DNA from: Pseudaminobacter soli (ex Zhang et al. 2022)
GTDB taxonomy: Bacteria; Pseudomonadota; Alphaproteobacteria; Rhizobiales; Rhizobiaceae
Length of the DNA stretch: 64,000 nucleotides
Assembly: GCF_014595955.1 (NCBI RefSeq)
Contig: NZ_JABVCF010000001.1
Coordinates: 62,001-126,000 of the forward strand
Reading direction: 5' to 3'
Positions within the stretch are counted from its first letter, which is position 1; every line of letters begins with the position of its first letter. A program made the translations under genes and the position numbers. Below the pieces are notes generated by a model that ran no database searches, had not been told where the DNA came from, and saw nothing but the letters and a program-made list of their open reading frames with translations. This document shows, piece after piece, positions 1 through 64,000 of the stretch.

Positions 1-2
1 TG

Positions 3-584
3 TTGGCGACCGCAATCGGTGGCTGCGCGCTGCTCCCCGGCGGCGGCCCGGCCCCGCTAGACACGTTCGAGCTTTCGGCTCCCGAAGTGCCGATCGCGCG
101 CACCCGCAGCAGCACCCAAATACTCATCGCCGAGCCCGCAGCTCTCAAGTCGCTCGACGGGCAGAACATCGTGATTGAGAGCGGCCCGGGCGATATCCAG
201 TTCCTCAAAGGAGCGCAGTGGTCCGACCGGCTGCCCCGGATCGTGCAGTCCAAGCTGGCGGAGTCCTTCCAGGAGTCGCAAGCCTTCAAGGGGGTTGGGC
301 TTCCCGGCCAGAGGCTGGCCATCGACTATCAGATCGTCACCGAGATCCGTACCTTCAGCGTCCGCGTGAACGGGCAGCGGGCGGCACAGGTCGAGCTGTT
401 CGTGAAGGTGCTGAACGACCGGAACGGTACAGTCCGGTCGTCGAAGGTATTCAGTGCGATGGCACCCGTGTCCGGCAGCGGAAACGAGGCTTACAAGCTC
501 GGCTTGGACGCGGCCTTCAACGAGGCCGGGTCCGAGATCGTGCGGTGGGTCGAGTCACAGTTGGTTGGAGCCAGCACAAGCTAG
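3..584 (+). CDS. ABC-type transport auxiliary lipoprotein (5' end cut by window)
   Basis: Outer-membrane-anchored accessory lipoprotein of the kind that accompanies MlaD/MCE-type lipid ABC importers (PqiC/COG3218-like). The readable frame begins at the window edge. Residues IGGCAL near the start look like the end of a signal peptide with the lipidated cysteine, so the real start lies a little upstream, outside the window. The rest is a soluble domain of about 180 residues with the family pattern of a short N-terminal strand (DTFELSAPEVP), a central region around QWSDRLPRIVQSKL and a C-terminal helix ending in IVRWVESQL. The ATPase, permease and MCE partners would be expected just upstream. 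Family assignment is by pattern only. Confidence 0.7.
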   Translation: MATAIGGCALLPGGGPAPLDTFELSAPEVPIARTRSSTQILIAEPAALKSLDGQNIVIESGPGDIQFLKGAQWSDRLPRIVQSKLAESFQESQAFKGVGLPGQRLAIDYQIVTEIRTFSVRVNGQRAAQVELFVKVLNDRNGTVRSSKVFSAMAPVSGSGNEAYKLGLDAAFNEAGSEIVRWVESQLVGASTS

Positions 585-623
585 CTTCGCATGGCCCGGT
601 CGATCGCGCGCGTTTGAGAGAGC

Positions 624-1076
624 TCAATCCGCACTGAGAACTTCAGTGATTCGGCGCATATGTTCGCCGACGAGATCGCACTCGTTAGGCGGGACGGCAC
701 TCATGGCCTTCTCGATCAGCGCCATGTGGACCTCCAGGGCCTTCATCAGCAAAGCCTCGCCTTGAGAGGTCAGCGACAGCCGGTTGACGCGGCGGTCCTT
801 CTCGTCCCCCTCTCGCTTCACGAGGCTGCGCTCCTCCAACTGTGGTACCAGCATGGTTATGTTGGAGCGTCCCACCAGCAATTTGCGGGCCAACTCGTTC
901 TGCGCCATGCCCGGATGCCGGTAGAGGTTCATCAGGACATCGAGCTGCGCCGGTTTGAGTTCGAGCGGCTGCAAGGCCGCGCCAAGCGCCCGCTCGACGG
1001 CGTGGCAGGCGCGAGCGACCGCGACCCAGTTGCGGAATCGCGGGTTGTCCCAGGGCAGCTGTTGTCTTTTGTTCAC
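624..1076 (-). CDS. MarR-family transcriptional regulator
   Basis: A 150-residue winged-helix repressor of normal MarR length. The helix-turn-helix runs roughly from residue 48 to 80 (MAQNELARKLLVGRSNITML), followed by a wing with the typical basic segment KREGDEKDRRVNRLSLT and a C-terminal dimerisation helix. The start is GTG at 1076. It is divergent from a hydrolase gene, and two identical-format inverted repeats lie in the shared spacer, the first covering this gene's own start codon. That layout suggests autorepression and control of the hydrolase (inference). The ligand is unknown. Confidence 0.9.
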   Translation of the reverse strand: MNKRQQLPWDNPRFRNWVAVARACHAVERALGAALQPLELKPAQLDVLMNLYRHPGMAQNELARKLLVGRSNITMLVPQLEERSLVKREGDEKDRRVNRLSLTSQGEALLMKALEVHMALIEKAMSAVPPNECDLVGEHMRRITEVLSAD

Positions 1077-1104
1077 GATTGAACTAACCTGTTCATGCTT
1101 GAAC
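1071..1104. promoter_or_regulatory. Twin inverted-repeat operators between marR and hydrolase
   Basis: Two 14-bp palindromes of the form GTTCA-N4-TGAAC lie at 1071-1084 and 1091-1104. Their starts are 20 bp apart, about two helical turns, so two dimers would sit on the same face of the DNA. The left one overlaps the marR GTG start codon and the right one lies just before the hydrolase start. A MarR dimer is the obvious binder (inference). Confidence 0.75.
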
Positions 1105-1114
1105 TAACTGATGG

Positions 1115-2035
1115 GTGCCGATTATGACATCAATGGGTTTGAAGGTCATTCGTGCAGCCTTCCGCATTGGGGAAAAGCTCTCACCGGAACTTGCTGGCCG
1201 CGCTGCATTCGCACTCTTCGCCCGCACACCGGACCCGCGCAGGCAGACCGAAGGCGAGCGACGGGCGATCGCACGCGCCGACGCCTTCATGCAGACGGCG
1301 CGACATCATCGCGTCGCGGTCGGGCGCGACTGCGTTTGCGTACATGAGTTCCGTCCGGAGAATTCTGCACGCGAGGCCGGTCGGGTCCTGGTCCTCCATG
1401 GCTGGCGGTCGCGCACTGAATTCATGATGGGGATCATAGAGGGCCTCAGGGCGGCCGGCTTTCGTGTATTCTCGATCGATCTGCCCGGCCACGGGCGTTC
1501 GGGTGGCCGCCGGCTGACGATGATGAAAGCGGTGGAGGTGGTCGGGCAGGTGGATCAATGGTTCGGCCCGTTTGCCGCGGTCGTGGCACATTCCTTCGGC
1601 GGCGCGGTTGCCGCGAATGCCACAGCCGGCTCCCTGGATGCGGTTCCGCCGACGCGGGCAGCGAGACTTGTTTTGATTGCGGCGCCCGATTCGATCTCGA
1701 ACATCATCGATTGGTTTTCGAGTCAGCTTGGAATCGGCGACCGCTCGCGAGCCGCAATGGCCGGGCGCATTGAGCGCCTGGCGGGTCGCCCGCTTCAGGA
1801 CTTCGACGGCTCGCGGCTTGTCGCACGCAGTCGCCTGCCGACGCTCGTCATCCATGCGCCAGACGATCGCGAGGTGCCCGCGAAGGAGGCCCGCTCCTAC
1901 GCTGCCGCGGGCGAACACGTTCAACTGCACTGGGCGGCCGGGCTCGGCCATCGGCGAATTTTGTCGGACGCAGCAGTCATCTCGCGGATCGTCAACTTCG
2001 TAAGCAGCCCGGCGCCTTTGGCGCTGGCCGGATGA
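1115..2035 (+). CDS. Alpha/beta-hydrolase fold protein
   Basis: Serine hydrolase of about 300 residues with no signal peptide, so probably cytoplasmic. Visible landmarks are the oxyanion strand VLVLHGWRSR, the DLPGHGRSGG turn, the nucleophile elbow AHSFGG (serine near residue 160), an acid in HAPDDREVP and a catalytic histidine in GLGHRRIL. Substrate cannot be told from sequence. The longest frame opens at GTG 1115, but ATG 1124 or 1133 would also give a full protein, and no strong ribosome site decides between them. It is divergent from marR with shared operators and is its likely target. Confidence 0.85.
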   Translation: MPIMTSMGLKVIRAAFRIGEKLSPELAGRAAFALFARTPDPRRQTEGERRAIARADAFMQTARHHRVAVGRDCVCVHEFRPENSAREAGRVLVLHGWRSRTEFMMGIIEGLRAAGFRVFSIDLPGHGRSGGRRLTMMKAVEVVGQVDQWFGPFAAVVAHSFGGAVAANATAGSLDAVPPTRAARLVLIAAPDSISNIIDWFSSQLGIGDRSRAAMAGRIERLAGRPLQDFDGSRLVARSRLPTLVIHAPDDREVPAKEARSYAAAGEHVQLHWAAGLGHRRILSDAAVISRIVNFVSSPAPLALAG

Positions 2036-2211
2036 CGCGGAGTGGATTCTTAGAACGAGGCGGAACATAGCCACAGTGCCGCGCATTCACTTCATGTTAA
2101 ACGGTGTGAGTCGGACTGGGTATTATCTGCAGCGGCGCTTCGACGGGGACAGCCGCGGCGCCAGTCTTGGTTCTGCCGCGATTGCGGCATAAAGGCGAAT
2201 GGGGGAGAGCG

Positions 2212-4116
2212 ATGACGCCAAGGCCACGATGGGTGTCAATCCTTCTGCTGACGGCAGCCACAGCTGCGCTCGCCGTATCAGCGCCCGAAGCGCGAGCTGC
2301 CAACATCTTTGATTTCATATTTGGCGGCGGCTACCGATACCGCCAGCCGGTGTATCGTCCGGAATACAGGCCGCTCTACAGAGAACAATACCAGCAGCAG
2401 TACTGGCAAGGCCGCCCCGCGCCCAGGAAGGCGCAGCGCTCGGCTCCCCTGCAGAAGATCACCGGACCTGTCTACTATGCCTACAAGCCGGACCGTCTGG
2501 TGAAGGTGGATTTCGCGCCTTTGCTCGAGGCGGCAGTGCCAGCAGCCTATAGCGTATCGGCGCAGCCGGCCTCCTTCGACGCTTCGCTTCCGGGGCTGCA
2601 GGATTACAAGCTGCTTGCTGAGCGCGACATCGCCGAGGCTCTCACCAGCTACTATTCGGCCAATCGCGCCTTCATCTGGATCGAGCAGGGGGCAGCGAGC
2701 CCCGCCGCGAAAGACGCGCTGCAAGTTCTCAGCGACGCAGCGAGCTATGGCCTGGACCCGGCAGACTATGCGGTGTCATTGCCGGACCCTGGGGGACTAG
2801 CGTCGACACCTGACGCCCGGGCCAATGAGTTCATTCGTTTCGAGATGGCACTCTCGGCACGCCTGCTGCGCTATGTCCAAGACGCAACCCAGGGGCGCAT
2901 CGACCCCAACCGAATCTCCGGTTACCATGACCTGCCGCGCAAGCCGCTCAAGCTCGCGGGAGTGCTTAACATAGTGGCGCACAGCAACGACCTGCGCGCC
3001 TATCTTCAATCGCGTCATCCGCAGAATCCGGAATTCCAAGCCCTTCAGGCCGAACTGAAGGCGCTGGAGGCGAGTGCCGAGACCGAGATATCCGTCGATC
3101 CCAAGCTTCTGCTGAAACCCGGCGAAAGCAGCCCGGAACTGCCGAAACTGCTCGGCGTGATTGCCGGAGACCTCGGCGACCTCGGCGGGGGCTTCGGCGA
3201 AACTCTGTCGAATCACGGCCAAAGCGAGAAGTATTCCAAGGAACTCGTGCCGCTGGTGAAGGCTGTCCAGAAGCGCCACGGTCTGAGGCCGGACGGCGTC
3301 ATCGGGCCGCGCACTGTTCGTGCAATTGCGGGGACTCCGACGCCGGAGCGTATCGAAAAGGTGCGGCTCGCGATGGAGCAACTGCGCTGGCTGCCATCCG
3401 ATCTCGGCAGCCCGCGCGTTTTCGTCAACCAGCCCGCCTTCACGGCGAGCTATATCGACGGCGGCGACGAGAAGCTTAAGATGCGCGTCGTCATCGGCGC
3501 CCCTTCCACACAGACCAGCTTCTTCGCAGACGAGATCGAACAGGTCGACTACAATCCCTATTGGGGCGTGCCGCAGTCGATCATCGTCAACGAGATGCTG
3601 CCGCGGCTTCGCAGCGATCCGGGTTATCTCGACAGGGCCGGCTACGAGGTGCTCGACGCGAAGGGCCGGCGCATTCCGTCCACGGCCATCGATTGGGACC
3701 GGTTCGGCTCGAAGGTTCCTTATTCGGTACGCCAGATACCGAGCGAGGCGAACGCTCTGGGCGAACTGAAGATCCTGTTCCCGAACAAGCACGCCATCTA
3801 CATGCACGACACGCCGACCAAGCATCTCTTCCAGCGTGACATGCGCGCCTTCAGCCATGGCTGCATCCGTCTGGAGGACCCGCGCGGCATGGCCGCTGCC
3901 GTGCTCGGCACATCGGTCGATCACGTCGCGGAGAAGCTAAAGAACGGTCATTCGGTGGAGAAGGTGACCGGGAGAATCCCGGTCTACGTCGCCTACTTCA
4001 CCGCCTGGCCGACGGCGACCGGCAAGGTGGAGTATTTCGCGGATGTGTATGAGCGGGACGAACACCTGAAGACGGCGCTGGAACTCACCGCTGAGACGAG
4101 GGCACCCACTTCTTGA
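2212..4116 (+). CDS. Periplasmic murein L,D-transpeptidase (YcbB-like)
   Basis: Cross-links peptidoglycan by 3-3 bonds in the periplasm. ATG 2212 is chosen over the upstream TTG at 2167 because it follows GGGGGAGAG and opens directly into a signal peptide (hydrophobic ILLLTAATAALAVSA, cleavage near ARA). The mature protein has a YQ/R-rich linker, a YcbB-type scaffold domain, a peptidoglycan-binding repeat (VQKRHGLRPDGVIGPRTVRA) and a C-terminal YkuD catalytic domain. The latter carries HDTP and SHGCIRLEDP, whose cysteine is the nucleophile. At 634 residues it is the usual length for this class. It is monocistronic. Confidence 0.92.
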   Translation: MTPRPRWVSILLLTAATAALAVSAPEARAANIFDFIFGGGYRYRQPVYRPEYRPLYREQYQQQYWQGRPAPRKAQRSAPLQKITGPVYYAYKPDRLVKVDFAPLLEAAVPAAYSVSAQPASFDASLPGLQDYKLLAERDIAEALTSYYSANRAFIWIEQGAASPAAKDALQVLSDAASYGLDPADYAVSLPDPGGLASTPDARANEFIRFEMALSARLLRYVQDATQGRIDPNRISGYHDLPRKPLKLAGVLNIVAHSNDLRAYLQSRHPQNPEFQALQAELKALEASAETEISVDPKLLLKPGESSPELPKLLGVIAGDLGDLGGGFGETLSNHGQSEKYSKELVPLVKAVQKRHGLRPDGVIGPRTVRAIAGTPTPERIEKVRLAMEQLRWLPSDLGSPRVFVNQPAFTASYIDGGDEKLKMRVVIGAPSTQTSFFADEIEQVDYNPYWGVPQSIIVNEMLPRLRSDPGYLDRAGYEVLDAKGRRIPSTAIDWDRFGSKVPYSVRQIPSEANALGELKILFPNKHAIYMHDTPTKHLFQRDMRAFSHGCIRLEDPRGMAAAVLGTSVDHVAEKLKNGHSVEKVTGRIPVYVAYFTAWPTATGKVEYFADVYERDEHLKTALELTAETRAPTS

Positions 4117-4325
4117 GCAGGCGAGCGTCCCGCCATTGGCTGGCGCTCGTGAACTGCCGCTCCTTCCGCGCGGGCTTGCTCCCGGCAAGATCGGTCACTG
4201 ATCGGCGGGCGGAAGGCTTCGGGTGGTCCCTGCACCTGAGAAGGGGGGAGGGAACAACTCGCAGCGAAGCTGCCAGACTGCCCTTGCGCTGCCGGAGGGA
4301 AGTGCTTAAAGCTCCGGCACGCGTC

Positions 4326-4401
<76 letters not shown>

Positions 4402-4501
4402 ATTTTTTCAACAACTTAGCGGGACAGCGGAAGAACGCCGCCACGTGCCCCTGAAGGCGTGGCAGGCCGAAAGCCGCGGAAAACGCCGGGGTGCGGCCAT
4501 C

Positions 4502-4762
4502 CTAGGCTTCCGGCGGGAACGGGCTCTCGTCTTCCGAGCCGTCCACCGAGATCAGCCAGCAGGACTTGCTGTTGAATATCTCGGCGAGCCGCCGGGCGTC
4601 CTTGTAATTGATGCCGCCGACGATGCGGAAACCTTCCTTCTCAATTGCGGCAGCCAATTGCTGCATGCCGCGTCCGGCGGAATGCCTGCCCTCATAGTCT
4701 TCGTCTATGATGGATTTATGAGGCTCGCCCAACCGGTCGGGGCGTCTGGCGCTGGTGAGCAC
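4502..4762 (-). pseudogene. Truncated Orn/Lys/Arg decarboxylase N-terminal domain remnant
   Basis: An 86-codon frame whose middle (IIDEDYEG, SAGRGMQQLAAAIEKEGF, RIVGGINYKDARRLAEIFNS, WLISVDGSEDESPF) closely resembles, from memory, the receiver-like N-terminal domain of rhizobial basic amino-acid decarboxylases, proteins of roughly 780 residues. The similarity stops abruptly after SPF near 4513 and a stop follows four codons later. The PLP-binding and C-terminal domains are absent. The first 17 residues from the GTG at 4762 also look unrelated. It lies about 100 bp from tRNA-Val. It is best read as a gene cut off by deletion, though a free-standing small domain cannot be excluded. Confidence 0.6.
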
Positions 4763-5024
4763 CCCGGGCCGTCCGGTTGTTGCTCGAGCACACGAAGCTG
4801 GAGAGCACCGTGCGATGTCTCCGGATCGAGGTCGAGACGTGATCGCGATTTCCGGGCAAGTCGATCTCTAAGCTAGACGGCAGCGGCGCACTTAGATGAG
4901 AAGGTGCGCCGGATCACTGTCTGGTGCTCATTACCTCCGACGTAATCGACCGCTCTCCGCTTCCCTGGCAGAAGCAAACACATCGACGCCCCCACCGGGA
5001 ACCCGGCGCAAAGAGGAGAGCACC

Positions 5025-5486
5025 ATGTCCGCCAATTTCACCGCCGTCAGGGAGAGTTCAGCCAGAACCGCGAGTTCCACCTCCAAAACCACTCGGGCTG
5101 TCGTGCAGGAGCTCCTCGCCGCGCGGCTGGCCGGGAACACCGAGCGGCTCGTCGCGCTGTTCGCCGATGAGGTCGACTGGATGCTCGCCGAGAACCCCGC
5201 CGCGCCGTGGATCCGCCCGCGGTCCACCGCCGCCGACTGTGCTGCCCAGTTCACGGAATTGATGGAGTATACCGTGCCCGAGGACGCGCGCGCCTCTGTC
5301 GACAGCTTCCTCGTCGACGGCGCCGACGCGGTCCTGATGGGGCACCTGTCGGGGACCGTGCGCGCGACGGGAAAGTCCTTCCAGGGCCCGTTTGCACTGC
5401 GCCTTACCGTCGAGGACGGCCGGATCACCCGACACCACCTCTACGAGAACAGCCTGTCGATCGCCGAGGCCTGCTCCCCGGACTGA
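5025..5486 (+). CDS. SnoaL-like / NTF2-fold protein
   Basis: A 153-residue protein of the SnoaL/ketosteroid-isomerase superfamily, which includes cyclases, isomerases and non-catalytic ligand binders. ATG 5025 follows a strong ribosome site (AGAGGAGAG). Family landmarks are the N-terminal helix (VVQELLAARLAGNTERLVAL), the FADEVDWML strand and the late strands SGTVRATGKSF and FALRLTVEDGRITRHHLYE. The first 25 residues are Ser/Thr/Ala-rich and poorly conserved. Composition is even more GC-biased than its neighbours and the style recalls actinobacterial homologues, so acquisition by transfer is possible (inference). The function is unknown. Confidence 0.75.
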   Translation: MSANFTAVRESSARTASSTSKTTRAVVQELLAARLAGNTERLVALFADEVDWMLAENPAAPWIRPRSTAADCAAQFTELMEYTVPEDARASVDSFLVDGADAVLMGHLSGTVRATGKSFQGPFALRLTVEDGRITRHHLYENSLSIAEACSPD

Positions 5487-5544
5487 CCCATGTCGTTCCA
5501 AGAGTTCAAGTGCGATTGCCGTCACTGACGGGAGCAACAACTTG

Positions 5545-6561
5545 CTAGGCGAGGGGGAAGGCGTGGGCGCGGCGCACGCGCAGGGTTTGGCGGTCGCCCT
5601 TCTCGATCCGCGTCTCTGGCGGCATGTCGAGCTCCAAGGTGGTGCCGTCTTCGAGCCGCACGACGACGCGCCGCCCGTCGGGGCGATCGATGACACGGGT
5701 CACTTCCGCCGGAATGTCTCCTTCGCCCCAGCTCAGATCCGCGGGGCGCACAAAGATTTCCGCCTGGCCATCGGGCAGCGAGGGGACCGCGACCGTTCCA
5801 CCGGCAACCCGGGCCGAGCCGGAGGTCACGGGGCCGACAAGACGGTGCGCGTCGCCGAGGAATTTGGTTACGAAAGGCGAATTCGGCCGCCGGCAGACCT
5901 CCTCGGGTGTCCCTTCCTGTACGATGCGTCCCTGCTCGAGAATGACCACGCGATCAGCGAGGTCGAGCGCTTCTTCCTGGTCGTGGGTCACGAACAATGT
6001 CGTGATGCCCAACTGGTCGTGGATCTCGCGCAGCCAGCGGCGAAGGTCGCGGCGCACATTGGCGTCGAGCGCGCCGAACGGCTCGTCGAGGAGAAGCACC
6101 CGCGGATCGACGGCAAGCGCGCGGGCGAGCGCCACGCGCTGCCGCTGGCCCCCGGAGATCTGCGTCGGGAACCGGTCGCCGAGCCCTTCGAGTCTGACGA
6201 GGGCGAGAAGCTCCGTCACGCGAGTGGCGATCTCCTCCCGGCTCCGCTTCCGCTTCGAGACCTTCATGCCGAAGGCGATGTTCTCCGCAACCGTCATGTG
6301 GGGGAACAGCGCGTAGTGCTGGAACACGAAGCCCACGCCGCGGTCGCGAACGGGAATGTCGGTCGCATCCTTGTCGCCGAACAGGATGCTCCCGCTGTCG
6401 GCATATTCCAGGCCTGCAACCATGCGCAGGATCGTCGTCTTGCCCGAGCCGGACGGCCCGAGCAGAGCGATCAGTTCGCCACTCTCGATCTCGAGCGAGA
6501 CCCCGTGAACGGCGCGGAAGGTGTCAAAGGTCTTCACGACAGTGTCGAGCGTGATCTTCAT
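5545..6561 (-). CDS. cysA: Sulfate/thiosulfate ABC importer ATPase CysA
   Basis: Couples ATP hydrolysis to sulfate/thiosulfate import at the inner membrane. At 338 residues it is normal for CysA. Walker A is GPSGSGKTT (near residue 35), the signature ISGGQRQR, Walker B LLLDEPFGALD, and the H-loop THDQEEAL. A C-terminal TOBE-like domain (GWKM-free, with EIFVRPADLSW and PAEVTRVIDRPDGR) identifies the sulfate subgroup. It overlaps cysW by 4 nt (ATGA), so the two are translationally coupled. It is the last gene of the sbp-cysT-cysW-cysA operon and converges on the SnoaL-like gene. Confidence 0.95.
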   Translation of the reverse strand: MKITLDTVVKTFDTFRAVHGVSLEIESGELIALLGPSGSGKTTILRMVAGLEYADSGSILFGDKDATDIPVRDRGVGFVFQHYALFPHMTVAENIAFGMKVSKRKRSREEIATRVTELLALVRLEGLGDRFPTQISGGQRQRVALARALAVDPRVLLLDEPFGALDANVRRDLRRWLREIHDQLGITTLFVTHDQEEALDLADRVVILEQGRIVQEGTPEEVCRRPNSPFVTKFLGDAHRLVGPVTSGSARVAGGTVAVPSLPDGQAEIFVRPADLSWGEGDIPAEVTRVIDRPDGRRVVVRLEDGTTLELDMPPETRIEKGDRQTLRVRRAHAFPLA

Positions 6562-7454
6562 TGGTGCGTTTCCTTTGCCTCGACTGCAGGACCGGCGAGC
6601 ATCGGCCGGCCGGCACGGCCAGCACCCTGGTGCTCCAGGATCACCTTCGCCACGATGGTGACGAGAGCCAGAGCGGTGAGGATCGATGCGGCGGCGAAGG
6701 CGCCGACGGTCTGGTAGTCGTGGTAGAGCAGTTCGACGTGGAGCGGCAGCGTGTTGGTTTGGCCGCGGATGTTGCCGGAGACAACCGAGACGGCGCCGAA
6801 CTCGCCCATGACGCGGGCGTTGCAGAGCACCACGCCATAGAGCATGGCCCAGCGGATATTGGGCAGCGTAACGGAGAAGAATGTCCGCCAGCCGGAAGCG
6901 CCGAGCGAGGTTGCGGCCTCTTCAAGGTCGCGTCCCTGCGCCTGCATCAGCGGGATCAGTTCACGCGCGACGAACGGCGCGGTCACGAACATTGAGGCAA
7001 GCACGATTCCGGGGAGCGCGAAGAGGATCTTGATGTCGGCTGCCTGCAGCGCCGGACCAAACACCCCCTGCAGCCCGTAGACGAACAGATAGGCTACGCC
7101 CGCGACGATCGGCGAGATCGAGAAGGGAATCTCGATCACCACGGTGAGCAGTCGCTTGCCCGGGAAATCGAACTTGGTGATCGCCCAGGCGGCCGCGATG
7201 CCGAACGCCGTGTTGATGGGAACGGCGATCAACGCCGTCGCCACCGTCATGAAGATCGCGTGACGCGTGTCGGGCTGCGCAATTGTCCGGGCGAAGGTCG
7301 AAAAGCCCTGCGAAAACGCCTGGACAAAGATAACCACGAGCGGTGCGAGAATGAGCACCGCGCCCACGAGGAGCACGAAGGCGATGAGGCTGCGCCGGAC
7401 CGCCGGCGCGTCCCCGACGCGGGGCGGCTTGGCCTTCCGGAGGTATTTGCTCAC
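6558..7454 (-). CDS. cysW: Sulfate ABC transporter permease CysW
   Basis: One of the two inner-membrane permeases of the sulfate importer. It is 298 residues with about six membrane spans and the ATPase-docking EAA loop (LEEAATSLGASGWRTFFSVT). The GEFGAVSVVSGNIRG stretch is characteristic of CysW. The GTG start at 7454 lies 1 nt after the cysT stop, and the gene overlaps cysA by 4 nt. The N-terminus (about 20 residues) is basic and cytoplasmic. It pairs with CysT and is driven by CysA. Confidence 0.95.
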   Translation of the reverse strand: MSKYLRKAKPPRVGDAPAVRRSLIAFVLLVGAVLILAPLVVIFVQAFSQGFSTFARTIAQPDTRHAIFMTVATALIAVPINTAFGIAAAWAITKFDFPGKRLLTVVIEIPFSISPIVAGVAYLFVYGLQGVFGPALQAADIKILFALPGIVLASMFVTAPFVARELIPLMQAQGRDLEEAATSLGASGWRTFFSVTLPNIRWAMLYGVVLCNARVMGEFGAVSVVSGNIRGQTNTLPLHVELLYHDYQTVGAFAAASILTALALVTIVAKVILEHQGAGRAGRPMLAGPAVEAKETHQ

Positions 7455-7455
7455 G

Positions 7456-8277
7456 TCACGACCTCGCCGTGTAGCGCAGGGCGCGCGCCTGCAGGAAGTT
7501 TGTCACGGCGAGCATGGCAAAGGCCGTGATCAGCAGGACCGAAGCGATCGCGGCAGCCGCCTGATAGTCATATTCCTCGAGACGGATGAAGGCGAGGAGC
7601 GCCGTGATCTCGGTCTCGAAAGGCTGATTGCCGGCAATGAAGATGATCGCGCCGAACTCCCCGAGGCTGCGGGCGAATGCCAGCGAGACGCCGGCGAGGA
7701 GTGCGGGGACGAGCAGCGGCAGGATGACCTTACGGAAGATGGCAACGTCGGATCCGCCCAAAGACTGGGCGGCTTCCTCAAGCGCCGGGTCGAGATCCTC
7801 CAGCACCGGCTGCACGGTCCGCACGATGAAGGGGAGGCTCGTAAAAGCCATCGCGATCATGATGCCGAGCGGGGTATAGGCTACGCGGATCCCGGCTTCC
7901 GACAGCCAGGACCCGAACCAGCCGTTCGGCGCGAAGAGCGTCGTGAGTGCTATTCCCGCCACTGCTGTAGGCAGCGCGAACGGCAGGTCGACAATGGCGT
8001 CGACGAGCCGTTTGCCGGGGAAGGAATAGCGCACCAGCACCCAGGCGAGCGCCAGTCCGAAGACAAGGTTGAAGACGGTCGCGGCGGCGGCGGAGAGGAC
8101 CGTCACCCGATAGCTGGCCAAGGCCCGGCCTGACGAGATGATGCGCCAGTAATCCTCGGGACCGAGGCTCGCGGCCTTGAAGATCAGCGCGCCGAGCGGC
8201 AGCGCGACGATCAGGCCGACATATAAGAGTGTGATGCCAAGGGATAGGGTGAGACCCGGCAGGACGCGACGGCGCAC
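7456..8277 (-). CDS. cysT: Sulfate ABC transporter permease CysT (CysU)
   Basis: Second permease subunit of the sulfate importer, 273 residues from the preferred GTG at 8277. This start is preceded by AAAGGTAG at proper distance and begins VRRRVLPG, as in relatives. A TTG at 8295 in the same frame lacks a ribosome site. It has about six spans, the EAA loop LEEAAQSLGGSDVAIFRKV and the motif GEFGAIIFIAGNQP. It lies 72 bp downstream of the binding-protein gene, across a hairpin, and 1 nt upstream of cysW. Confidence 0.94.
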   Translation of the reverse strand: MRRRVLPGLTLSLGITLLYVGLIVALPLGALIFKAASLGPEDYWRIISSGRALASYRVTVLSAAAATVFNLVFGLALAWVLVRYSFPGKRLVDAIVDLPFALPTAVAGIALTTLFAPNGWFGSWLSEAGIRVAYTPLGIMIAMAFTSLPFIVRTVQPVLEDLDPALEEAAQSLGGSDVAIFRKVILPLLVPALLAGVSLAFARSLGEFGAIIFIAGNQPFETEITALLAFIRLEEYDYQAAAAIASVLLITAFAMLAVTNFLQARALRYTARS

Positions 8278-8303
8278 GCAGACTACCTTTCGCAAACAGA
8301 GAT

Positions 8304-8329
8304 GGCCGGCGAGTCAAGACCCGCCGGCC
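8304..8329 (-). promoter_or_regulatory. Intercistronic hairpin between sulfate-binding protein gene and cysT
   Basis: A perfect 8-bp inverted repeat (GGCCGGCG / CGCCGGCC) with a 10-nt loop lies in the 72-bp spacer after the binding-protein stop. There is no T-run, so it is unlikely to be a full terminator. Such hairpins usually protect the upstream mRNA end or attenuate, giving more binding protein than permease (inference). Confidence 0.55.
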
Positions 8330-8349
8330 CGCGGTTAAGTGAGGAAGGT

Positions 8350-9336
8350 TCAGCGTTCGCCGTAGATCTGGTCGAGGAGGGCGCCGGAGGCAAAGTGCTC
8401 CGCCTGGATCTTCTCCCATCCGCCGAAGACGTCCTCCACCGTCACGAGACGGACTTCAGGGAACTGATCCTTGAATTCGGCCGCGACTGCCTCGTCGTTC
8501 ACACGGTTGCCGTTGGCGGCGACGATCTTCTGGCCCTCGGGGGTGTAGAGGAAATCGAGATAGGACTTGGCCAGATCGCGGGAGCCGCGCTTGTCGACGA
8601 CCATGTCGACGATCGCAACGGGGAACTCTGCGAGCAGGCTGACGGAGGGGACGACGGTATCGAACTTGTCCTCGCCGAACTCCTTGGCGATGCCGCGCGT
8701 TTCCGCCTCGAACGTGATCAGCACGTCGCCGATCTGGCGCTCGACGAAGGTCGTCGTCGCTGCGCGGCCGCCCGTGTCGAACACCGGGACGTTGCCGAAC
8801 AGCTTGCCGATGAATTCGCTGACCTTGGCCTGGTCGTTGCCGAACACTTCCTTCGCGTAGGCCGTGGCTGCGAGGTAGGTATAGCGCGCGTTCCCGGAGG
8901 TCTTGGGATTGGGGAAGATGACTTTCACGTCCTCGCGGACAAGGTCGCCCCAGTCCTTGATGCCCTTGGGATTGCCCTCGCGCACGAGGAAGGCGGGCAG
9001 CGAATAGAAGGGCGAGGCCTGGTTCGGGAATTCGCTTTGCCAGTCTTCCGAAACGAAGCCGCCCTTCACGAGTGCGTCGACGTCGGTGACCTGGTTGAAG
9101 GTAACGACGTCGGCCTCGAGGCCTTCCAGGATGGCGCGAGCCTGACGCGACGAGCCGCCATGCGACTGGTCGATCGTCTTGCCAGGGTTCTTGGCGACGA
9201 ACGCCTCGTTGATCTGTGCAAAGAGCTCCCGCGAGATATCGTAGGACGCGTTCAGGATCTTGTCAGCCGACTGGGCATAGGCGGGCGCGGCGACAAGCGC
9301 ATAGAGCGCGGCGCCGACGAGGAGGAGTTTCTTCAT
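8350..9336 (-). CDS. sbp: Periplasmic sulfate-binding protein
   Basis: Captures sulfate in the periplasm for CysTWA. The start is ATG 9336, not the longer frame beginning at 9585, because it opens with a clean signal peptide (MKKLLLVGAALYALVAAPAYA) and fits the family length of about 330 residues. Conserved family patterns include LNASYDISRELF, QSHGGSSRQARAI, GLEADVVTFNQ and NPKTSGNARYTYLAA, which hold the anion-binding residues. First gene of the minus-strand sulfate operon. CysP, the thiosulfate-preferring paralogue, cannot be separated from Sbp by eye. Confidence 0.93.
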   Translation of the reverse strand: MKKLLLVGAALYALVAAPAYAQSADKILNASYDISRELFAQINEAFVAKNPGKTIDQSHGGSSRQARAILEGLEADVVTFNQVTDVDALVKGGFVSEDWQSEFPNQASPFYSLPAFLVREGNPKGIKDWGDLVREDVKVIFPNPKTSGNARYTYLAATAYAKEVFGNDQAKVSEFIGKLFGNVPVFDTGGRAATTTFVERQIGDVLITFEAETRGIAKEFGEDKFDTVVPSVSLLAEFPVAIVDMVVDKRGSRDLAKSYLDFLYTPEGQKIVAANGNRVNDEAVAAEFKDQFPEVRLVTVEDVFGGWEKIQAEHFASGALLDQIYGER

Positions 9337-9848
9337 CTGGAATTCCCAAGCGATAGTGCACTGTGCAATCGCTCGCAAGATACTCGGGATCACGGTGCCA
9401 AGAGAGGAACAGGCGCGCTGTGTTCCCTCCAATCTTAGAACATCATTCCGTTGAACCACCCGGTTCGGGACTGATGTTGTGGCTCCTCTCACCGGTGGCG
9501 GTCTACCCGGCACGCTTGGGAGGCGCACATCAAGGCTAGCGGCAAAGACACTCAACGACGCATTCCTCGTTCTGGGTGCCGCCATTGATGAAATCGAAGC
9601 CTGTATGACCGCTTCCGGCGTGTCTCCGGAGCGGGCTTCCGCAGGAGTGCGCAGGGCGACGAGTTGACGCCCATAGCGGACATAAAGGGCCGCTGTAAGT
9701 TCAAGAGCACAACAGTGCGCGGCCTGACAAGGTTGTCACTGACGCGGAATCGCGATTGCGACATCGACACCCTTGCGCTGGTGCGGTCGCGATGATTTAG
9801 CGGCGGCAGGTTCGTCGGTGTCCACTAACCTCAACGCATCGGAAATCC
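9337..9848. other. Intergenic region, no gene seen
   Basis: A 512-bp spacer between two divergent genes. It should hold the promoter of the sulfate operon and that of the ABC-F gene. A perfect 11-bp palindrome TGCAC-T-GTGCA lies at 9357-9367, about 20 nt upstream of the sbp start. Short frames here show no recognisable protein. Confidence 0.5.
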
Positions 9849-11471
9849 ATGATCCGCCTCGAGAATATCAGCAAGCAGAACGGCAAGCAGATCGTCTTCA
9901 TCGAAGCCTCGGCCGCGCTTCAACGCGGCGAGAAAATCGGCCTGGTGGGGCCGAACGGTGCGGGCAAGACAACACTGTTCCGCATGATCACCGGGGAGGA
10001 ACTGCCGGACGAGGGGCAAGTCTCCGTCGATCGCGGCGTGAGCATTGGCTATTTTAGCCAGGACGTCGGCGACATGTCCGGCAAGAGCGCCGTGCTCGAG
10101 GTCATTGACGGTGTCGGGCCGGTCAGCGAGCTTGCCGCGGCGATGGCCGAACTGGAAGCCGCGATGGGCGATCCCGATTGTGCCGACGATATGGACGATC
10201 TCCTGGCCCGTTATGGCGAAGTACAGGGGCGTTTCGACGAGCTTGACGGCTATGCGCTGGACGGCCGCGCGCGCGAAATCCTTGGCGGTCTGGGGTTCAG
10301 CCCGGAGATGATGGACGGCGACGTCGCGAAACTCTCCGGCGGCTGGAAGATGCGCGTAGCGCTAGCCCGGATACTCCTGATGCGGCCAGACGTGATGCTG
10401 CTCGACGAACCGTCGAACCATCTCGATCTCGAGAGCCTGATCTGGCTGGAGAATTTCCTGAAGGGCTTCGACGGCGCGCTGCTGATGACGTCGCACGACC
10501 GCGAGTTCATGAACCGCATCGTCGGCAAGATCGTCGAGATCGACGGTGGTTCGCTCACCTCCTACTCCGGCGACTATGAGTTCTACCGTCAACAGCGTGC
10601 CGTGGCCGAGGTGCAACAGCAGGCCCAGTTCGAGCGCCAGCAGGCCATGCTCGCCAAGGAGATCGCCTTCATCGAGCGCTTCAAGGCGCGCGCCAGTCAC
10701 GCCGCGCAGGTCCAGAGCCGAGTCAAGAAGCTAGAGAAGATCGACAGGGTCGAGCCGCCGAAACGCCAGCAGACGGTGCGCTTCGAGTTCCAGCCTGCGC
10801 CGCGGTCAGGCGAGGACGTCGCGACGCTGAAGAACATCCACAAGAGCTACGGCGCCCGGAAAATCTATGAGGGCCTCGACTTCCAGATCCGCCGACGCGA
10901 GCGCTGGTGCGTGATGGGCGTCAACGGCGCCGGCAAGTCGACGCTCCTCAAGCTCGTGGCAGGCGAGTCGAAGCCCGACCAGGGCTCCGTCGCACGCGGT
11001 CCGAGCGTGAGGATGGGCTATTTCGCGCAGCACGCGATGGAAGTGCTCGACGGCGATCGCACCGTGCTGCAGTTCCTGGAGGATTCGTTCCCGCAGGCCG
11101 GCCAGGCACCGCTACGCGCGCTCGCCGGCTGCTTCGGTTTCTCCGGCGACGAGATCGAGAAGAAGTGCCGGGTTCTGTCCGGCGGCGAGAAGGCGCGCCT
11201 CGTCATGGCGAGAATGCTGTTCGATCCGCCGAACTTCCTGGTTCTCGATGAGCCGACCAACCATCTCGACATCGCGACAAAGCAGATGCTGATCGAGGCA
11301 CTTTCCCGCTATGAGGGCGCCATGCTGTTCGTCAGCCACGACCGGCATTTCCTCGCCGCTCTGTCCAACCGCGTGCTGGAACTGACCCCGGACGGTCTGC
11401 ACACCTATGGCGGCGGCTATACCGAATATGTAGAGCGCACCGGCCAGGAGGCGCCGGGCCTGCGCAGCTAG
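9849..11471 (+). CDS. ABC-F family ribosome-associated ATPase (Uup/EttA type)
   Basis: A soluble 540-residue twin-ATPase protein with no membrane domain. ABC-F proteins bind the ribosomal E site and adjust translation. First cassette: GPNGAGKTT, LSGGWKMR, LLDEPSNHLD. Second cassette: GVNGAGKST, LSGGEKAR, LVLDEPTNHLD. Between them is the charged coiled linker (about residues 240-320, EVQQQAQFERQQAMLAKEI) that marks the family. The C-terminus is short, without the long Uup coiled coil. The exact subfamily is not resolvable by eye; a housekeeping role is likelier than antibiotic resistance. Confidence 0.93.
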   Translation: MIRLENISKQNGKQIVFIEASAALQRGEKIGLVGPNGAGKTTLFRMITGEELPDEGQVSVDRGVSIGYFSQDVGDMSGKSAVLEVIDGVGPVSELAAAMAELEAAMGDPDCADDMDDLLARYGEVQGRFDELDGYALDGRAREILGGLGFSPEMMDGDVAKLSGGWKMRVALARILLMRPDVMLLDEPSNHLDLESLIWLENFLKGFDGALLMTSHDREFMNRIVGKIVEIDGGSLTSYSGDYEFYRQQRAVAEVQQQAQFERQQAMLAKEIAFIERFKARASHAAQVQSRVKKLEKIDRVEPPKRQQTVRFEFQPAPRSGEDVATLKNIHKSYGARKIYEGLDFQIRRRERWCVMGVNGAGKSTLLKLVAGESKPDQGSVARGPSVRMGYFAQHAMEVLDGDRTVLQFLEDSFPQAGQAPLRALAGCFGFSGDEIEKKCRVLSGGEKARLVMARMLFDPPNFLVLDEPTNHLDIATKQMLIEALSRYEGAMLFVSHDRHFLAALSNRVLELTPDGLHTYGGGYTEYVERTGQEAPGLRS

Positions 11472-11485
11472 ACGCTACGCCCGGA

Positions 11486-13360
11486 TCACTCTGGGCGCTT
11501 GGGCTTCTTGCCGCCGGGTTTGCCCCACGGCTTGCCGCTCGCCGGCTTCCCTGCGAAAGGCTTGCCGTCCGGCGATCCGCCCTTGCGGTGCGGCTTCTTG
11601 AACGGTTTCGGCCCGCCCTTGAAGTCCGGCCTGGAGTCGGACTTGCCCTTGAACTTCGGCTTGCCCTGCCACTGCCGCTCGCCTGCCTCGCGGGCCGGCG
11701 CGATCACGATGCCGCGCTCCGAGTTGCCCGGCTCTCTGATCCGGGTGGCGAAATCCGCGGCCTTCTCGGTGGATATCTCGAAGCGGGTCTCGGTGTCGTC
11801 GATTCTGATCGAGCCGACATCGCGCTTCGACACGCCGCCAGCCTTGCAGATCATCGGCAGCAGCCATTTCGGGTCGGCGCGTTGCTTGCGCCCGAGTGAA
11901 AGGGTGAACCAGACGCCGCCCTCCATGCGCGGGCCGCTCGGCTCGCGGACCGCTGCCGGGACGCCGTCCTCTTCGAACCGCCTGTCGCGCTTGGGCTTTC
12001 TGGTCTGCATGTCGGCGACGGGGAGGGGGAAGATGTCCTCCGGAACCGGGCGAGCGGCGAGCTGCTGGCGAAGGAAGGCTGCGGCAAGCCGTTCCACGTC
12101 GACCTGGTCCAGTAACTCGGCCACGAAGGCAGCTTCCGCCTCGTCGGGTGGGGCCGCGGAGAGGGCGGTATCCAGAATCTCCCTGCGGTTGCGTGCTTCG
12201 ATCTCGGCTATGCCGGGCGCCGCGCGAACGGTCGCCACCAACTTCGCCAATGCCAGGACGCGCTGGGCGGCTCCGCGCCTATGCTCGGGGACGATGAGCA
12301 CGCAGATGCCCTTGCGGCCCGCGCGCCCCGTCCTACCGGAGCGGTGAAGCAGGGTCGCCGGATTGCTCGGCACGTCGGCATGGATCACGAGGTCGAGGTT
12401 CGGCAGGTCAATGCCGCGCGCCGCGACGTCGGTCGCCACGCAGACATGCGCCCGGCCGTCACGCATGGACTGCAACGCGTTCGACCGCTCGGACTGCGCC
12501 ATCTCGCCCGAAAGCGAGACGACCGAGAATCCCCGGTTGGCGAGGCGCGCCGTAAGGTGGCGCACCGCCTCGCGCGTATGGCAGAATATCAATGCGCTAG
12601 TGGAATCTGAATTGAGCAGCGTGTTGATGACGGCGCGTTCGCGCTCGTCGCGCCGCACCAGCATCAACTGGTAGTCGATATCGGCATGCTGTTCGGTCGA
12701 CGCTGTCGTTGCGATGCGCACCGCGTCGCGCTGGAAAGTCTTGGCCAGTTCGGCGATGCCTCGCGGGACGGTCGCGGAGAACAGCAGCGTCCGGCGCTCT
12801 TGCGGGGCTGCGCCCAGGATGAACTCGAGATCCTCGCGGAAACCGAGATCCAGCATTTCGTCGGCCTCGTCGAGCACCACGGCGCGCAGTGCGCTCAGGT
12901 CCAGCCCGCCCCTGGTGATGTGGTCGCGCAGGCGTCCGGGTGTTCCGACGACGAGATGCGCACCGCGCTCCAGCGCCCGGCGCTCCTTGCGCATGTCCAT
13001 GCCGCCGACGCAGCTCGCGGTCACCATGCCGGTCGCCGCGTAGAGCCAGTCGAGTTCCCGCTGCACCTGGATCGCTAGCTCGCGGGTCGGAGCGATGACG
13101 AGGCCCAGCGGCTGGCTGGCCGCTCCGAAATGCTCGCCCTCACCGAGCAGCGTCGATGCGATCGCGATGCCGAAGGCGACCGTCTTTCCCGAGCCGGTCT
13201 GTGCCGATACGAGGAGGTCAGCCTCGCCATGGCCCCCGCTTGCCATCTCGATCTGAACCGGCGTCAACTGGCTGTAGCCCTTGGCCGCGAGGGCCGAAGC
13301 GAGGGCGGGGTGGATGGCAGCCGGCAGGGATGCGCTGGCTGCGTCGTCGGTAGGCGTCAT
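11486..13360 (-). CDS. DEAD-box RNA helicase with DbpA-type RNA-binding domain
   Basis: ATP-dependent RNA helicase of 624 residues. ATG 13360 (MTPTDDAA) is preferred to the upstream in-frame start at 13474, which would add 38 unrelated residues. Core motifs: Q-motif TPVQIEMASGG, AQTGSGKT (residues 53-60), PTREL, TPGR, LDEADEML, SAT, ARGID, HRSGRTGRAGR. A DbpA-like RNA-binding domain follows (WFTLSLGRKQRADPKWLLPM onward), then a disordered Lys/Gly/Pro-rich tail typical of nucleic-acid binding. Ribosome assembly or cold adaptation is the likely role. It converges on the ABC-F gene 14 bp away. Confidence 0.93.
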   Translation of the reverse strand: MTPTDDAASASLPAAIHPALASALAAKGYSQLTPVQIEMASGGHGEADLLVSAQTGSGKTVAFGIAIASTLLGEGEHFGAASQPLGLVIAPTRELAIQVQRELDWLYAATGMVTASCVGGMDMRKERRALERGAHLVVGTPGRLRDHITRGGLDLSALRAVVLDEADEMLDLGFREDLEFILGAAPQERRTLLFSATVPRGIAELAKTFQRDAVRIATTASTEQHADIDYQLMLVRRDERERAVINTLLNSDSTSALIFCHTREAVRHLTARLANRGFSVVSLSGEMAQSERSNALQSMRDGRAHVCVATDVAARGIDLPNLDLVIHADVPSNPATLLHRSGRTGRAGRKGICVLIVPEHRRGAAQRVLALAKLVATVRAAPGIAEIEARNRREILDTALSAAPPDEAEAAFVAELLDQVDVERLAAAFLRQQLAARPVPEDIFPLPVADMQTRKPKRDRRFEEDGVPAAVREPSGPRMEGGVWFTLSLGRKQRADPKWLLPMICKAGGVSKRDVGSIRIDDTETRFEISTEKAADFATRIREPGNSERGIVIAPAREAGERQWQGKPKFKGKSDSRPDFKGGPKPFKKPHRKGGSPDGKPFAGKPASGKPWGKPGGKKPKRPE

Positions 13361-13460
13361 GGTGGCGGTCTCTGTGAGCGCGCCGCATACCACAGCCGCT
13401 GCTTGGCACCAACCGGAATGAAAAGGAACCAACGCGTCAGCCGCGGCCAGAACGATCAAT

Positions 13461-13540
13461 GCTCTAAGCGCCAAGCTCCTCGCTTAGAGCAAAGATGTCG
13501 GCATCGCTCACCAGCGAGCCGGCCAAGAGCGGCTCGCTGG
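13461..13540. repeat. Two tandem perfect 10-bp hairpins
   Basis: GCTCTAAGCG-N10-CGCTTAGAGC at 13461-13490 and CCAGCGAGCC-N10-GGCTCGCTGG at 13511-13540. Both have perfect 10-bp stems and exactly 10-nt loops and are unrelated in sequence. They sit between the secretion operon's last stop (13557, minus strand) and the helicase start. Neither has a T-run, so they are hairpins of uncertain role, perhaps 3'-end protection or factor-assisted termination. Confidence 0.6.
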
Positions 13541-13556
13541 AATCGAGCCCGACCGC

Positions 13557-14957
13557 CTAGTTCTCCAGCAAGCCTTTCGAGAAGGCGTCCGTCAGCGGCC
13601 GGACGAGGTACTGCACCATCGTGCGCTCGCCTCCGGCTACGATCACCTCAGCCGGCATGCCGGCCTGCAGACGCTTGCGAACTTCCTGCGGTATCTCCTT
13701 CTCGCTGACTGCGATGCGGGCGTTGTAGTACGGTTCGATCTGCGGATTGTCGGGCTGGATGACATCCGGCGACACGACCTGCACGGAACCGAAGATCACC
13801 GGCGTTTTCCTGCCCGAGATTGCCGGGAAGCGGACCTCCGCCGTGCCGCCGACTGCCACCTCGTCGACGTCGAGCGGGCGCACGCGGGCATTGATGATCA
13901 GTTCGTCATCAAGCGGTACGATCTCCATGAGAGGCTCGGCCGGGCGGACGACGCCGGATTTGGTGTGGATCTTCACGTTCTGGACCATTCCGTGCACCGG
14001 GGCGCGTATGACGGTTCGGTCGAGGACGTCCTGCGCCTGCTTAACCCGTTCCGCCACTTCACTGATCTTGTCGCGGATGTCGCGCAATTCGGTGCTTGCC
14101 CGTTCGATGAACTCCTGGTCGAGTTGCAGGATACGCAGCTTCGTCTCGGTGATCGCCTCGTTCGCCTTGGCCCTGTCGGCCAGAAGGCGTCCGAGATTGC
14201 CCTCGATCTCCATTCCGCCGCGCATCAACTCAGCGAGCTGATTGGCCGAGACGTAGCCCTTCTTCTGGCCCGCTTCCATCCGGCCGGTCTGCTCCGCCAG
14301 CGAATCGCGCTGCTCCGTAAGGGACTTCTCCTGTGCATCCAGGCCGGACACCTCGCCTTCGAGCTGCTTCACGCGCGCTTCCAGTATACCGATTTGACCG
14401 TCCTTGGTGGCCTTGCGGTCGCGGAACTGCTGGCGCTGCAAAGCCACATAGGCCGGCTCCTCGCCGGCAGTGGCCGCCTGGGCGTCCTTCGGAAAGGCGA
14501 CTTCGTCGGCATCGACGCTCTCGGCCTGCAGGCGCGCCTCGGTCGCACGCAGAAGCGCCAGCCGATCTATAAGGACCGTATAGTTGCCCTCCGCCTGGGT
14601 TGGGTCCAGCCGCACCAGGACGTCGCCGCGATCGACCATATCGCCGTCTCTGATAACGATTTCGGAGATGATGCCACCTTCCAGGTGCTGGATCGTCTTC
14701 CGATTGCTCGACACGACGACCATCCCATGCGCGACGACACCGCTGGCAAGCGGCGCCGTGGCCGCCCAGGTGCCGAACACGCCGAAGGTCAAGGCTATCG
14801 TCGCGTATCCGAGCGCGATGTAGCGCCTGGGCGAGAAGGCCTTGTCGGACCCTTCAAGATTCTTGTTGTCGCTCATTGCGGCATCCATAATCGGGGCTAC
14901 CCGCGTCCTCAGATTGAGACGCCTGGACAGATCGAACTTAGTCAACTGAAACGCCAT
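13557..14957 (-). CDS. Type I secretion periplasmic adaptor (HlyD/PrtE family)
   Basis: Membrane-fusion protein that links the inner-membrane ABC exporter to a TolC-like channel. It is 466 residues: a short cytoplasmic N-terminus, one membrane span (YIALGYATIALTFGVFGTWA), the lipoyl half GMVVVSSNRKTIQHLEGGII, long alpha-helical hairpins (about residues 150-310), then the second lipoyl half and beta-barrel, with RLQAGMPAEVIV near the end as in PrtE/PrsE. It starts 5 nt after the exporter ATPase stop, so they form one operon. Rhizobial PrsE is the likely orthologue type (inference). Confidence 0.93.
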   Translation of the reverse strand: MAFQLTKFDLSRRLNLRTRVAPIMDAAMSDNKNLEGSDKAFSPRRYIALGYATIALTFGVFGTWAATAPLASGVVAHGMVVVSSNRKTIQHLEGGIISEIVIRDGDMVDRGDVLVRLDPTQAEGNYTVLIDRLALLRATEARLQAESVDADEVAFPKDAQAATAGEEPAYVALQRQQFRDRKATKDGQIGILEARVKQLEGEVSGLDAQEKSLTEQRDSLAEQTGRMEAGQKKGYVSANQLAELMRGGMEIEGNLGRLLADRAKANEAITETKLRILQLDQEFIERASTELRDIRDKISEVAERVKQAQDVLDRTVIRAPVHGMVQNVKIHTKSGVVRPAEPLMEIVPLDDELIINARVRPLDVDEVAVGGTAEVRFPAISGRKTPVIFGSVQVVSPDVIQPDNPQIEPYYNARIAVSEKEIPQEVRKRLQAGMPAEVIVAGGERTMVQYLVRPLTDAFSKGLLEN

Positions 14958-14962
14958 TTTCG

Positions 14963-16696
14963 TTACTTGGCCGCGACCATATTGGACGGCGCGCTCTGTG
15001 ATACCTGGGCCTGCGGAACCGGTTTCGGCTGCAGTACGTCTCTCGTCGGGCCGAAGGCACGCATGCGCCCCTCGGCCAGGATCATCGTCTTGTCGCTCAA
15101 TGCGAGCAGGCCGATCTTGTGGCTGACGAAGACGACGGTGCGCTTGCGCGCCTTTAGATCCTTGAGCGCCCGCAAAAGCGCCTCCTCGCCCTCCATGTCG
15201 AGGTTCGAGTTGGGCTCGTCGAGGATGATCAACGCGGGATCATTGAACAGCGCACGAGCCAAGCCGATGCGCTGGCGCTGACCGCCGGAAAGCTGTCGCC
15301 CGCCGACGCCGATCTGCGTCTCGTAGCCATCCGGCAGCGATTGGATAAGGTGATGTACACCCGCCCGGTGGGCAGCAAGGATGATCTCTTCCGACTTGGC
15401 CTCCCTGAACCGCGCAATGTTCTCCGCAATCGTACCGGCAAACAGTTCCACGGATTGTGGCAGGTAACCGACATGTTCGCCCAGTTCGTCCAGGTTCCAG
15501 TGCGACAGTTCGGAGCCGTCGAGGCGCACCCCTCCACCGAGTGGCGTCCACACCCCGACTAACGCCCTGACCAGGCTCGACTTGCCGGCGCCGCTCGGTC
15601 CGACCAGCGCCAAGGCCTCGCCCGGCTCGAGAGAAAATGTCACGCCGCTTACGATGGGCGTGCGTGTGCCCGGGGGGGCCACCGCAATCTGGTCAGCCGA
15701 AAGCGCACCTTCGGGGCGCGGAAGCTTCGTACGCTCCAGATTCTCCGGGACACTGGCGAACAGGTCCTTCAGACGGCCATAGGCCTGCCTGGCTCCGACG
15801 AACTGCTTCCATTGCGAGACGACTTGGTCGACCGGCGCGAGTGCTCGGCCCATCATGATAGAAGCCGCGATCATCACGCCGGGCGTGATCTCGTTCTTGA
15901 GAGCGAGGTAGGCACCGACGCCCAGGATCGCAATCTGCAGCACCATGCGGAAGAATTTCGAAGTAGACAGCAGCACGCCCGCACGGTCGCTCGCCGTGGC
16001 CTGCAGTTCCAGCATGCGACGGTGCATCGCCGACCAGCGGCCGCGCAGGCTCTGTTCCATGCCCAGGGCGCGGATCACTTCCACGTTCTGAAGGGTAGTG
16101 GTGGCGAAATGCTGAGCCGCCTGGCCGCTGGCATTCGCCTCCTGCAGCGTCTTCTTCGTGGTTATCTCATTGAGAATCGTCAGCACGAAGATGACCACGG
16201 CACCGATTGTGGCGACCCAGCCGATCCAGGGATGGAAGACGAAGCAGACGACCAGAAACACGGGCACCCACGGCACGTCACAGATGGCGATCAGACCGGC
16301 GCCGGTGAGGAAATCCCGAAGCCGGTCGACGTCAGTCAGCGCAAATTCGGACTTGTTGCCGGGCTGAGCCAGTATCGAAGACACCACACGTGAGAACAGT
16401 GGGCCGGCGAGGATGTTGTCGAAACGTAACCCCGCGCGTACCAGCACTCGCGACCGGATCCACTCAAGAATGCCGAACACGGCAAGCAGTGCGACAGCGA
16501 TGCCGGTGAGCGCCACAAGTGTCATCTCGCTGCGGCTCTGCAATACCCGGTCATAGACCTGGAGCATGTAGAGCGGGCCGACGAACATGAGAACGTTTAT
16601 CGCCGCGCTGAAAACCAGCACGGAACCCACTATGTTTCGGTAAGTCCGAAGTGCTTGCCCAAAAATATTCGGCGTTGCCTGACTATTCGGCACCAT
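14963..16696 (-). CDS. Type I secretion permease/ATPase (PrtD family)
   Basis: Inner-membrane ABC exporter for C-terminally signalled proteins, 577 residues. An N-terminal six-span membrane domain (about residues 20-310, starting LRTYRNIVGSVLVFSAAINV) is followed by the ATPase domain with GPSGAGKSS, LSGGQRQRIGLARA, LIILDEPNSNLD and a switch-histidine segment VVFVSHKIGLL. There is no C39 peptidase domain, as expected for the PrtD/PrsD group. Substrates of this group are RTX-type proteases, glycanases or adhesins. None is encoded next to it here, and no TolC gene is in the window. Confidence 0.94.
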   Translation of the reverse strand: MVPNSQATPNIFGQALRTYRNIVGSVLVFSAAINVLMFVGPLYMLQVYDRVLQSRSEMTLVALTGIAVALLAVFGILEWIRSRVLVRAGLRFDNILAGPLFSRVVSSILAQPGNKSEFALTDVDRLRDFLTGAGLIAICDVPWVPVFLVVCFVFHPWIGWVATIGAVVIFVLTILNEITTKKTLQEANASGQAAQHFATTTLQNVEVIRALGMEQSLRGRWSAMHRRMLELQATASDRAGVLLSTSKFFRMVLQIAILGVGAYLALKNEITPGVMIAASIMMGRALAPVDQVVSQWKQFVGARQAYGRLKDLFASVPENLERTKLPRPEGALSADQIAVAPPGTRTPIVSGVTFSLEPGEALALVGPSGAGKSSLVRALVGVWTPLGGGVRLDGSELSHWNLDELGEHVGYLPQSVELFAGTIAENIARFREAKSEEIILAAHRAGVHHLIQSLPDGYETQIGVGGRQLSGGQRQRIGLARALFNDPALIILDEPNSNLDMEGEEALLRALKDLKARKRTVVFVSHKIGLLALSDKTMILAEGRMRAFGPTRDVLQPKPVPQAQVSQSAPSNMVAAK

Positions 16697-16877
16697 GACT
16701 CCTGCGTCCGGTTTTTCTTTTTCATCTTATGCATCCGGGCAGTCAGCATGGTTTCCCCCCGCCGCGGTACATGAGGATAATACTCGTGATGAAATCGAGC
16801 GACAATACGGCTGGGCTAGAAAGCGCGCGAATTTGCCGCGGTTAACCAACTGGAACTTCTACTTTCTCAGTTCCGGC

Positions 16878-17279
16878 TTACCGCCGACACTGCCGGCGCG
16901 GACCTTCGTAGGGCTGGTAAGTGCAATCCGACGGATCAAAGCTGCGGTAAGCCGCCGCGCAGGCGTCGAAGTTGCATTGAGGCGTTGCAGTCTTTGGCTT
17001 CGGCGAAACGGACGAGGTGACGGTCATGTCGACCATTGTACTCGCATCGGCGGCTGTGCTCGTATTGGGCTTGGCAGTGGCGATCTCCTCAGCGCTAAGG
17101 AACTTCGGGAACGTCTCTCCCAACTGCAACTTACCTTGCGCGGCTGTGTCAAATGCACCAGCGCCACTGGCGTAGATGGCTGCGATTGTGGCCGCGACAA
17201 TCATCAGGAAGGCAAATACCAGTCCGCCACCCACCCTGATCTCAGGATCTGCATTCCGACGATAGCTCACGACCTTCAA
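16878..17279 (-). CDS. BA14K-like membrane-anchored protein
   Basis: A 133-residue protein with one N-terminal membrane helix (GGLVFAFLMIVAATIAAIYA), a low-complexity Ser/Thr/Ala linker, and a C-terminal box CNFDACAAAYRSFDPSD followed by YQPYEGPRRQC. The box matches the cysteine-bracketed end of the BA14K family, a lectin-like immunoreactive protein first known in Brucella. Only this C-terminal module is conserved. A second protein with the same module lies at 30580-31062. The role in rhizobia is unknown; periplasmic exposure is inferred from the single anchor. Confidence 0.75.
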   Translation of the reverse strand: MKVVSYRRNADPEIRVGGGLVFAFLMIVAATIAAIYASGAGAFDTAAQGKLQLGETFPKFLSAEEIATAKPNTSTAADASTMVDMTVTSSVSPKPKTATPQCNFDACAAAYRSFDPSDCTYQPYEGPRRQCRR

Positions 17280-17427
17280 CTCCGCCCCGCGCGCCGCATC
17301 CGTCCGTTGCCTTTCCGGGTCTGGTATCGCGGCGCGTCCACTTCACTCGGTTAGGGAACAGACAACAATGCTTCGGAGTTCCGAACCCGGGACGACAATT
17401 CTCAAACTGAGTGAGAGGTGAACTAGC

Positions 17428-17970
17428 ATGCGCAAGATACTTCCCCTGGCTGCCGCGGCTCTGCTGTCGTCGGTATTCGCAATGCCCGCTTACGCACAGG
17501 AGGCCTCCGAACAGCCTCTGCTGAACCAGCCTGAAACCGGAGCCGCTCCCTCGAACAAGGCTGCATCGAAGCAGCAGGATGCGACCCAAGACCAGGCGCA
17601 AGGTGCTGCAGAGCAGCAGAAAAACCAGCAGTCGAACACTGCCGGCGCCGAGCAGCCGAAGGAGGACAACTCGAACGATGCCGCCGCGGCGGATCAGCCT
17701 AAAGAGAACGCCGAGGACGCTGCGGGCGTCAAGCAAAAGGAAAGTGATAACCAGAACGCCGCATCCAACTCCGATGAGCAGAACGGCGATGCCTCGAAGG
17801 ATGCCGCTTCGACATCCGAACAGCCCAACGATCAGAACGCGGCTGAAGCTCAGCGGGACGAGAACGGAACCGCATCAGAGTCCAAGCAGGACAGGGTGAA
17901 CGCTGACACGGCCCAATCGGACGACCAGAATAGCGCGACCGACAATGCGGCGCAGGCGAACGACGAATAG
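17428..17970 (+). CDS. N-terminal part of a split DUF1236 exported protein
   Basis: A signal peptide (MRKILPLAAAALLSSVFAMP, cleavage near AYA) is followed by about 155 residues of extreme low complexity rich in Asp, Glu, Gln, Asn, Ala and Ser, with no fold visible. The frame ends at TAG 17968-17970. The next codons in the same frame run without another stop into a DUF1236 domain (17974-18252). DUF1236 proteins of rhizobia normally have this order (signal peptide, disordered linker, DUF1236) in one chain, so this is probably the first part of an interrupted gene. ATG 17428 follows GAGAGGTGAAC. Confidence 0.7.
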   Translation: MRKILPLAAAALLSSVFAMPAYAQEASEQPLLNQPETGAAPSNKAASKQQDATQDQAQGAAEQQKNQQSNTAGAEQPKEDNSNDAAAADQPKENAEDAAGVKQKESDNQNAASNSDEQNGDASKDAASTSEQPNDQNAAEAQRDENGTASESKQDRVNADTAQSDDQNSATDNAAQANDE

Positions 17971-17973
17971 GAT

Positions 17974-18252
17974 GTGTCCGACGAGACGACAGCCAGCGTG
18001 AACATCACCACGGAACAGAGGACCGAAATCCACGAGGTCATCGTCCAGGACGCGCCTCCGCCCGTCGATCTCGACATCAATGTCTCGGTCGGCGTGGAGG
18101 TGCCCCGCACCGTGGAACTGCGGCCGCTGCCCCCGCGTGTGATCGAGATCGTGCCGCAGTATAGAAGCTACCAGTTCTTCGTGCTCGCGGACGGTCGGAT
18201 CATCATCGTGCAGCCGAAGACCTACAAGGTTGTCTACGTCCTGACCGCCTGA
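17974..18252 (+). CDS. DUF1236 domain, downstream part of split gene
   Basis: A 92-residue frame containing the complete DUF1236 signature: ITTEQRTEIHEVIV, the block VDLDINVSVGVEVPRTVELR, then LPPRVIEIVPQYRSYQFFVL and the closing ADGRIIIVQPKTYKVVYVL. It is in the same frame as the upstream secreted part, separated only by TAG GAT. The putative GTG start has no ribosome site and no export signal of its own, so the piece would be cytoplasmic if made alone. A single CAG-to-TAG change would explain the split. Amber readthrough or a sequencing error are alternatives. Confidence 0.65.
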   Translation: MSDETTASVNITTEQRTEIHEVIVQDAPPPVDLDINVSVGVEVPRTVELRPLPPRVIEIVPQYRSYQFFVLADGRIIIVQPKTYKVVYVLTA

Positions 18253-18275
18253 CGGTCACAAGCAACGACTACATC

Positions 18276-18298
18276 GCGGCCCCGCCTAGCGGGGCCGC
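18276..18298 (+). terminator. Strong GC hairpin after DUF1236 gene
   Basis: GCGGCCCCGC-CTA-GCGGGGCCGC is a perfect 10-bp stem with a 3-nt loop, 24 nt past the stop codon. No long T-run follows. Confidence 0.65.
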
Positions 18299-18420
18299 CT
18301 AGCATCTAGCATTCACCAGACGTCGCGCTTCTAGCCTGGCAGCCAATCATCGCGGTTCTGTCGCATTGGCACCGACGATGACCGCTTCTAATGGTTCGGT
18401 GCTTTGCCGAGGGCCTTGTC

Positions 18421-19851
18421 ATGAACCACGACGAATTCCGGGACTGGTCGCGCCAGGCCGCTGACTGGGGGGCCCGCTATCGCGAGGAGATCCGCCAGCA
18501 TCCGGTGCGGCCGAAGGCGGGCCCGGGGGAGATCGCCTCGCAGATTCCCACATCGCCTCCGGAGACACCGGAGCGGATGGAGGAGATCTTCGCCGATTTC
18601 GAGGCCAAGATCCTGCCCGGCATGACCCATTGGCAGCATCCGCGCTTTTTCGCCTATTTTCCTGCGAACGCCGCGCCGGTCTCAGTCATCGCGGAATACC
18701 TCGTGTCCGCGATGGCGGCACAATGCATGCTATGGCAGACCTCGCCGGCGGCGACCGAACTCGAAACGAGGATGGTCGACTGGATGCGGCAGGCGCTGGG
18801 TCTGCCGCAACGCTTTGCCGGCGTCATTCAGGATTCGGCGTCATCGGCAACGCTGGCGGCGATCCTCACAATGCGCGAGCGGGCGCTTTCCTGGGAGGGC
18901 AACAAGTCCGGCCTGTCCGGCAATCGGCGGCTCAGGGTCTATTGTTCGGATCAAGTGCATACTTCCATCGATCGCGCGATCTGGATCGCCGGCATAGGCG
19001 AAGAGAACCTCGTCAAGTTGCCCGGAAGCGGACCGCTGCGCGGCATGGAAGCGGATGCCCTTGAGGCCGCGATCGAGGCGGACAAGCGTGCGGGATATCT
19101 GCCTTGTGGCATCGTCGCGTCCGTCGGCGGCACGAGCGTCGGCGGAACGGATGACGTTGGCGCCCTCTCGGACGTGGCGCGCAGGCACGACCTTTACCTC
19201 CACGTGGACGCCGCATGGGCCGGCTCGGCGATGATCTGCCCCGAATTCCGCCACTTCTGGGCGGGCGTGGAAAATGCCGACTCGATCGTCTTCAATCCGC
19301 ACAAGTGGCTTGGCGCCCAGTTCGACTGTTCGATCCAGTTCGTGGCCGAACCGGACGATCTCGTCAGGACGCTGGCGATCCGCCCCGAATATCTGAAGAC
19401 GCATGGCCGGGATGGCATCATCAACTATTCCGAATGGTCGATACCGCTCGGCCGGCGCTTCCGGGCGCTAAAACTCTGGTTTCTGCTGCGAGCCCATGGT
19501 CTTTCCGGATTGCGGCAGATGATCCGCAACCATGTGGCCTGGAGCGAGAACCTCGCCGACCGGCTCCGGGGCGCGCAGGGCTTTCAGATCGTCACCGAAC
19601 CGATGCTCTCGCTGTTCACCTTCCGTCACGGTGCGCCGTCAGGTGTCGACGAAGACGCCCACAATCTCGCTCTGCTGGAGGCGATCAATGCCGATGGCAG
19701 GATCTATCTCACGCAGACCCGGGTGGACGGCAAGGTTGCGATACGGTTCCAGGTGGGACAATTCGAAACCGCAGCCGGGGACATCGACGTGGCCTACGAC
19801 GCGATCACCGGATGCGCTCAGGCGCTTGGCGGCTATGGATCGGGGCGATAG
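18421..19851 (+). CDS. PLP-dependent group II (aromatic-type) amino-acid decarboxylase
   Basis: A pyridoxal-phosphate enzyme of 476 residues in the aromatic-L-amino-acid decarboxylase family. ATG 18421 (MNHDEFRDW) is chosen because relatives begin with this helix; an ATG at 18391 adds ten unrelated residues. Landmarks: HPRFFAYFPANAAPVSV near the N-terminus, QDSASSATLAAILTMRERAL, HVDAAWAGSA with the PLP-contacting aspartate, and FNPHKWLG carrying the Schiff-base lysine. The substrate (Tyr, Trp, Phe or DOPA type) cannot be read from sequence. It precedes glpR by 79 bp that hold likely GlpR sites, so it is probably a separate unit. Confidence 0.9.
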   Translation: MNHDEFRDWSRQAADWGARYREEIRQHPVRPKAGPGEIASQIPTSPPETPERMEEIFADFEAKILPGMTHWQHPRFFAYFPANAAPVSVIAEYLVSAMAAQCMLWQTSPAATELETRMVDWMRQALGLPQRFAGVIQDSASSATLAAILTMRERALSWEGNKSGLSGNRRLRVYCSDQVHTSIDRAIWIAGIGEENLVKLPGSGPLRGMEADALEAAIEADKRAGYLPCGIVASVGGTSVGGTDDVGALSDVARRHDLYLHVDAAWAGSAMICPEFRHFWAGVENADSIVFNPHKWLGAQFDCSIQFVAEPDDLVRTLAIRPEYLKTHGRDGIINYSEWSIPLGRRFRALKLWFLLRAHGLSGLRQMIRNHVAWSENLADRLRGAQGFQIVTEPMLSLFTFRHGAPSGVDEDAHNLALLEAINADGRIYLTQTRVDGKVAIRFQVGQFETAAGDIDVAYDAITGCAQALGGYGSGR

Positions 19852-19857
19852 CGAAAC

Positions 19858-19915
19858 TTTCGTATTCGCGCTTCCGTGGACTTTCGTTTTCGGCTAAGCT
19901 GCGAAAAAACGAAAA
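19858..19915 (+). promoter_or_regulatory. Probable GlpR operator cluster upstream of glpR
   Basis: Three copies of a TTTCGTnTTCG-like core: TTTCGTATTCG at 19858-19868, TTTCGTTTTCG at 19882-19892 (start-to-start 24 bp), and an inverted copy CGAAAAAACGAAAA at 19902-19915. A similar ATTCGTTTTTACC lies upstream of glpD. This fits operators of a DeoR/GlpR repressor acting on its own gene and the glp run (inference). Confidence 0.65.
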
Positions 19916-19930
19916 TACGGGAGCAACGCC

Positions 19931-20719
19931 ATGTACCTTTCGGCCCGCCATTCCGAGATCATGCAGATGGCGAAGGAACATGGCCGCGTGCTGGTGGACG
20001 ATCTGGCCGGTCATTTCGGCGTGACGCCACAGACGATCCGCAAGGACCTGAACGACCTCTGCGAGCAGCGCCTACTCAGCCGCATCCACGGCGGCGCCCT
20101 GTTCCCGTCAGGTATCGCCAATCTGGAATATGAAGCGCGCCGCAAGATCGCCGCTACGGAGAAGGAGGCGATCGGCCGCGCCGCCGCGCGCATGGTGCCC
20201 GACAACGCCTCGCTCTTCATCAATATCGGCACCACCACCGAGGAGGTCGGGCGCGCACTGCTCGACCACACCGGGCTCATGGTCATCACCAACAACATCA
20301 ACGTGGCGAACAGGATGCGCGTCTATCCGGGCATCGAGGTGGTGATCGCCGGTGGCATCGTGCGCGGCTCGGACGGCGGTGTGGTGGGCGAGGCCGCGGT
20401 CGATTTCATCAAGCAGTTCAAGGTGGACTATGCGGTGATTGGTGCCTCGGCGATCGATGAGGACGGGGCGTTGCTGGACTTCGACTTCCGCGAGGTCAAG
20501 GTTGCCCAGGCGATCATCGCAAATGCCCGCCACGTCATCCTCGTTGCCGATTCGACCAAGTTCGAGCGCACCGCTCCAGTCCGGATCGGGCACCTTTCGC
20601 AAGTCAACAGCTTCATCACCGACCGCTGCGATATCCCGGCGATCCGCCGCGTCTGCGAGGAGGGCGAAGTCCAACTCATCGAGACCTCGCGCGTGGGTGC
20701 GGCGACGGAGCCCGCCTGA
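19931..20719 (+). CDS. glpR: Glycerol-3-phosphate regulon repressor GlpR (DeoR family)
   Basis: A DeoR-family repressor of 262 residues. The N-terminal helix-turn-helix is VDDLAGHFGVTPQTIRKDLN, followed by the family wing RIHGGALFPSG. The C-terminal sugar-phosphate sensor domain has NIGTTTEEVGRAL, TNNINVANRM and VADSTKFERTAP, all typical of GlpR. In relatives glycerol-3-phosphate is the inducer. Placement directly before glpD-glpSTPQUV-glpK and repeated operator-like sites at both promoters support the assignment. Confidence 0.93.
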   Translation: MYLSARHSEIMQMAKEHGRVLVDDLAGHFGVTPQTIRKDLNDLCEQRLLSRIHGGALFPSGIANLEYEARRKIAATEKEAIGRAAARMVPDNASLFINIGTTTEEVGRALLDHTGLMVITNNINVANRMRVYPGIEVVIAGGIVRGSDGGVVGEAAVDFIKQFKVDYAVIGASAIDEDGALLDFDFREVKVAQAIIANARHVILVADSTKFERTAPVRIGHLSQVNSFITDRCDIPAIRRVCEEGEVQLIETSRVGAATEPA

Positions 20720-20783
20720 AAAGGCGCCCCGGCGGCGCTAAGACACCAGGGCTCTAGACCTCCCCTTTGTCTTTTCATTTGAC

Positions 20784-20827
20784 ATTCGTTTTTACCGCGG
20801 AATAATCGCGATACAGTTTCGAAAGCT
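20784..20827 (+). promoter_or_regulatory. Putative GlpR sites in the glpD promoter
   Basis: ATTCGTTTTTACC at 20784-20796 shares its core with the sites before glpR, and a near-palindrome AGTTTCGAAAGCT lies at 20815-20827. Both are within 80 bp of the glpD start codon. Confidence 0.5.
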
Positions 20828-20863
20828 GCAGAAATACTGTGGTGCGAATGTGGAACCGGGTCG

Positions 20864-22387
20864 GTGGCCGACGCCTCCATACATGACATTTTCATCATAG
20901 GCGGCGGCATCAACGGATGTGGGATCGCCCGGGACGCCGCAGGACGTGGCTACTCGGTCTATCTGTGCGAGATGGACGATCTGGCGAGCGGTACGTCATC
21001 CAGTTCGACCAAGCTGATCCATGGCGGCCTGCGCTACCTCGAGCACTACGAGTTCCGTCTTGTGCGCGAAGCGTTGATGGAACGCGAGGTACTGTGGAGG
21101 ATCGCGCCTCACATCATCCGGCCGATGCGCTTCGTGCTGCCGCATGCGGAGGGTTTGCGGCCCGCATGGCTGCTGCGCCTCGGGCTTTTCCTTTACGACC
21201 ACATTGGCGGTCGCAAACTGTTGCCGCCCACCCGTTCGATCGACATGAGAAGCGATCCGGCCGGCAAGCCGCTGAAGCCGCTGTTCAGGCGCGCTTTCGA
21301 ATATTCGGATGGCTGGGTCAACGACTCGCGGCTGGTGGTACTGAATGCCCGTGATGCTGCCGATCGTGGCGCAGTCATCCGCACACGAACGAGAGTGGAA
21401 AGCGCGCGGCACGAAGGCGGGGAGTGGCGGATCACAATCCGCGATTTGCAAAGCCTGGAAACGCAAGAGGTGAGGGCGCGGCTTCTAGTCAACGCCGCCG
21501 GGCCGTGGGTGGACCGGGTGCTCGACGGTGTTGTCGGACAGGAACGGGTCCGCAATGTCCGGCTGGTGGCCGGCAGCCACATCGTGGTCAGGAAGAAGTT
21601 CGACGATCCGCGCGCCTATTTCTTCCAGAACCGGGACGGCCGGATCATCTTCGCGATTCCCTACGAGGAGGACTTCACCCTCATCGGAACGACCGACCAG
21701 GACTTCGTCGGCGATCCCAAGGATGTCCGCATCACCGACGCCGAGGTCGATTATCTCTGTGAGGCGGCCAGCGAGTATTTCGCCGAGCCGGTTGGGCGCG
21801 CCGACATCGTATGGACCTATTCTGCGGTGCGGCCGCTTTTCGATGACGGTGCCTCGAAGGCGCAGGAAGCGACCCGCGACTACGTCCTGAAGTTGGACGG
21901 TGGTGCCGGCGGGCCGCCCATCCTTAACATCTTCGGAGGCAAGATCACGACCTACCGCCGGTTGGCGGAGGCGGCGCTGGAGAAGGTTTCGGAGCACCTC
22001 GGAGACCGCGGCAGGCCGTGGACCGCCGATCCACCATTGCCAGGGGGCGACTTCCCCGTGACCGGATTCGAAGAACAGGTGGCGCAATTGAGGGCGTCCT
22101 ATCCGTTCCTTGAGCCATCTCACTCGAGGCGGCTAGCTCGGCTCTACGGAACCCGGGCGCGGGCGCTGCTCGGGGCGGCTCGTTGCGAGGCCGATCTCGG
22201 GGCGCATTTCGGTGCCGATCTCCATGAGGCGGAGCTCCGCTATCTCATGCGGCACGAATGGGCTATGACGGCCTATGACGTGCTGTGGCGGCGCACCAAG
22301 CTAGGGCTGCGCTTCAGCGAGGACGAGACAGAGAGACTGCAGGACTACATGGCTGCGGCCAACAAGGAAAAGGCCGCCGCAGAATAG
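20864..22387 (+). CDS. glpD: Aerobic glycerol-3-phosphate dehydrogenase
   Basis: FAD-linked membrane-associated enzyme that oxidises glycerol-3-phosphate to dihydroxyacetone phosphate and passes electrons to quinone. It is 507 residues, the normal size, from a GTG start. The FAD-binding fingerprint IIGGGINGCGIARDAAGRG is at the N-terminus, followed by LASGTSSSSTKLIHGGLRYL, the classical GlpD signature. The active-site region includes GTTDQDF, and the C-terminal cap domain ends in the conserved HEWAMTAYDVLWRRTKLGLR. First gene of the glycerol run after glpR. Confidence 0.97.
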   Translation: MADASIHDIFIIGGGINGCGIARDAAGRGYSVYLCEMDDLASGTSSSSTKLIHGGLRYLEHYEFRLVREALMEREVLWRIAPHIIRPMRFVLPHAEGLRPAWLLRLGLFLYDHIGGRKLLPPTRSIDMRSDPAGKPLKPLFRRAFEYSDGWVNDSRLVVLNARDAADRGAVIRTRTRVESARHEGGEWRITIRDLQSLETQEVRARLLVNAAGPWVDRVLDGVVGQERVRNVRLVAGSHIVVRKKFDDPRAYFFQNRDGRIIFAIPYEEDFTLIGTTDQDFVGDPKDVRITDAEVDYLCEAASEYFAEPVGRADIVWTYSAVRPLFDDGASKAQEATRDYVLKLDGGAGGPPILNIFGGKITTYRRLAEAALEKVSEHLGDRGRPWTADPPLPGGDFPVTGFEEQVAQLRASYPFLEPSHSRRLARLYGTRARALLGAARCEADLGAHFGADLHEAELRYLMRHEWAMTAYDVLWRRTKLGLRFSEDETERLQDYMAAANKEKAAAE

Positions 22388-22415
22388 GGAAAGCATAAGC
22401 CTGGGAGGAGGCGGA

Positions 22416-23495
22416 ATGCTGGAACTTCGGAATGTCACCAAGACGGTCGCCGGCGCGGACCACATCCGCGACGTGTCGCTCACCCTCGAGCACGGCTCAC
22501 TCAACGTACTCCTCGGGCCGACCCTTTCCGGCAAAACCAGCCTCATGCGCCTGATGGCAGGCCTCGATGCTCCTACCTCCGGATCAATCTGGTTCGACGG
22601 TCGGGACGTGACCGGCGTGCCGGTCCAGAAGCGCAATGTCGCGATGGTCTACCAGCAGTTCATCAACTATCCGGCGATGACGGTCTACGAGAACATCGCC
22701 TCGCCGCTCCGAGTCGCAGGTGCGGACGCCGCTCGCACCGACCGGGAAGTCAAACGCGCGGCCGAACTGCTGAGGCTCATCCCCTATCTCGACCGTATGC
22801 CGCTCAGCCTCTCCGGCGGCCAGCAGCAACGCACGGCACTCGCGCGAGCCATCTCCAAGAACGCCGGCCTGGTCCTTCTCGACGAACCGCTCGCAAATCT
22901 CGATTACAAGCTGCGCGAGGAACTCAGGGCCGAACTGCCGAAGATTTTCGCCGAAACGGGGGCGATCTTCGTCTATGCGACGACGGAGCCGCAGGAGGCG
23001 CTTCTCTTGGGCGGCAATACGGCGACCCTCTCGGAGGGGCGGGTGACGCAGTTCGGCCCGACCATCGAGGTGTTCCGCCGGCCGAAGGATCTCGTCACCG
23101 CCAGAACCTTTGCCGATCCGCCATTGAATACCGTCATCCTTCGCAAGCAGGGTGATAGCTTCCAGTTGGACGGCGGAGCGTTGCCGGTTCCTGCCGGGAT
23201 GAAGGCCATTCCCGAAGGAACATATGCGATCGGATTCCAGCCTCATCATCTACGGGCGACACGCCCGAACGCCGACGCGATCGTCCTTCCAGCGAAGGTC
23301 CTTGTCACCGAAATCACCGGTTCGGAAAGCTTCGTCCACGTCCAGTTCGCCGACGTGCGCTGGGTGATGCTGGCATCCGGCATTCACAGCTACCAACCGG
23401 AAGAGATGATCGAGGTGTTCATCGATCCGCGCCATCTCATGGTCTTCGACCACGAGGGCAGGGCGGTCCAGCCTGCACCAAAGGCGGCTGCGTGA
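22416..23495 (+). CDS. glpS: Glycerol ABC importer ATPase GlpS
   Basis: One of two different ATPases of the rhizobial glycerol importer GlpSTPQUV. It is 359 residues. Walker A is GPTLSGKTS (residues 34-42), the signature LSGGQQQR (132-139) and Walker B LVLLDEPLANLD. The switch-histidine position reads ATTEPQEA, with Thr190 where VTHD is usual, so its own catalytic site lacks the H-loop histidine. A C-terminal MalK-like regulatory domain follows. It probably dimerises with GlpT. ATG 22416 follows GGGAGGAGGC. Confidence 0.93.
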   Translation: MLELRNVTKTVAGADHIRDVSLTLEHGSLNVLLGPTLSGKTSLMRLMAGLDAPTSGSIWFDGRDVTGVPVQKRNVAMVYQQFINYPAMTVYENIASPLRVAGADAARTDREVKRAAELLRLIPYLDRMPLSLSGGQQQRTALARAISKNAGLVLLDEPLANLDYKLREELRAELPKIFAETGAIFVYATTEPQEALLLGGNTATLSEGRVTQFGPTIEVFRRPKDLVTARTFADPPLNTVILRKQGDSFQLDGGALPVPAGMKAIPEGTYAIGFQPHHLRATRPNADAIVLPAKVLVTEITGSESFVHVQFADVRWVMLASGIHSYQPEEMIEVFIDPRHLMVFDHEGRAVQPAPKAAA

Positions 23496-23508
23496 GAGGG
23501 AGGACGGC

Positions 23509-24576
23509 ATGGCGCGCATCGATCTCGACCATATTCGCCACGCCTACGGCCCCAATCCAAAGGCACCGTCGGATTTTGCCCTGAAACAGGTCAACCATTC
23601 GTTCAAGGACGGGGGCGCCTATGCGCTCCTGGGTCCATCCGGATGCGGCAAGACGACCTTGCTCAACATCATATCAGGGTTGCTCCATCCCTCACACGGG
23701 CGCCTGCTCTTCGACGGCCACGATGTAACGGACCTGTCGACCCAGGAGCGCAACATTGCGCAGGTGTTCCAGTTCCCGGTCGTCTACGATACCATGACGG
23801 TCTACGACAATCTTGCCTTCCCGCTGCGGAACCGGGGCGTGCCGGAAGCGGAAGTGGACGGCAGGGTGCGGGAGACCCTCGCCATGCTGGGACTCTCCGA
23901 GCGAGCCGGCTCGCGTGCGCGCCGCCTGACGGCCGACGACAAGCAGAAGATATCGCTCGGCCGCGGGCTCGTGCGCTCCGACGTCAATGCAATCCTCTTT
24001 GACGAACCGCTGACGGTGATCGACCCGCACCTGAAATGGGTGCTGCGCTCGCAGTTGAAGCAGCTGCATCGGCGGTTCGGCTACACCATGATCTATGTGA
24101 CGCACGACCAGACGGAGGCGCTCACCTTCGCCGAGACGGTGGTGGTCATGTACGACGGCGAGATCGTGCAGATCGGAACCCCGGACGAGTTGTTCGAACG
24201 GCCCAGCCATACCTTTGTCGGTTATTTCATCGGTTCGCCGGGCATGAATGTGATGCCGGTCGAACTCGAAGGCGCGCGGGCACGTCTCGGATCGCAGATC
24301 ATCGAATTGCCCTTTCCTCCTGCGAACGCTTCCGGGCGGATAGAGCTCGGCATCCGGCCGGAATATGTGCGCATCGGCCGAAGCGGGCTTCCGGTCCGCG
24401 TCACCAAGGTGGAGGATGTCGGGCGGCACAAGATCGTGCGCGCCAGCCTGGAAGGGCGCGAGATCGCGGCAATCCTGGGGGAGGACGAGACCCTCCCGGC
24501 GGATGCGCGCGTCAGCTTCGATCCGGTCGGCATCAATCTCTACCAGGACTCCTGGCGCATAGAGACGGGGGTCTGA
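23509..24576 (+). CDS. glpT: Glycerol ABC importer ATPase GlpT
   Basis: Second ATPase of the glycerol importer, 355 residues; not the unrelated enterobacterial GlpT antiporter. Walker A GPSGCGKTT (residues 42-50), Walker B AILFDEPLTVID and the H-loop YVTHDQTEA are intact. The LSGGQ signature is replaced by LTADDKQK (140-147), so it cannot supply a normal signature to its partner's site. From memory this replacement is also present in other rhizobial GlpT proteins. It starts 13 nt after glpS, following GAGGGAGGAC. Confidence 0.93.
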   Translation: MARIDLDHIRHAYGPNPKAPSDFALKQVNHSFKDGGAYALLGPSGCGKTTLLNIISGLLHPSHGRLLFDGHDVTDLSTQERNIAQVFQFPVVYDTMTVYDNLAFPLRNRGVPEAEVDGRVRETLAMLGLSERAGSRARRLTADDKQKISLGRGLVRSDVNAILFDEPLTVIDPHLKWVLRSQLKQLHRRFGYTMIYVTHDQTEALTFAETVVVMYDGEIVQIGTPDELFERPSHTFVGYFIGSPGMNVMPVELEGARARLGSQIIELPFPPANASGRIELGIRPEYVRIGRSGLPVRVTKVEDVGRHKIVRASLEGREIAAILGEDETLPADARVSFDPVGINLYQDSWRIETGV

Positions 24577-24579
24577 ACC

Positions 24580-25446
24580 ATGGACAAGACCTGGAACAAC
24601 AAGGCCTGGTTCATGGTCCTGCCGGTGCTGCTGCTGGTCGCCTTCTCGGCGGTGATCCCGCTGATGACGGTGGTCAACTACTCCGTGCAGGACACCTTCG
24701 GCAACAACCAGTTCTTCTGGGCGGGCACGGAGTGGTTCGAGGAGATGCTCCACTCCGACCGCTTCTGGCAGGCCATGGCGCGGAGTCTGATCTTCTCGTT
24801 CGTGATCCTGGCGATCGAGATCCCGCTCGGCATCGTGATCGCCCTGAACATGCCTCGATCAGGCTGGGGCGTTCCGGTGTGCCTCGTGCTGATGGCCCTG
24901 CCGCTGCTCATCCCGTGGAACGTCGTCGGCACGATCTGGCAGGTGTTCGGCCGCGTCGATATCGGCCTTCTCGGCTACGTCATGAACGCGCTCGGCGTCG
25001 ACTACAACTACGTCAACGATCCGCTCGATGCCTGGGTAACAGTGATCGTCATGGATGTATGGCACTGGACGAGCCTCGTCGTCCTGCTCTGCTATGCCGG
25101 CCTGGTCTCCATCCCGGATGCCTACTACCAAGCCGCGAAGATCGACGGCGCCTCCCGCTGGTCGATCTTCCGCCATATCCAGCTTCCGAAGATCAGGCGG
25201 GTGCTGCTGATCGCGGTGCTGTTGCGCTTCATGGACTCCTTCATGATCTACACGGAACCGTTCGTGGTCACCGGTGGGGGGCCGGGCAATTCGACGACCT
25301 TCCTGTCGATCGATCTCGTCAAGATGGCGGTCGGCCAGTTCGACCTCGGCCCCGCCGCGGCGATGTCGATCATCTACTTCCTGATCATCCTTCTGTTCTC
25401 ATGGGTGTTCTACACCGTCATGACCAACTCGGGCTCGGAGCGCTGA
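24580..25446 (+). CDS. glpP: Glycerol ABC transporter permease GlpP
   Basis: Inner-membrane permease of 288 residues with about six spans; the first is WFMVLPVLLLVAFSAVIPLM. The ATPase-docking EAA loop reads YQAAKIDGASRWSIFRHIQL. It belongs to the carbohydrate (MalF/UgpA-like) permease class. It starts 3 nt after the glpT stop and ends 1 nt before glpQ. In Rhizobium leguminosarum the glpSTPQUV products have been shown to import glycerol; the order here is the same. Confidence 0.93.
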   Translation: MDKTWNNKAWFMVLPVLLLVAFSAVIPLMTVVNYSVQDTFGNNQFFWAGTEWFEEMLHSDRFWQAMARSLIFSFVILAIEIPLGIVIALNMPRSGWGVPVCLVLMALPLLIPWNVVGTIWQVFGRVDIGLLGYVMNALGVDYNYVNDPLDAWVTVIVMDVWHWTSLVVLLCYAGLVSIPDAYYQAAKIDGASRWSIFRHIQLPKIRRVLLIAVLLRFMDSFMIYTEPFVVTGGGPGNSTTFLSIDLVKMAVGQFDLGPAAAMSIIYFLIILLFSWVFYTVMTNSGSER

Positions 25447-25447
25447 G

Positions 25448-26362
25448 ATGGCGGACGCGAACGTTACGTCTCCCCGAGCCGGCAGCCTCCCTGCGCCGGG
25501 GCCGGCGGTTACCAAGGCAGGCTCCGGCGACGTCGCCCGGGCAATGCGCCGTCGCGGAGATCAATCCCGCTTCTGGTGGCTGATCCCGGCGTTCTACATC
25601 GCCTTCTTGATCCTGCCGATCTACTGGCTGGTCAACATGAGCTTCAAGACCAACCAGGAGATTCTCGGTACGCTTTCGCTTTGGCCGCGCGATCCGACCA
25701 TTCACAACTACATGGTGATCTTCACCGACCCGTCCTGGTACAAGGGTTACATCAATTCGATCATCTATGTCGTTCTGAATACTGTGATCTCCATTGCCGT
25801 GGCACTTCCGGCGGCGTACGCCTTCTCGCGCTACCGCTTCCTTGGCGACAAGCACCTCTTCTTCTGGCTTCTGACCAACCGAATGGCCCCTCCGGCGGTG
25901 TTCGCGCTGCCCTTCTTCCAGCTCTACTCGGCATTCGGCCTCATCGACACGCATATTGCGGTCGCGCTCGCGCACTGCCTGTTCAACGTGCCGCTGGCGG
26001 TCTGGATTCTCGAGGGCTTCATGTCCGGCGTGCCCAAGGAGATCGACGAAACCGCCTATATCGACGGCTATTCGTTTCCGCGCTTCTTCACGAAGATCTT
26101 CATGCCGCTGATCGCGTCGGGCATCGGCGTCGCTGCATTCTTCTGCTTCATGTTCTCGTGGGTGGAGCTTTTGATCGCCCGCACGCTGACCACCACGAAC
26201 GCCAAGCCGATTTCGGCGATCATGACGCGCACGGTTTCAGCCTCCGGGCTCGATTGGGGCGTGCTGGCGGCCGCCGGGGTGCTCACCATCATCCCTGGCG
26301 CGCTCGTGATCTGGTTCGTGCGCAACTACATCGCCAGGGGCTTTGCCCTGGGGAGGGTGTGA
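25448..26362 (+). CDS. glpQ: Glycerol ABC transporter permease GlpQ
   Basis: Second permease, 304 residues, MalG-like. A cytoplasmic N-terminus of about 45 residues precedes the first span (FWWLIPAFYIAFLILPIYWL). The EAA loop is IDETAYIDGYSFPRFFTKIF. It overlaps the next gene by one ATGA junction. It should form the channel with GlpP. This GlpQ is not the phosphodiesterase that bears the same name in enterobacteria. Confidence 0.93.
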   Translation: MADANVTSPRAGSLPAPGPAVTKAGSGDVARAMRRRGDQSRFWWLIPAFYIAFLILPIYWLVNMSFKTNQEILGTLSLWPRDPTIHNYMVIFTDPSWYKGYINSIIYVVLNTVISIAVALPAAYAFSRYRFLGDKHLFFWLLTNRMAPPAVFALPFFQLYSAFGLIDTHIAVALAHCLFNVPLAVWILEGFMSGVPKEIDETAYIDGYSFPRFFTKIFMPLIASGIGVAAFFCFMFSWVELLIARTLTTTNAKPISAIMTRTVSASGLDWGVLAAAGVLTIIPGALVIWFVRNYIARGFALGRV

Positions 26363-26769
26363 TGACCGCAACCCGCCGTTGGCAGATTCCGCTGATCGTG
26401 GTGCTGATCGCCTATCTCGCGACGGCCGCTCTGCTCGCCAGTGTGCTGCCGCTCAAGAACGGCGCCATCGACTGGTTCGCGCCGCTCAGGGCGGGAGGCT
26501 GGATGGCCTGGTCATTCCCGACCGCGCTGTTCTTCCTCACCATCGCCCTGCTGCTCGCGCTCATGGCGGTATGGGAATACGCCTCGCCCGGGGGAAATCC
26601 CCGCGTCGGCATATTGCGCTTCGAGACGACGCGCGGTGACCGTCTTTTCATTTCGCTGCTCGGCAGCGCCTTCATCCATCTCGCTTGGCTGGGCCTGGTC
26701 GGGCCCAACCTGTGGTGGGCACTCGGCCTCTCGGCGGTCTACGCGATCGGCGTGTTCCGCTATGTCTAG
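26362..26769 (+). CDS. glpU: Small membrane subunit of glycerol importer (DUF2160, GlpU)
   Basis: A 135-residue protein with about four predicted membrane helices (IPLIVVLIAYLATAALLA; FPTALFFLTIALLLALMAVW; LISLLGSAFIHLAWLGLV-like segment; the C-terminal WWALGLSAVYAIGVF). It matches the DUF2160 family that sits between permease and binding protein in rhizobial glp operons. ATG 26362 overlaps the glpQ stop by 3 nt, so it is translationally coupled. Its exact job in glycerol uptake is not established. Confidence 0.85.
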   Translation: MTATRRWQIPLIVVLIAYLATAALLASVLPLKNGAIDWFAPLRAGGWMAWSFPTALFFLTIALLLALMAVWEYASPGGNPRVGILRFETTRGDRLFISLLGSAFIHLAWLGLVGPNLWWALGLSAVYAIGVFRYV

Positions 26770-26846
26770 GGAGAGGAAACTAACGTTCCGGCCTCCATCG
26801 GCTGGATCGGCGATGTCTGGAACTTGATCAACAGGGAGGACTACGC

Positions 26847-28568
<1,722 letters not shown>

Positions 28569-28577
28569 AACCTACAG

Positions 28578-28607
28578 GGGGACCGGGCATCGACCCGGTC
28601 CCCTTTT
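28578..28607 (+). terminator. Rho-independent terminator between glpV and the glpK unit
   Basis: GGGGACCGGG-CATCGA-CCCGGTCCCC followed by TTTT: a perfect 10-bp stem with a 6-nt loop, just after the glpV stop. It should end or reduce transcription before the downstream gene and glpK. Confidence 0.9.
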
Positions 28608-28620
28608 CGCGAGATGGGCA

Positions 28621-29031
28621 ATGCACTCAGAAAATATCGAGCGGCTGGTCCGTTCCTTCGGATATCTCCTGAATCCCGACAGCCGCGCTCGAGACGGCGC
28701 GTCCGCGTGTACTATTCAGGACCAACCCTTCGATGAGCTTATGGTGAGGTCCAAGTGGCTCGAAGGGCCAGAAGATATTAAGATGGAGACGCCGCGCTCC
28801 ACCGCATTCCTCGCAGCTTACTCGATGATATTTGGAGACGGGATTCATCCCCGGGGCGTTCCCACAGAGGATTGCAGGTGGTTTCGCCCGGATCATTCTG
28901 TGGTTCGGGCATCCATTCGAAGCGGTGACATGAACTTCGATCACGATTCCGGAATTCTCAGCCTGACTGATCGCGGAATGGCGCGGGTGGCGAATGCTCT
29001 CCATGCGCTTCGCGAGGAGATCAGGGAATGA
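28621..29031 (+). CDS. Unknown protein translationally coupled to glpK
   Basis: A 136-residue protein I do not recognise. It is soluble, without signal peptide or membrane helix. The middle contains [20 protein letters not shown] and the C-terminus has a winged-helix-like strand and helix ([20 protein letters not shown]). The stop overlaps the glpK start as ATGA, which supports real translation and coupling. Third-position GC is clearly lower than in neighbouring genes, suggesting a different history. It lies directly behind the glpV terminator, so it and glpK may have their own weak promoter or depend on readthrough. A regulatory role for GlpK is only a guess. Confidence 0.6.
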
Positions 29032-30521
29032 ACGAGTGCATCCTCGCCATTGATCAGGGCACGACATCGACGCGAGCCATCGTCTTCGACGGCTCCATGA
29101 AGCCCGTCGCCACCAGTCAGAAGGAGTTCACGCAACTTTATCCCGCTTCCGGCTGGGTCGAGCATGACCCGGAGGATATCTGGGAAACTGTGGTCTCCAC
29201 CGCCGGGGAGGCGATCGCCAAGGCGGGGCTGCAGCCCTCGCAGATCGCGGCACTCGGCATTACAAACCAGCGCGAAACCGTGGTGATCTGGGAAAGATCC
29301 ACCGGCCGTCCGGTTCACAATGCCATCGTCTGGCAGGACCGCCGCACCGAGCCGCTCTGCGCGCGGCTGAGAGGCGAGGGGCTGGAGGAACTGTTCACTG
29401 CGAGGACCGGGCTCCTGCTCGACCCCTATTTCTCCGGCACCAAGATCGCCTGGCTGCTCGACAATGTCTCCGGCGCGCGGGAGAGAGCAGAACGCGGCGA
29501 ACTGCTTGCCGGCACGGTCGACACCTACCTCATATGGCGGCTCACGGGCGGCAGGGTGCACGCGACCGACGCGACCAACGCCTCGCGTACGCTCGTCTTC
29601 AACATCGCCACGCAGCAATGGGATTCCGAGCTTCTCTCGATACTGGACATTCCACGCAGCCTTCTGCCCGAGGTGAAGGACTGCGGGGACGACTTCGGCA
29701 TCACGGACGCTTCGCTATTCGGCGCTCCGATCGCGATCCGCGGGGTCGCCGGCGACCAGCAGGCGGCGACGATCGGGCAGGCGTGCTTTCGGCCGGGAAT
29801 GATGAAATCCACTTACGGAACCGGCTGCTTCGCGCTTCTCAACACCGGGACCGACATGGTGGCTTCTACGAACCGCCTTCTGACGACGGTGGCTTACCGG
29901 ATAGGGGGCCGGACCACCTATGCCCTCGAGGGGTCGATCTTCATCGCCGGGGCAGCCATTCAATGGCTGCGGGATGGCATGAAACTCATCAGCACCGCGC
30001 GACAGAGCGGCGAACTCGCAGCCGAGGCAGACCCGGCACAGAACGTCTATCTTGTCCCCGCCTTCGTCGGTCTGGGCGCACCTCACTGGGACGCGGAGGC
30101 GCGCGGCGCGATCTTCGGGCTGACCCGCAATACGGGGCCCGCCGAGTTTGCCCGCGCCGCCCTCGAATCGGTGGCCTTCCAGACGGGCGACCTGCTTGAG
30201 GCCATGAGGAGGGACTGGGGCGCGCCAGCCGGCGGCACCGTGCTTCGCGTCGACGGCGGCATGGTCGCCTCGGATTGGACGATGCAGCGGCTGGCCGACA
30301 TCCTCGATGCGCCGGTGGATCGTCCGATCGTTCTGGAGACGACCGCCCTCGGCGCGGCGTGGCTTGCCGGCCACCAGGCCGGCGTCTGGCCCGGTCCGGA
30401 GGAGTTTTCGAAGAGCTGGGCCTTGGAGCGGCGGTTCGAACCGCGGATGGATCATGAGACGCGCGCGGCCAAGCTGCAGGGCTGGCACGACGCCGTGCGC
30501 CGGACACTGACGCAAAGCTGA
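29028..30521 (+). CDS. glpK: Glycerol kinase
   Basis: Phosphorylates glycerol to glycerol-3-phosphate with ATP, trapping it in the cell. It is 497 residues, FGGY family. Seen: the ATP-binding start [18 protein letters not shown], the substrate loop [20 protein letters not shown], and [13 protein letters not shown] with the catalytic aspartate region [13 protein letters not shown]. The C-terminal FGGY signature lies around [20 protein letters not shown]. It overlaps the unknown upstream gene by 4 nt and ends before a clear hairpin terminator. Its product feeds GlpD and is the likely GlpR inducer. Confidence 0.97.
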
Positions 30522-30529
30522 AAACGAAG

Positions 30530-30551
30530 AACCCGCGCCGGAGCGCGGGTT
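30530..30551 (+). terminator. Terminator after glpK
   Basis: AACCCGCGC-CGGA-GCGCGGGTT, a perfect 9-bp stem with a 4-nt loop starting 8 nt after the glpK stop. It is preceded by an A-rich stretch and may also serve the convergent BA14K-like gene. Confidence 0.8.
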
Positions 30552-30579
30552 CCATCGATGCCTGACCTCAGCCGAGCAA

Positions 30580-31062
30580 TCAATACGGCGAAACGCACTG
30601 TTGGCGCGGGCCGTTGTAGGGCTGGAATGTGTTGTCGTAAGCCCGGTACGACCGGTAGCGATTGGCGCACCACTGGGTGTGGGCGTTCCCACTGCGATAG
30701 ACGACGCGGGGCTGCGAATTTGCGATCGCACCCGTCACCAGCGCGCCGGCAACGAAGGCAGCCGCCGGGAACCAGTAGTCGCCGTGACGCCGCCAGCCGT
30801 GGCGATGGTAGCGGGAGCCGCGATAACCGCGATAGTAGCCCGGCCGATCGTTGTCCCAACGGCGCGCCTCGCGACGATCCTGGCGCATGTGGCGACGCCA
30901 CTTCCGGTAATCCTCGCGTGACTGCACTTTGACGACATCGCTGCTCGCCTCAGGCGCCGTGGTCTGGACATAGACGGGCGCGGCCTGCGCTGGGAGCAGG
31001 CCCGTAACCCCCATCGAGACAGCAAGCGCCGAGGCGCAGATCCCTGTCAGCATTTTCCTCAT
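30580..31062 (-). CDS. BA14K-like exported protein
   Basis: A 160-residue protein with a signal peptide (MLTGICASALAVSMGVTGLL, then PAQAA), an Arg/Tyr/Gly-rich basic middle (RRHMRQDRREARRWD and repeats of RGYRGSRYH), a hydrophobic segment (YWFPAAAFVAGALVTGAIA) and the BA14K C-terminal box WCANRYRSYRAYDNTFQPYN ending GPRQQC. The start ATG follows GAGGAGACC. It shares only the C-terminal box with the BA14K-like protein at 16878-17279. A cell-envelope location is likely; no function is established. Confidence 0.8.
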   Translation of the reverse strand: MRKMLTGICASALAVSMGVTGLLPAQAAPVYVQTTAPEASSDVVKVQSREDYRKWRRHMRQDRREARRWDNDRPGYYRGYRGSRYHRHGWRRHGDYWFPAAAFVAGALVTGAIANSQPRVVYRSGNAHTQWCANRYRSYRAYDNTFQPYNGPRQQCVSPY

Positions 31063-31224
31063 GGTGGTCTCCTCGGTTTACGTATTCGTCCCTATGGCCC
31101 GGCAACGAACAGGCTCGAATTCGGTTCCCTCCCACTTACGCTCCGTCAGCGCCCGGGTGGCGAGTGGTACGATCGTCTCTCATCGTGTATGCCGACGCCC
31201 GTGGCAGATCGATTGGAGACGGCC

Positions 31225-31806
31225 ATGGACGACCGCGTGCGCGTGATATCTTCCGAGGTTCTCTCCGACGCATGGGGCGTCCTCAAGAGCACGGTCTTCG
31301 ATTACCGCCGGCTGGACGGCAACTGGGAGCGACAGACTCGCGAGACCTACGATCGCGGCAATGGCGCTGCGGTTCTGCCCTACGATCCGGCCCGTAACAC
31401 GGTGCTGCTTGTGAGGCAGTTCCGATTCCCCGCCTACCTCCAGGGCCATCCGGAGCCGCTGCTGGAGGCATGCGCCGGTCTGCTCGACGAGGACGATCCG
31501 GAGACCTGTGCCCGCCGCGAGGCGCAGGAGGAACTCGGCTATCAACTGCACGACCTCGAACTGATCTGCGTGCCGTTCATGACCCCCGGCAGCGTCACCG
31601 AGCGCCTTGCCTGTTTCGTCGCGCGCTACTCGCAGGAGGACCGGGTTTCCGCAGGCGGCGGCCATATCCACGAAGGAGAAGACATAGAGGTGGTCGAGAT
31701 GACTCTCGAGGAGGCCTACCGTGCGACCCGCGACGGCCGGATCAGCGATGCCAAGACGATCGTCCTGATCCAGCATCTCGTGATCGATCAGGCGCGAGGC
31801 GAATAG
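31225..31806 (+). CDS. nudK: NudK-type GDP-mannose pyrophosphatase (Nudix)
   Basis: Nudix hydrolase of 193 residues that should cleave GDP-mannose or a similar nucleotide sugar. ATG 31225 is preferred to 31189 because GGAG lies 6 nt before it and the length then fits NudK (about 190). The Nudix box EACAGLLDEDDPETCARREA then QEELGY has the NudK-specific spacing. Downstream MTPGSVTERLACFVARY, GGGHIHEGEDIEVVEM and GRISDAKTIVLIQHL match that subfamily. It stands alone, with a short inverted repeat (GCCCGA-ATCA-TCGGGC) overlapping its stop codon. Confidence 0.88.
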   Translation: MDDRVRVISSEVLSDAWGVLKSTVFDYRRLDGNWERQTRETYDRGNGAAVLPYDPARNTVLLVRQFRFPAYLQGHPEPLLEACAGLLDEDDPETCARREAQEELGYQLHDLELICVPFMTPGSVTERLACFVARYSQEDRVSAGGGHIHEGEDIEVVEMTLEEAYRATRDGRISDAKTIVLIQHLVIDQARGE

Positions 31807-31972
31807 CCCGAATCATCGGGCATTGATCTCAGTGCCTTCGCGAGCGATTGCCGGGGCACCGCATACCCACAGCACCCTGTACAATCGTCCCATTCAGCGA
31901 CTGCAACCCACGATTTAGACTAAAGGCGGAGGACTTTTCCTTGGAATCCGGCTTTTTAGGAAAACTGGGGTT

Positions 31973-32000
31973 TTGAAATCCCCGCCGCAGGCCCCATATA
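31973..32000 (+). promoter_or_regulatory. Promoter of the alpha-r14-like small RNA
   Basis: TTGAAA (31973-31978), a 16-bp spacer and CATATA (31995-32000), resembling rhizobial vegetative promoters. Transcription would begin near 32006, a few bases before the first sRNA stem. Confidence 0.55.
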
Positions 32001-32005
32001 GGGTT

Positions 32006-32106
32006 TATCATCCGGCGGTTCTCCTCCCATTTTCGCCGGATGGTGTTCCCCTCTGGAGGTTTTGACCTTCAATCTTGCCGGGCCGCATTCGAGCCCGGCT
32101 TTTTTT
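32006..32106 (+). ncRNA. Candidate alpha-r14 family anti-Shine-Dalgarno sRNA
   Basis: About 100 nt. The first hairpin is TCCGGCG (32011-32017) pairing with CGCCGGA (32034-32040) and presents the unpaired loop motif CTCCTCCC (32021-32028), complementary to ribosome-binding sites. A second small stem is GGAGGT-TTTG-ACCTTC (32055-32070). The third is a classical terminator, GCCGGGC-N9-GCCCGGC (32077-32099) followed by seven T. A plausible promoter sits directly upstream. This matches my recollection of the alpha-r14 sRNAs of Rhizobiales (for example NfeR1 of Sinorhizobium), whose loops carry CUCCUCCC. Such RNAs repress translation of ABC-transporter mRNAs among others. The 5' end is estimated. 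Confidence 0.7.
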
Positions 32107-32271
32107 GCCCGTACATAGCCGGCAGCACAGGGACAGGCATTCAAAGGCGGGGAGACCCTCCGCCGCGTGACACTGAAGGAAGTGCGGTAGAGTGGGCCCT
32201 TTCACCGAAAGGCTTAAGGAGCAAACGGACAGCAAAGTGCGCCTATCTCAAAGGGCAGAATTCCGGCGTCA

Positions 32272-32285
32272 CTGACATGGATCAA
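32272..32285 (+). promoter_or_regulatory. Possible FNR/FixK-type box
   Basis: CTGAC-ATGG-ATCAA resembles the TTGAT-N4-ATCAA consensus: the right half is perfect and the left has two mismatches. It lies about 88 bp upstream of a small secreted-protein gene. This is weak evidence on its own. Confidence 0.3.
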
Positions 32286-32372
32286 AGCGCGGGGGTGATC
32301 CTGGTATGACGATACCGGTTCTAGGGTCGGAACATCCAGGAGAGGTTTGACCTCGCTACTGGAGTTCGAATA

Positions 32373-32771
32373 ATGAAAACGCGTTTCTCGAAGCTAACAC
32401 GCGCGGGCGTAATGGCGCTCGGCATGATGACGGCTTTTACGGGCAGCGTAGTTGCTGCGCCACTGAAAGGCCTCTCGATGTCCCAATCCCCGTCGGACTC
32501 TGTCCAGGCGTCAGACGGACGGTCCCCGGTCATACAGGTGCAGAGCAGCGGCGGAATAGGCGGCCAGGGCGGCATGGGCCCGTCTGCCGGCGGAGGCGGA
32601 GACCCTCCGCCTAATTTCGATACGTATGGCGGCGACTACACCTCCATGCCACCGACCCTGGGCGAACGCTCCTATTACAGGGGGGCGCCCGATAGCGGTC
32701 TATGCTGGAGGGGCGGCCACCAAGACGGAACCGGACTCGGCCGGTATGTCGATTGCCCGGCGTCCTACTGA
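32373..32771 (+). CDS. Small Gly-rich exported protein, unknown
   Basis: A 132-residue protein with a signal peptide (hydrophobic GVMALGMMTAFTGSVVAA). After cleavage comes a Ser/Gly-rich stretch (SSGGIGGQGGMGPSAGGGGD) followed by a Tyr/Pro segment. The C-terminus has two cysteines (GLCWRGGHQDGTGLGRYVDC) that could form one disulfide. No family is recognised. TGGAG about 8 nt upstream serves as ribosome site. The gene stands alone between the sRNA and tRNA-Lys, with a possible FNR-type box in its leader. An envelope or extracellular role is inferred only from the signal peptide. Confidence 0.65.
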   Translation: MKTRFSKLTRAGVMALGMMTAFTGSVVAAPLKGLSMSQSPSDSVQASDGRSPVIQVQSSGGIGGQGGMGPSAGGGGDPPPNFDTYGGDYTSMPPTLGERSYYRGAPDSGLCWRGGHQDGTGLGRYVDCPASY

Positions 32772-33080
32772 GGGACGGTCGCCTTGACATGGCCTAGCGC
32801 CTGAAGTCCGCAAATCATCAACCCCGGCCGGTCCCTCATGTTGGCGGAGGTAAATCCGAGCCGGGGAATGTCGGCAACTGAGCTACGGCGCTGGAGGCGA
32901 AATCTTACGGTCGCGAGTATCGGATCGTACTCAACCACTAGGCCGGCCGCAGATTTGGCCCGATGATCCTGCTCGACGTCATATTTCCCTGAACCGTGCT
33001 GGCCGGCTACATCGACCACCTGCGGCAACGCCGGTTGCTCTCGTGTAGCAATCGGAATTTCAACAAACTCTTGATTTTTT
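32772..33080. other. Intergenic region, no convincing gene
   Basis: 309 bp between the small exported protein and tRNA-Lys. An 87-codon minus-strand frame (32765-33028) overlaps the end of the preceding gene and shows no family resemblance or ribosome site, so I do not call it. Confidence 0.4.
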
Positions 33081-33156
33081 TGGTGAGCGCGCTGGGATTC
33101 GAACCCAGGACCTACTGATTAAAAGTCAGTTGCTCTACCGGCTGAGCTACGCGCTC
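33081..33156 (-). tRNA. tRNA-Lys (anticodon TTT)
   Basis: Read on the minus strand: acceptor GAGCGCG/CGCGCTC, D-arm box TAGCTCAGCCGGTAGAGC, anticodon loop CTTTTAA within ACTGA/TCAGT, T-arm GGGTTCGAATCCC and encoded CCA. The anticodon TTT decodes lysine. Confidence 0.97.
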
Positions 33157-33453
33157 TCAGGGGGGCATGTTTGCGCTGCCCCGGAAAGTGCGGCGGAACA
33201 TAGGGGCAGCGGCATGGCGGGTCAATCGCTGAATCCGTGATCGAACAGTATCGTTCCATTCCCGTATTCCGTCCGAACCACGATCGGCGATTCACTACCA
33301 TTGCCCGCCGCGTGAAGCGTCATTCGACCGGCTCGAATAGGAGCATATCCGCTATCTGGGCGCTTCGGCGGCGACGATCCGCCACGGCAAGGTGATTGGA
33401 GTAGGCACGAAAGGGCGGCTATATGCCCGAAATTCAAACGGGCTCGGGCAGGG
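33157..33453. other. Intergenic region, no gene seen
   Basis: About 300 bp holding the promoter of tRNA-Lys on the minus strand and presumably that of ccdA on the plus strand. The plus frame just before ccdA reads through about 35 sense codons (IRYLGASAATIRHGK and so on) but has no start codon or known match. Confidence 0.4.
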
Positions 33454-34203
33454 ATGGCACTGGACGTAGGATATCTCACCGCGCTGGGGGCAGGCGCGCT
33501 GTCGTTCCTGTCTCCCTGCGTGCTGCCGCTGGTTCCCCCCTATCTCTGCTACATGGCGGGGGTTTCTGTGGACGACTTCGGCAAGGGCACAGATGGCCCC
33601 CTCGCACCGACTCGCACGCGAAAACTTCTGCTGGTCACATCGCTCGCCTTCGTGCTCGGCTTCTCAACCGTGTTCGTGGCGCTCGGCGCCGGCGCCTCCA
33701 CCATCGGACGGTTGCTGAGGATTTGGCAGGAGCCGCTGGCAATCGCGGCTGGTATCGTCATCATCCTGATGGGCCTCAACTTCTTGGGCGTGATAAGAAT
33801 CCCGCTGCTGTTCCGCGAGGCCCGTTTCCAGGCGCAGGGCAGGCCTGCCAGCGCCGTCGCCGCCTATGTAATGGGCCTGGCTTTCGCCTTCGGCTGGACG
33901 CCCTGCATCGGGCCCGTGCTCGGTCCGATCCTGACGCTGGCCGGCGGCAGCGCGACGGTGGGCGAGGGGGCACTGCTGCTGGCGGCATATTCCGTGGGCC
34001 TGGGCATCCCGTTCCTGGTGGCGGCGCTCTTCTCGGGCGCGTTCATGCGTTTCCTGGGGCGCTTCCGGGTCCATCTCGGCCTCGTCGAGAAGGCGATCGG
34101 CGCGCTCCTGGTCGTGGCCGGCGTGCTGTTCATGACCGGAGGCGTGCAGAGCATGTCCTACTGGCTGCTGGAAACCTTTCCGGTGCTCGGCAGGCTCGGC
34201 TGA
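33454..34203 (+). CDS. ccdA: Cytochrome c biogenesis / thiol-disulfide transporter CcdA
   Basis: Inner-membrane protein of 249 residues that carries reducing power from cytoplasmic thioredoxin to periplasmic thiol proteins, needed for cytochrome c maturation. About six spans are seen. The two redox cysteines lie in [15 protein letters not shown] near the N-terminus and in [17 protein letters not shown] in the middle, the exact CcdA hallmarks. It is followed by lipA after about 100 bp on the same strand. No thioredoxin-like partner is encoded beside it. Confidence 0.94.
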
Positions 34204-34300
34204 ATCCGAACTGCGCCGCGCGCAGGCCTCTCCTGCGGGTTTCGGCTTGCTCAATCGCCAGCCGGTGACTAAGTCGAGAGTCACCGAGGAGACAGCCGCA

Positions 34301-35281
34301 GTGGTCACCATCGACCTCTTGAACAAGGATCCACGCAATCTGGGCCAAGCCCGGCCGCGACACCCTGAAAAGGCGCATCGGCCGGACCAGGAGGTATTGC
34401 GCAAGCCGGACTGGATACGGGTCAAGGCGCCGAACTCCAAAGGTTATGCCGAGACGCGCGAGATCGTGCGTTCGCACAATCTCGTCACAGTCTGCGAAGA
34501 GGCGGGCTGCCCCAACATCGGCGAGTGCTGGGACAAGAAGCACGCCACCTTCATGATCATGGGCGAGATCTGCACGCGCGCCTGCGCCTTCTGCAATGTC
34601 GCCACCGGCCTTCCCGGTCCGCTCGATCCGGCCGAGCCTGAGAGCGTGGCGCGCGCCGTGCACAAGATGGGACTGTCCCACGTGGTGATCACCTCGGTCG
34701 ACCGCGACGACCTATCCGACGGCGGTGCCGCCCATTTCGCGGCGGTGATCCGCAGCATTCGCGCGCTGAATCCTGGTACAACGATCGAGATCCTCACGCC
34801 CGATTTCCTGCGCAAGGATGGAGCGCTGGAGGTGGTGGTCGAGGCGAAGCCTGACGTCTTCAACCACAATCTGGAGACGGTGCCGTCGAACTACCTCACG
34901 GTGCGGCCCGGCGCCCGCTACTTCCATTCGGTCCGGCTGCTGCAGCGTGTGAAGGAAATCGATCCTTCGATCTTCACGAAGTCCGGCATCATGGTCGGCC
35001 TCGGCGAGGAGAGGAACGAGGTCCTGCAACTCATGGACGACCTGCGCTCGGCCGACGTGGATTTCATGACCATCGGTCAGTACCTGCAGCCGTCAAAGAA
35101 GCATCATCCGGTGATACGGTTCGTGCCGCCAGACGAGTTCAAGTCGTACGAAACGGTCGGCTTGTCGAAAGGCTTCCTCCTCGTCGCCTCGAGCCCGCTG
35201 ACACGCTCGTCGCACCATGCCGGCGACGATTTCGCCCGCCTCAGGGCTGCGCGCGAGGCGATGCTGAACAGGGCAGTCTGA
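34301..35281 (+). CDS. lipA: Lipoyl synthase
   Basis: Radical-SAM enzyme that inserts two sulfurs into protein-bound octanoyl groups to make lipoate. The GTG at 34301 is preferred over 34247: it has GAGGAGA 8 nt upstream, and the resulting 326 residues fit LipA. The auxiliary cluster cysteines are in [12 protein letters not shown] and the radical-SAM triad in CTRACAFC. The family blocks [13 protein letters not shown] and GLGEERNEV are present, and the C-terminal substrate-contact serine lies in [13 protein letters not shown]. It is followed 6 nt later by the COQ10-type gene. Confidence 0.96.
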
Positions 35282-35287
35282 CGTTTC

Positions 35288-35749
35288 ATGCCGCAGTTCG
35301 AGACGGTCAGACATGTCCGCCACTCAGCAGAGAACATGTTCGCGCTGGTGGCCGACATCGAAAAATATCCCGAGTTCGTGCCGCTTTGCGAGGCGCTCAC
35401 GGTGCGATCGCGCCGTGACCGGGACGGGCAGAGCATCCTCGTCGCGGACATGACGGTGGGCTACAAGGCCATCCGCGAGACCTTCACGACCCAGGTACAT
35501 CTCAAGCCTGAAGAGAATCGAATCGATGTGAGATACATCGACGGCCCGTTCAAATATCTCACCAACAGATGGTGCTTCGAGGCGACTGGGCCTGCATCCT
35601 CCGACATCCACTTCTTCATCGAATACGAGTTCCGCAGCCGGATGCTCGGCGCCGTCATGGGCACCATGTTCGATCGTGCGTTCCGGATGTTCTCGCAAGC
35701 GTTCGAGAAGCGGGCGGACCAGATTTACGGACGGCCGGCCGAGGTTTGA
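35288..35749 (+). CDS. COQ10/RatA-type START-domain ubiquinone-binding protein
   Basis: A 153-residue SRPBCC/START-fold protein. Its mitochondrial relative Coq10 binds ubiquinone and supports respiration; the same family includes RatA, annotated as a toxin in enterobacteria. Conserved blocks: MPQFETVRHVRHSAENMFAL, VADIEKYPEFVPLCEAL and IDGPFKYLTNRWCFE. The lipA-coq10 tandem is common in alphaproteobacteria and argues for a respiratory role rather than a toxin. Its last 25 bp overlap the convergent pncC/cinA gene. Confidence 0.88.
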   Translation: MPQFETVRHVRHSAENMFALVADIEKYPEFVPLCEALTVRSRRDRDGQSILVADMTVGYKAIRETFTTQVHLKPEENRIDVRYIDGPFKYLTNRWCFEATGPASSDIHFFIEYEFRSRMLGAVMGTMFDRAFRMFSQAFEKRADQIYGRPAEV

Positions 35750-36228
35750 GCTTCACCGAGGGCGGCGAGCCCGAGTTCAAGCGCCGTCCGCACCGCCTCG
35801 CGCCGGATGAAGGCGCGTCCGCGGTTCGGGAACACCCGCCGTTCCGCCTGTGTCGACCCGCCCGACACGGCAACCCCGAACCAGACGAGCCCAACAGGCT
35901 TGTCGGCCGAGCCGCCTTCGGGACCGGCTATACCTGTCACCGACAAAGCTAGTCCTGCGCGTGAGCGGGCGAGCGCCCCTTCCGCCATCTGCAGCGCGGT
36001 CTCGCGCGACACCGCCCCATGGGCGGCCAATGTCTCGGCCGAAATGCCGAGCATTTCCGTCTTTGCCTCGTTGGAGTAGGTCACGAAACCGCGGTCGACC
36101 ACCGAGGACGAGCCGGGAACGTCGGTCAGCACGCCGGCAATCAAACCGCCGGTACAGGATTCCGCAGTGACCGCCATGATGCCGCGAGCGTCGCAAGCGT
36201 TGAGGAACCGCACCGCTAGTCCTCGCAT
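35725..36228 (-). CDS. pncC: CinA C-terminal-type nicotinamide-nucleotide amidase
   Basis: A 167-residue stand-alone CinA C-terminal domain. Relatives deamidate nicotinamide mononucleotide to nicotinic acid mononucleotide in pyridine nucleotide salvage. The signature AESCTGGLIAGVLTDVPGSS carries the catalytic serine; VSRETALQMAEGAL and SVTGIAGPEGGSADKPVGLV also match. The CinA N-terminal nucleotide-binding domain is absent, as is usual in rhizobia. It starts 3 nt after the ispDF stop, so it is cotranscribed. Confidence 0.92.
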   Translation of the reverse strand: MRGLAVRFLNACDARGIMAVTAESCTGGLIAGVLTDVPGSSSVVDRGFVTYSNEAKTEMLGISAETLAAHGAVSRETALQMAEGALARSRAGLALSVTGIAGPEGGSADKPVGLVWFGVAVSGGSTQAERRVFPNRGRAFIRREAVRTALELGLAALGEAQTSAGRP

Positions 36229-36231
36229 CGC

Positions 36232-37446
36232 TCAGTCCTCCAACTGCCCGGGGAAGACGACGCTCGCCGTGGCGATGGCGGCGATGCCCTCCTGCCGGCC
36301 GATGAAGCCGAGACGCTCGTTTGTGGTCGCCTTGACCGAGATGCGACTCTCCCGGATTCCCAGTATTCCGGCAAGAACTGCGGTCATCGCCTCCCGGTGC
36401 GGACCGATCTTGGGCGCCTCGCAGATGAGGGTCACGTCGACATTGGCGATCCGGCCGCCATGGGAACGGACGAGGCTCGCCGCATGCTCGACGAACAGGT
36501 GCGACGCCGCCCCTTTCCATTGCGGGTCGGAGGGCGGGAAATGCGTACCGATGTCGCCGGCACCACAGGTCGCCAGCAACGCGTCGGTGAGCGCGTGCAG
36601 CCCCACATCGGCGTCGGAATGCCCCATCAGACGGCGGTCGTGCGGGATCGCGACGCCGCAGAGCGTCACGTGCTCGCCGGGCTCGAAGGCATGCACGTCA
36701 TACCCGTTTCCGGTACGCACGTCGGGAAAGCTATTTCCCGCAAGCTGCCGATCGGCCATCTCGATGTCCCTCGTCCAGGTGAGTTTACGGTTGTCCGGCG
36801 AGCCCTCGACGATCCTGACCGGGAGCCCGGCCCATTCGGCGATCGCCGCATCGTCGGTGAAATCCAGCAGCCTCTCCGCGACCGCGCGCCGATGAGCATC
36901 GAGGATCGTGCGATAGGGGAAGCCCTGCGGTGTCTGCGCGGCGTAGAGGTCCTCGCGGGAGACAGTCGCTGTCACGAAAAGTCGCTCGTCCGCGCGCTTC
37001 ACCGTGTCTGCCAGGGGAATCGCCGGCAGGGCCGCGGTGCCTTTCAAGGCGGTCGCCGAAACGCGATCTATAAGGTCGGCAGTGACGAACGGGCGCACCG
37101 CATCGTGGATGAGCACGGCTGCCAGGGCGGCGTTCTTAAGCGCTTCGAGCCCGGCAAGCACCGATTCCTGTCGTGTGGCGCCACCCTCTACGGTGACAAT
37201 CCTGTCGGCAAGGTCTCCCACCGCGGCTCGGAACAGTTCGTGGTCATCAGGGTGGATCACGGCCACGATATGCGAAATGCGGGGATGCGAAAGGAACACT
37301 TCCAGGCATCGGGCGATGACGGCCTTGCCGCCGATCTGCCGGTATTGCTTCGGACCGCCCTCCCTGCCGGCGCGCTCGCCCCGGCCGGCGGCGACGATGA
37401 TGGCGGCTACGCTGTCGTTGGCAGTATGTCGGCTGTCGGTAGGCAT
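36232..37446 (-). CDS. ispDF: Bifunctional MEP-pathway enzyme IspDF
   Basis: A fusion of two isoprenoid-pathway enzymes, 404 residues. The N-terminal IspD part (about 1-240) makes CDP-methylerythritol: [14 protein letters not shown], the activating [12 protein letters not shown] and HDAVRPFV are visible. The C-terminal IspF part (about 243-404) makes the cyclic diphosphate: [11 protein letters not shown] supplies zinc ligands, [18 protein letters not shown] the third ligand, and [19 protein letters not shown] the end motif. The fusion is normal in alphaproteobacteria. It is divergent from dusB. Confidence 0.97.
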
Positions 37447-37584
37447 GCCAGACGCTTAGTCGCAAGGTCGTCCGGGGGCCAGCGATTTCCTTGGCTGCAA
37501 GGCTTTCACACAACTCCAGCGTTGCGGTGCGAAGCAAATCTGTCTAGGCAATAGGCATCGCCATAATCTGCTTTGTTTTTGTGC

Positions 37585-38601
37585 ATGAGTGGAACGACCA
37601 GACTTTCCGACCCCCTGACCTTGCGAGGGCTGACGATCCGCAATCGCGTGTTCCTGGCGCCCATGTCGGGCATCACGGACTTCCCTTTCCGGAGGCGCGC
37701 CTACGAGCATGGCGCTGGGCTCGTCGTGTCGGAGATGGTGGCAAGCGGTGAACTGGCGAAGGGCCGGGACGAATCGCGGCGCCGCATCCACCGTTCCGGC
37801 GAGGACATCCATGTCGTTCAACTCGCCGGTCGCGAGGCCATGCATATGGCCGAGGGAGCGCGGATCGCCGCGGGCGAGGGGGCGGACATCATCGACATCA
37901 ACATGGGCTGCCCGGCCAAGAAGGTGACAGGCGGCTACTCCGGGTCAGCCTTGATGCGCGACCTCGACCACGCCGAAGCGCTGATCGAGGCGGTGGTGAG
38001 TGCCGTGGAAGTTCCGGTTACCGTGAAGATGCGGCTAGGCTGGGACGACGCCGCCTTGAACGCGCCGAGCCTGGCGCGCCGGGCGGAGGCCGCAGGGGTG
38101 GCGATGGTGACCGTGCATGGGCGCACGCGCTGCCAGTTCTACGAGGGCAGGGCGGATTGGCGGGCAATCCGTCGCGTCAAGGAAGCCGTCTCGATCCCGG
38201 TCGTTGCGAACGGTGATGTGGCAAGCCTTGCGGACGCTAAGGAGGTTTTGGAGCAGTCCGCGGCCGACGCAGTGATGGTGGGGCGCGCGGGCTATGGTGC
38301 GCCATGGACGGCAGGCAGCATCGCCCGCATGGCGTCGGGTTGCGAGGAGAGCAGCGAGGCTGCCACCCTGTCGGCTCTGGCCGACTACGTCATCGGCCAC
38401 TACGAGGACATGCTTAGCTTCTATGGCGCCGAGAGCGGGCTGCGCCAGGCACGCAAGCATCTCGGCTGGTATCTCGACAAGCACGCCCCGAGCACGGACC
38501 CGGAGTCGCGGTCCGCCGTCATGCGATCCCTCGATCCGAGCGACGTGAAGGACGCGCTGCGGCGCGCCTTTGTGGCCGCCGAGCTTCGGAGCGCGGCATG
38601 A
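37585..38601 (+). CDS. dusB: tRNA-dihydrouridine synthase DusB (NifR3)
   Basis: FMN-dependent enzyme that reduces uridines in the tRNA D-loop. ATG 37585 is chosen rather than the upstream TTG at 37573. The protein is 338 residues. Family marks: [15 protein letters not shown] at the FMN site, [20 protein letters not shown] with the catalytic cysteine, [18 protein letters not shown] and GRAGYGAPW. In rhizobia this gene (nifR3) always leads the ntrBC operon. It overlaps ntrB by the ATGA junction. Confidence 0.96.
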
Positions 38602-39725
38602 AGATGAAGGCACCTTCTTCGGCGCAGGATGCCGCCGCGCAGATCGTGCTCAACACGATCCGCCGGCCGGTCGTTATGGTCGGGCCGGATGGCCTGATCA
38701 CTTATGCCAACGCCGACGCGGAGGATTTCTTCCTGTCGAGCACGGCGGTGCTGTCGCGCTACACACTCGACAGGCTCGTTCCATTCGGCAGCCCGCTTCT
38801 GACTCTGATCGATCAGGTTCGCGAGCGCAATGCGCCCGTGAACGAATACCGCGTCGACATTTCCTCGCCGCGGCTCGGCGTGGAGAAGATCGTCGATCTC
38901 TACGTAGCTCCCGTGCCGGAGTTGCCGGGGTCGGTGGTCGTCATGTTCCAGGAACGGTCAATGGCCGACAAGATCGACCGCCAGATGACTCACCGGGGCG
39001 CTGCCCGTTCAGTCACCGGCCTTGCGGCCATGCTTGCGCACGAAATCAAGAACCCGCTGTCCGGGATCAGAGGGGCGGCGCAGATCCTTGAGAGTGTCGT
39101 GTCGGATGAGGATCGGGCACTGACGCGTCTGATCACCGACGAGACGGACCGGATCGTCTCGCTGGTCGACCGCATGGAGGTGTTTTCCGACGAGCGGCCG
39201 ATCGATCGCTATCCGGTGAACATCCATGTCGTGCTGGACCATGTGAAGGCAATCGCCCGCAATGGGTTTGCTAGCAAGATCAAGCTCATCGAGGATTATG
39301 ACCCCTCGCTTCCTTCGGTCTACGCGAACCGTGACCAACTCGTTCAGGTGTTTCTGAACCTCGTCAAGAACGCCGCCGAGGCGACCGGCAACCTTTCGTC
39401 GGCCGAAATCACGCTGTCCACGGCTTTCCGGCCCGGCATCCGCGTTTCCGTTCCGGGCTCGCAAGACCGGGTATCGCTGCCAATGGAATTCTGTGTCCGT
39501 GACAACGGGCCGGGCATACCCGACGATCTTTTGCCCATCCTGTTCGATCCCTTCATCACCACGAAGCCGAACGGCTCGGGACTGGGGCTCGCGCTGGTCG
39601 CAAAGATCGTCGGCGAGCACGGCGGCATCGTCGAATGCGATTCGAACTCGCGTGGCGCTACGTTCCGCGTCCTCATGCCCGCCTGGAAGCAGGCGGCTCC
39701 TCCACAAGAAGGGAGTGGCGAATGA
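38598..39725 (+). CDS. ntrB: Nitrogen-sensing histidine kinase NtrB
   Basis: Soluble sensor kinase, 375 residues, that phosphorylates NtrC when nitrogen is scarce; GlnB-type PII proteins control it. An N-terminal PAS domain (about 20-130) is followed by the H-box [20 protein letters not shown] with the phosphorylated histidine. N-box [10 protein letters not shown], then [18 protein letters not shown] and [13 protein letters not shown] complete the ATP site. Translationally coupled on both sides by ATGA overlaps with dusB and ntrC. Confidence 0.97.
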
Positions 39726-41191
39726 GAGGCGAGATGAGGCCGCGCGGCAACATCCTTGTAGCGGATGACGATGCCGCCATTCGCACTGTGCTCAACCAGG
39801 CGCTTTCGCGAGTCGGCCACGAGGTCCGTGTGACCTCGAATGCGGCAACGCTCTGGCGCTGGGTATCGGCCGGGGAGGGCGACATCGTCATAACCGATGT
39901 GGTGATGCCCGACGGGAATGCCTTCGACATCCTGCCGCGAATCAAGAAGGCCCGCCCCGACCTCCCGGTCATCGTCATGAGCGCGCAGAACACCTTCATG
40001 ACGGCGATTCGCGCCTCGGAAGCCGGCGCCTACGAGTACCTGCCCAAGCCCTTTGACCTCAACGAGTTGCTGGGCATCGTCAATCGAGCACTATCCGAGC
40101 CGAAACGATCCTCCCCGGACCGTGGGGCTGACGAACAGCCCGAGGCGATGCCGTTGATCGGCCGCTCGCCGGCCATGCAGGACATCTACCGCATGCTCGC
40201 CCGTATGATGCAGACCGACCTGACGGTGATGATCATGGGCGAATCAGGGACCGGCAAGGAACTCGTTGCGCGCGCGCTCCACGAATATGGCCGCCGCCGC
40301 AACGGGCCATTCGTGGCCATAAACATGGCAGCCATTCCGCGCGACCTGATCGAATCTGAGCTGTTCGGCCATGAGAAGGGGGCCTTCACCGGCGCGCAGA
40401 ACCGTTCGAGTGGGCGATTCGAACAGGCCGAGGGCGGCACGCTGTTCCTGGACGAGATCGGCGACATGCCGATGGAAGCGCAGACGCGTCTGCTTCGCGT
40501 GCTTCAGCAGGGCGAGTACACGACCGTCGGCGGACGCACTCCGATCAAGACGGACGTGCGCATTGTCGCAGCGACGAACAAGGACCTTCGAGCGCTCATC
40601 AACCAAGGCTTGTTCCGCGAGGATTTGTTCTACCGACTCAATGTCGTACCGCTGCGTCTTCCACCTTTGCGCGAGCGGACGGAAGACATCCCCGACCTCG
40701 TCCGGCACTTCTTCAAGCAGGGCGAGAAGGAGGGCCTGCAGGCCAAGCGGATCGCCAGTGGCGGTATCGAGTTGATGAAGCGCTATCCCTGGCCGGGGAA
40801 CGTGCGCGAACTCGAAAATCTCGTGCGCCGGCTCGCCGCGCTCTATGCGCAGGACGAGATCTCGGCAGAGATCATCGACGCAGAGCTCAAGACCGGCGAG
40901 CAGCCGCAGTCTTCTGAAGGTCGTCTGCTGCCCGACGATCTTTCGATCGGTCGAGCGGTCGAGCACTATCTTCAGCGCTACTTCTCGGCATTCGGGGGCG
41001 ACCTGCCCCCGGCCGGCCTCTATCAGCGTGTGCTCGCCGAGGTTGAGTTTCCGCTGGTTCTGGCGGCCATGACCGCGACTCGCGGCAACCAGATCAAGGC
41101 AGCCGACCTTCTGGGGCTCAATCGCAACACGCTGCGCAAGAAGATCCGCGAGCTCGGCGTGAACGTTTACCGGGGCGCCAAGCAGGGCTGA
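39722..41191 (+). CDS. ntrC: Nitrogen response regulator NtrC
   Basis: Sigma-54 activator of 489 residues. ATG 39722 overlaps the ntrB stop. The receiver has acidic [13 protein letters not shown] and phosphorylation site [11 protein letters not shown]. The AAA+ domain has Walker A GESGTGKE, the sigma-54 contact loop GAFTGA (in [14 protein letters not shown]), Walker [14 protein letters not shown] and the arginine region [15 protein letters not shown]. The C-terminal Fis-type HTH is [20 protein letters not shown]. It activates nitrogen-assimilation promoters such as glnII and glnK in relatives. Confidence 0.97.
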
Positions 41192-41271
41192 ATCCCGAAG
41201 ATCACAGGATTCTTCTACCCTCGGCGGAACATTGATTCCTGCTCTCGCGGTTTTGTTGCATAATCGCCACA

Positions 41272-43599
41272 ATGCGTTGCATAGAGCGAGTGCGACCACA
41301 ACCGCGGCGGATCATGGCCATCGAAGTTCCACCGGCTCCCCCTGTCATGTTCCAGAACGCACGTGCGTTCGAGGGGCGCCGCCTGCTTGCGCTCACGGGT
41401 ATCGTCGCCGTCGTCGGCGCACTGGTCACCGCTGCGCTGTCCTTCGCGGTCCTGGTGGGTGCAACCCGCCTGTCGCCTGACAGCACCACCACGCTCGCCG
41501 CCATCATCGGCATCAATGCGGCCTTCGTGATCTTCCTAATCGGCCTGATCGCGCGGGAGATTCGGCGCATCCTCACGGCGCGCAGGCATGGCAAGGCGGC
41601 GTCGCGCCTGCATGTGCGGATTGTCGCTCTGTTTTCAGCGGTGGCGGCGATTCCGGCCATTTTCGTAGCCGTGTTCGCATCGATCACGCTGGACGTCGGC
41701 CTCGACCGTTGGTTCGAGATCAGGACGAAGACGATCATCAACTCGTCGCTGTCGATCGCCGAGGCTTATGTCCTGGAGAATGCGCGCAACCTTCAGGGCA
41801 CTACGCTTTCCATGGCGTACGACCTCGCCAATGCGCGCACGCTCTACAACCTGGACAGGACCGGTTTTCGCGATTTCCTGAGCCAGCAGGCGGTTGGGAG
41901 GGCGCTCGCGCATGCTGCCCTCATCCGCTCCGACGGCTCGTTCATCATGTCCGCGGAGACGCCGGCCGACTTCGAAATGCCGGAGCCGCCCATCCAGGCG
42001 GTAGCGACCGCCGCGGACGGCAAGCCGGTGCTGATAGAGCCGCGGACACGTAACATCGTCGGTGCGGTGGTGAAGCTTCAGGAGTTCGAGGACACCTATC
42101 TCTACACGATCCGCCTTGTCGATCCGGAGGTGATCAAGGCCCGCCAAATCGTGACGGCGAACAGCGATGCCTATCGTGGCCTGGAGAACAATCGCCGACC
42201 GACGCAACTTGCCTTCGGACTTCTCTATCTCGGCGTGACCCTGGTGATCGTACTTGCCGCGATCTGGACCGGCATTGCCGTCGCTGACAGGCTGGTGCGG
42301 CCGATCCGCCAACTGATCGGGGCGGCCGACGAGGTCGCCACCGGAAACCTCGATGTCTCCGTTCCAGTCAGGGCCTCGGACGGCGACGTCGCATCGCTCG
42401 GTGATACCTTCAACAAGATGCTTCTGGAACTCAAGTCGCAGCGCAACGAGTTGGTCTCGGCGAAGGACCTGATCGACGAGCGCCGCCGCTTCTCGGAGGC
42501 GGTCCTTGCCGGCGTCAGCGCTGGCGTTATCGGCGTCGACAGACACGGCACGATCACCATCGTCAACCGCTCAGCAGAAACCATGCTGGCGCTCTCGGCG
42601 AAAGAGACCGTCGGGGAGAATCTCTCGAGACTGCTGCCGCAGGTCGGCCAGGTCTTCGAGGTGGGCCGCTCGTCAGGCAGACCGGTCTACCGCGACCAAG
42701 TCACATTCTACCGAGGCGGTTCGGAACGTACCTTCGACGTTCAGGTCACCATAGAGCAGGGCGATCAGGACGTCGACAACTCCTACGTGGTCACCATCGA
42801 CGACATCACCGACCTGGTAACGGCGCAGCGTTCCTCGGCCTGGGCGGACGTTGCGCGTCGCATCGCCCACGAAATCAAGAACCCGCTGACCCCGATTCAG
42901 CTTTCGGCCGAGCGCATACGGCGGCGCTACGGCAAGGTCATCGTCGAAGACCGTGAGGTTTTCGACCAATGCACCGATACCATCATCAGGCAGGTGGGGG
43001 ATATCGGCCGGATGGTCGACGAGTTCTCCGCCTTCGCGCGCATGCCGAAGCCGGAGATGCGGGAGATCGATCTGCGCGAATCATTGCGCGAAGCCTCCTT
43101 CCTCGTGGAGGTCAGCCGATCCGAGATCTCCTTCGAGCGCGACTACGGTAGCCTTCCGCTGATGGGAAAATTCGACAGCAGATTGCTGGCACAGGCCTTC
43201 GGCAACGTCATCAAGAATGCCACCGAAGCCATTGACACGGCCGAGCGTGGCGGAGGCGAGGCGGGCGTCGTGCGGATCGTCTCGCGCCCGCAGGGCGGAA
43301 TGATCCGGGTCGACGTGATGGATAACGGCAAGGGACTGCCGCGCGAAAATCGCCAGCGGCTGCTCGAACCGTATATGACCACACGCGAGAAAGGCACCGG
43401 GCTCGGCTTGGCGATCGTCAAGAAGATCTGCGAGGACCATGGCGGCCATCTCGAACTCCACGACGCACCGCGAGATTTTTACGACGGCAGGGGGGCAATG
43501 GTAAGCCTGTTCCTTCCAGCCGGTGATGAGGCCTCAGGAGAGAGGGGCCCGAATAGGGAAACACTACAAGAGGCTGAAAAGGTCGGGCATGGCATCTGA
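41272..43599 (+). CDS. ntrY: Membrane-bound sensor kinase NtrY
   Basis: A 775-residue sensor that pairs with NtrX and links nitrogen and redox or oxygen cues in alphaproteobacteria. Three to four N-terminal membrane helices (LLALTGIVAVVGALVTAAL; TTLAAIIGINAAFVIFLIGL; IVALFSAVAAIPAIFVAVFA), a periplasmic region, another span (about residue 325), a HAMP domain, a PAS domain (ERRRFSEAVLAGVSAGVIGV) and the kinase core with H-box [23 protein letters not shown] 41272 lacks a clear ribosome site; ATG 41314 is an equal alternative. It overlaps ntrX by 11 nt. Confidence 0.95.
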   Translation: MRCIERVRPQPRRIMAIEVPPAPPVMFQNARAFEGRRLLALTGIVAVVGALVTAALSFAVLVGATRLSPDSTTTLAAIIGINAAFVIFLIGLIAREIRRILTARRHGKAASRLHVRIVALFSAVAAIPAIFVAVFASITLDVGLDRWFEIRTKTIINSSLSIAEAYVLENARNLQGTTLSMAYDLANARTLYNLDRTGFRDFLSQQAVGRALAHAALIRSDGSFIMSAETPADFEMPEPPIQAVATAADGKPVLIEPRTRNIVGAVVKLQEFEDTYLYTIRLVDPEVIKARQIVTANSDAYRGLENNRRPTQLAFGLLYLGVTLVIVLAAIWTGIAVADRLVRPIRQLIGAADEVATGNLDVSVPVRASDGDVASLGDTFNKMLLELKSQRNELVSAKDLIDERRRFSEAVLAGVSAGVIGVDRHGTITIVNRSAETMLALSAKETVGENLSRLLPQVGQVFEVGRSSGRPVYRDQVTFYRGGSERTFDVQVTIEQGDQDVDNSYVVTIDDITDLVTAQRSSAWADVARRIAHEIKNPLTPIQLSAERIRRRYGKVIVEDREVFDQCTDTIIRQVGDIGRMVDEFSAFARMPKPEMREIDLRESLREASFLVEVSRSEISFERDYGSLPLMGKFDSRLLAQAFGNVIKNATEAIDTAERGGGEAGVVRIVSRPQGGMIRVDVMDNGKGLPRENRQRLLEPYMTTREKGTGLGLAIVKKICEDHGGHLELHDAPRDFYDGRGAMVSLFLPAGDEASGERGPNRETLQEAEKVGHGI

Positions 43600-44950
43600 T
43601 ATTCTGGTCGTTGATGACGAAGAAGACATCCGCGAACTGGTTGCAGGCATTCTAAGCGATGAGGGACACGAGACGCGCACCGCCCGCGACGCGGACAGCG
43701 CGCTCGCATCGATCGCCGATCGCGTGCCGCGTCTGGTTTTCCTCGATATCTGGCTGCAGGGGTCGCGCCTCGACGGGCTGGCCCTGCTGGACGAGATCAA
43801 GGTTCTGCATCCCAATCTTCCGGTCGTGATGATCTCGGGCCACGGCAATATCGAGACGGCCGTATCGGCGATCCGCCGGGGCGCCTACGACTTCATCGAG
43901 AAGCCGTTCAAGGCCGATCGGCTGATCCTTATCGCAGAGCGTGCGCTCGAAACCTCCAAGCTGAAGCGCGAAGTGACCGAATTGCGCAGCCGAAGCGCCG
44001 ATACCTTCGAACTCATCGGCATGTCGTCGGCGATGAGCCAGCTTCGCCAGACCATCGAGCGCGTCTCGCCGACCAACAGCCGCATCATGATCATCGGCCC
44101 GTCCGGATCCGGCAAGGAGCAGGTGGCGCGGGCAATCCATGGCGGTTCGGCGCGCAAGGCCGGCCCCTTCGTCTCGCTGAATGCCGCGACTATCACCCCC
44201 GAGCGCATGGAGATCGAGCTCTTCGGTACGGAATCGAACGGTGGCGAGCGCAAGGTTGGCGCGCTCGAGGAGGCTCACCGCGGAACGCTCTACCTCGACG
44301 AGGTGGCGGACATGCCGAAGGAGACGCAGGCGAAGATCCTTCGAGTGCTGGTCGAACAGCAGTTCGAGCGGGTAGGGGGGACGAAGCGGGTCAAGGTCGA
44401 CGTCCGCATCATCTCGTCAACCGCCCAGAACCTGGAGGGGATGATCGCGGAAGGGCGATTCCGGGAGGACCTGTATCATCGCCTCGCCGTCGTACCCGTC
44501 ATGGTGCCGGCGCTCGCCGATCGTCGGGAGGACATCCCCTATCTGGTCGACAGCTTCATGAAGCAGTATGCCCGCAATGCCGGCATCAGGCCGCGCAGGA
44601 TCGCCGACGACGCCATGGCGGTCCTGCAGGCGCACGGCTGGCCCGGCAATGTTCGTCAGTTGCGCAACAACATCGAGCGGCTGATGATCCTGGTACAGGG
44701 CGACGACGCCGATGCACCGATCACGGCCGACCTGTTGCCGTCCGAGATCGGTGACGTCATGCCGCGCACGCCGACGCAGTCGGACCATCACATCATGGCT
44801 CTGCCGCTTCGAGAGGCGCGCGAAATGTTCGAGAAGGAATATCTCGTGGCGCAGATCAACCGATTCGGCGGCAACATTTCCCGCACCGCGGAATTCATCG
44901 GCATGGAGCGTTCGGCGCTCCACCGAAAGCTCAAGTCACTAGGCGTTTGA
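43589..44950 (+). CDS. ntrX: Response regulator NtrX
   Basis: A 453-residue NtrC-like regulator. ATG 43589 inside the end of ntrY is chosen because it opens the receiver directly (MASDILVVDDEEDIREL); the phosphorylated aspartate is in VFLDIWLQGSRLDG. The AAA+ domain keeps Walker A GPSGSGKEQ and Walker B GTLYLDEVADMP. Where NtrC has GAFTGA it reads FGTESNGGERKVGALEEAH, so sigma-54 contact is unlikely. A Fis-type HTH (GGNISRTAEFIGMERSALHR) ends it. Relatives regulate nitrogen, respiration and cell-cycle genes through sigma-70 promoters. Confidence 0.96.
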   Translation: MASDILVVDDEEDIRELVAGILSDEGHETRTARDADSALASIADRVPRLVFLDIWLQGSRLDGLALLDEIKVLHPNLPVVMISGHGNIETAVSAIRRGAYDFIEKPFKADRLILIAERALETSKLKREVTELRSRSADTFELIGMSSAMSQLRQTIERVSPTNSRIMIIGPSGSGKEQVARAIHGGSARKAGPFVSLNAATITPERMEIELFGTESNGGERKVGALEEAHRGTLYLDEVADMPKETQAKILRVLVEQQFERVGGTKRVKVDVRIISSTAQNLEGMIAEGRFREDLYHRLAVVPVMVPALADRREDIPYLVDSFMKQYARNAGIRPRRIADDAMAVLQAHGWPGNVRQLRNNIERLMILVQGDDADAPITADLLPSEIGDVMPRTPTQSDHHIMALPLREAREMFEKEYLVAQINRFGGNISRTAEFIGMERSALHRKLKSLGV

Positions 44951-44984
44951 TGATAGAAGATCTTCCTGCCACGGCGGCACCTGA

Positions 44985-46361
44985 ATGCGTGTAATCATCT
45001 GTGGTGCGGGCCAGGTCGGCTACGGCATAGCCGAGCGCCTGGCCGCCGAGAAGAACGACATCTCCATCATCGACACGTCTCCGGAACTCATCCAGAGAAT
45101 CCGGGACGCGCTCGATGTGCGCGGCTTCGTCGGCCATGGCTCCCATCCGGACGTGCTGGAACGCGCCGGTGCGCAGCAGGCTGACATGATCATCGCCGTG
45201 ACCCTGCACGACGAGGTCAACATCGTCGCCTGCGAGGTGGCGCATGCATTGTTTAATGTACCGATGAAGATCGCGCGGATCCGTGCGCGTTCCTACCTGC
45301 AGCCCCACTACCAGGACCTGTTTTCCCGCGAACACCTGCCCATCGACGTGATCATCTCGCCGGAAATGGAGGTCGGAGACGTCGTATTGCGGCGCATTGC
45401 GCTTCCAGGTGCGACCGACGTCATGCGCTTCGGGGACAACAAGATCGCCGCCGTGGCGCTCGAATGCCTCGAGGATTGTCCGGTCGTCAACACGCCGCTG
45501 GCGCAGCTCAGTCAGCTCTTTCCCGACTTGCCCGCGACCGTCGTCGGCGTCAGTCGCGGCGGAAACCTCTTCATCCCGCGCTCCGCCGACCAGTTGCTGG
45601 TGGGCGATCTCGCCTATGTGGTCAGCACGACCGATCAGGTTCGCCGGACGATGGGGCTATTCGGCCATGAGGAGCCGGAGGCGACACGCATCGTGGTCGC
45701 CGGCGGCGGAAATGTCGGCCTCTACGTGGCGCACACGATCGAGGAGAAGCAGAGCCGCACCAAGATCAAGATCATCGAATCAAACCGCGAACGCGCCGTC
45801 GCAGCCGCAGATATTCTTCGCCGCACCGTGGTGCTCAACGGCAGCGCGCTCGACCAGCGGCTTCTGCAGGAAGCCGACATTCACAATGCCGAACTGATGG
45901 TCGCCTTGACCAACAACGACCAGGTGAACATCCTCTCCTGCGTGATGGCGAGGCGACTGGGCTGCAAAGCGAGCCTCGCGCTCATCAACAACCCCAGCTT
46001 TCTCGACATAGCGCAGAGCGTCGGCATCGACGCCACGGTGAACCCCGGCTCGGTCACGGTCTCGCGTGTGCTGCAGCATGTGAGGCGAGGGCGCATCCGC
46101 GCCGTCCAGACGCTGCAGAGGGGCGGCGCTGAGATCATAGAAGCCGAGGCGCTCGAGACGTCACCGCTCGTGGGCGGCGCGCTGCGCGACCTGGAATTGC
46201 CGGACGGGATCCGCATCGGTGCCATCTATCGCGACGGCGTGGTCCTGAAGCCTAGTGGATCCTTCAGGGTCAGGGCGAAGGACAGGGTGGTGATCTTCGC
46301 CCTCGAAAAGGCAGTCAAACAGGTCGAGCAGATGTTCCGCGTCAGCCTCGAGTTCTTCTGA
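44985..46361 (+). CDS. trkA: Trk potassium transporter NAD-binding subunit TrkA
   Basis: Peripheral regulatory subunit of the Trk/Ktr potassium uptake channel, 458 residues. Two tandem RCK modules each begin with a Rossmann fingerprint: ICGAGQVGYGIAERLAAEK at the N-terminus and VVAGGGNVGLYVAHTIEEK at about residue 235. Each is followed by a TrkA-C ligand domain, the last ending RVRAKDRVVIFALEKAVKQV. No TrkH pore gene is present in the window. The position after ntrX is conserved in rhizobia. Confidence 0.96.
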   Translation: MRVIICGAGQVGYGIAERLAAEKNDISIIDTSPELIQRIRDALDVRGFVGHGSHPDVLERAGAQQADMIIAVTLHDEVNIVACEVAHALFNVPMKIARIRARSYLQPHYQDLFSREHLPIDVIISPEMEVGDVVLRRIALPGATDVMRFGDNKIAAVALECLEDCPVVNTPLAQLSQLFPDLPATVVGVSRGGNLFIPRSADQLLVGDLAYVVSTTDQVRRTMGLFGHEEPEATRIVVAGGGNVGLYVAHTIEEKQSRTKIKIIESNRERAVAAADILRRTVVLNGSALDQRLLQEADIHNAELMVALTNNDQVNILSCVMARRLGCKASLALINNPSFLDIAQSVGIDATVNPGSVTVSRVLQHVRRGRIRAVQTLQRGGAEIIEAEALETSPLVGGALRDLELPDGIRIGAIYRDGVVLKPSGSFRVRAKDRVVIFALEKAVKQVEQMFRVSLEFF

Positions 46362-46461
46362 ACCGTCTGGCACCTGCCCACTCGGCGCCTTCCGCAATCC
46401 CTTCCGTGCCTGTTGAGACAAGGGGGAATCGGCTAGGTAGTCACGACTGAAGGAAACGAAG

Positions 46462-47325
46462 ATGCCCCGTATCGCTTACGTGAACGGTCGCTATGTGCCC
46501 CATTCCCGCGCGTCCGTTCACATCGAGGACCGCGGGTATCAGTTCGCAGACGGCGTGTACGAGGTCTGCGAAGTAGCGCGCGGCTTCATCATCGACATGC
46601 CGGGTCACCTGGACCGCCTCAACCGCTCGCTTAGTGAACTGTCCATAGGCTGGCCGATGCATCGCGCCGCTCTGGAGATCGTGATGGGCGAGGTGGTCCG
46701 CCGCAACGGCGTGCGCAACGGGATCGTCTACGTCCAGGTGACCCGCGGCGTCGCGCCGCGCGACCACTTCTTTCCAGCCAAGCCGGTTCCCCCGGCTCTG
46801 GTGGTCACGGCCAAGAAGACGAACCCGGAACTCGGAGCCAGGCGCGCGGAATCCGGCGTGAAAGTCATCACCTTGCCGGAGAATCGCTGGGAGCGAGTCG
46901 ATATCAAGACCGTCGGTCTTCTGCCCAATGTGCTGGCCCGCCAGAAGGCGCGTGAGGCTGGCGCCTACGAAGCGTGGTTCGTGGATCCGGACGGCACGGT
47001 CAAGGAAGGTGCTGCCACGAACGTCTGGATCGTTACGCCAGACGGCGTGCTTGTCACGCGGCCAGCGGACCGCGGAATTCTGCGAGGGATCACCCGCAGC
47101 ACCGTGTTCAAGGTGGCGGACACGCTCGGACTGCGCATAGAAGAGCGAGCCTTCACCGTGGACGAAGCCAAGATCGCGCGCGAATCCTTCATCACGGCCG
47201 CCAGTATGGTGGTGATGCCGGTGGTGGAGATCGACGGCGAACCAGTGGCGAATGGCCACCCGGGGTCGACGGCTCTTTCGCTGCGGGAAGCATTTTTTGA
47301 CATTGCGGAAAAACGGCTTGCCTGA
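46462..47325 (+). CDS. dat: D-amino-acid aminotransferase (Dat, fold IV)
   Basis: A 287-residue class IV PLP aminotransferase. The lysine in VDIKTVGLLPNVLARQKARE forms the Schiff base. The family blocks YVNGRYVPHSRASVHIEDRG and GYQFADGVYEV, and the glutamate loop GTVKEGAATNVWIV, are clear. The spacing fits D-alanine/D-aspartate/D-glutamate transaminases, but branched-chain or 4-amino-4-deoxychorismate relatives share this fold. A role in D-amino acid or wall precursor metabolism is likely. ATG 46462 follows AAGGAAACGAAG. Confidence 0.88.
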   Translation: MPRIAYVNGRYVPHSRASVHIEDRGYQFADGVYEVCEVARGFIIDMPGHLDRLNRSLSELSIGWPMHRAALEIVMGEVVRRNGVRNGIVYVQVTRGVAPRDHFFPAKPVPPALVVTAKKTNPELGARRAESGVKVITLPENRWERVDIKTVGLLPNVLARQKAREAGAYEAWFVDPDGTVKEGAATNVWIVTPDGVLVTRPADRGILRGITRSTVFKVADTLGLRIEERAFTVDEAKIARESFITAASMVVMPVVEIDGEPVANGHPGSTALSLREAFFDIAEKRLA

Positions 47326-47365
47326 TACCGCGACACTTGTGGTTGTATGAAGAGCCCAATTGATT

Positions 47366-47384
47366 TGCCCCGTTCGGTGGGGCA
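47366..47384 (+). terminator. Short hairpin between dat and hfq
   Basis: TGCCCC-GTTCGGT-GGGGCA, a 6-bp stem and 7-nt loop, 41 nt after the dat stop. There is no T-run, so it is either a weak terminator or an hfq leader structure. A TTGACA hexamer lies at 47401-47406. Confidence 0.4.
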
Positions 47385-47465
47385 GGGTGAATTTGCGTGC
47401 TTGACACTTGCGTCTAGATTTGGCGCACTGGCTCGCAATTGAGGGGACCGGCGAAAGAAAAGAAA

Positions 47466-47714
47466 ATGGCGGAACGATCGCAAAATCTTCAGGACTTATT
47501 CCTGAACTCGGTTCGCAAGAGCAAGAATCCGCTCACAATATTCCTGATCAACGGCGTGAAACTGACCGGTGTCGTAACGTCATTCGACAATTTCTGCGTG
47601 CTCCTGCGGCGCGACGGGCACTCGCAGCTTGTTTACAAGCATGCGATCTCCACGATCATGCCGAGCCAGCCGGTTCAGATGTTCGACGCCGAAGAGAATT
47701 CGCAAGGCTCCTAA
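47466..47714 (+). CDS. hfq: RNA chaperone Hfq
   Basis: An 82-residue Sm-like protein forming hexamers that pair small RNAs with target mRNAs. ATG 47466 ([14 protein letters not shown]) is preferred over an upstream extension at 47439. Sm1 and Sm2 motifs are plain: the proximal-face region [19 protein letters not shown], the [13 protein letters not shown] strand and the [10 protein letters not shown] box. The C-terminal tail is short. In this window it could serve the candidate alpha-r14-like RNA. It is cotranscribed with hflX, which starts at the very next base after its stop. Confidence 0.98.
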
Positions 47715-49112
47715 TTGACCCGAAGCAATTCGACGGGCGACGGGGCGCCCGGCACCGGGCATGTTTCCACCAGCCAGGCTGCAGCCGGGACGACGGAGCG
47801 GGCGCTCGTCGTCGTCCCGCTTCTACCCGCGAGCGGAGGCGACGATGACCGCAGCCGACCGCGTCTTTCCCGGTCGCCCCAGGCGCGGCTCGACGAAGCC
47901 GTCGGACTGGCGCGGGCGATCGACCTCGAGATCGTGGACGCATCAGTCGTCACCGTCAACGAGCCACGCCCGTCCACTCTGCTCGGCAGCGGTAAGGTCA
48001 AGGAACTCGGCGATCTCGTGAAGGAGACGAAGGCGGGTCTGCTCATCGTCGACCACCCGCTCACACCGGTGCAGCAAAGGAACCTGGAGAAGGAGACGGA
48101 CACCAAGGTCCTCGACCGGACCGGACTCATCCTCGAGATCTTTGGCCGCCGGGCGCGCACCAAGGAAGGCACGCTGCAGGTTGACCTTGCCCATCTGACT
48201 TATCAGAAAGGCCGTCTGGTCCGCAGTTGGACCCACCTTGAGCGCCAGCGCGGCGGCGCCGGCTTCCTCGGCGGCCCCGGCGAAACGCAGATCGAGGCGG
48301 ACCGCCGGGCGCTGCAGGACAAGATCGTCCGGCTGAAGCGCGAGCTCGAAAAGGTACGCCGCACGCGCGACCTGCATCGCGCCAAGCGGCGCAAGGTGCC
48401 GTTCCCAGTCGTTGCAATCGTCGGCTACACCAATGCGGGCAAGTCGACGCTGTTCAACCGGCTGACAGGGGCAGGGGTGCTCGCCGAGAACATGCTCTTC
48501 GCCACGCTGGACCCGACGCTGCGGCGCGTGCGGCTGCCACACGGCACGCCAATCATCCTGTCCGACACCGTCGGCTTCATCTCGGACCTGCCGACCCATC
48601 TGGTCGCGGCCTTCCGCGCCACGCTCGAGGAGGTTCTGGAGGCGGATCTCATCATCCACCTGCGCGACATCTCCGACCCGGACACCGCTGCCCAGGCCGA
48701 AGATGTCGAGCGCATCCTGAAGGAACTCGGCGTCGACACCGCCGATCGCAGCCACATCATCGAGGTCTGGAACAAGATCGATCAACTCGACGAAACGACC
48801 CACGACCGGCTGACCTCAGATGCCCATGCCAACGGGGAGGGTGCTCCCATTCCGGTCTCGGCAATCACCGGTGAAGGACTCGATGAACTTGCCGCCGCGA
48901 TCGAGGGGCGTCTCTCCGGCGCCCTCAGCACGGTAGAAGTGACTCTGAAGCCCGAGCAAGCCGGTCTCGTCGACTGGATATACGGCAACGGCGACGTGCT
49001 GGCACGTAAGGACAACGAGGACGGCAGCGTCAGCTTTGAAATGACGCTGACCAGTGCGGCGAAAGATGAGCTTGAGCACAGGCTCCATGCCGGCCGGGCA
49101 AAGCATCACTGA
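47715..49112 (+). CDS. hflX: Ribosome-associated GTPase HflX
   Basis: GTPase of 465 residues that binds and splits ribosomes under stress. A TTG start at 47715 immediately follows the hfq TAA. The HflX domain (about residues 50-210) includes STLLGSGKVKEL and the marker GGAGFLGGPGETQIEADRR. The G domain has GYTNAGKSTLFNRL (G1), DPTLRR region (G2), SDTVGFISDLP (G3) and WNKID (G4). The first 30 residues are variable. An extra C-terminal beta domain of HflX closes the chain. Confidence 0.95.
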   Translation: MTRSNSTGDGAPGTGHVSTSQAAAGTTERALVVVPLLPASGGDDDRSRPRLSRSPQARLDEAVGLARAIDLEIVDASVVTVNEPRPSTLLGSGKVKELGDLVKETKAGLLIVDHPLTPVQQRNLEKETDTKVLDRTGLILEIFGRRARTKEGTLQVDLAHLTYQKGRLVRSWTHLERQRGGAGFLGGPGETQIEADRRALQDKIVRLKRELEKVRRTRDLHRAKRRKVPFPVVAIVGYTNAGKSTLFNRLTGAGVLAENMLFATLDPTLRRVRLPHGTPIILSDTVGFISDLPTHLVAAFRATLEEVLEADLIIHLRDISDPDTAAQAEDVERILKELGVDTADRSHIIEVWNKIDQLDETTHDRLTSDAHANGEGAPIPVSAITGEGLDELAAAIEGRLSGALSTVEVTLKPEQAGLVDWIYGNGDVLARKDNEDGSVSFEMTLTSAAKDELEHRLHAGRAKHH

Positions 49113-49124
49113 GCAGCCACAACG

Positions 49125-49200
49125 TTCCTCATCCTGAGGTGCGAGCCCGCACGGCGTTGGAATAGAGGCGTAAACCTTGGCGGGCGAGCCTCGAAGGACG
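49125..49200. repeat. Putative rhizobial extragenic palindromic repeat
   Basis: The 102-bp hflX-mazG spacer contains CCTCATCCTGAGGTGCGAGC and, inverted at the far side, GGCGGGCGAGCCTCGAAGGA. Arms of this kind (CCTCATCCTGAGG with a CCTTCGAGGCTCG-like partner) recur between genes in many rhizobial genomes. It lies between convergent genes, as such elements often do. Only one copy is in this window. Confidence 0.5.
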
Positions 49201-49214
49201 CACCTGAACTCGGC

Positions 49215-50051
49215 TCAGGTTTCCTGAGATCGCCTGGCGCGTTTGGCCTGCTGCCACAGCTCTTCCATCTCATCGAGGGTGGCGTCGTCCAGCGCCCTGC
49301 CTTGTGCACGCAACTCCCGCTCCACGGTGTGGAAGCGGCTGCGGAACTTGTCGTTCGTGCCGCTGAGCGCGGCTTCTGCATCGATCCCGAGATGTCGGCC
49401 GAAATTGACGAGCGCGAACAACACGTCGCCGAATTCGTCCTGGATCGCCGCGCGGTCCTTAACGGCCATGGCCTCGCGCAGTTCGCCGATTTCCTCCTCG
49501 ATCTTGTCGAGGATCGGCGCGGCCTCCGACCAGTCGAAGCCGACCTTCGCAGCGCGCTGCTGCAGCTTCAGCGCGCGGGTCAGAGCGGGTAGGGCGACGG
49601 GCACCGTGTCGAGAAAGCCCTCCGGCACGTCGCCGTCTCGTCCGCGCGCCTCCGCCGCCCGGCGCTTCTCCGCTTTCTCCTCGGCCTTGATCTTCTCCCA
49701 CTGGCCCTTCGCCATGCCGGCGCTGCGGGCCTCGGCGTCCCCGAAGACGTGCGGATGCCGGCGGATCATCTTGCGCGTGACTGCCTCGACGACGTCGCCG
49801 AATGCGAACTCGCCGATCTCCTCGGCCATTCGGGCGTGATAGACAACCTGGAGCAGCAGATCGCCGAGCTCGTCGCGAAGCTCGTCGAAATCGCCACGCG
49901 AGATCGCGTCGGCCACCTCGTAGGCTTCTTCGATCGTATAGGGCGCAATCGAGCGAAAGTTCTGCTCGACGTCCCAGGGGCAGCCGGTCTCGGGATTCCG
50001 CAGCGCGGCCATGATCTCGATGAGGCGCTGTATGTCACGTGAGGGCTGCAT
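49215..50051 (-). CDS. mazG: Nucleoside triphosphate pyrophosphohydrolase MazG
   Basis: House-cleaning enzyme of 278 residues that hydrolyses non-canonical or excess NTPs to NMP and pyrophosphate. Two MazG helical repeats are present, the first with EEAYEVADAISRGDFDELRD and ELGDLLLQVVYHARMAEEIG (metal-binding Glu/Asp residues), the second with EEIGELREAMAVKDRAAIQD. The opening IEIMAALRNPETGCPWDVEQ is the family signature. It converges on hflX. The downstream side carries a repeat-like spacer. Confidence 0.95.
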   Translation of the reverse strand: MQPSRDIQRLIEIMAALRNPETGCPWDVEQNFRSIAPYTIEEAYEVADAISRGDFDELRDELGDLLLQVVYHARMAEEIGEFAFGDVVEAVTRKMIRRHPHVFGDAEARSAGMAKGQWEKIKAEEKAEKRRAAEARGRDGDVPEGFLDTVPVALPALTRALKLQQRAAKVGFDWSEAAPILDKIEEEIGELREAMAVKDRAAIQDEFGDVLFALVNFGRHLGIDAEAALSGTNDKFRSRFHTVERELRAQGRALDDATLDEMEELWQQAKRARRSQET

Positions 50052-50123
50052 GGGGGCCTCGATCCGAAAGTCGCATAAGATAGATTATGGAACTGAACTG
50101 ACGTGCGGTTGCGAGGGGCGGCG

Positions 50124-50942
50124 TCATCCGTCTTCCAATGGGATCTCAACTATCATGCCGTCATATGCCGGCTGCACATGATCCGGCGTCTCGGCCGACA
50201 CGACGTCGTAGTCCAACGGTATGTGCATGTGGGTCAGGATGGCCCGCTTGGGCTTCAGCCGCTCGATCCACGCCAGCGCTTCCTCCAGCGAGAAATGGCT
50301 CGGATGCGTTCGATACTGAAGCGCGTCGACGACCAGCAAGTCGAGGCCACCAAGCCGTTCGGCGGTCGCCGGCGGAAAGTCGCTGACGTCCGGACAATAA
50401 GCGATGCCGTCGATCCGGAAGCCGAGCGAGATAATGTCGCCATGGACCTGAGGCAATGGCTGCAGCGAGATCGCGCCGCCGCTGCCTTCGATGACGACCG
50501 GCCGTGCATGATCGATCCTGCGCCCTAGCAGGATTGGCGGATACGAACTTCCGGGCGGCGTCTCGAAGCAATAGCCGAAGGCCTGCTTCAGCCGCTCGAG
50601 TGTCGGCGCATCGGCGTAAATGTCCATCAGCCTGCGCTGCTCCAGCACGAAGCCGCGCAGGTCGTCGATGCCGTGGATGTGGTCGGCATGCGGGTGCGTA
50701 TAGACCACGCCGTCGATCCGGGTGACCCCCGTCATCAGCATCTGCTCGCGGAAATCCGGCCCGGTGTCGATCACCACGCGGGTCACATGGCCGTCGGCAG
50801 AGATCCGCTCGACCATGGCCGCCGGACGCATGCGCCGGTTCTTCGGATTGGAAGGGTCGCAATTGCCCCAGTCGCCGGTGATGCGCGGCGTTCCGGGCGA
50901 GGAACCGCAGCCAAGGACTGTAAACCGCAGCCGCGCTCCCAC
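50124..50942 (-). CDS. MBL-fold metallo-hydrolase (PhnP-like)
   Basis: A 272-residue metallo-beta-lactamase-fold protein resembling PhnP and similar phosphodiesterases. The metal motif is THPHADHIHG (HxHxDH), preceded by VIDTGPDFREQML, with a later LTHMHIPLDY histidine. LGCGSSPGTPRITGDWGNCD at the N-terminus is typical of the PhnP-like group. The substrate is unknown; phnP in phosphonate clusters cleaves cyclic ribose phosphates, but no phn gene is near. It lies in the mazG-to-tmk run, 3 nt after tatD, so it probably acts in general nucleotide clean-up. Confidence 0.88.
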   Translation of the reverse strand: MGARLRFTVLGCGSSPGTPRITGDWGNCDPSNPKNRRMRPAAMVERISADGHVTRVVIDTGPDFREQMLMTGVTRIDGVVYTHPHADHIHGIDDLRGFVLEQRRLMDIYADAPTLERLKQAFGYCFETPPGSSYPPILLGRRIDHARPVVIEGSGGAISLQPLPQVHGDIISLGFRIDGIAYCPDVSDFPPATAERLGGLDLLVVDALQYRTHPSHFSLEEALAWIERLKPKRAILTHMHIPLDYDVVSAETPDHVQPAYDGMIVEIPLEDG

Positions 50943-50945
50943 GCC

Positions 50946-51740
50946 TTACCCGCTCACATTCGCCGGCGCCGGCATCTTGCTGAACAACCGAAAGAAGTTG
51001 CGGGTCGTCAGAGCCGCCAGTTCGGCGGGGTCGATGCCGAGCGTCGCGGCAAGCGAACGTGCGGTATCAGCCACAAAGGCCGGCTCGTTGCTGCGACCGC
51101 GATGCGGCACCGGCGCCAGATACGGTGCGTCGGTCTCCACCAGAATGCGATCGAGCGGGATTTCGCGTGCGATTTCACGGATTTCCTCGGAATTCCTGAA
51201 GGTTACAATCCCTGAGAAGGATATGAAACCTCCGAGTTCGACACCCGTCCGCGCCAGTTCGCGGCCCGAGGAGAAGCAATGGAGAACGAAGGGGAAGGCC
51301 CCCTTCCCCATTTCGTCCCGAAGAATCGCCGCCATGTCGTCATCGGCGCTACGCGCATGGATGACGAGCGGCAGCCCAGTTCGGCGCGCCGCAGCGATAT
51401 GCGTCCGGAAGCTTGCCGCCTGCGCGTCGCGCGGCGACTTGTCGTAGTGGAAGTCGAGTCCTGCCTCGCCGATCGCCACCACCTTCGGGTGTTCGGATAG
51501 CCGCACAAGCTCGTCCGCGGTGACGTCCAGTTCTTCGGCGGCGTTGTGCGGATGCGTGCCCACCGAGCAGTAGACCGGATCGAATTCCTTTGCGATTGCA
51601 AGGATGTCGGCGAATTTCTTGACCCGGGTCGAGATCGTCACCATCCGTCCCACGCCCGCCTTCTGGGCGCGCCGGACGATATCGGCACGCTCCTCGGCGA
51701 AGTCCGCAAAATCCAGATGGCAATGGCTGTCAACGAGCAT
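50946..51740 (-). CDS. tatD: TatD-family metal-dependent nuclease
   Basis: TIM-barrel hydrolase of 264 residues, a 3'-5' DNase or RNA exonuclease in studied relatives. ATG 51740 (MLVDSHCHLDF) is chosen because it opens with the metal-binding HCHLD box and lies 4 nt after the metG stop; the longer frame from 51848 adds unrelated residues. Other marks: SVGTHPHNA, GEAGLDFHYD, VIHARSADDD, HCFSSGRE and VETDAPYLAP. Its place between metG and an MBL-fold gene, behind holB-tmk, is conserved in alphaproteobacteria. Confidence 0.95.
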   Translation of the reverse strand: MLVDSHCHLDFADFAEERADIVRRAQKAGVGRMVTISTRVKKFADILAIAKEFDPVYCSVGTHPHNAAEELDVTADELVRLSEHPKVVAIGEAGLDFHYDKSPRDAQAASFRTHIAAARRTGLPLVIHARSADDDMAAILRDEMGKGAFPFVLHCFSSGRELARTGVELGGFISFSGIVTFRNSEEIREIAREIPLDRILVETDAPYLAPVPHRGRSNEPAFVADTARSLAATLGIDPAELAALTTRNFFRLFSKMPAPANVSG

Positions 51741-51744
51741 CTGG

Positions 51745-53292
51745 TCAGGCTGCCGGCTGCTCGACATAGCGCGGGAAAACAGGCTGCGGCGCCGGCAGCG
51801 GCGTTCCGGAAATGAGCGCATTGGCCTCGCCGAAATGCGCAAAGTCACGCTTGTCTCCAGCTATTGCCAGCAGATCGAGCAGCTTCCCGGACGAACCCGG
51901 CATGAAGGGCTGGCAGAGGATCGCGATCCTGCGGATCGTCTCGGCCGTGGTCCACAGTACGGTCTCCATCCTAGCCGGATCGGTCTTCTTGAGCGCCCAG
52001 GGTTCCTGGGCGGCGAAGTAGCGATTGGCTTCGGCGACCACGCTGAACGTAGCGGCCAGCGCCTGGTGGATGGCCTGCTCCGACATGGCCTTACGCGAGG
52101 CAGCAAGGGCGGCGTCCGCTTGTGCCAGGATCGCCTGATCGGCGTCGGTCGGGATGCCGCGCTTCGGAACCTGGCCCTCGCAGTTCTTGGCGATCATCGA
52201 CAGCGAGCGCTGCGCCAGATTGCCGAGATCGTTGGCGAGATCGGCGTTGGTGCGATTGACGATCGCCTCGTGGCTGTAGCTGCCGTCCTGGCCGAACGGG
52301 ACCTCCCGCAGGAAGAAGTAGCGGACCTGATCGAGCCCATAGTGCTCCACCATGGTGAAGGGATCGACGACGTTGCCGACCGACTTCGACATCTTCTCAC
52401 CGCGGTTGAACAGGAAGCCGTGGCCATACACCCGCTTGGGTAGTTCGATGCCGGCCGACATCAGGAAGGCCGGCCAATAGATGGCGTGGAAGCGTACGAT
52501 GTCCTTGCCGATGACGTGGACGTCGGCCGGCCAGAAGCGCCAGCGATCAGCCGACTCGTCCGGATATCCCGCGGCAGTGATGTAGTTGGTGAGCGCGTCG
52601 ACCCAGACGTACATGACATGCTTCTCGTCGCCGGGGACCGGAACGCCCCAGTCGAAGGTCGTGCGCGACATGGACAGGTCCTTAAGGCCGGCCTTCACGA
52701 AGCTCACGACCTCGTTGCGCCGCTCCGCAGGTCCGATGAAGTCGGGACGCGATTCGTAGAGCTCGAGCAGGCGGTCCTGATAGGCGGAAAGCCGGAAGAA
52801 GTAGCTCTCTTCCTCCACCCATTCGACCGGCGTGCCTTGCGGACCGTAGCGCACATTGTCGTCGCGGACTTCGGTCTCTTCCTCGCCGTAATAGGCCTCG
52901 TCGCGAACCGAGTACCAGCCCGCGTAGCTGTCCTTGTAGATGTCGCCATTGGCGGCCATCGCCTTCCAGATCGCCTGGGAGGCGACATGGTGCCGCTTCT
53001 CCGTAGTGCGGATGAAGTCGTCGTTGGAGGCGCCCAGTACCTCCGCCATGCGCTTGAACTCTGACGCGTTCCGATCCGCGAGTTCCCGGGCCGTCAGCCC
53101 TTCCTTCTTCGCCGTCTGCAGCATCTTGATGCCGTGCTCGTCGGTGCCGGTCAGGAAGAACACATCCTTGCCGTCGTGCCTCTGGAATCGCGCAAGCGCG
53201 TCAGTCGCGAGCAACTCGTAGGCGTGCCCGATGTGGGGCCGGCCGTTCGGATAGGAAATCGCAGTCGTGATGTAAAACTTTTCGCGGGACAT
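51745..53292 (-). CDS. metG: Methionyl-tRNA synthetase
   Basis: Class I aminoacyl-tRNA synthetase of 515 residues. ATG 53292 ([17 protein letters not shown]) is preferred to the longer frame. The HIGH motif is in [12 protein letters not shown], and KMSKS in [14 protein letters not shown]. Only two cysteines occur, neither in a zinc knuckle, which puts it in the zinc-free shorter subgroup. There is no C-terminal tRNA-binding EMAP-like domain. It follows holB by 76 bp on the minus strand and is close-coupled to tatD. Confidence 0.97.
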
Positions 53293-53368
53293 GAGCCTGC
53301 CGTGCTTGAAGTGCGAGGGGGTCAGATAGCGCAACGGGATGGCGGTCGCCATACCGGAATGGCAAGCG

Positions 53369-54427
53369 TCACATTCGAAAGGTGTCGTGCAGACGCAGGA
53401 TCATGCTCAGCGCGTGTTGTTTGCGATCCAGATTGTAGGTGTCCGTCTCACCGATCGCAATCCGCAATTCATGCCATTGGCGCGCGAGCCTGGCTGCCCT
53501 TTCGACATGGCCGGCCGTGGCCGCTCCTTCTGCCGCGGCTGAAACAAGGTCGAGCATGTGCTGGTTCATCAGGTCGAAGCGGATTTCCTGCTCGCGGCCG
53601 CTGACCGCGTCGGCCAGCCTATGCGCCTTCGCGAAATCCATCGTCTGGCCTTTGATGAGCACCTCGACGGTCTCCGCGATCTCCAGGCCGCCGAATTCGG
53701 AGAAGAGGATGGCTTGGCGAACACTGCCCCCTGCCCGCTCCAATAGAGCCGCTCTCGTGCCCTGATCCTGAGGCAGCGCGACCCCGAGCCGCTGTAGCGC
53801 CTGCTCTACCTCGCTCCTCGACAGCGGCTGCAGGCGGATCATGTGGCAGCGGGAGCGAATGGTGGGCAGAAGCGCCCCGGCCGAATGCGTGATCAGCAGG
53901 AAGATCGTGCGCGAGGGCGGCTCCTCGAGGTTCTTCAGCAGGGCATTTGCGGCGCTGGTGTTCATGTCATCCGCAGGATCGACGATCACCACGCGGTAGC
54001 TGTTGTCGTGAGATGTCATCGACAGGAAACGGCTGACGCGGCGGATCTCGTCCACCGTCAGCAGGGTCGCGAACTTCTTGGTCTTGTCGTTGAACGGCCG
54101 GGTGAGGTGCAGGACCGAAGGATGCGCCCCGGTCGCGATCTGGCGGTACAGCGACGAAGCCGGATCAGGCGGCAGGATGGTCTCGGGCGTGGTCTCGGCC
54201 GTTGGATGGCTGAGAAGATGGTATGCAATGTGGAAGGCCAGCGTCGCCTTTCCAATCCCATGCGGGCCGGCCAGCAGCAGTCCGTGCGGCAGCTTGCCGA
54301 CGCGATATGCTGCGGCGACGGCAGACTTGGCCTGTTCGTGGCCGACAAGCACCGGGTTCTCCGCCGGCTCCGGAACCCCTTCCAGCGTGTCGTGGCGCTC
54401 AGGCGCCAGCCTCTCGAATTCGGTCAT
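53369..54427 (-). CDS. holB: DNA polymerase III delta-prime subunit
   Basis: Clamp-loader subunit of 352 residues. The AAA+ domain has [19 protein letters not shown] as the P-loop region, [20 protein letters not shown]-type Walker B and [17 protein letters not shown], then [12 protein letters not shown] near sensor 2. The delta-prime P-loop is often altered; here the GK pair followed by Ala instead of Ser/Thr suggests weak or no ATPase. It overlaps tmk by 4 nt (ATGA). The order tmk-holB-metG-tatD is the widespread bacterial arrangement. Confidence 0.93.
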
Positions 54428-55116
54428 GACGAACGCACCTTTCGCGCACGTTTGCCTCGTGGCCCATGCTTCTCGATCATTGCGAAAACCGCCTCGGTCA
54501 CCTTGTCCTCGACCTCCTCCTCAGTAGCCGAAGCGTCGATGACCACACAGCGATCCGGCTCTTGTTCCGCAATGGCAAGAAAGGCGGCGCGGCGGGCCTG
54601 ATGGATCTCCAGCGTCTCCTTCTCGAACCGGTCGGCCGCCTCCTCGCCGCGGCGCTGCGTTGCCCGTTTCAGCCCCACTTCAGAGTCGAGGTCGAAGATC
54701 AGGGTGAGATCCGGTTCCATGCCATTCAGTGCGATGCGTCCGAGCGCATTCACGAATGCGAGTTCGGTTTCGCTCCCGGCGCCCTGATATACACGAGACG
54801 AATCGAGGAACCGGTCGCAAAGCACGATCGCACCACTTTTCACCGCCGGCCGGATCACCTGTTCGACGTGGTCGGAACGTGCGGCCGCGAACAGGATCGC
54901 CTCCATCCGTGGCCCGAACGGCTCCGCCGCCCCGGAGAGAATGATATGGCGCAGCGCCTCCGCACCGGGCGATCCTCCTGGCTCGCGGGTCACCACGACA
55001 TCGTAGCCCTTGCGGCGCAGCCGCACCGCCAGACGCTGGATCTGCGTGGACTTGCCAGCGCCCTCCCCGCCTTCAAAGGTTATGAACAGTCCACGCGCCA
55101 ATTCGGCCGGCCCCAA
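54424..55116 (-). CDS. tmk: Thymidylate kinase
   Basis: Converts dTMP to dTDP with ATP. It is 230 residues from a TTG start at 55116; an in-frame stop lies a few codons upstream, and no ATG/GTG fits better. The P-loop is [11 protein letters not shown], the DR(X) motif [14 protein letters not shown], the LID-side substrate block [14 protein letters not shown], and a basic C-terminal tail ([10 protein letters not shown]) extends the usual length by about 15. Coupled to holB by the ATGA overlap. Confidence 0.95.
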
Positions 55117-55159
55117 TACCCGGTTGCCGTCTTCTCATAAGGTGACAGTCAGCCGAGGT

Positions 55160-56329
55160 CTATGACGAACGCGCCCTGCGAATCCACCCCGTGAGCAACT
55201 CGGCGACCGCGTCATAGGCGCGCCAGTGGATGGGGCCGACCGGCACCGCTTCCGTTGCGCGCAGAGGGATTTCCTGGCTCAAGGTCTTGCCGACCCATAC
55301 CTTGAGCGCGCCGATCGCCTGCCCCTGCTCGATCGGAGCGACCACCGGACCGTCATAGACGATCTTGGCGACCACCTCGTCCGGGCTGTCGGTCGGCATG
55401 AAGATGGAAACCGGTTCATCGGCCGCGAGCGGGACGAGCGCCTTCTGCCCGCCATAGATCTTGGCTTGGCCGACGGTTTCGCCAACCGCAAAGAGCTGCG
55501 ACTTGCGGAAGCCATCGATGCCCCAGTCGAGCATCTTGCGAACCTCCTCGGCTCGCTCGCGGTCGCTGGTCAGCCCGCTCATCGCGGCGAACACCCGCCT
55601 GCCATCACGCTCGACCGAGGCGACGATGGCGTAGCCCGACTCTTCGGTGTAGCCGGTTCCCATGCCGTCCGCGCCGATATTCATTTTGAGCAGCGGGTTG
55701 CGGTTGCGCTGCGTGATCTTGTTCCAGGTGAAGTCAGGCTGGGAGTAGATGCGGTAGAAATCCGGGTATTCGCGCCAGATGTGAGTCGCCAGCCAGACCA
55801 ACTCGCGCGCCGTCACCTTTTGGCCATCGGCGGGCAATCCGCTCGAGTTCCTGAAAGTGGAGACTTGCAGGCCCATCTCCCGGGCACGCTGGGTCATCAA
55901 TTCAGCGAATTTCTCCTCGCTGCCGGCCATACCTTCGGCAATGATGATGCAGCCGTCGTTCGCGGCCTGAACGATGACGCCCTGGATAAGGTCGCTCAGT
56001 TGGATGCTGGACTTCAGCGCCGCGAACATGGTGGAAGTGCCGGACGGGGCTCCGCCGGTCCGCCAGGCGTTCTCACTCACCGGAAAGGTCTGCTCAAGCT
56101 TTAGGCGGCCCTCCTTGACGGCGCGGAACACCACCTCCATCGTCATCAGCTTCGCCAGCGAAGCCGGCGGAAATGGATCGTCGGGATTCTTGGAGTAAAG
56201 GATCGTGCCGGTCTCGGCGTCGATCATCAGCGCCTGCCTGGCCTTGGTCTCGAAAGGCTGGGCATTCACCACAAAGACCGACAACAGAAGCGTTGCAATT
56301 GCAGCCGCTGCTGCGAGAGCCACACGCAT
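55160..56329 (-). CDS. PBP5-like D-alanyl-D-alanine carboxypeptidase with altered active-site motifs
   Basis: Periplasmic penicillin-binding protein of the S11 family, 389 residues. ATG 56329 is chosen: it follows GGGGCGAAGGC and opens a signal peptide (VALAAAAAIATLLLSVFVVN), while the longer frame from 56467 overlaps rlpA. The SxxK motif is intact (PASLAKLMT, S57/K60). The second motif reads AAN (residues 122-124) where PBP5 has SGN, and the third reads GTG (224-226) where KTG is normal. A PBP5 C-terminal domain (KALVPLAADEPVSIFM, IVYDGPVVAPIEQGQAIG) is present. Catalytic strength is therefore uncertain. Confidence 0.88.
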   Translation of the reverse strand: MRVALAAAAAIATLLLSVFVVNAQPFETKARQALMIDAETGTILYSKNPDDPFPPASLAKLMTMEVVFRAVKEGRLKLEQTFPVSENAWRTGGAPSGTSTMFAALKSSIQLSDLIQGVIVQAANDGCIIIAEGMAGSEEKFAELMTQRAREMGLQVSTFRNSSGLPADGQKVTARELVWLATHIWREYPDFYRIYSQPDFTWNKITQRNRNPLLKMNIGADGMGTGYTEESGYAIVASVERDGRRVFAAMSGLTSDRERAEEVRKMLDWGIDGFRKSQLFAVGETVGQAKIYGGQKALVPLAADEPVSIFMPTDSPDEVVAKIVYDGPVVAPIEQGQAIGALKVWVGKTLSQEIPLRATEAVPVGPIHWRAYDAVAELLTGWIRRARSS

Positions 56330-56424
56330 GCCTTCGCCCCGCCCTGGTGGTCGATCTTCGAAGATATAGGAGGCCATCCGGCGTGGGACAATCGCGCGAG
56401 TAGCGCGATCAGGATCACGCCACG

Positions 56425-57645
56425 TCAGTCTCGGACCGCAATCGCCTCCGGCGCACCGTTTTTCCAAGCCGCGATCAGCAACTCGTTCAGGCCATTGCGT
56501 CCGTCTTCGCGGAGCATGACGGAATAGACCTGCTGCCCATCGACGGTCGAGGGCTCAACGTCGGTTTCCCCGAAATCGGACAGCGAAGCGCCGACCCGCA
56601 TCGCCTCCGCCTGGTCGTAGAAGGTGCCTGCCGCTATGAAAGGAGCCGGAGCAGTCGAAAGCCCTGACGCCGCAGCATCCACCTGTCCGCCGCTTTCGAG
56701 GACGTCGAAAGCCCGGGTGGCTGGCTCGACCTGCTGAGGCGCGTAGGACATTGCGAGCTTCATCTCTGACCGGATGATATCCTCGATAGCTGGGCGTTCG
56801 GGTGCGATCGGACCGAAGGCGGGAAGATCGATTTCGGCGAGCCCGGATGCGCTGGCAGTCATGAAAGGCTCAGGTCTGGGCGCGGCTGCGGGCACGACAT
56901 CGGTGAGAGTGCCTGGGAAAGCGACAGGGTTCTGTCCCGCGGCGGCGCTCGGCGTCGGCCCGTTCATGGCGATCATCACACCGCTGGGCAGGCCATCGCT
57001 CGGATCGGGCGCCCTGTTTCCGGGTCGGTAGGATGCCATCAGGAAGCTGTCATCCTGCCCGTGGAGCGGCGCGCGGCCGACATATTCCACCTTCACCTTG
57101 GCCGTGCCGGTCTGGCGATAGGCGAGCATGTCGGCGGCGCGCTGGGAAAGATCGATCAGCCGTCCGTTCGAATAGGGTCCACGATCGTTGACCCGCACGA
57201 TGACCGAACTGCCGGTCTCGAGATTGGTTACCCGCGCATAGCTGGGCAGCGGCATGGTCGGATGAGCGGCCGTGAGATGAGTCTTGTCGTAGATCTCGCC
57301 ATTGGCGGTAAGGCGACCATGGAAGGCATCGCCATACCAGGAGGCGTAGCCTACCTTTTTGTAGTTCTTGTCTTCCTTGGGATAGTACATCTTGCCGCGG
57401 ACCTTGTAGGGCTGTCCGAGCTGGTCACGGCCGCCGCCGCGGGGAAGGTTGGATTCCAGATTGCTGACGCGGGGGCTCGCCTTCACGCCCCAGACCGATT
57501 CCGGAAAATACTCCTTCGACGTCCGCTTCGGCGCCACCATGTTGTTGGTCTGGGTTCCCGTGCAGGAAGCAAGGAGACCAGCGGAAATCGCGACGAGAAG
57601 AACAGACAATGCCCGCCTGGGACGCGCGCGCGTCGAAAAAGCCAT
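56425..57645 (-). CDS. rlpA: Septal ring lipoprotein RlpA (SPOR domain)
   Basis: Outer-membrane lipoprotein and lytic transglycosylase acting on denuded glycans at the division site. ATG 57645 is chosen over the longer frame at 57693. The lipobox is LLASC after a hydrophobic core (LSVLLVAISAGLLAS). The DPBB catalytic domain has GYASWYGDAFHGRLTANGE, AHPTMPLPSYARVTN and VRVNDRGPYSNGRLIDLSQR, including the usual acid and histidine. A Pro/Ala linker of about 130 residues leads to a degenerate C-terminal SPOR domain (residues 325-400). It is 406 residues, close to other rhizobial RlpA proteins. Confidence 0.93.
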   Translation of the reverse strand: MAFSTRARPRRALSVLLVAISAGLLASCTGTQTNNMVAPKRTSKEYFPESVWGVKASPRVSNLESNLPRGGGRDQLGQPYKVRGKMYYPKEDKNYKKVGYASWYGDAFHGRLTANGEIYDKTHLTAAHPTMPLPSYARVTNLETGSSVIVRVNDRGPYSNGRLIDLSQRAADMLAYRQTGTAKVKVEYVGRAPLHGQDDSFLMASYRPGNRAPDPSDGLPSGVMIAMNGPTPSAAAGQNPVAFPGTLTDVVPAAAPRPEPFMTASASGLAEIDLPAFGPIAPERPAIEDIIRSEMKLAMSYAPQQVEPATRAFDVLESGGQVDAAASGLSTAPAPFIAAGTFYDQAEAMRVGASLSDFGETDVEPSTVDGQQVYSVMLREDGRNGLNELLIAAWKNGAPEAIAVRD

Positions 57646-57887
57646 ACGGAAATGTCCCCACTCACAAACACTTACCGGGTCAGTGACCCGCATCCAACCG
57701 TTGCAAATTCGATACAGATCGAATCAAATAAACCCCTCTCCCTGATAGGCGGGGAGTTGTTATCACTACGTTAAGCGATTGTGTCGTGAACGGGGCGCAA
57801 TTGTGGCGCGCGGGATTTTTCTCCGATTCGCAAGCCTGATTCGGGCCAGAGTCGTCCTGAGCGAGAGAGCGCCTCCCTCGCTGGAGG

Positions 57888-58259
57888 CTACGACCCCTGC
57901 CAGTACGGCTCTACCTCGTAGTACGCGAAGGCTGCTTGCCTCGCCTTGGCGCCGTCCTGACCCGTAAGAGCGTCGATCGAACTCGCCGGGGCCTTCTCCA
58001 ACTGCTCCCTGGTGAAGGGCACCACATAGCCGCCCCTCTCCGTCTCGTAGTCGAGCACGGCCCAAGGCACGGCATGGTACTTCTCGCCAATCCCCAGGAA
58101 GCCGCCAAAACCGACGACCGCGAACATGATGCTGTTCGAGGTCTTCTCCAGCATGACGTCCTCGACCGTGCCGATCCTCTCACCGGAGGTATTGTATACG
58201 GCGGTGCCGATCACGCGGGATGCGGGTATGGCGTCGGTATGGCCTGATGCGGTGGTCAT
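57888..58259 (-). CDS. PRC-barrel domain protein
   Basis: A 123-residue cytoplasmic protein with one PRC-barrel (ASRVIGTAVYNTSGERIGTV, DVMLEKTSNSIMFAVVGFGG, EKYHAVPWAVLDYETERGGY). Such stand-alone barrels are stress-linked in rhizobia and may bind membrane or protein partners, but no biochemical role is known. The C-terminal 30 residues form the often-seen YYEVEPYW tail. It is monocistronic, with a 189-bp promoter region (holding no gene) between it and rlpA. Confidence 0.88.
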   Translation of the reverse strand: MTTASGHTDAIPASRVIGTAVYNTSGERIGTVEDVMLEKTSNSIMFAVVGFGGFLGIGEKYHAVPWAVLDYETERGGYVVPFTREQLEKAPASSIDALTGQDGAKARQAAFAYYEVEPYWQGS

Positions 58260-58340
58260 CGTCTGCTCCCTTTACGCTGAGTATGAAAGGGGAATGACGA
58301 TGCGCGTGCCTGGGTTCCTAGTCGGCCTGGCCGCCCTCGT

Positions 58341-59174
58341 TCACAATCCCTTGGCGACGCGGTCGAATGCGAGCAGCCGCTCGAGCAGCGCCGGCATTTG
58401 AGCGAGCGGGATCATGTTCGGCCCGTCCGAGGGGGCGGCGTCCGGGTTCTCATGCGTTTCGATGAACAGGCCCGCAACGCCGATAGCGACCGCGGCGCGG
58501 GCGAGCGTCTCCACGAAGCGGCGATCGCCCCCCGAGGAGCCGCCCTGCCCGCCCGGCTGCTGCACCGAATGCGTGGCGTCGAAGATCACCGGCGCTCCGA
58601 TCTCGGCCATGATCGGCAGCGCTCGCATGTCCGAGACGAGCGTATTGTAGCCAAAGGAAGCGCCTCGTTCGGTGACCAGCACGTCGCTGTTTCCCGACTG
58701 CGTGACCTTCGCCACGACGTTCTTCATGTCCCACGGGGCCAGGAATTGTCCCTTCTTGACGTTGACCACCCTCCCCGTCTTCGCGGCGGCGATAAGGAGA
58801 TCGGTCTGCCGCGACAGGAAGGCGGGGATCTGCAGCACGTCCACGTGCTCGGCAAGCACGCCGCACTGCTCCTCGGTGTGCACGTCGGTGAGCACAGGCA
58901 GCCCGAAGGTCGCGCGGATTTCGTCGAAGACCGGCAGCGCTGCATCCAGGCCGGCGCCGCGCTTGCCCGACAGTGAGGTGCGGTTCGCCTTGTCGAAGCT
59001 GGTCTTGTAAACCAGCCCGATGCCGAGACCGGCGCAGATCTCCTTCAGCCGGCCCGCTGTATCCATGGCGTGCTGCCGCGACTCCATCTGGCAGGGCCCC
59101 GCGATGAGCGCGAAAGGCGCGGCGTTGTCGAAAGAGACGTTGCCGACGGTAACGATCGGATTTGGACTGGTCAT
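58341..59174 (-). CDS. kdsA: 3-deoxy-D-manno-octulosonate 8-phosphate synthase
   Basis: Condenses PEP and arabinose-5-phosphate to KDO-8-phosphate for lipid A-core synthesis. ATG 59174 (MTSPNPIVTVGNVSF) follows GAGGATCC; a longer frame from 59288 is not used. It is 277 residues, the normal size. Marks: FALIAGPCQMES, YKTSFDKANRTS, TDVHTEEQC, KKGQFLAPWDMKNVV, TERGASFGYNTLVSDMRALP, FDATHSVQQPGG. A cysteine in AGPCQMES is present; metal dependence cannot be settled by eye. Confidence 0.97.
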   Translation of the reverse strand: MTSPNPIVTVGNVSFDNAAPFALIAGPCQMESRQHAMDTAGRLKEICAGLGIGLVYKTSFDKANRTSLSGKRGAGLDAALPVFDEIRATFGLPVLTDVHTEEQCGVLAEHVDVLQIPAFLSRQTDLLIAAAKTGRVVNVKKGQFLAPWDMKNVVAKVTQSGNSDVLVTERGASFGYNTLVSDMRALPIMAEIGAPVIFDATHSVQQPGGQGGSSGGDRRFVETLARAAVAIGVAGLFIETHENPDAAPSDGPNMIPLAQMPALLERLLAFDRVAKGL

Positions 59175-59350
59175 TCGGATCCTCGAGAGCGCGTAATCGG
59201 GGCCACGAAGTGCGCGGCGGCGCATTCTCATAACCGATGACGTTGCTAACTCAACAGTCTTCGTGGCGCTACGCACCACTCCCGACATCTCACCATACCC
59301 ATCAAGGCGGCCCGTCCCTCCCCGGTTAGCGACTTTGAGTCAAGATCATT

Positions 59351-59403
59351 CAACCACCGGGTTGACAATTCGGAGGTCTGAGATATATTCAACCACATGG
59401 TTG
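59351..59403 (+). promoter_or_regulatory. Promoter and paired operators of the arsR-SRPBCC unit
   Basis: TTGACA (59362-59367), 16-bp spacer, TATATT (59384-59389), giving a start point at about 59395-59397, on the arsR ATG itself. Inverted repeats CAACC-ACCG-GGTTG (59351-59364) and CAACCA-CA-TGGTTG (59390-59403) bracket the promoter, the second covering the start codon. This is a compact self-repressing design, and the mRNA would be leaderless. Confidence 0.8.
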
Positions 59404-59762
59404 ATCTTCATGCCCCGGCACTGGACAGTGTCTTCCACGCGCTCAGCGACTCGACGCGGCGGCAGATGCTCCGCGAACTCAGCAATGGCGAGCGCACGGT
59501 GAGCCAACTGGCCGAGCCCTTTTCGATTTCGTTGCAGGCCGCCTCGAAGCACATCAAGGCGCTGGAAGGCGCCGGATTGATCCGTCGGGAGATCCGCGGC
59601 CGCACCCATCTTTGCCGCCTCGACCCCGGCCCGCTCGCCAGCGCCCACCGATGGCTGAGCGTCTATGAGCGCTTCTGGACCGATCGTCTGGATGATCTCG
59701 AACGGCTCCTTCGCGAGGAGGACGTGGGCAAGACACCCAAACCAAAAGGAGATGACCGATGA
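59397..59762 (+). CDS. ArsR-family repressor
   Basis: A 121-residue winged-helix regulator. HTH: SQLAEPFSISLQAASKHIKA, wing around LIRREIRGRTHLCRL. No cysteine pair for metal binding is present, so it belongs to the metal-independent branch that is often paired with SRPBCC genes. The start ATG lies at or 1-2 nt from the predicted transcription start, with no ribosome site. It overlaps the SRPBCC gene by 4 nt (ATGA). Confidence 0.92.
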   Translation: MVDLHAPALDSVFHALSDSTRRQMLRELSNGERTVSQLAEPFSISLQAASKHIKALEGAGLIRREIRGRTHLCRLDPGPLASAHRWLSVYERFWTDRLDDLERLLREEDVGKTPKPKGDDR

Positions 59763-60292
59763 ACGACATTACCGTGAGGGAAATGCATGGCGTGCTGATC
59801 GAGCCAGCCACGCTGAAGATCCAGCGCCTCCTGCCCGGCCCAATCGAACGCGTATGGGCTTATCTGACCGACAGCGGACTGCGCCGTCAGTGGCTGGCCG
59901 CAGGCCAGATGGAACTGCGCCCCGGCGCGCCGTTCGAGTTCGTCTGGCGCAACGACGAACTCACCAACCCTCCGGGCCAGCGTCCGCCGGGCTTCTCCGA
60001 GGAGCAGCGCATGGAGAGCCGGATCACCGAGGTCGATCCACCCCGTAAGCTCACCTTCACCTGGGGCGCCAGCGGCGAGGTTTCATTCGAGTTGGAGAAG
60101 GAAGGCGCTGAGGTCCTGCTCACGGTCATTCATCGCCGCATCCCCGACCGCTCCGTCTTGCTGAGCGTGGCAGCCGGATGGCACATGCACCTCGACGTCC
60201 TGGTTGCCCGCGCCCGGGGCGTCGAGCCTGCCCCCTTCTGGGACGGCTGGAGCCGCCTCAAGTCAGACTACGACCGTCGCCTGCCCGCTTGA
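59759..60292 (+). CDS. SRPBCC/AHSA1-like ligand-binding protein
   Basis: A 177-residue START-like fold protein related to the activator of Hsp90 ATPase C-terminal domain; bacterial members bind small hydrophobic ligands or act as enzymes of unknown type. Family signature: LLPGPIERVWAYLTDSGLRR, QWLAAGQMELRPGAPFEF, RKLTFTWG and the late histidine-rich GWHMHLDVLVARA. It is translationally coupled to the ArsR repressor, which probably senses the same condition. It ends 18 nt before a clear hairpin terminator. Confidence 0.88.
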   Translation: MNDITVREMHGVLIEPATLKIQRLLPGPIERVWAYLTDSGLRRQWLAAGQMELRPGAPFEFVWRNDELTNPPGQRPPGFSEEQRMESRITEVDPPRKLTFTWGASGEVSFELEKEGAEVLLTVIHRRIPDRSVLLSVAAGWHMHLDVLVARARGVEPAPFWDGWSRLKSDYDRRLPA

Positions 60293-60310
60293 CGAAGCAC
60301 GGCCACGGGT

Positions 60311-60335
60311 GCTCCGCCCCCGGTACGGGCGGAGC
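60311..60335 (+). terminator. Terminator after SRPBCC gene
   Basis: GCTCCGCCC-N7-GGGCGGAGC, a perfect 9-bp stem. The tract after it is short (ATTCT). The remaining roughly 250 bp up to the rhomboid start hold no recognisable gene. Confidence 0.7.
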
Positions 60336-60592
60336 ATTCTCCCAAGGGGCCAGTGCGCCGCTAGTGCGCGGCAAACATCCTGCCTTCATTGAACTACCAT
60401 CGGAGCCTAAGGAAGGTCGTCCCGACAGCGTTGCCGCCCGTTCTTGATCTCGCCGCCCTGCCCCCACCAGCATCGATAGGAGGCATTTTCCGCGGCCGCT
60501 CCCCATCATATGTTCCAGTAGTCATCGACCCGGAGCCACTATCGTCGGCAGCGTCGATGCATGTGCCGCGAACGGCAGGTGGGAGCTCTCCC

Positions 60593-61330
60593 ATGATACC
60601 GATCTACGACACTGCTCCGAGGGCCCGCTATCCGGTGATGGTCCTTGGACTGATCGTCGTGAATGCGATCATATTCCTGTCCACGATCGACCTGCCCGAA
60701 GCGGATCTGAACTGGGTGCTGGGGCACTTTGCTCTCATACCGGCTCGGTATTCGGACCCCGAGGCTGCGATTGCTGCAGGACTCGATCCGCATGATTACT
60801 GGCCACTGCTCACCAGCACGTTCCTCCACGGCGGCTGGCTTCACATCCTCCTGAATATGTGGACGCTCTGGATTTTCGGGCCGGCGATGGAGGCGCGATG
60901 CGGGCGGCCGGGATTTCTCGTCCTGTATCTGGCAGGCGGTGTGGCTGCCAGCACCACGCATCTGCTTGCCAACTGGACGTCCGCCGAGCCAACGCTCGGC
61001 GCCTCGGGTGCGATCGCGGCGGTTATCGCCGCCTACGCCGTCACCTATCCGACCGCCAAGGTGATCCTTCTCGTGCCAATTCTGTTCCTGCCGCTGCTCA
61101 TTCCCTTGCCGGCGCTGTTCTTCGCGGGCTTCTGGTTCCTCCTACAGGTCCTCCAGGGAACCGAGGCACTGTTCGGTCAGCCAATGGGAGGTGGCGTCGC
61201 CTGGTGGGCGCATATCGGCGGGTTTGTCTTTGGGATCATCTTCGCCAAGCTTGCAAGCTCAATGGGGCTTGGTCGGGAGATCGAGGTCCGCCGCTGGTCA
61301 GGACGAGTGCCGAGAATACCTCGACAGTAG
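60593..61330 (+). CDS. Rhomboid-family intramembrane serine protease
   Basis: A 245-residue membrane protease with six or seven spans. ATG 60593 (MIPIYDTAPRARYP) has GGGAG 8 nt upstream; a longer frame from 60389 would add 68 residues without resemblance to a domain. The catalytic serine is in LGASGAIAAV, and the partner histidine in WWAHIGGFVFG. The first helical core (LTSTFLHGGWLHILLNMWTL) has the HxxxN oxyanion helpers, and the L1 loop (EARCGRPGF) is typical. Substrates are unknown. It is a separate unit from the two-component genes downstream. Confidence 0.92.
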   Translation: MIPIYDTAPRARYPVMVLGLIVVNAIIFLSTIDLPEADLNWVLGHFALIPARYSDPEAAIAAGLDPHDYWPLLTSTFLHGGWLHILLNMWTLWIFGPAMEARCGRPGFLVLYLAGGVAASTTHLLANWTSAEPTLGASGAIAAVIAAYAVTYPTAKVILLVPILFLPLLIPLPALFFAGFWFLLQVLQGTEALFGQPMGGGVAWWAHIGGFVFGIIFAKLASSMGLGREIEVRRWSGRVPRIPRQ

Positions 61331-61474
61331 AGGTCTACGCCTGCCTCTTTATGCCGTCCCGGCGGGTTCAGTTTACCAAAAATTAAACGCGTGCCCGTGG
61401 GCTGGCGTCCTTGCATTTGCTACTCTCCCCCGAGCAGTCGACGGTCTGCCGGAGATGGGAAGGCGAGCGGCAAG

Positions 61475-62152
61475 ATGAGAGTGCTGGTGATCGAGGACGA
61501 CGCGGAGACGGCGTCCTACATCAAGAACGGCCTCGCTGAAGAAGGCCACTGCGTGGATGTGGTGGGTGACGGCCGCGATGGCCTCGTGCAGGCAACGACG
61601 GAAGATTACGACGTCCTGATCGTCGACCGGATGCTGCCCGGGCTGGACGGCCTGGCCCTGGTCCGGACGCTTCGGGGTGCAGGGAAGCCGACCCCCGTTC
61701 TTTACCTGACGTCGCTTGGCGGCGTGAACGACCGCGTGCAGGGGCTGGAAGCGGGCGGCGACGATTACGTCTCAAAACCTTTCTCGTTCGCGGAACTGCT
61801 GGCGCGGGTGAATGCGCTTGGCCGACGCTCGCCGATGAAGGGCGAAGATACGATACTTCGGGTAGCCGATCTGGAGATGGACCTCATACGGCGGGTGGTC
61901 CGCCGCGGCGGCGATGTCATCGACCTGCAGCCGCGCGAATTCCGTCTTCTTGAAGTGCTGCTGCGCAACAGGGGCAAGGTGGTGACCCGGACCATGCTGC
62001 TGGAAAAGGTCTGGGATTTCCACTTCGACCCGAAGACCAGCGTCGTTGAAACCCACATCTCTCGCCTGCGCGCCAAGATCGACAAGCCATTCCAGACAGA
62101 GTTGATCCACACTGCCCGGGGTGCGGGCTACAGCGTTGACGACCGCATCTGA
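61475..62152 (+). CDS. OmpR-family response regulator
   Basis: A 225-residue two-component regulator. ATG 61475 (MRVLVIEDDAETA) is chosen over 61391. The receiver has DD at residues 9-10, the phosphorylated aspartate in LIVDRMLPGLDG, Thr in YLTSLGG and Lys in YVSKPFSF. The C-terminal winged helix has LQPREFRLLEVLLRNRGKVV and SVVETHISRLRAKID. It resembles QseB/TctD-type regulators. It overlaps its kinase gene by 32 nt. The signal and targets are unknown. Confidence 0.94.
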   Translation: MRVLVIEDDAETASYIKNGLAEEGHCVDVVGDGRDGLVQATTEDYDVLIVDRMLPGLDGLALVRTLRGAGKPTPVLYLTSLGGVNDRVQGLEAGGDDYVSKPFSFAELLARVNALGRRSPMKGEDTILRVADLEMDLIRRVVRRGGDVIDLQPREFRLLEVLLRNRGKVVTRTMLLEKVWDFHFDPKTSVVETHISRLRAKIDKPFQTELIHTARGAGYSVDDRI

Positions 62153-63527
62153 TCTGTTCAGCCGCACGGCTGTCCGGCTCTCGATCATCTTCGCGCTGCT
62201 GATCGGGTCCACCGTGTTGGCAGGCGTGTCGATCATCTATTGGCAGCTTAGCGCCGGTATCGAGGAGGGGATCAAAGAGCGAGTCACCGAAAACCGCGAC
62301 GCCCTGGCAGCGATCGACGCCAGCGATGGCTTCGGCGAGATGACCGAGGTCATCAACCGCGAGGCATCGTCGCAGAGGCCGACGGGCACTATCCTGCTGC
62401 TGACCGATGGCAGCGGCAAGTTCGTGGCCGGCAATGTTGCCGGGATCGCCACCTTCGACGGTTGGCGGCTGATCGGAGAGAACGGTCTGGATCGGGTGAG
62501 CGGCCTGACCAATCCGGACGACTCCTACTTTACCATGTGGTCTCCGGTCTCAAAGGGCATGCTGCTCGTCGGTGGCAGCGACCGCGACCTGCAAGTCGTC
62601 CAGTCCACGCTTCTTGGCGGACTCCTCTGGGAACTCGCCGCACTCGTCATTTTGGCCGTAGCCTCCGGAACGCTTGTCGCACGGCGTGCACAGGTTCAGA
62701 TCGATGCAATCTCCCGCGCGCTCGCCGCGGTGGCCAACGGCAAGCTAGCGCGACGCGTTGCGCGCCGCCACACTGGGGACGACCTCGATCGCGTCGCCGA
62801 GCAGATCAATCACACACTCGACCAATTGCAGCGCGTCATAAAGCGCGTCGACCAGTCGTCCACCGACATTGCGCACGATCTCAAGCGGCCGATGGGCAGG
62901 CTAAGACAGAAGCTCGACGTCGCGCTGCGGACCGCAACCGATGTACCGGCCTTCAGAACGGAGATCATAGCCTCACTCGAGGAACTCGATATCATCGTGG
63001 AGACGTTCGAAGCCTTGCTGCGCATTGCCCAGATCGAGGCAGGAGCGCGGCGTGAACGGTTCCGCCTGCTCGACCTGCGCAACCTGCTGACAGAGGTGAC
63101 GGAAATCTACCGGCCGGTGGTGGACGATGCAGGTGACGTGCTCGTCGTGCAGCTTCAGGGGTTCAACAGCGCAATCGTGAACGGCGACGGCGAACTGCTG
63201 GTCCAGTTGTTCGTGAACCTCATCGAGAACGCCATCCGTCATTGCCCGGCTGGAACCACAATCCGCGTGGCTCTGCATGTTGGCCTCAATGGGCCGCGGG
63301 TGGTGGTCGCCGACAGTGGCCCGGGAATCCCCCTCGAAGAGCGCGAGAAGGTGCTTCACCGACTCTACCGGCTGGAAAAGTCACGCTCCACGCCCGGAAG
63401 CGGACTTGGCCTCAGTCTGGTCGCGGCCATAGCGGAACTGCACGGCGCCCGCTTGACGCTGGACGACAACCACCCCGGCCTTCTGGTGCAGGTCGACTTT
63501 CCTCGACCGCCCACCGTCGCTCATTGA
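62121..63527 (+). CDS. Sensor histidine kinase partner of the upstream regulator
   Basis: A 468-residue membrane sensor. The frame opens at GTG 62121 inside the regulator gene; a slightly later start is possible. The first span is VRLSIIFALLIGSTVLAGVS, a periplasmic domain of about 130 residues follows, then a second span (LLWELAALVILAVASGTLVA), a HAMP segment, and the H-box DIAHDLKRPMGRLRQKL. The ATP site has NLIENAIRHCPAG, DSGPGIPLEEREKV and GSGLGLSLVAAIAEL. It belongs to the class that carries Asp-Leu-Lys-Arg-Pro after the histidine. No cue can be assigned. Confidence 0.93.
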   Translation: MRATALTTASDLFSRTAVRLSIIFALLIGSTVLAGVSIIYWQLSAGIEEGIKERVTENRDALAAIDASDGFGEMTEVINREASSQRPTGTILLLTDGSGKFVAGNVAGIATFDGWRLIGENGLDRVSGLTNPDDSYFTMWSPVSKGMLLVGGSDRDLQVVQSTLLGGLLWELAALVILAVASGTLVARRAQVQIDAISRALAAVANGKLARRVARRHTGDDLDRVAEQINHTLDQLQRVIKRVDQSSTDIAHDLKRPMGRLRQKLDVALRTATDVPAFRTEIIASLEELDIIVETFEALLRIAQIEAGARRERFRLLDLRNLLTEVTEIYRPVVDDAGDVLVVQLQGFNSAIVNGDGELLVQLFVNLIENAIRHCPAGTTIRVALHVGLNGPRVVVADSGPGIPLEEREKVLHRLYRLEKSRSTPGSGLGLSLVAAIAELHGARLTLDDNHPGLLVQVDFPRPPTVAH

Positions 63528-63700
63528 ACCTTGCGGGCGGAGTCTAACCCCCACTCCCCCATGAACCGATCCGGCTCGGGATGAGCCGAAATTCAATCTT
63601 ACGAATCCGTAACTGCGGGGCCAAGGCGCGGCAATGTGCTGACAGCGATGATGCGCGCGATAGGGGCGTCGACACTCATCGGAGAGAAAGGGAGACATCC

Positions 63701-63805
63701 ATGATCATCAAGCGTGCGCTCGCGAGTGTCCTTGCCGCAACTATGCCGGCAGGCACGGCTCGCCGCGGCGCTGTCTCTGCGGCGCCCCACCCACGTTACC
63801 CTTGA
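63701..63805 (+). CDS. Short 34-residue exported-like peptide, possibly a frameshifted remnant
   Basis: ATG 63701 has a strong ribosome site (AGAAAGGGAGA). It encodes MIIKRALASVLAATMPAGTA followed by a basic 14-residue tail and a stop. The start looks like a signal peptide but the cleavage region is broken by Arg residues. Small secreted proteins of the DUF1344 kind have such starts, so this may be a decayed copy of the downstream gene. Confidence 0.4.
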   Translation: MIIKRALASVLAATMPAGTARRGAVSAAPHPRYP

Positions 63806-63817
63806 AGGAGCAAAGAC

Positions 63818-64000
63818 GATGAGAAGCTTTGTGACGCCCGCCATTCTCGCCCTGATGGTCGGGTTTGGAGCCAGCGCCGCCGATGCGGCGACGATTACGG
63901 GCAGAATCGATCACGTCTATCCTCACCAGCGCAGGATCGTCGTGGACAATCACGTCTATCGCATGACGCCGCACACTTTCCGCACGACTACGATGCAGCG
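63818..64000 (+). CDS. DUF1344-like exported protein (3' end cut by window)
   Basis: ATG 63818 follows GAAGGAG. The first residues form a signal peptide (FVTPAILALMVGFGASAADA), then the mature start ATITGRIDHVYPHQRRIVVD and NHVYRMTPHTF resemble the short DUF1344 family, in which a beta-rich domain of about 60-80 residues follows export. The frame runs off the window without a stop. The function of the family is unknown. Confidence 0.65.

Follow-up and report, generated by a model that had tools for sequence, protein, structure and literature searches.

A very probable AbcR (alpha-r15) family small RNA gene away from lsrB in Pseudaminobacter soli, with an apparent stress-type promoter

Introduction

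Small RNAs (sRNAs) of the AbcR family in soil bacteria turn down nutrient importers by covering ribosome-binding sites. In S. meliloti, AbcR1 and AbcR2 lie in tandem beside lsrB, the former being LsrB-dependent through the box GCAT-N3-TG-N3-T and the latter RpoH1-dependent through CTTGAA-N16-CCTATAT. Both carry two anti-Shine-Dalgarno (anti-SD) motifs, aSD1 and aSD2, whose action was demonstrated by mutation and compensation (PMC8844928), and the AbcR motifs of Brucella are M1, CUCCCA, and M2, GUUCCC (PMC5461406). According to a survey of Mesorhizobium huakuii, AbcR1/2 were not found in the strain surveyed. A second family with anti-SD loops, NfeR1 (alpha-r14), has three identical aSD motifs.

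Here we describe a very probable sRNA gene in a 64,000-nucleotide stretch of the P. soli genome assembly GCF_014595955.1 (contig NZ_JABVCF010000001.1, positions 62,001 to 126,000), referred to below as the window, whose numbering is used throughout. A preliminary description, made from the sequence alone, had read the element as an alpha-r14 (NfeR1-like) sRNA that could directly repress a glycerol importer in the same window.

Identity and predicted structure of the small RNA

The Rfam scan of the whole 64-kb window revealed a single above-cut-off match at the element, the full-length ar15/AbcR model RF02345 at 32007-32103 (61.7 bits, cut-off 40, E 3.7e-10), while the alpha-r14/NfeR1 model RF02344 reached 16.8 bits and remained below its cut-off of 58.8, an outcome that the preliminary description itself had named as refuting its reading. 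With ar15 above and ar14 below the respective cut-offs, the element is assigned to the alpha-r15 family and is very probably an AbcR small regulatory RNA. The family given previously was thus mistaken; the kind of molecule had been recognized correctly, namely a trans-acting sRNA with an anti-Shine-Dalgarno function, belonging to an alphaproteobacterial family.

That the element is nevertheless an sRNA of the alpha-r14/NfeR1 type is scarcely credible. Its loop CUCCUCCC is the same sort of anti-SD sequence as that of NfeR1, which also has importer targets, and an ar14 alignment to it exists below the threshold, but it falls to a different covariance model, it has a single CUCCUCCC against the three identical motifs of NfeR1, and six genuine ar14 copies scoring 60.4-93.9 bits are located on other contigs of the same genome. 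The ar14/NfeR1 identity was rejected on this comparison of covariance models. The six ar14/NfeR1 copies above the Rfam cut-off lie at G000:C48:286130-286514 and in four other places, two of them in tandem, and together with two ar15 copies they bring the anti-SD sRNA genes of this genome to at least eight.

The predicted fold of 32007-32106 comprises three hairpins with a minimum free energy (MFE) of -43.8 kcal/mol, compared with a mean of -27.7 for shuffled sequences (z -4.8; 0 of 200 shuffles as good). The features of the element, all on the + strand, are as follows.

32007-32106, +, ar15/AbcR-family sRNA gene, about 100 nt (RF02345, 61.7 bits; MFE -43.8, z -4.8)
32007-32018 with 32033-32044, +, hairpin SL1, 12 pairs and a 14-nt loop (predicted fold)
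32021-32028, +, aSD1, CTCCTCCC, in the SL1 loop; identical over 8 nt to aSD1 of S. meliloti AbcR1/2 (PMC8844928)
32046-32053, +, aSD2, TTCCCCTC, single-stranded in the spacer between SL1 and SL2; identical over 8 nt to aSD2 of AbcR1/2 (PMC8844928)
32054-32060 with 32065-32071, +, hairpin SL2, 7 pairs and a UUUG loop (predicted fold)
32077-32106, +, intrinsic terminator, GCCGGGC/GCCCGGC followed by seven T (sequence and predicted fold)

Several elements of the structure described earlier were recovered, namely the unpaired CTCCTCCC loop, with a predicted probability of 0.97 that the 8-nt motif is unpaired (0.98 for aSD2), the small second stem, and the terminator, with its stem at 32077-32083 and 32093-32099 and seven T at 32100-32106, although a generic terminator scan with a loop limit of 8 made no call at 32077-32106. 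The first stem had been given as 7 bp, which is too short by comparison with the 12 pairs of SL1, and the second anti-SD motif at 32046-32053 had been overlooked. Regarding the pairing motifs of AbcR, as defined in PMC8844928, both are exact in the window copy (aSD1 CUCCUCCC and aSD2 UUCCCCUC), and its 8-nt seeds contain Brucella M1 and M2. Their predicted layout is that of AbcR, with aSD1 in the loop of the 5' hairpin and aSD2 between SL1 and SL2, both modeled as single-stranded, and an AbcR-type intrinsic terminator with a U tail is present. Taken alone, the 8-mer CTCCTCCC occurs 3 times in the window and is no rarer there than chance predicts (3.5 occurrences).

Genomic locus and sibling copy

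The window copy is located 200 nt downstream of a NUDIX gene and has a small ORF on its other side; farther upstream are glpK and the genes of the glp importer, and a BA14K-like gene lies in between on the opposite strand. This NUDIX-glpK neighborhood is shared only with G001, a genome of the same genus. There, the sRNA gene is 1.7 kb downstream of NUDIX, and the gene preceding it has a GDSL-like match slightly below the Pfam cut-off. In another genome of the genus, G003, the copy of the window type adjoins not glp but another ABC importer operon, which encodes a solute-binding protein, an ATPase, and a permease.

As is characteristic of AbcR, the genome has more than one copy: the second ar15, at C3:133753-133867 (42.9 bits), adjoins a gene of the LysR family, next to which there is a pyridine-nucleotide oxidoreductase gene. 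We infer that this LysR gene is lsrB, since the setting resembles that of AbcR1/2 in S. meliloti. Homologs of the LysR gene adjoin ar15 in most of the relatives examined. No lsrB homolog was detected in the 64-kb window at E <= 1e-10. Copies without an lsrB homolog within about 10 kb are also found at G017:C17, G017:C20 (L038), and G029:C1, the first two in a genome with six ar15 matches, and all three have a perfect LsrB box, so that LsrB control is not necessarily lost when a copy is separated from lsrB.

Conservation among relatives

In a survey of 61 genomes, consisting of this genome (G000) and 60 relatives, ar15 was matched at E <= 0.001 in at least 34, at least 31 of them belonging to the same family, and at least 24 have a match above the cut-off; some weak matches are lost to the stricter filters of this survey. 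Of the 52 ar15 matches, 38 were aligned (the 14 omitted being mostly weak or extra copies of one genome). In this alignment, GTTCCCCTCT, which contains aSD2, is invariant, and CCTCCCA, the core of aSD1, is at least 90% conserved, while the letters of the SL1 stem vary. The loop is therefore conserved in close relatives, a property on which the preliminary description had made its own reading depend, although under the ar15 identity. The second copy of G020, which is outside the 38-row alignment, has no aSD1. RNAalifold did not recover SL1 from the alignment, in which its stem is badly aligned, and for this reason no covariation is claimed from it.

The exact pattern of the window-type SL1 loop with its inner stem also matches Mesorhizobium ephedrae 6GN-30, now Kumtagia ephedrae, and Mesorhizobium sp. 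LHD-90. Within the genus, the window-type copy is present in three of four genomes (G000, G001, and G003) and was not found in G002 (85% complete), which has the lsrB-linked type only. A tree of the sRNAs places the window type outside the lsrB-linked group (support of that group 97/97); having few supported branches and bootstrap values that have not settled, it is used for this placement only. The patchy presence within the genus could be expected if the window copy were a duplicated ar15 gene that has fallen silent, but this is very improbable given that the structure, both seeds, and the terminator of the window copy are all intact, and that one SL1 pair has changed on both sides, from the alignment by eye, being T-A in G000 and C-G in G001 and G003.

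Putative promoter and possible transcription control

Upstream of the sRNA gene, the following promoter-like elements are present.

31972-31978, +, -35-like TTTGAAA (contains TTGAAA), sigma-32-like; together with the -10 element, 13 of 14 consensus positions
31992-31999, +, -10-like CCCCATAT, identical in the G001 ortholog and GCCCATAA in the G003 ortholog

The arrangement TTGAAA-N16-CATATA noted previously does exist (31973-31978 and 31995-32000), although a generic sigma-70 scan did not call it as a promoter. The consensus for sigma-32 is CTTGAAA-N12..15-CCCCATNT, and compared with this general consensus in the form CTTGAAA-N13-CCCCATNT, the window site agrees at 13 of 14 informative positions. 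It is the only site with this score in 464 kb of the genome, both strands included, and none of 1000 random 76-bp stretches of the genome reaches 12. Regarding its conservation, the scores of the orthologs are 10/14 (G001) and 8/14 (G003), the promoter being poorly conserved, and a score of 11 is found upstream of only two of ten Cpn10/HSP20 genes in this genome, with a background of 15/1000 for that length. Against the published RpoH1 consensus of S. meliloti, which has N16, the site matches 11 of 13 positions with a spacer of 15, one short, a level equaled by 10 sites in 464 kb. The genome carries a pair of rpoH-like genes, one above and one below the model cut-off.

The exact LsrB box GCAT-N3-TG-N3-T was not detected in 31800-32010, and the best match for the window copy is 5/7 (shuffle p 0.65), while the lsrB-linked ar15 of this genome has a box of 6/7; a match of 6/7 is not rare, being present in 2-18% of shuffled stretches. 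The G001 ortholog of the window copy has a 6/7 match at an unusual place and without GCAT. A comparison of 41 ar15 copies revealed a box of at least 6/7 in 31, none of which reaches a sigma-32 score of 12/14, and among the ten copies without such a box four reach at least 12, namely the window copy (13), the second copies of G014 (14) and G006 (12), and G031:C1 (12); the 41 are not all ar15 copies, a motif filter having dropped the second copy of G032, the first of G012, and that of G015, and several weak matches having been omitted. This division resembles that between AbcR1 (LsrB) and AbcR2 (RpoH1) as described for S. meliloti, and at the level of sequence it suggests that the promoter split of the pair extends beyond Sinorhizobium. 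The copies in G014 (L010 1355), G006 (L009 1796), and G031 (L015 1558), with sigma-32-like scores of 12-14/14 and no LsrB box, are either second in a tandem or not linked to lsrB.

With regard to known systems, S. meliloti AbcR2 has the same two 8-nt motifs as the window copy and likewise lacks an LsrB box, and its RpoH1-type promoter may have a counterpart in the sigma-32-like one of the window copy. AbcR2 lies in tandem with AbcR1 beside lsrB, whereas the window copy lies between the NUDIX gene and the small ORF. The LsrB/VtlR-activated siblings of S. meliloti, Agrobacterium, and Brucella also share the seeds but are activated through GCAT-N3-TG-N3-T, which the window copy lacks. Judged from these promoter sequences, the chances that the window copy is under RpoH control are about even. 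It is also possible, although we consider it rather unlikely, that the window copy is redundant with the lsrB-linked one and is transcribed by the housekeeping sigma factor: both seeds are shared between the two copies, TTGAAA-N16-CATATA resembles a sigma-70 promoter and could also be read by the housekeeping factor, and AbcR siblings are redundant for Brucella virulence. This is countered by the missing LsrB box of the window copy and by the sigma-32-like match being far rarer here (one site in 464 kb) than sigma-70-like matches of this quality (399 sites).

Regarding plasmids, ar15 was matched at E <= 0.001 in 209 of the 72,556 records of a plasmid collection, and 140 of the 209 are predicted to be conjugative. 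The top match by coverage and identity lies on a plasmid from Mesorhizobium (88% over 100 query bases). Matches resembling ar15 occur in the rhizobial plasmid loci L104-L119. The Mesorhizobium plasmid copies (e.g., that of pMspAR07c) have a CGGCGG...CCGCCG stem similar to that of the window copy, but aSD1 is TTCCTCCC in the four Mesorhizobium copies listed, and the sigma-32-like promoter never exceeds 9/14 among the five plasmid copies listed, L105, one of six, having been removed by the motif filter.

Candidate targets and the Hfq chaperone

The window also encodes a candidate partner of the sRNA.

47439-47714, +, hfq, RNA chaperone (NCBIfam TIGR02383, 105 bits, cut-off 61.7; PF17209 at G000:C1:109487-109678)

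With hfq in the same window, the sRNA is plausibly linked to Hfq. Complementarity to the seeds was ranked in the leaders of 405 genes, called by a simple script based on codon composition in the window and 20 stretches of contig 1 (464 kb of 6.1 Mb); the ranking is biased toward strong Shine-Dalgarno (SD) sequences because start codons were chosen partly by SD strength. The 60 best seed-complementary genes, ranked with accessibility, include at least eight matches to families of solute-binding proteins, counted over the 25 families listed of 82, compared with none in 60 random other genes across all families, in which ABC transporters are represented by two permease matches and one ATPase match (Fisher p 0.006, or 0.013 if two matches represent one protein). 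This enrichment of predicted seed complementarity at solute-binding-protein genes fits AbcR, but it is partly an effect of SD strength, since the latter correlates with aSD1 energy (0.60). The hfq gene itself, at 47466-47714, has a leader among the 60 best, which by its sequence may allow feedback of the sRNA on its chaperone.

The glycerol importer as a possible target

Candidate pairing sites are present before three genes of the importer upstream, for which we adopt the presumed names glpS/T/P/Q/V, in part those of the earlier reading.

22402-22410, +, TGGGAGGAG before glpS, candidate site, 9 nt against the SL1 loop (rank 5, tied, of 405 by aSD1 hybrid energy)
23498-23504, +, GGGAGGA before glpT, candidate site, 7 nt (rank 12 of 405 by aSD1 hybrid energy)
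26834-26840, +, GGGAGGA before glpV, candidate site, 7 nt (rank 16 of 405 by aSD1 hybrid energy)

Among the importer genes at 22416-28568, two resemble ATPases and two permeases in NCBIfam, with scores below the curated cut-offs. No NCBIfam model matches the 573-aa protein encoded at 26847-28568, which we regard as the solute-binding protein GlpV because of its position.

The loop had been regarded as a perfect antisense to several ribosome sites of the window; this applies to glpS, with 9 nt, but at glpT and glpV the complementarity extends over 7 nt. Repression of the glycerol importer is possible from the complementarity of its leaders, but the corrected ranks, leader conservation, and neighborhood counts provide no specific support for it. 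It is improbable that the sRNA is a dedicated repressor of this importer linked to it as a neighbor. The hybrid-energy ranks speak for such a role, three of six genes (five importer genes and glpK) being in the top 16 (p 0.0009, with the cut chosen after the ranks were seen), as do the presence of glp genes in the accessibility-corrected top 50 (p 0.027) and the end of glpV 3.4 kb before the sRNA. However, the ranks of glpS, glpT, and glpV fall to 23, 15, and 50 of 405 with target accessibility and to 17, 65, and 56 after correction for SD strength. In a comparison of this genome with the 20 best relatives having a glpV match, GGGAGG precedes glpV in 19 of 21 genomes, including three of the four in which a stricter-filter search detected no ar15, and the G003 copy lies beside another ABC operon. 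S. meliloti AbcR1/2 moreover remain expressed on glycerol, in line with the model of the authors.

Neighborhood counts also argue against a dedicated role, an ABC ATPase being located within 4 kb of 5 of 21 lsrB-distant copies, the corresponding background being 21% at randomly chosen positions of these loci and 16% in contig 1 of this genome. The figure excludes L127 (G017:C42, lsrB-linked) and L129 (G019:C8, lsrB 5.6 kb away), with which it becomes 6 of 23, includes as plasmid copies the ten best-scoring of the 209 records, and misses L111, where ABC solute-binding and permease genes without an ATPase lie within 4 kb. ABC importer genes lie within 4 kb of the copies of the Mesorhizobium plasmids L110, L111, and L112, which are three of the eight annotated plasmid copies with 10-kb flanks; by ATPase count, the proximity of plasmid copies to ABC importer genes is not above background.

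A dedicated glp regulator is not supported, as leader ranking, SD correction, leader conservation, and neighborhood counts together allow for a possible target and nothing more. From the ranks, the conservation of the glpV leader, the ATPase background, and the expression of AbcR1/2 on glycerol it follows that glp is plausible among many targets and that nearness is not evidence; the importer may, tentatively, be one target among many.

Proposed mechanism and meaning

The window element, which belongs to a Mesorhizobium-like member of the Kumtagia group, probably represents a chromosomal AbcR copy away from lsrB that would be transcribed with a stress sigma factor, bound by Hfq, and active in blocking ribosome sites of importers. 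An RpoH-type factor would transcribe the 100-nt RNA from the promoter at 31972-31999, Hfq would bind it, and aSD1 in the SL1 loop and aSD2 in the SL1-SL2 spacer would pair with the ribosome-binding sites of importer mRNAs, mostly those of solute-binding-protein genes, whereupon translation may be blocked or decay of the mRNAs triggered.

The element seems to be a further copy of an established family, with its distance from the usual neighbor gene and its apparent stress-type promoter as the only odd features. Since ar15 copies have already been published from plasmids and second chromosomes (PMC3712013, legend of a supplementary figure), its contribution is modest; mildly new, as far as the sequence indicates, would be an lsrB-distant AbcR copy with a probable stress promoter in a genome keeping an LsrB-type copy elsewhere. 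No title on the ar15 locus of the window was found in the open-access literature searched, from which a paper could have escaped.

Regarding the genus, a doubtful but possible scenario is that the AbcR pair has been split, with the LsrB copy beside lsrB and a plasmid-like paralog elsewhere on the chromosome under its own RpoH promoter, so that the logic of two inputs is kept and stress lowers uptake. If so, the redox (LsrB) and stress (RpoH) inputs would have outlasted the loss of the tandem locus, and stress would reduce nutrient uptake, perhaps including that of the glycerol importer next door. Since seeds are shared between the window copy and its lsrB-linked sibling, while neighborhood and promoter are not, the two copies form a natural experiment on whether the promoter is what chiefly distinguishes sibling sRNAs.
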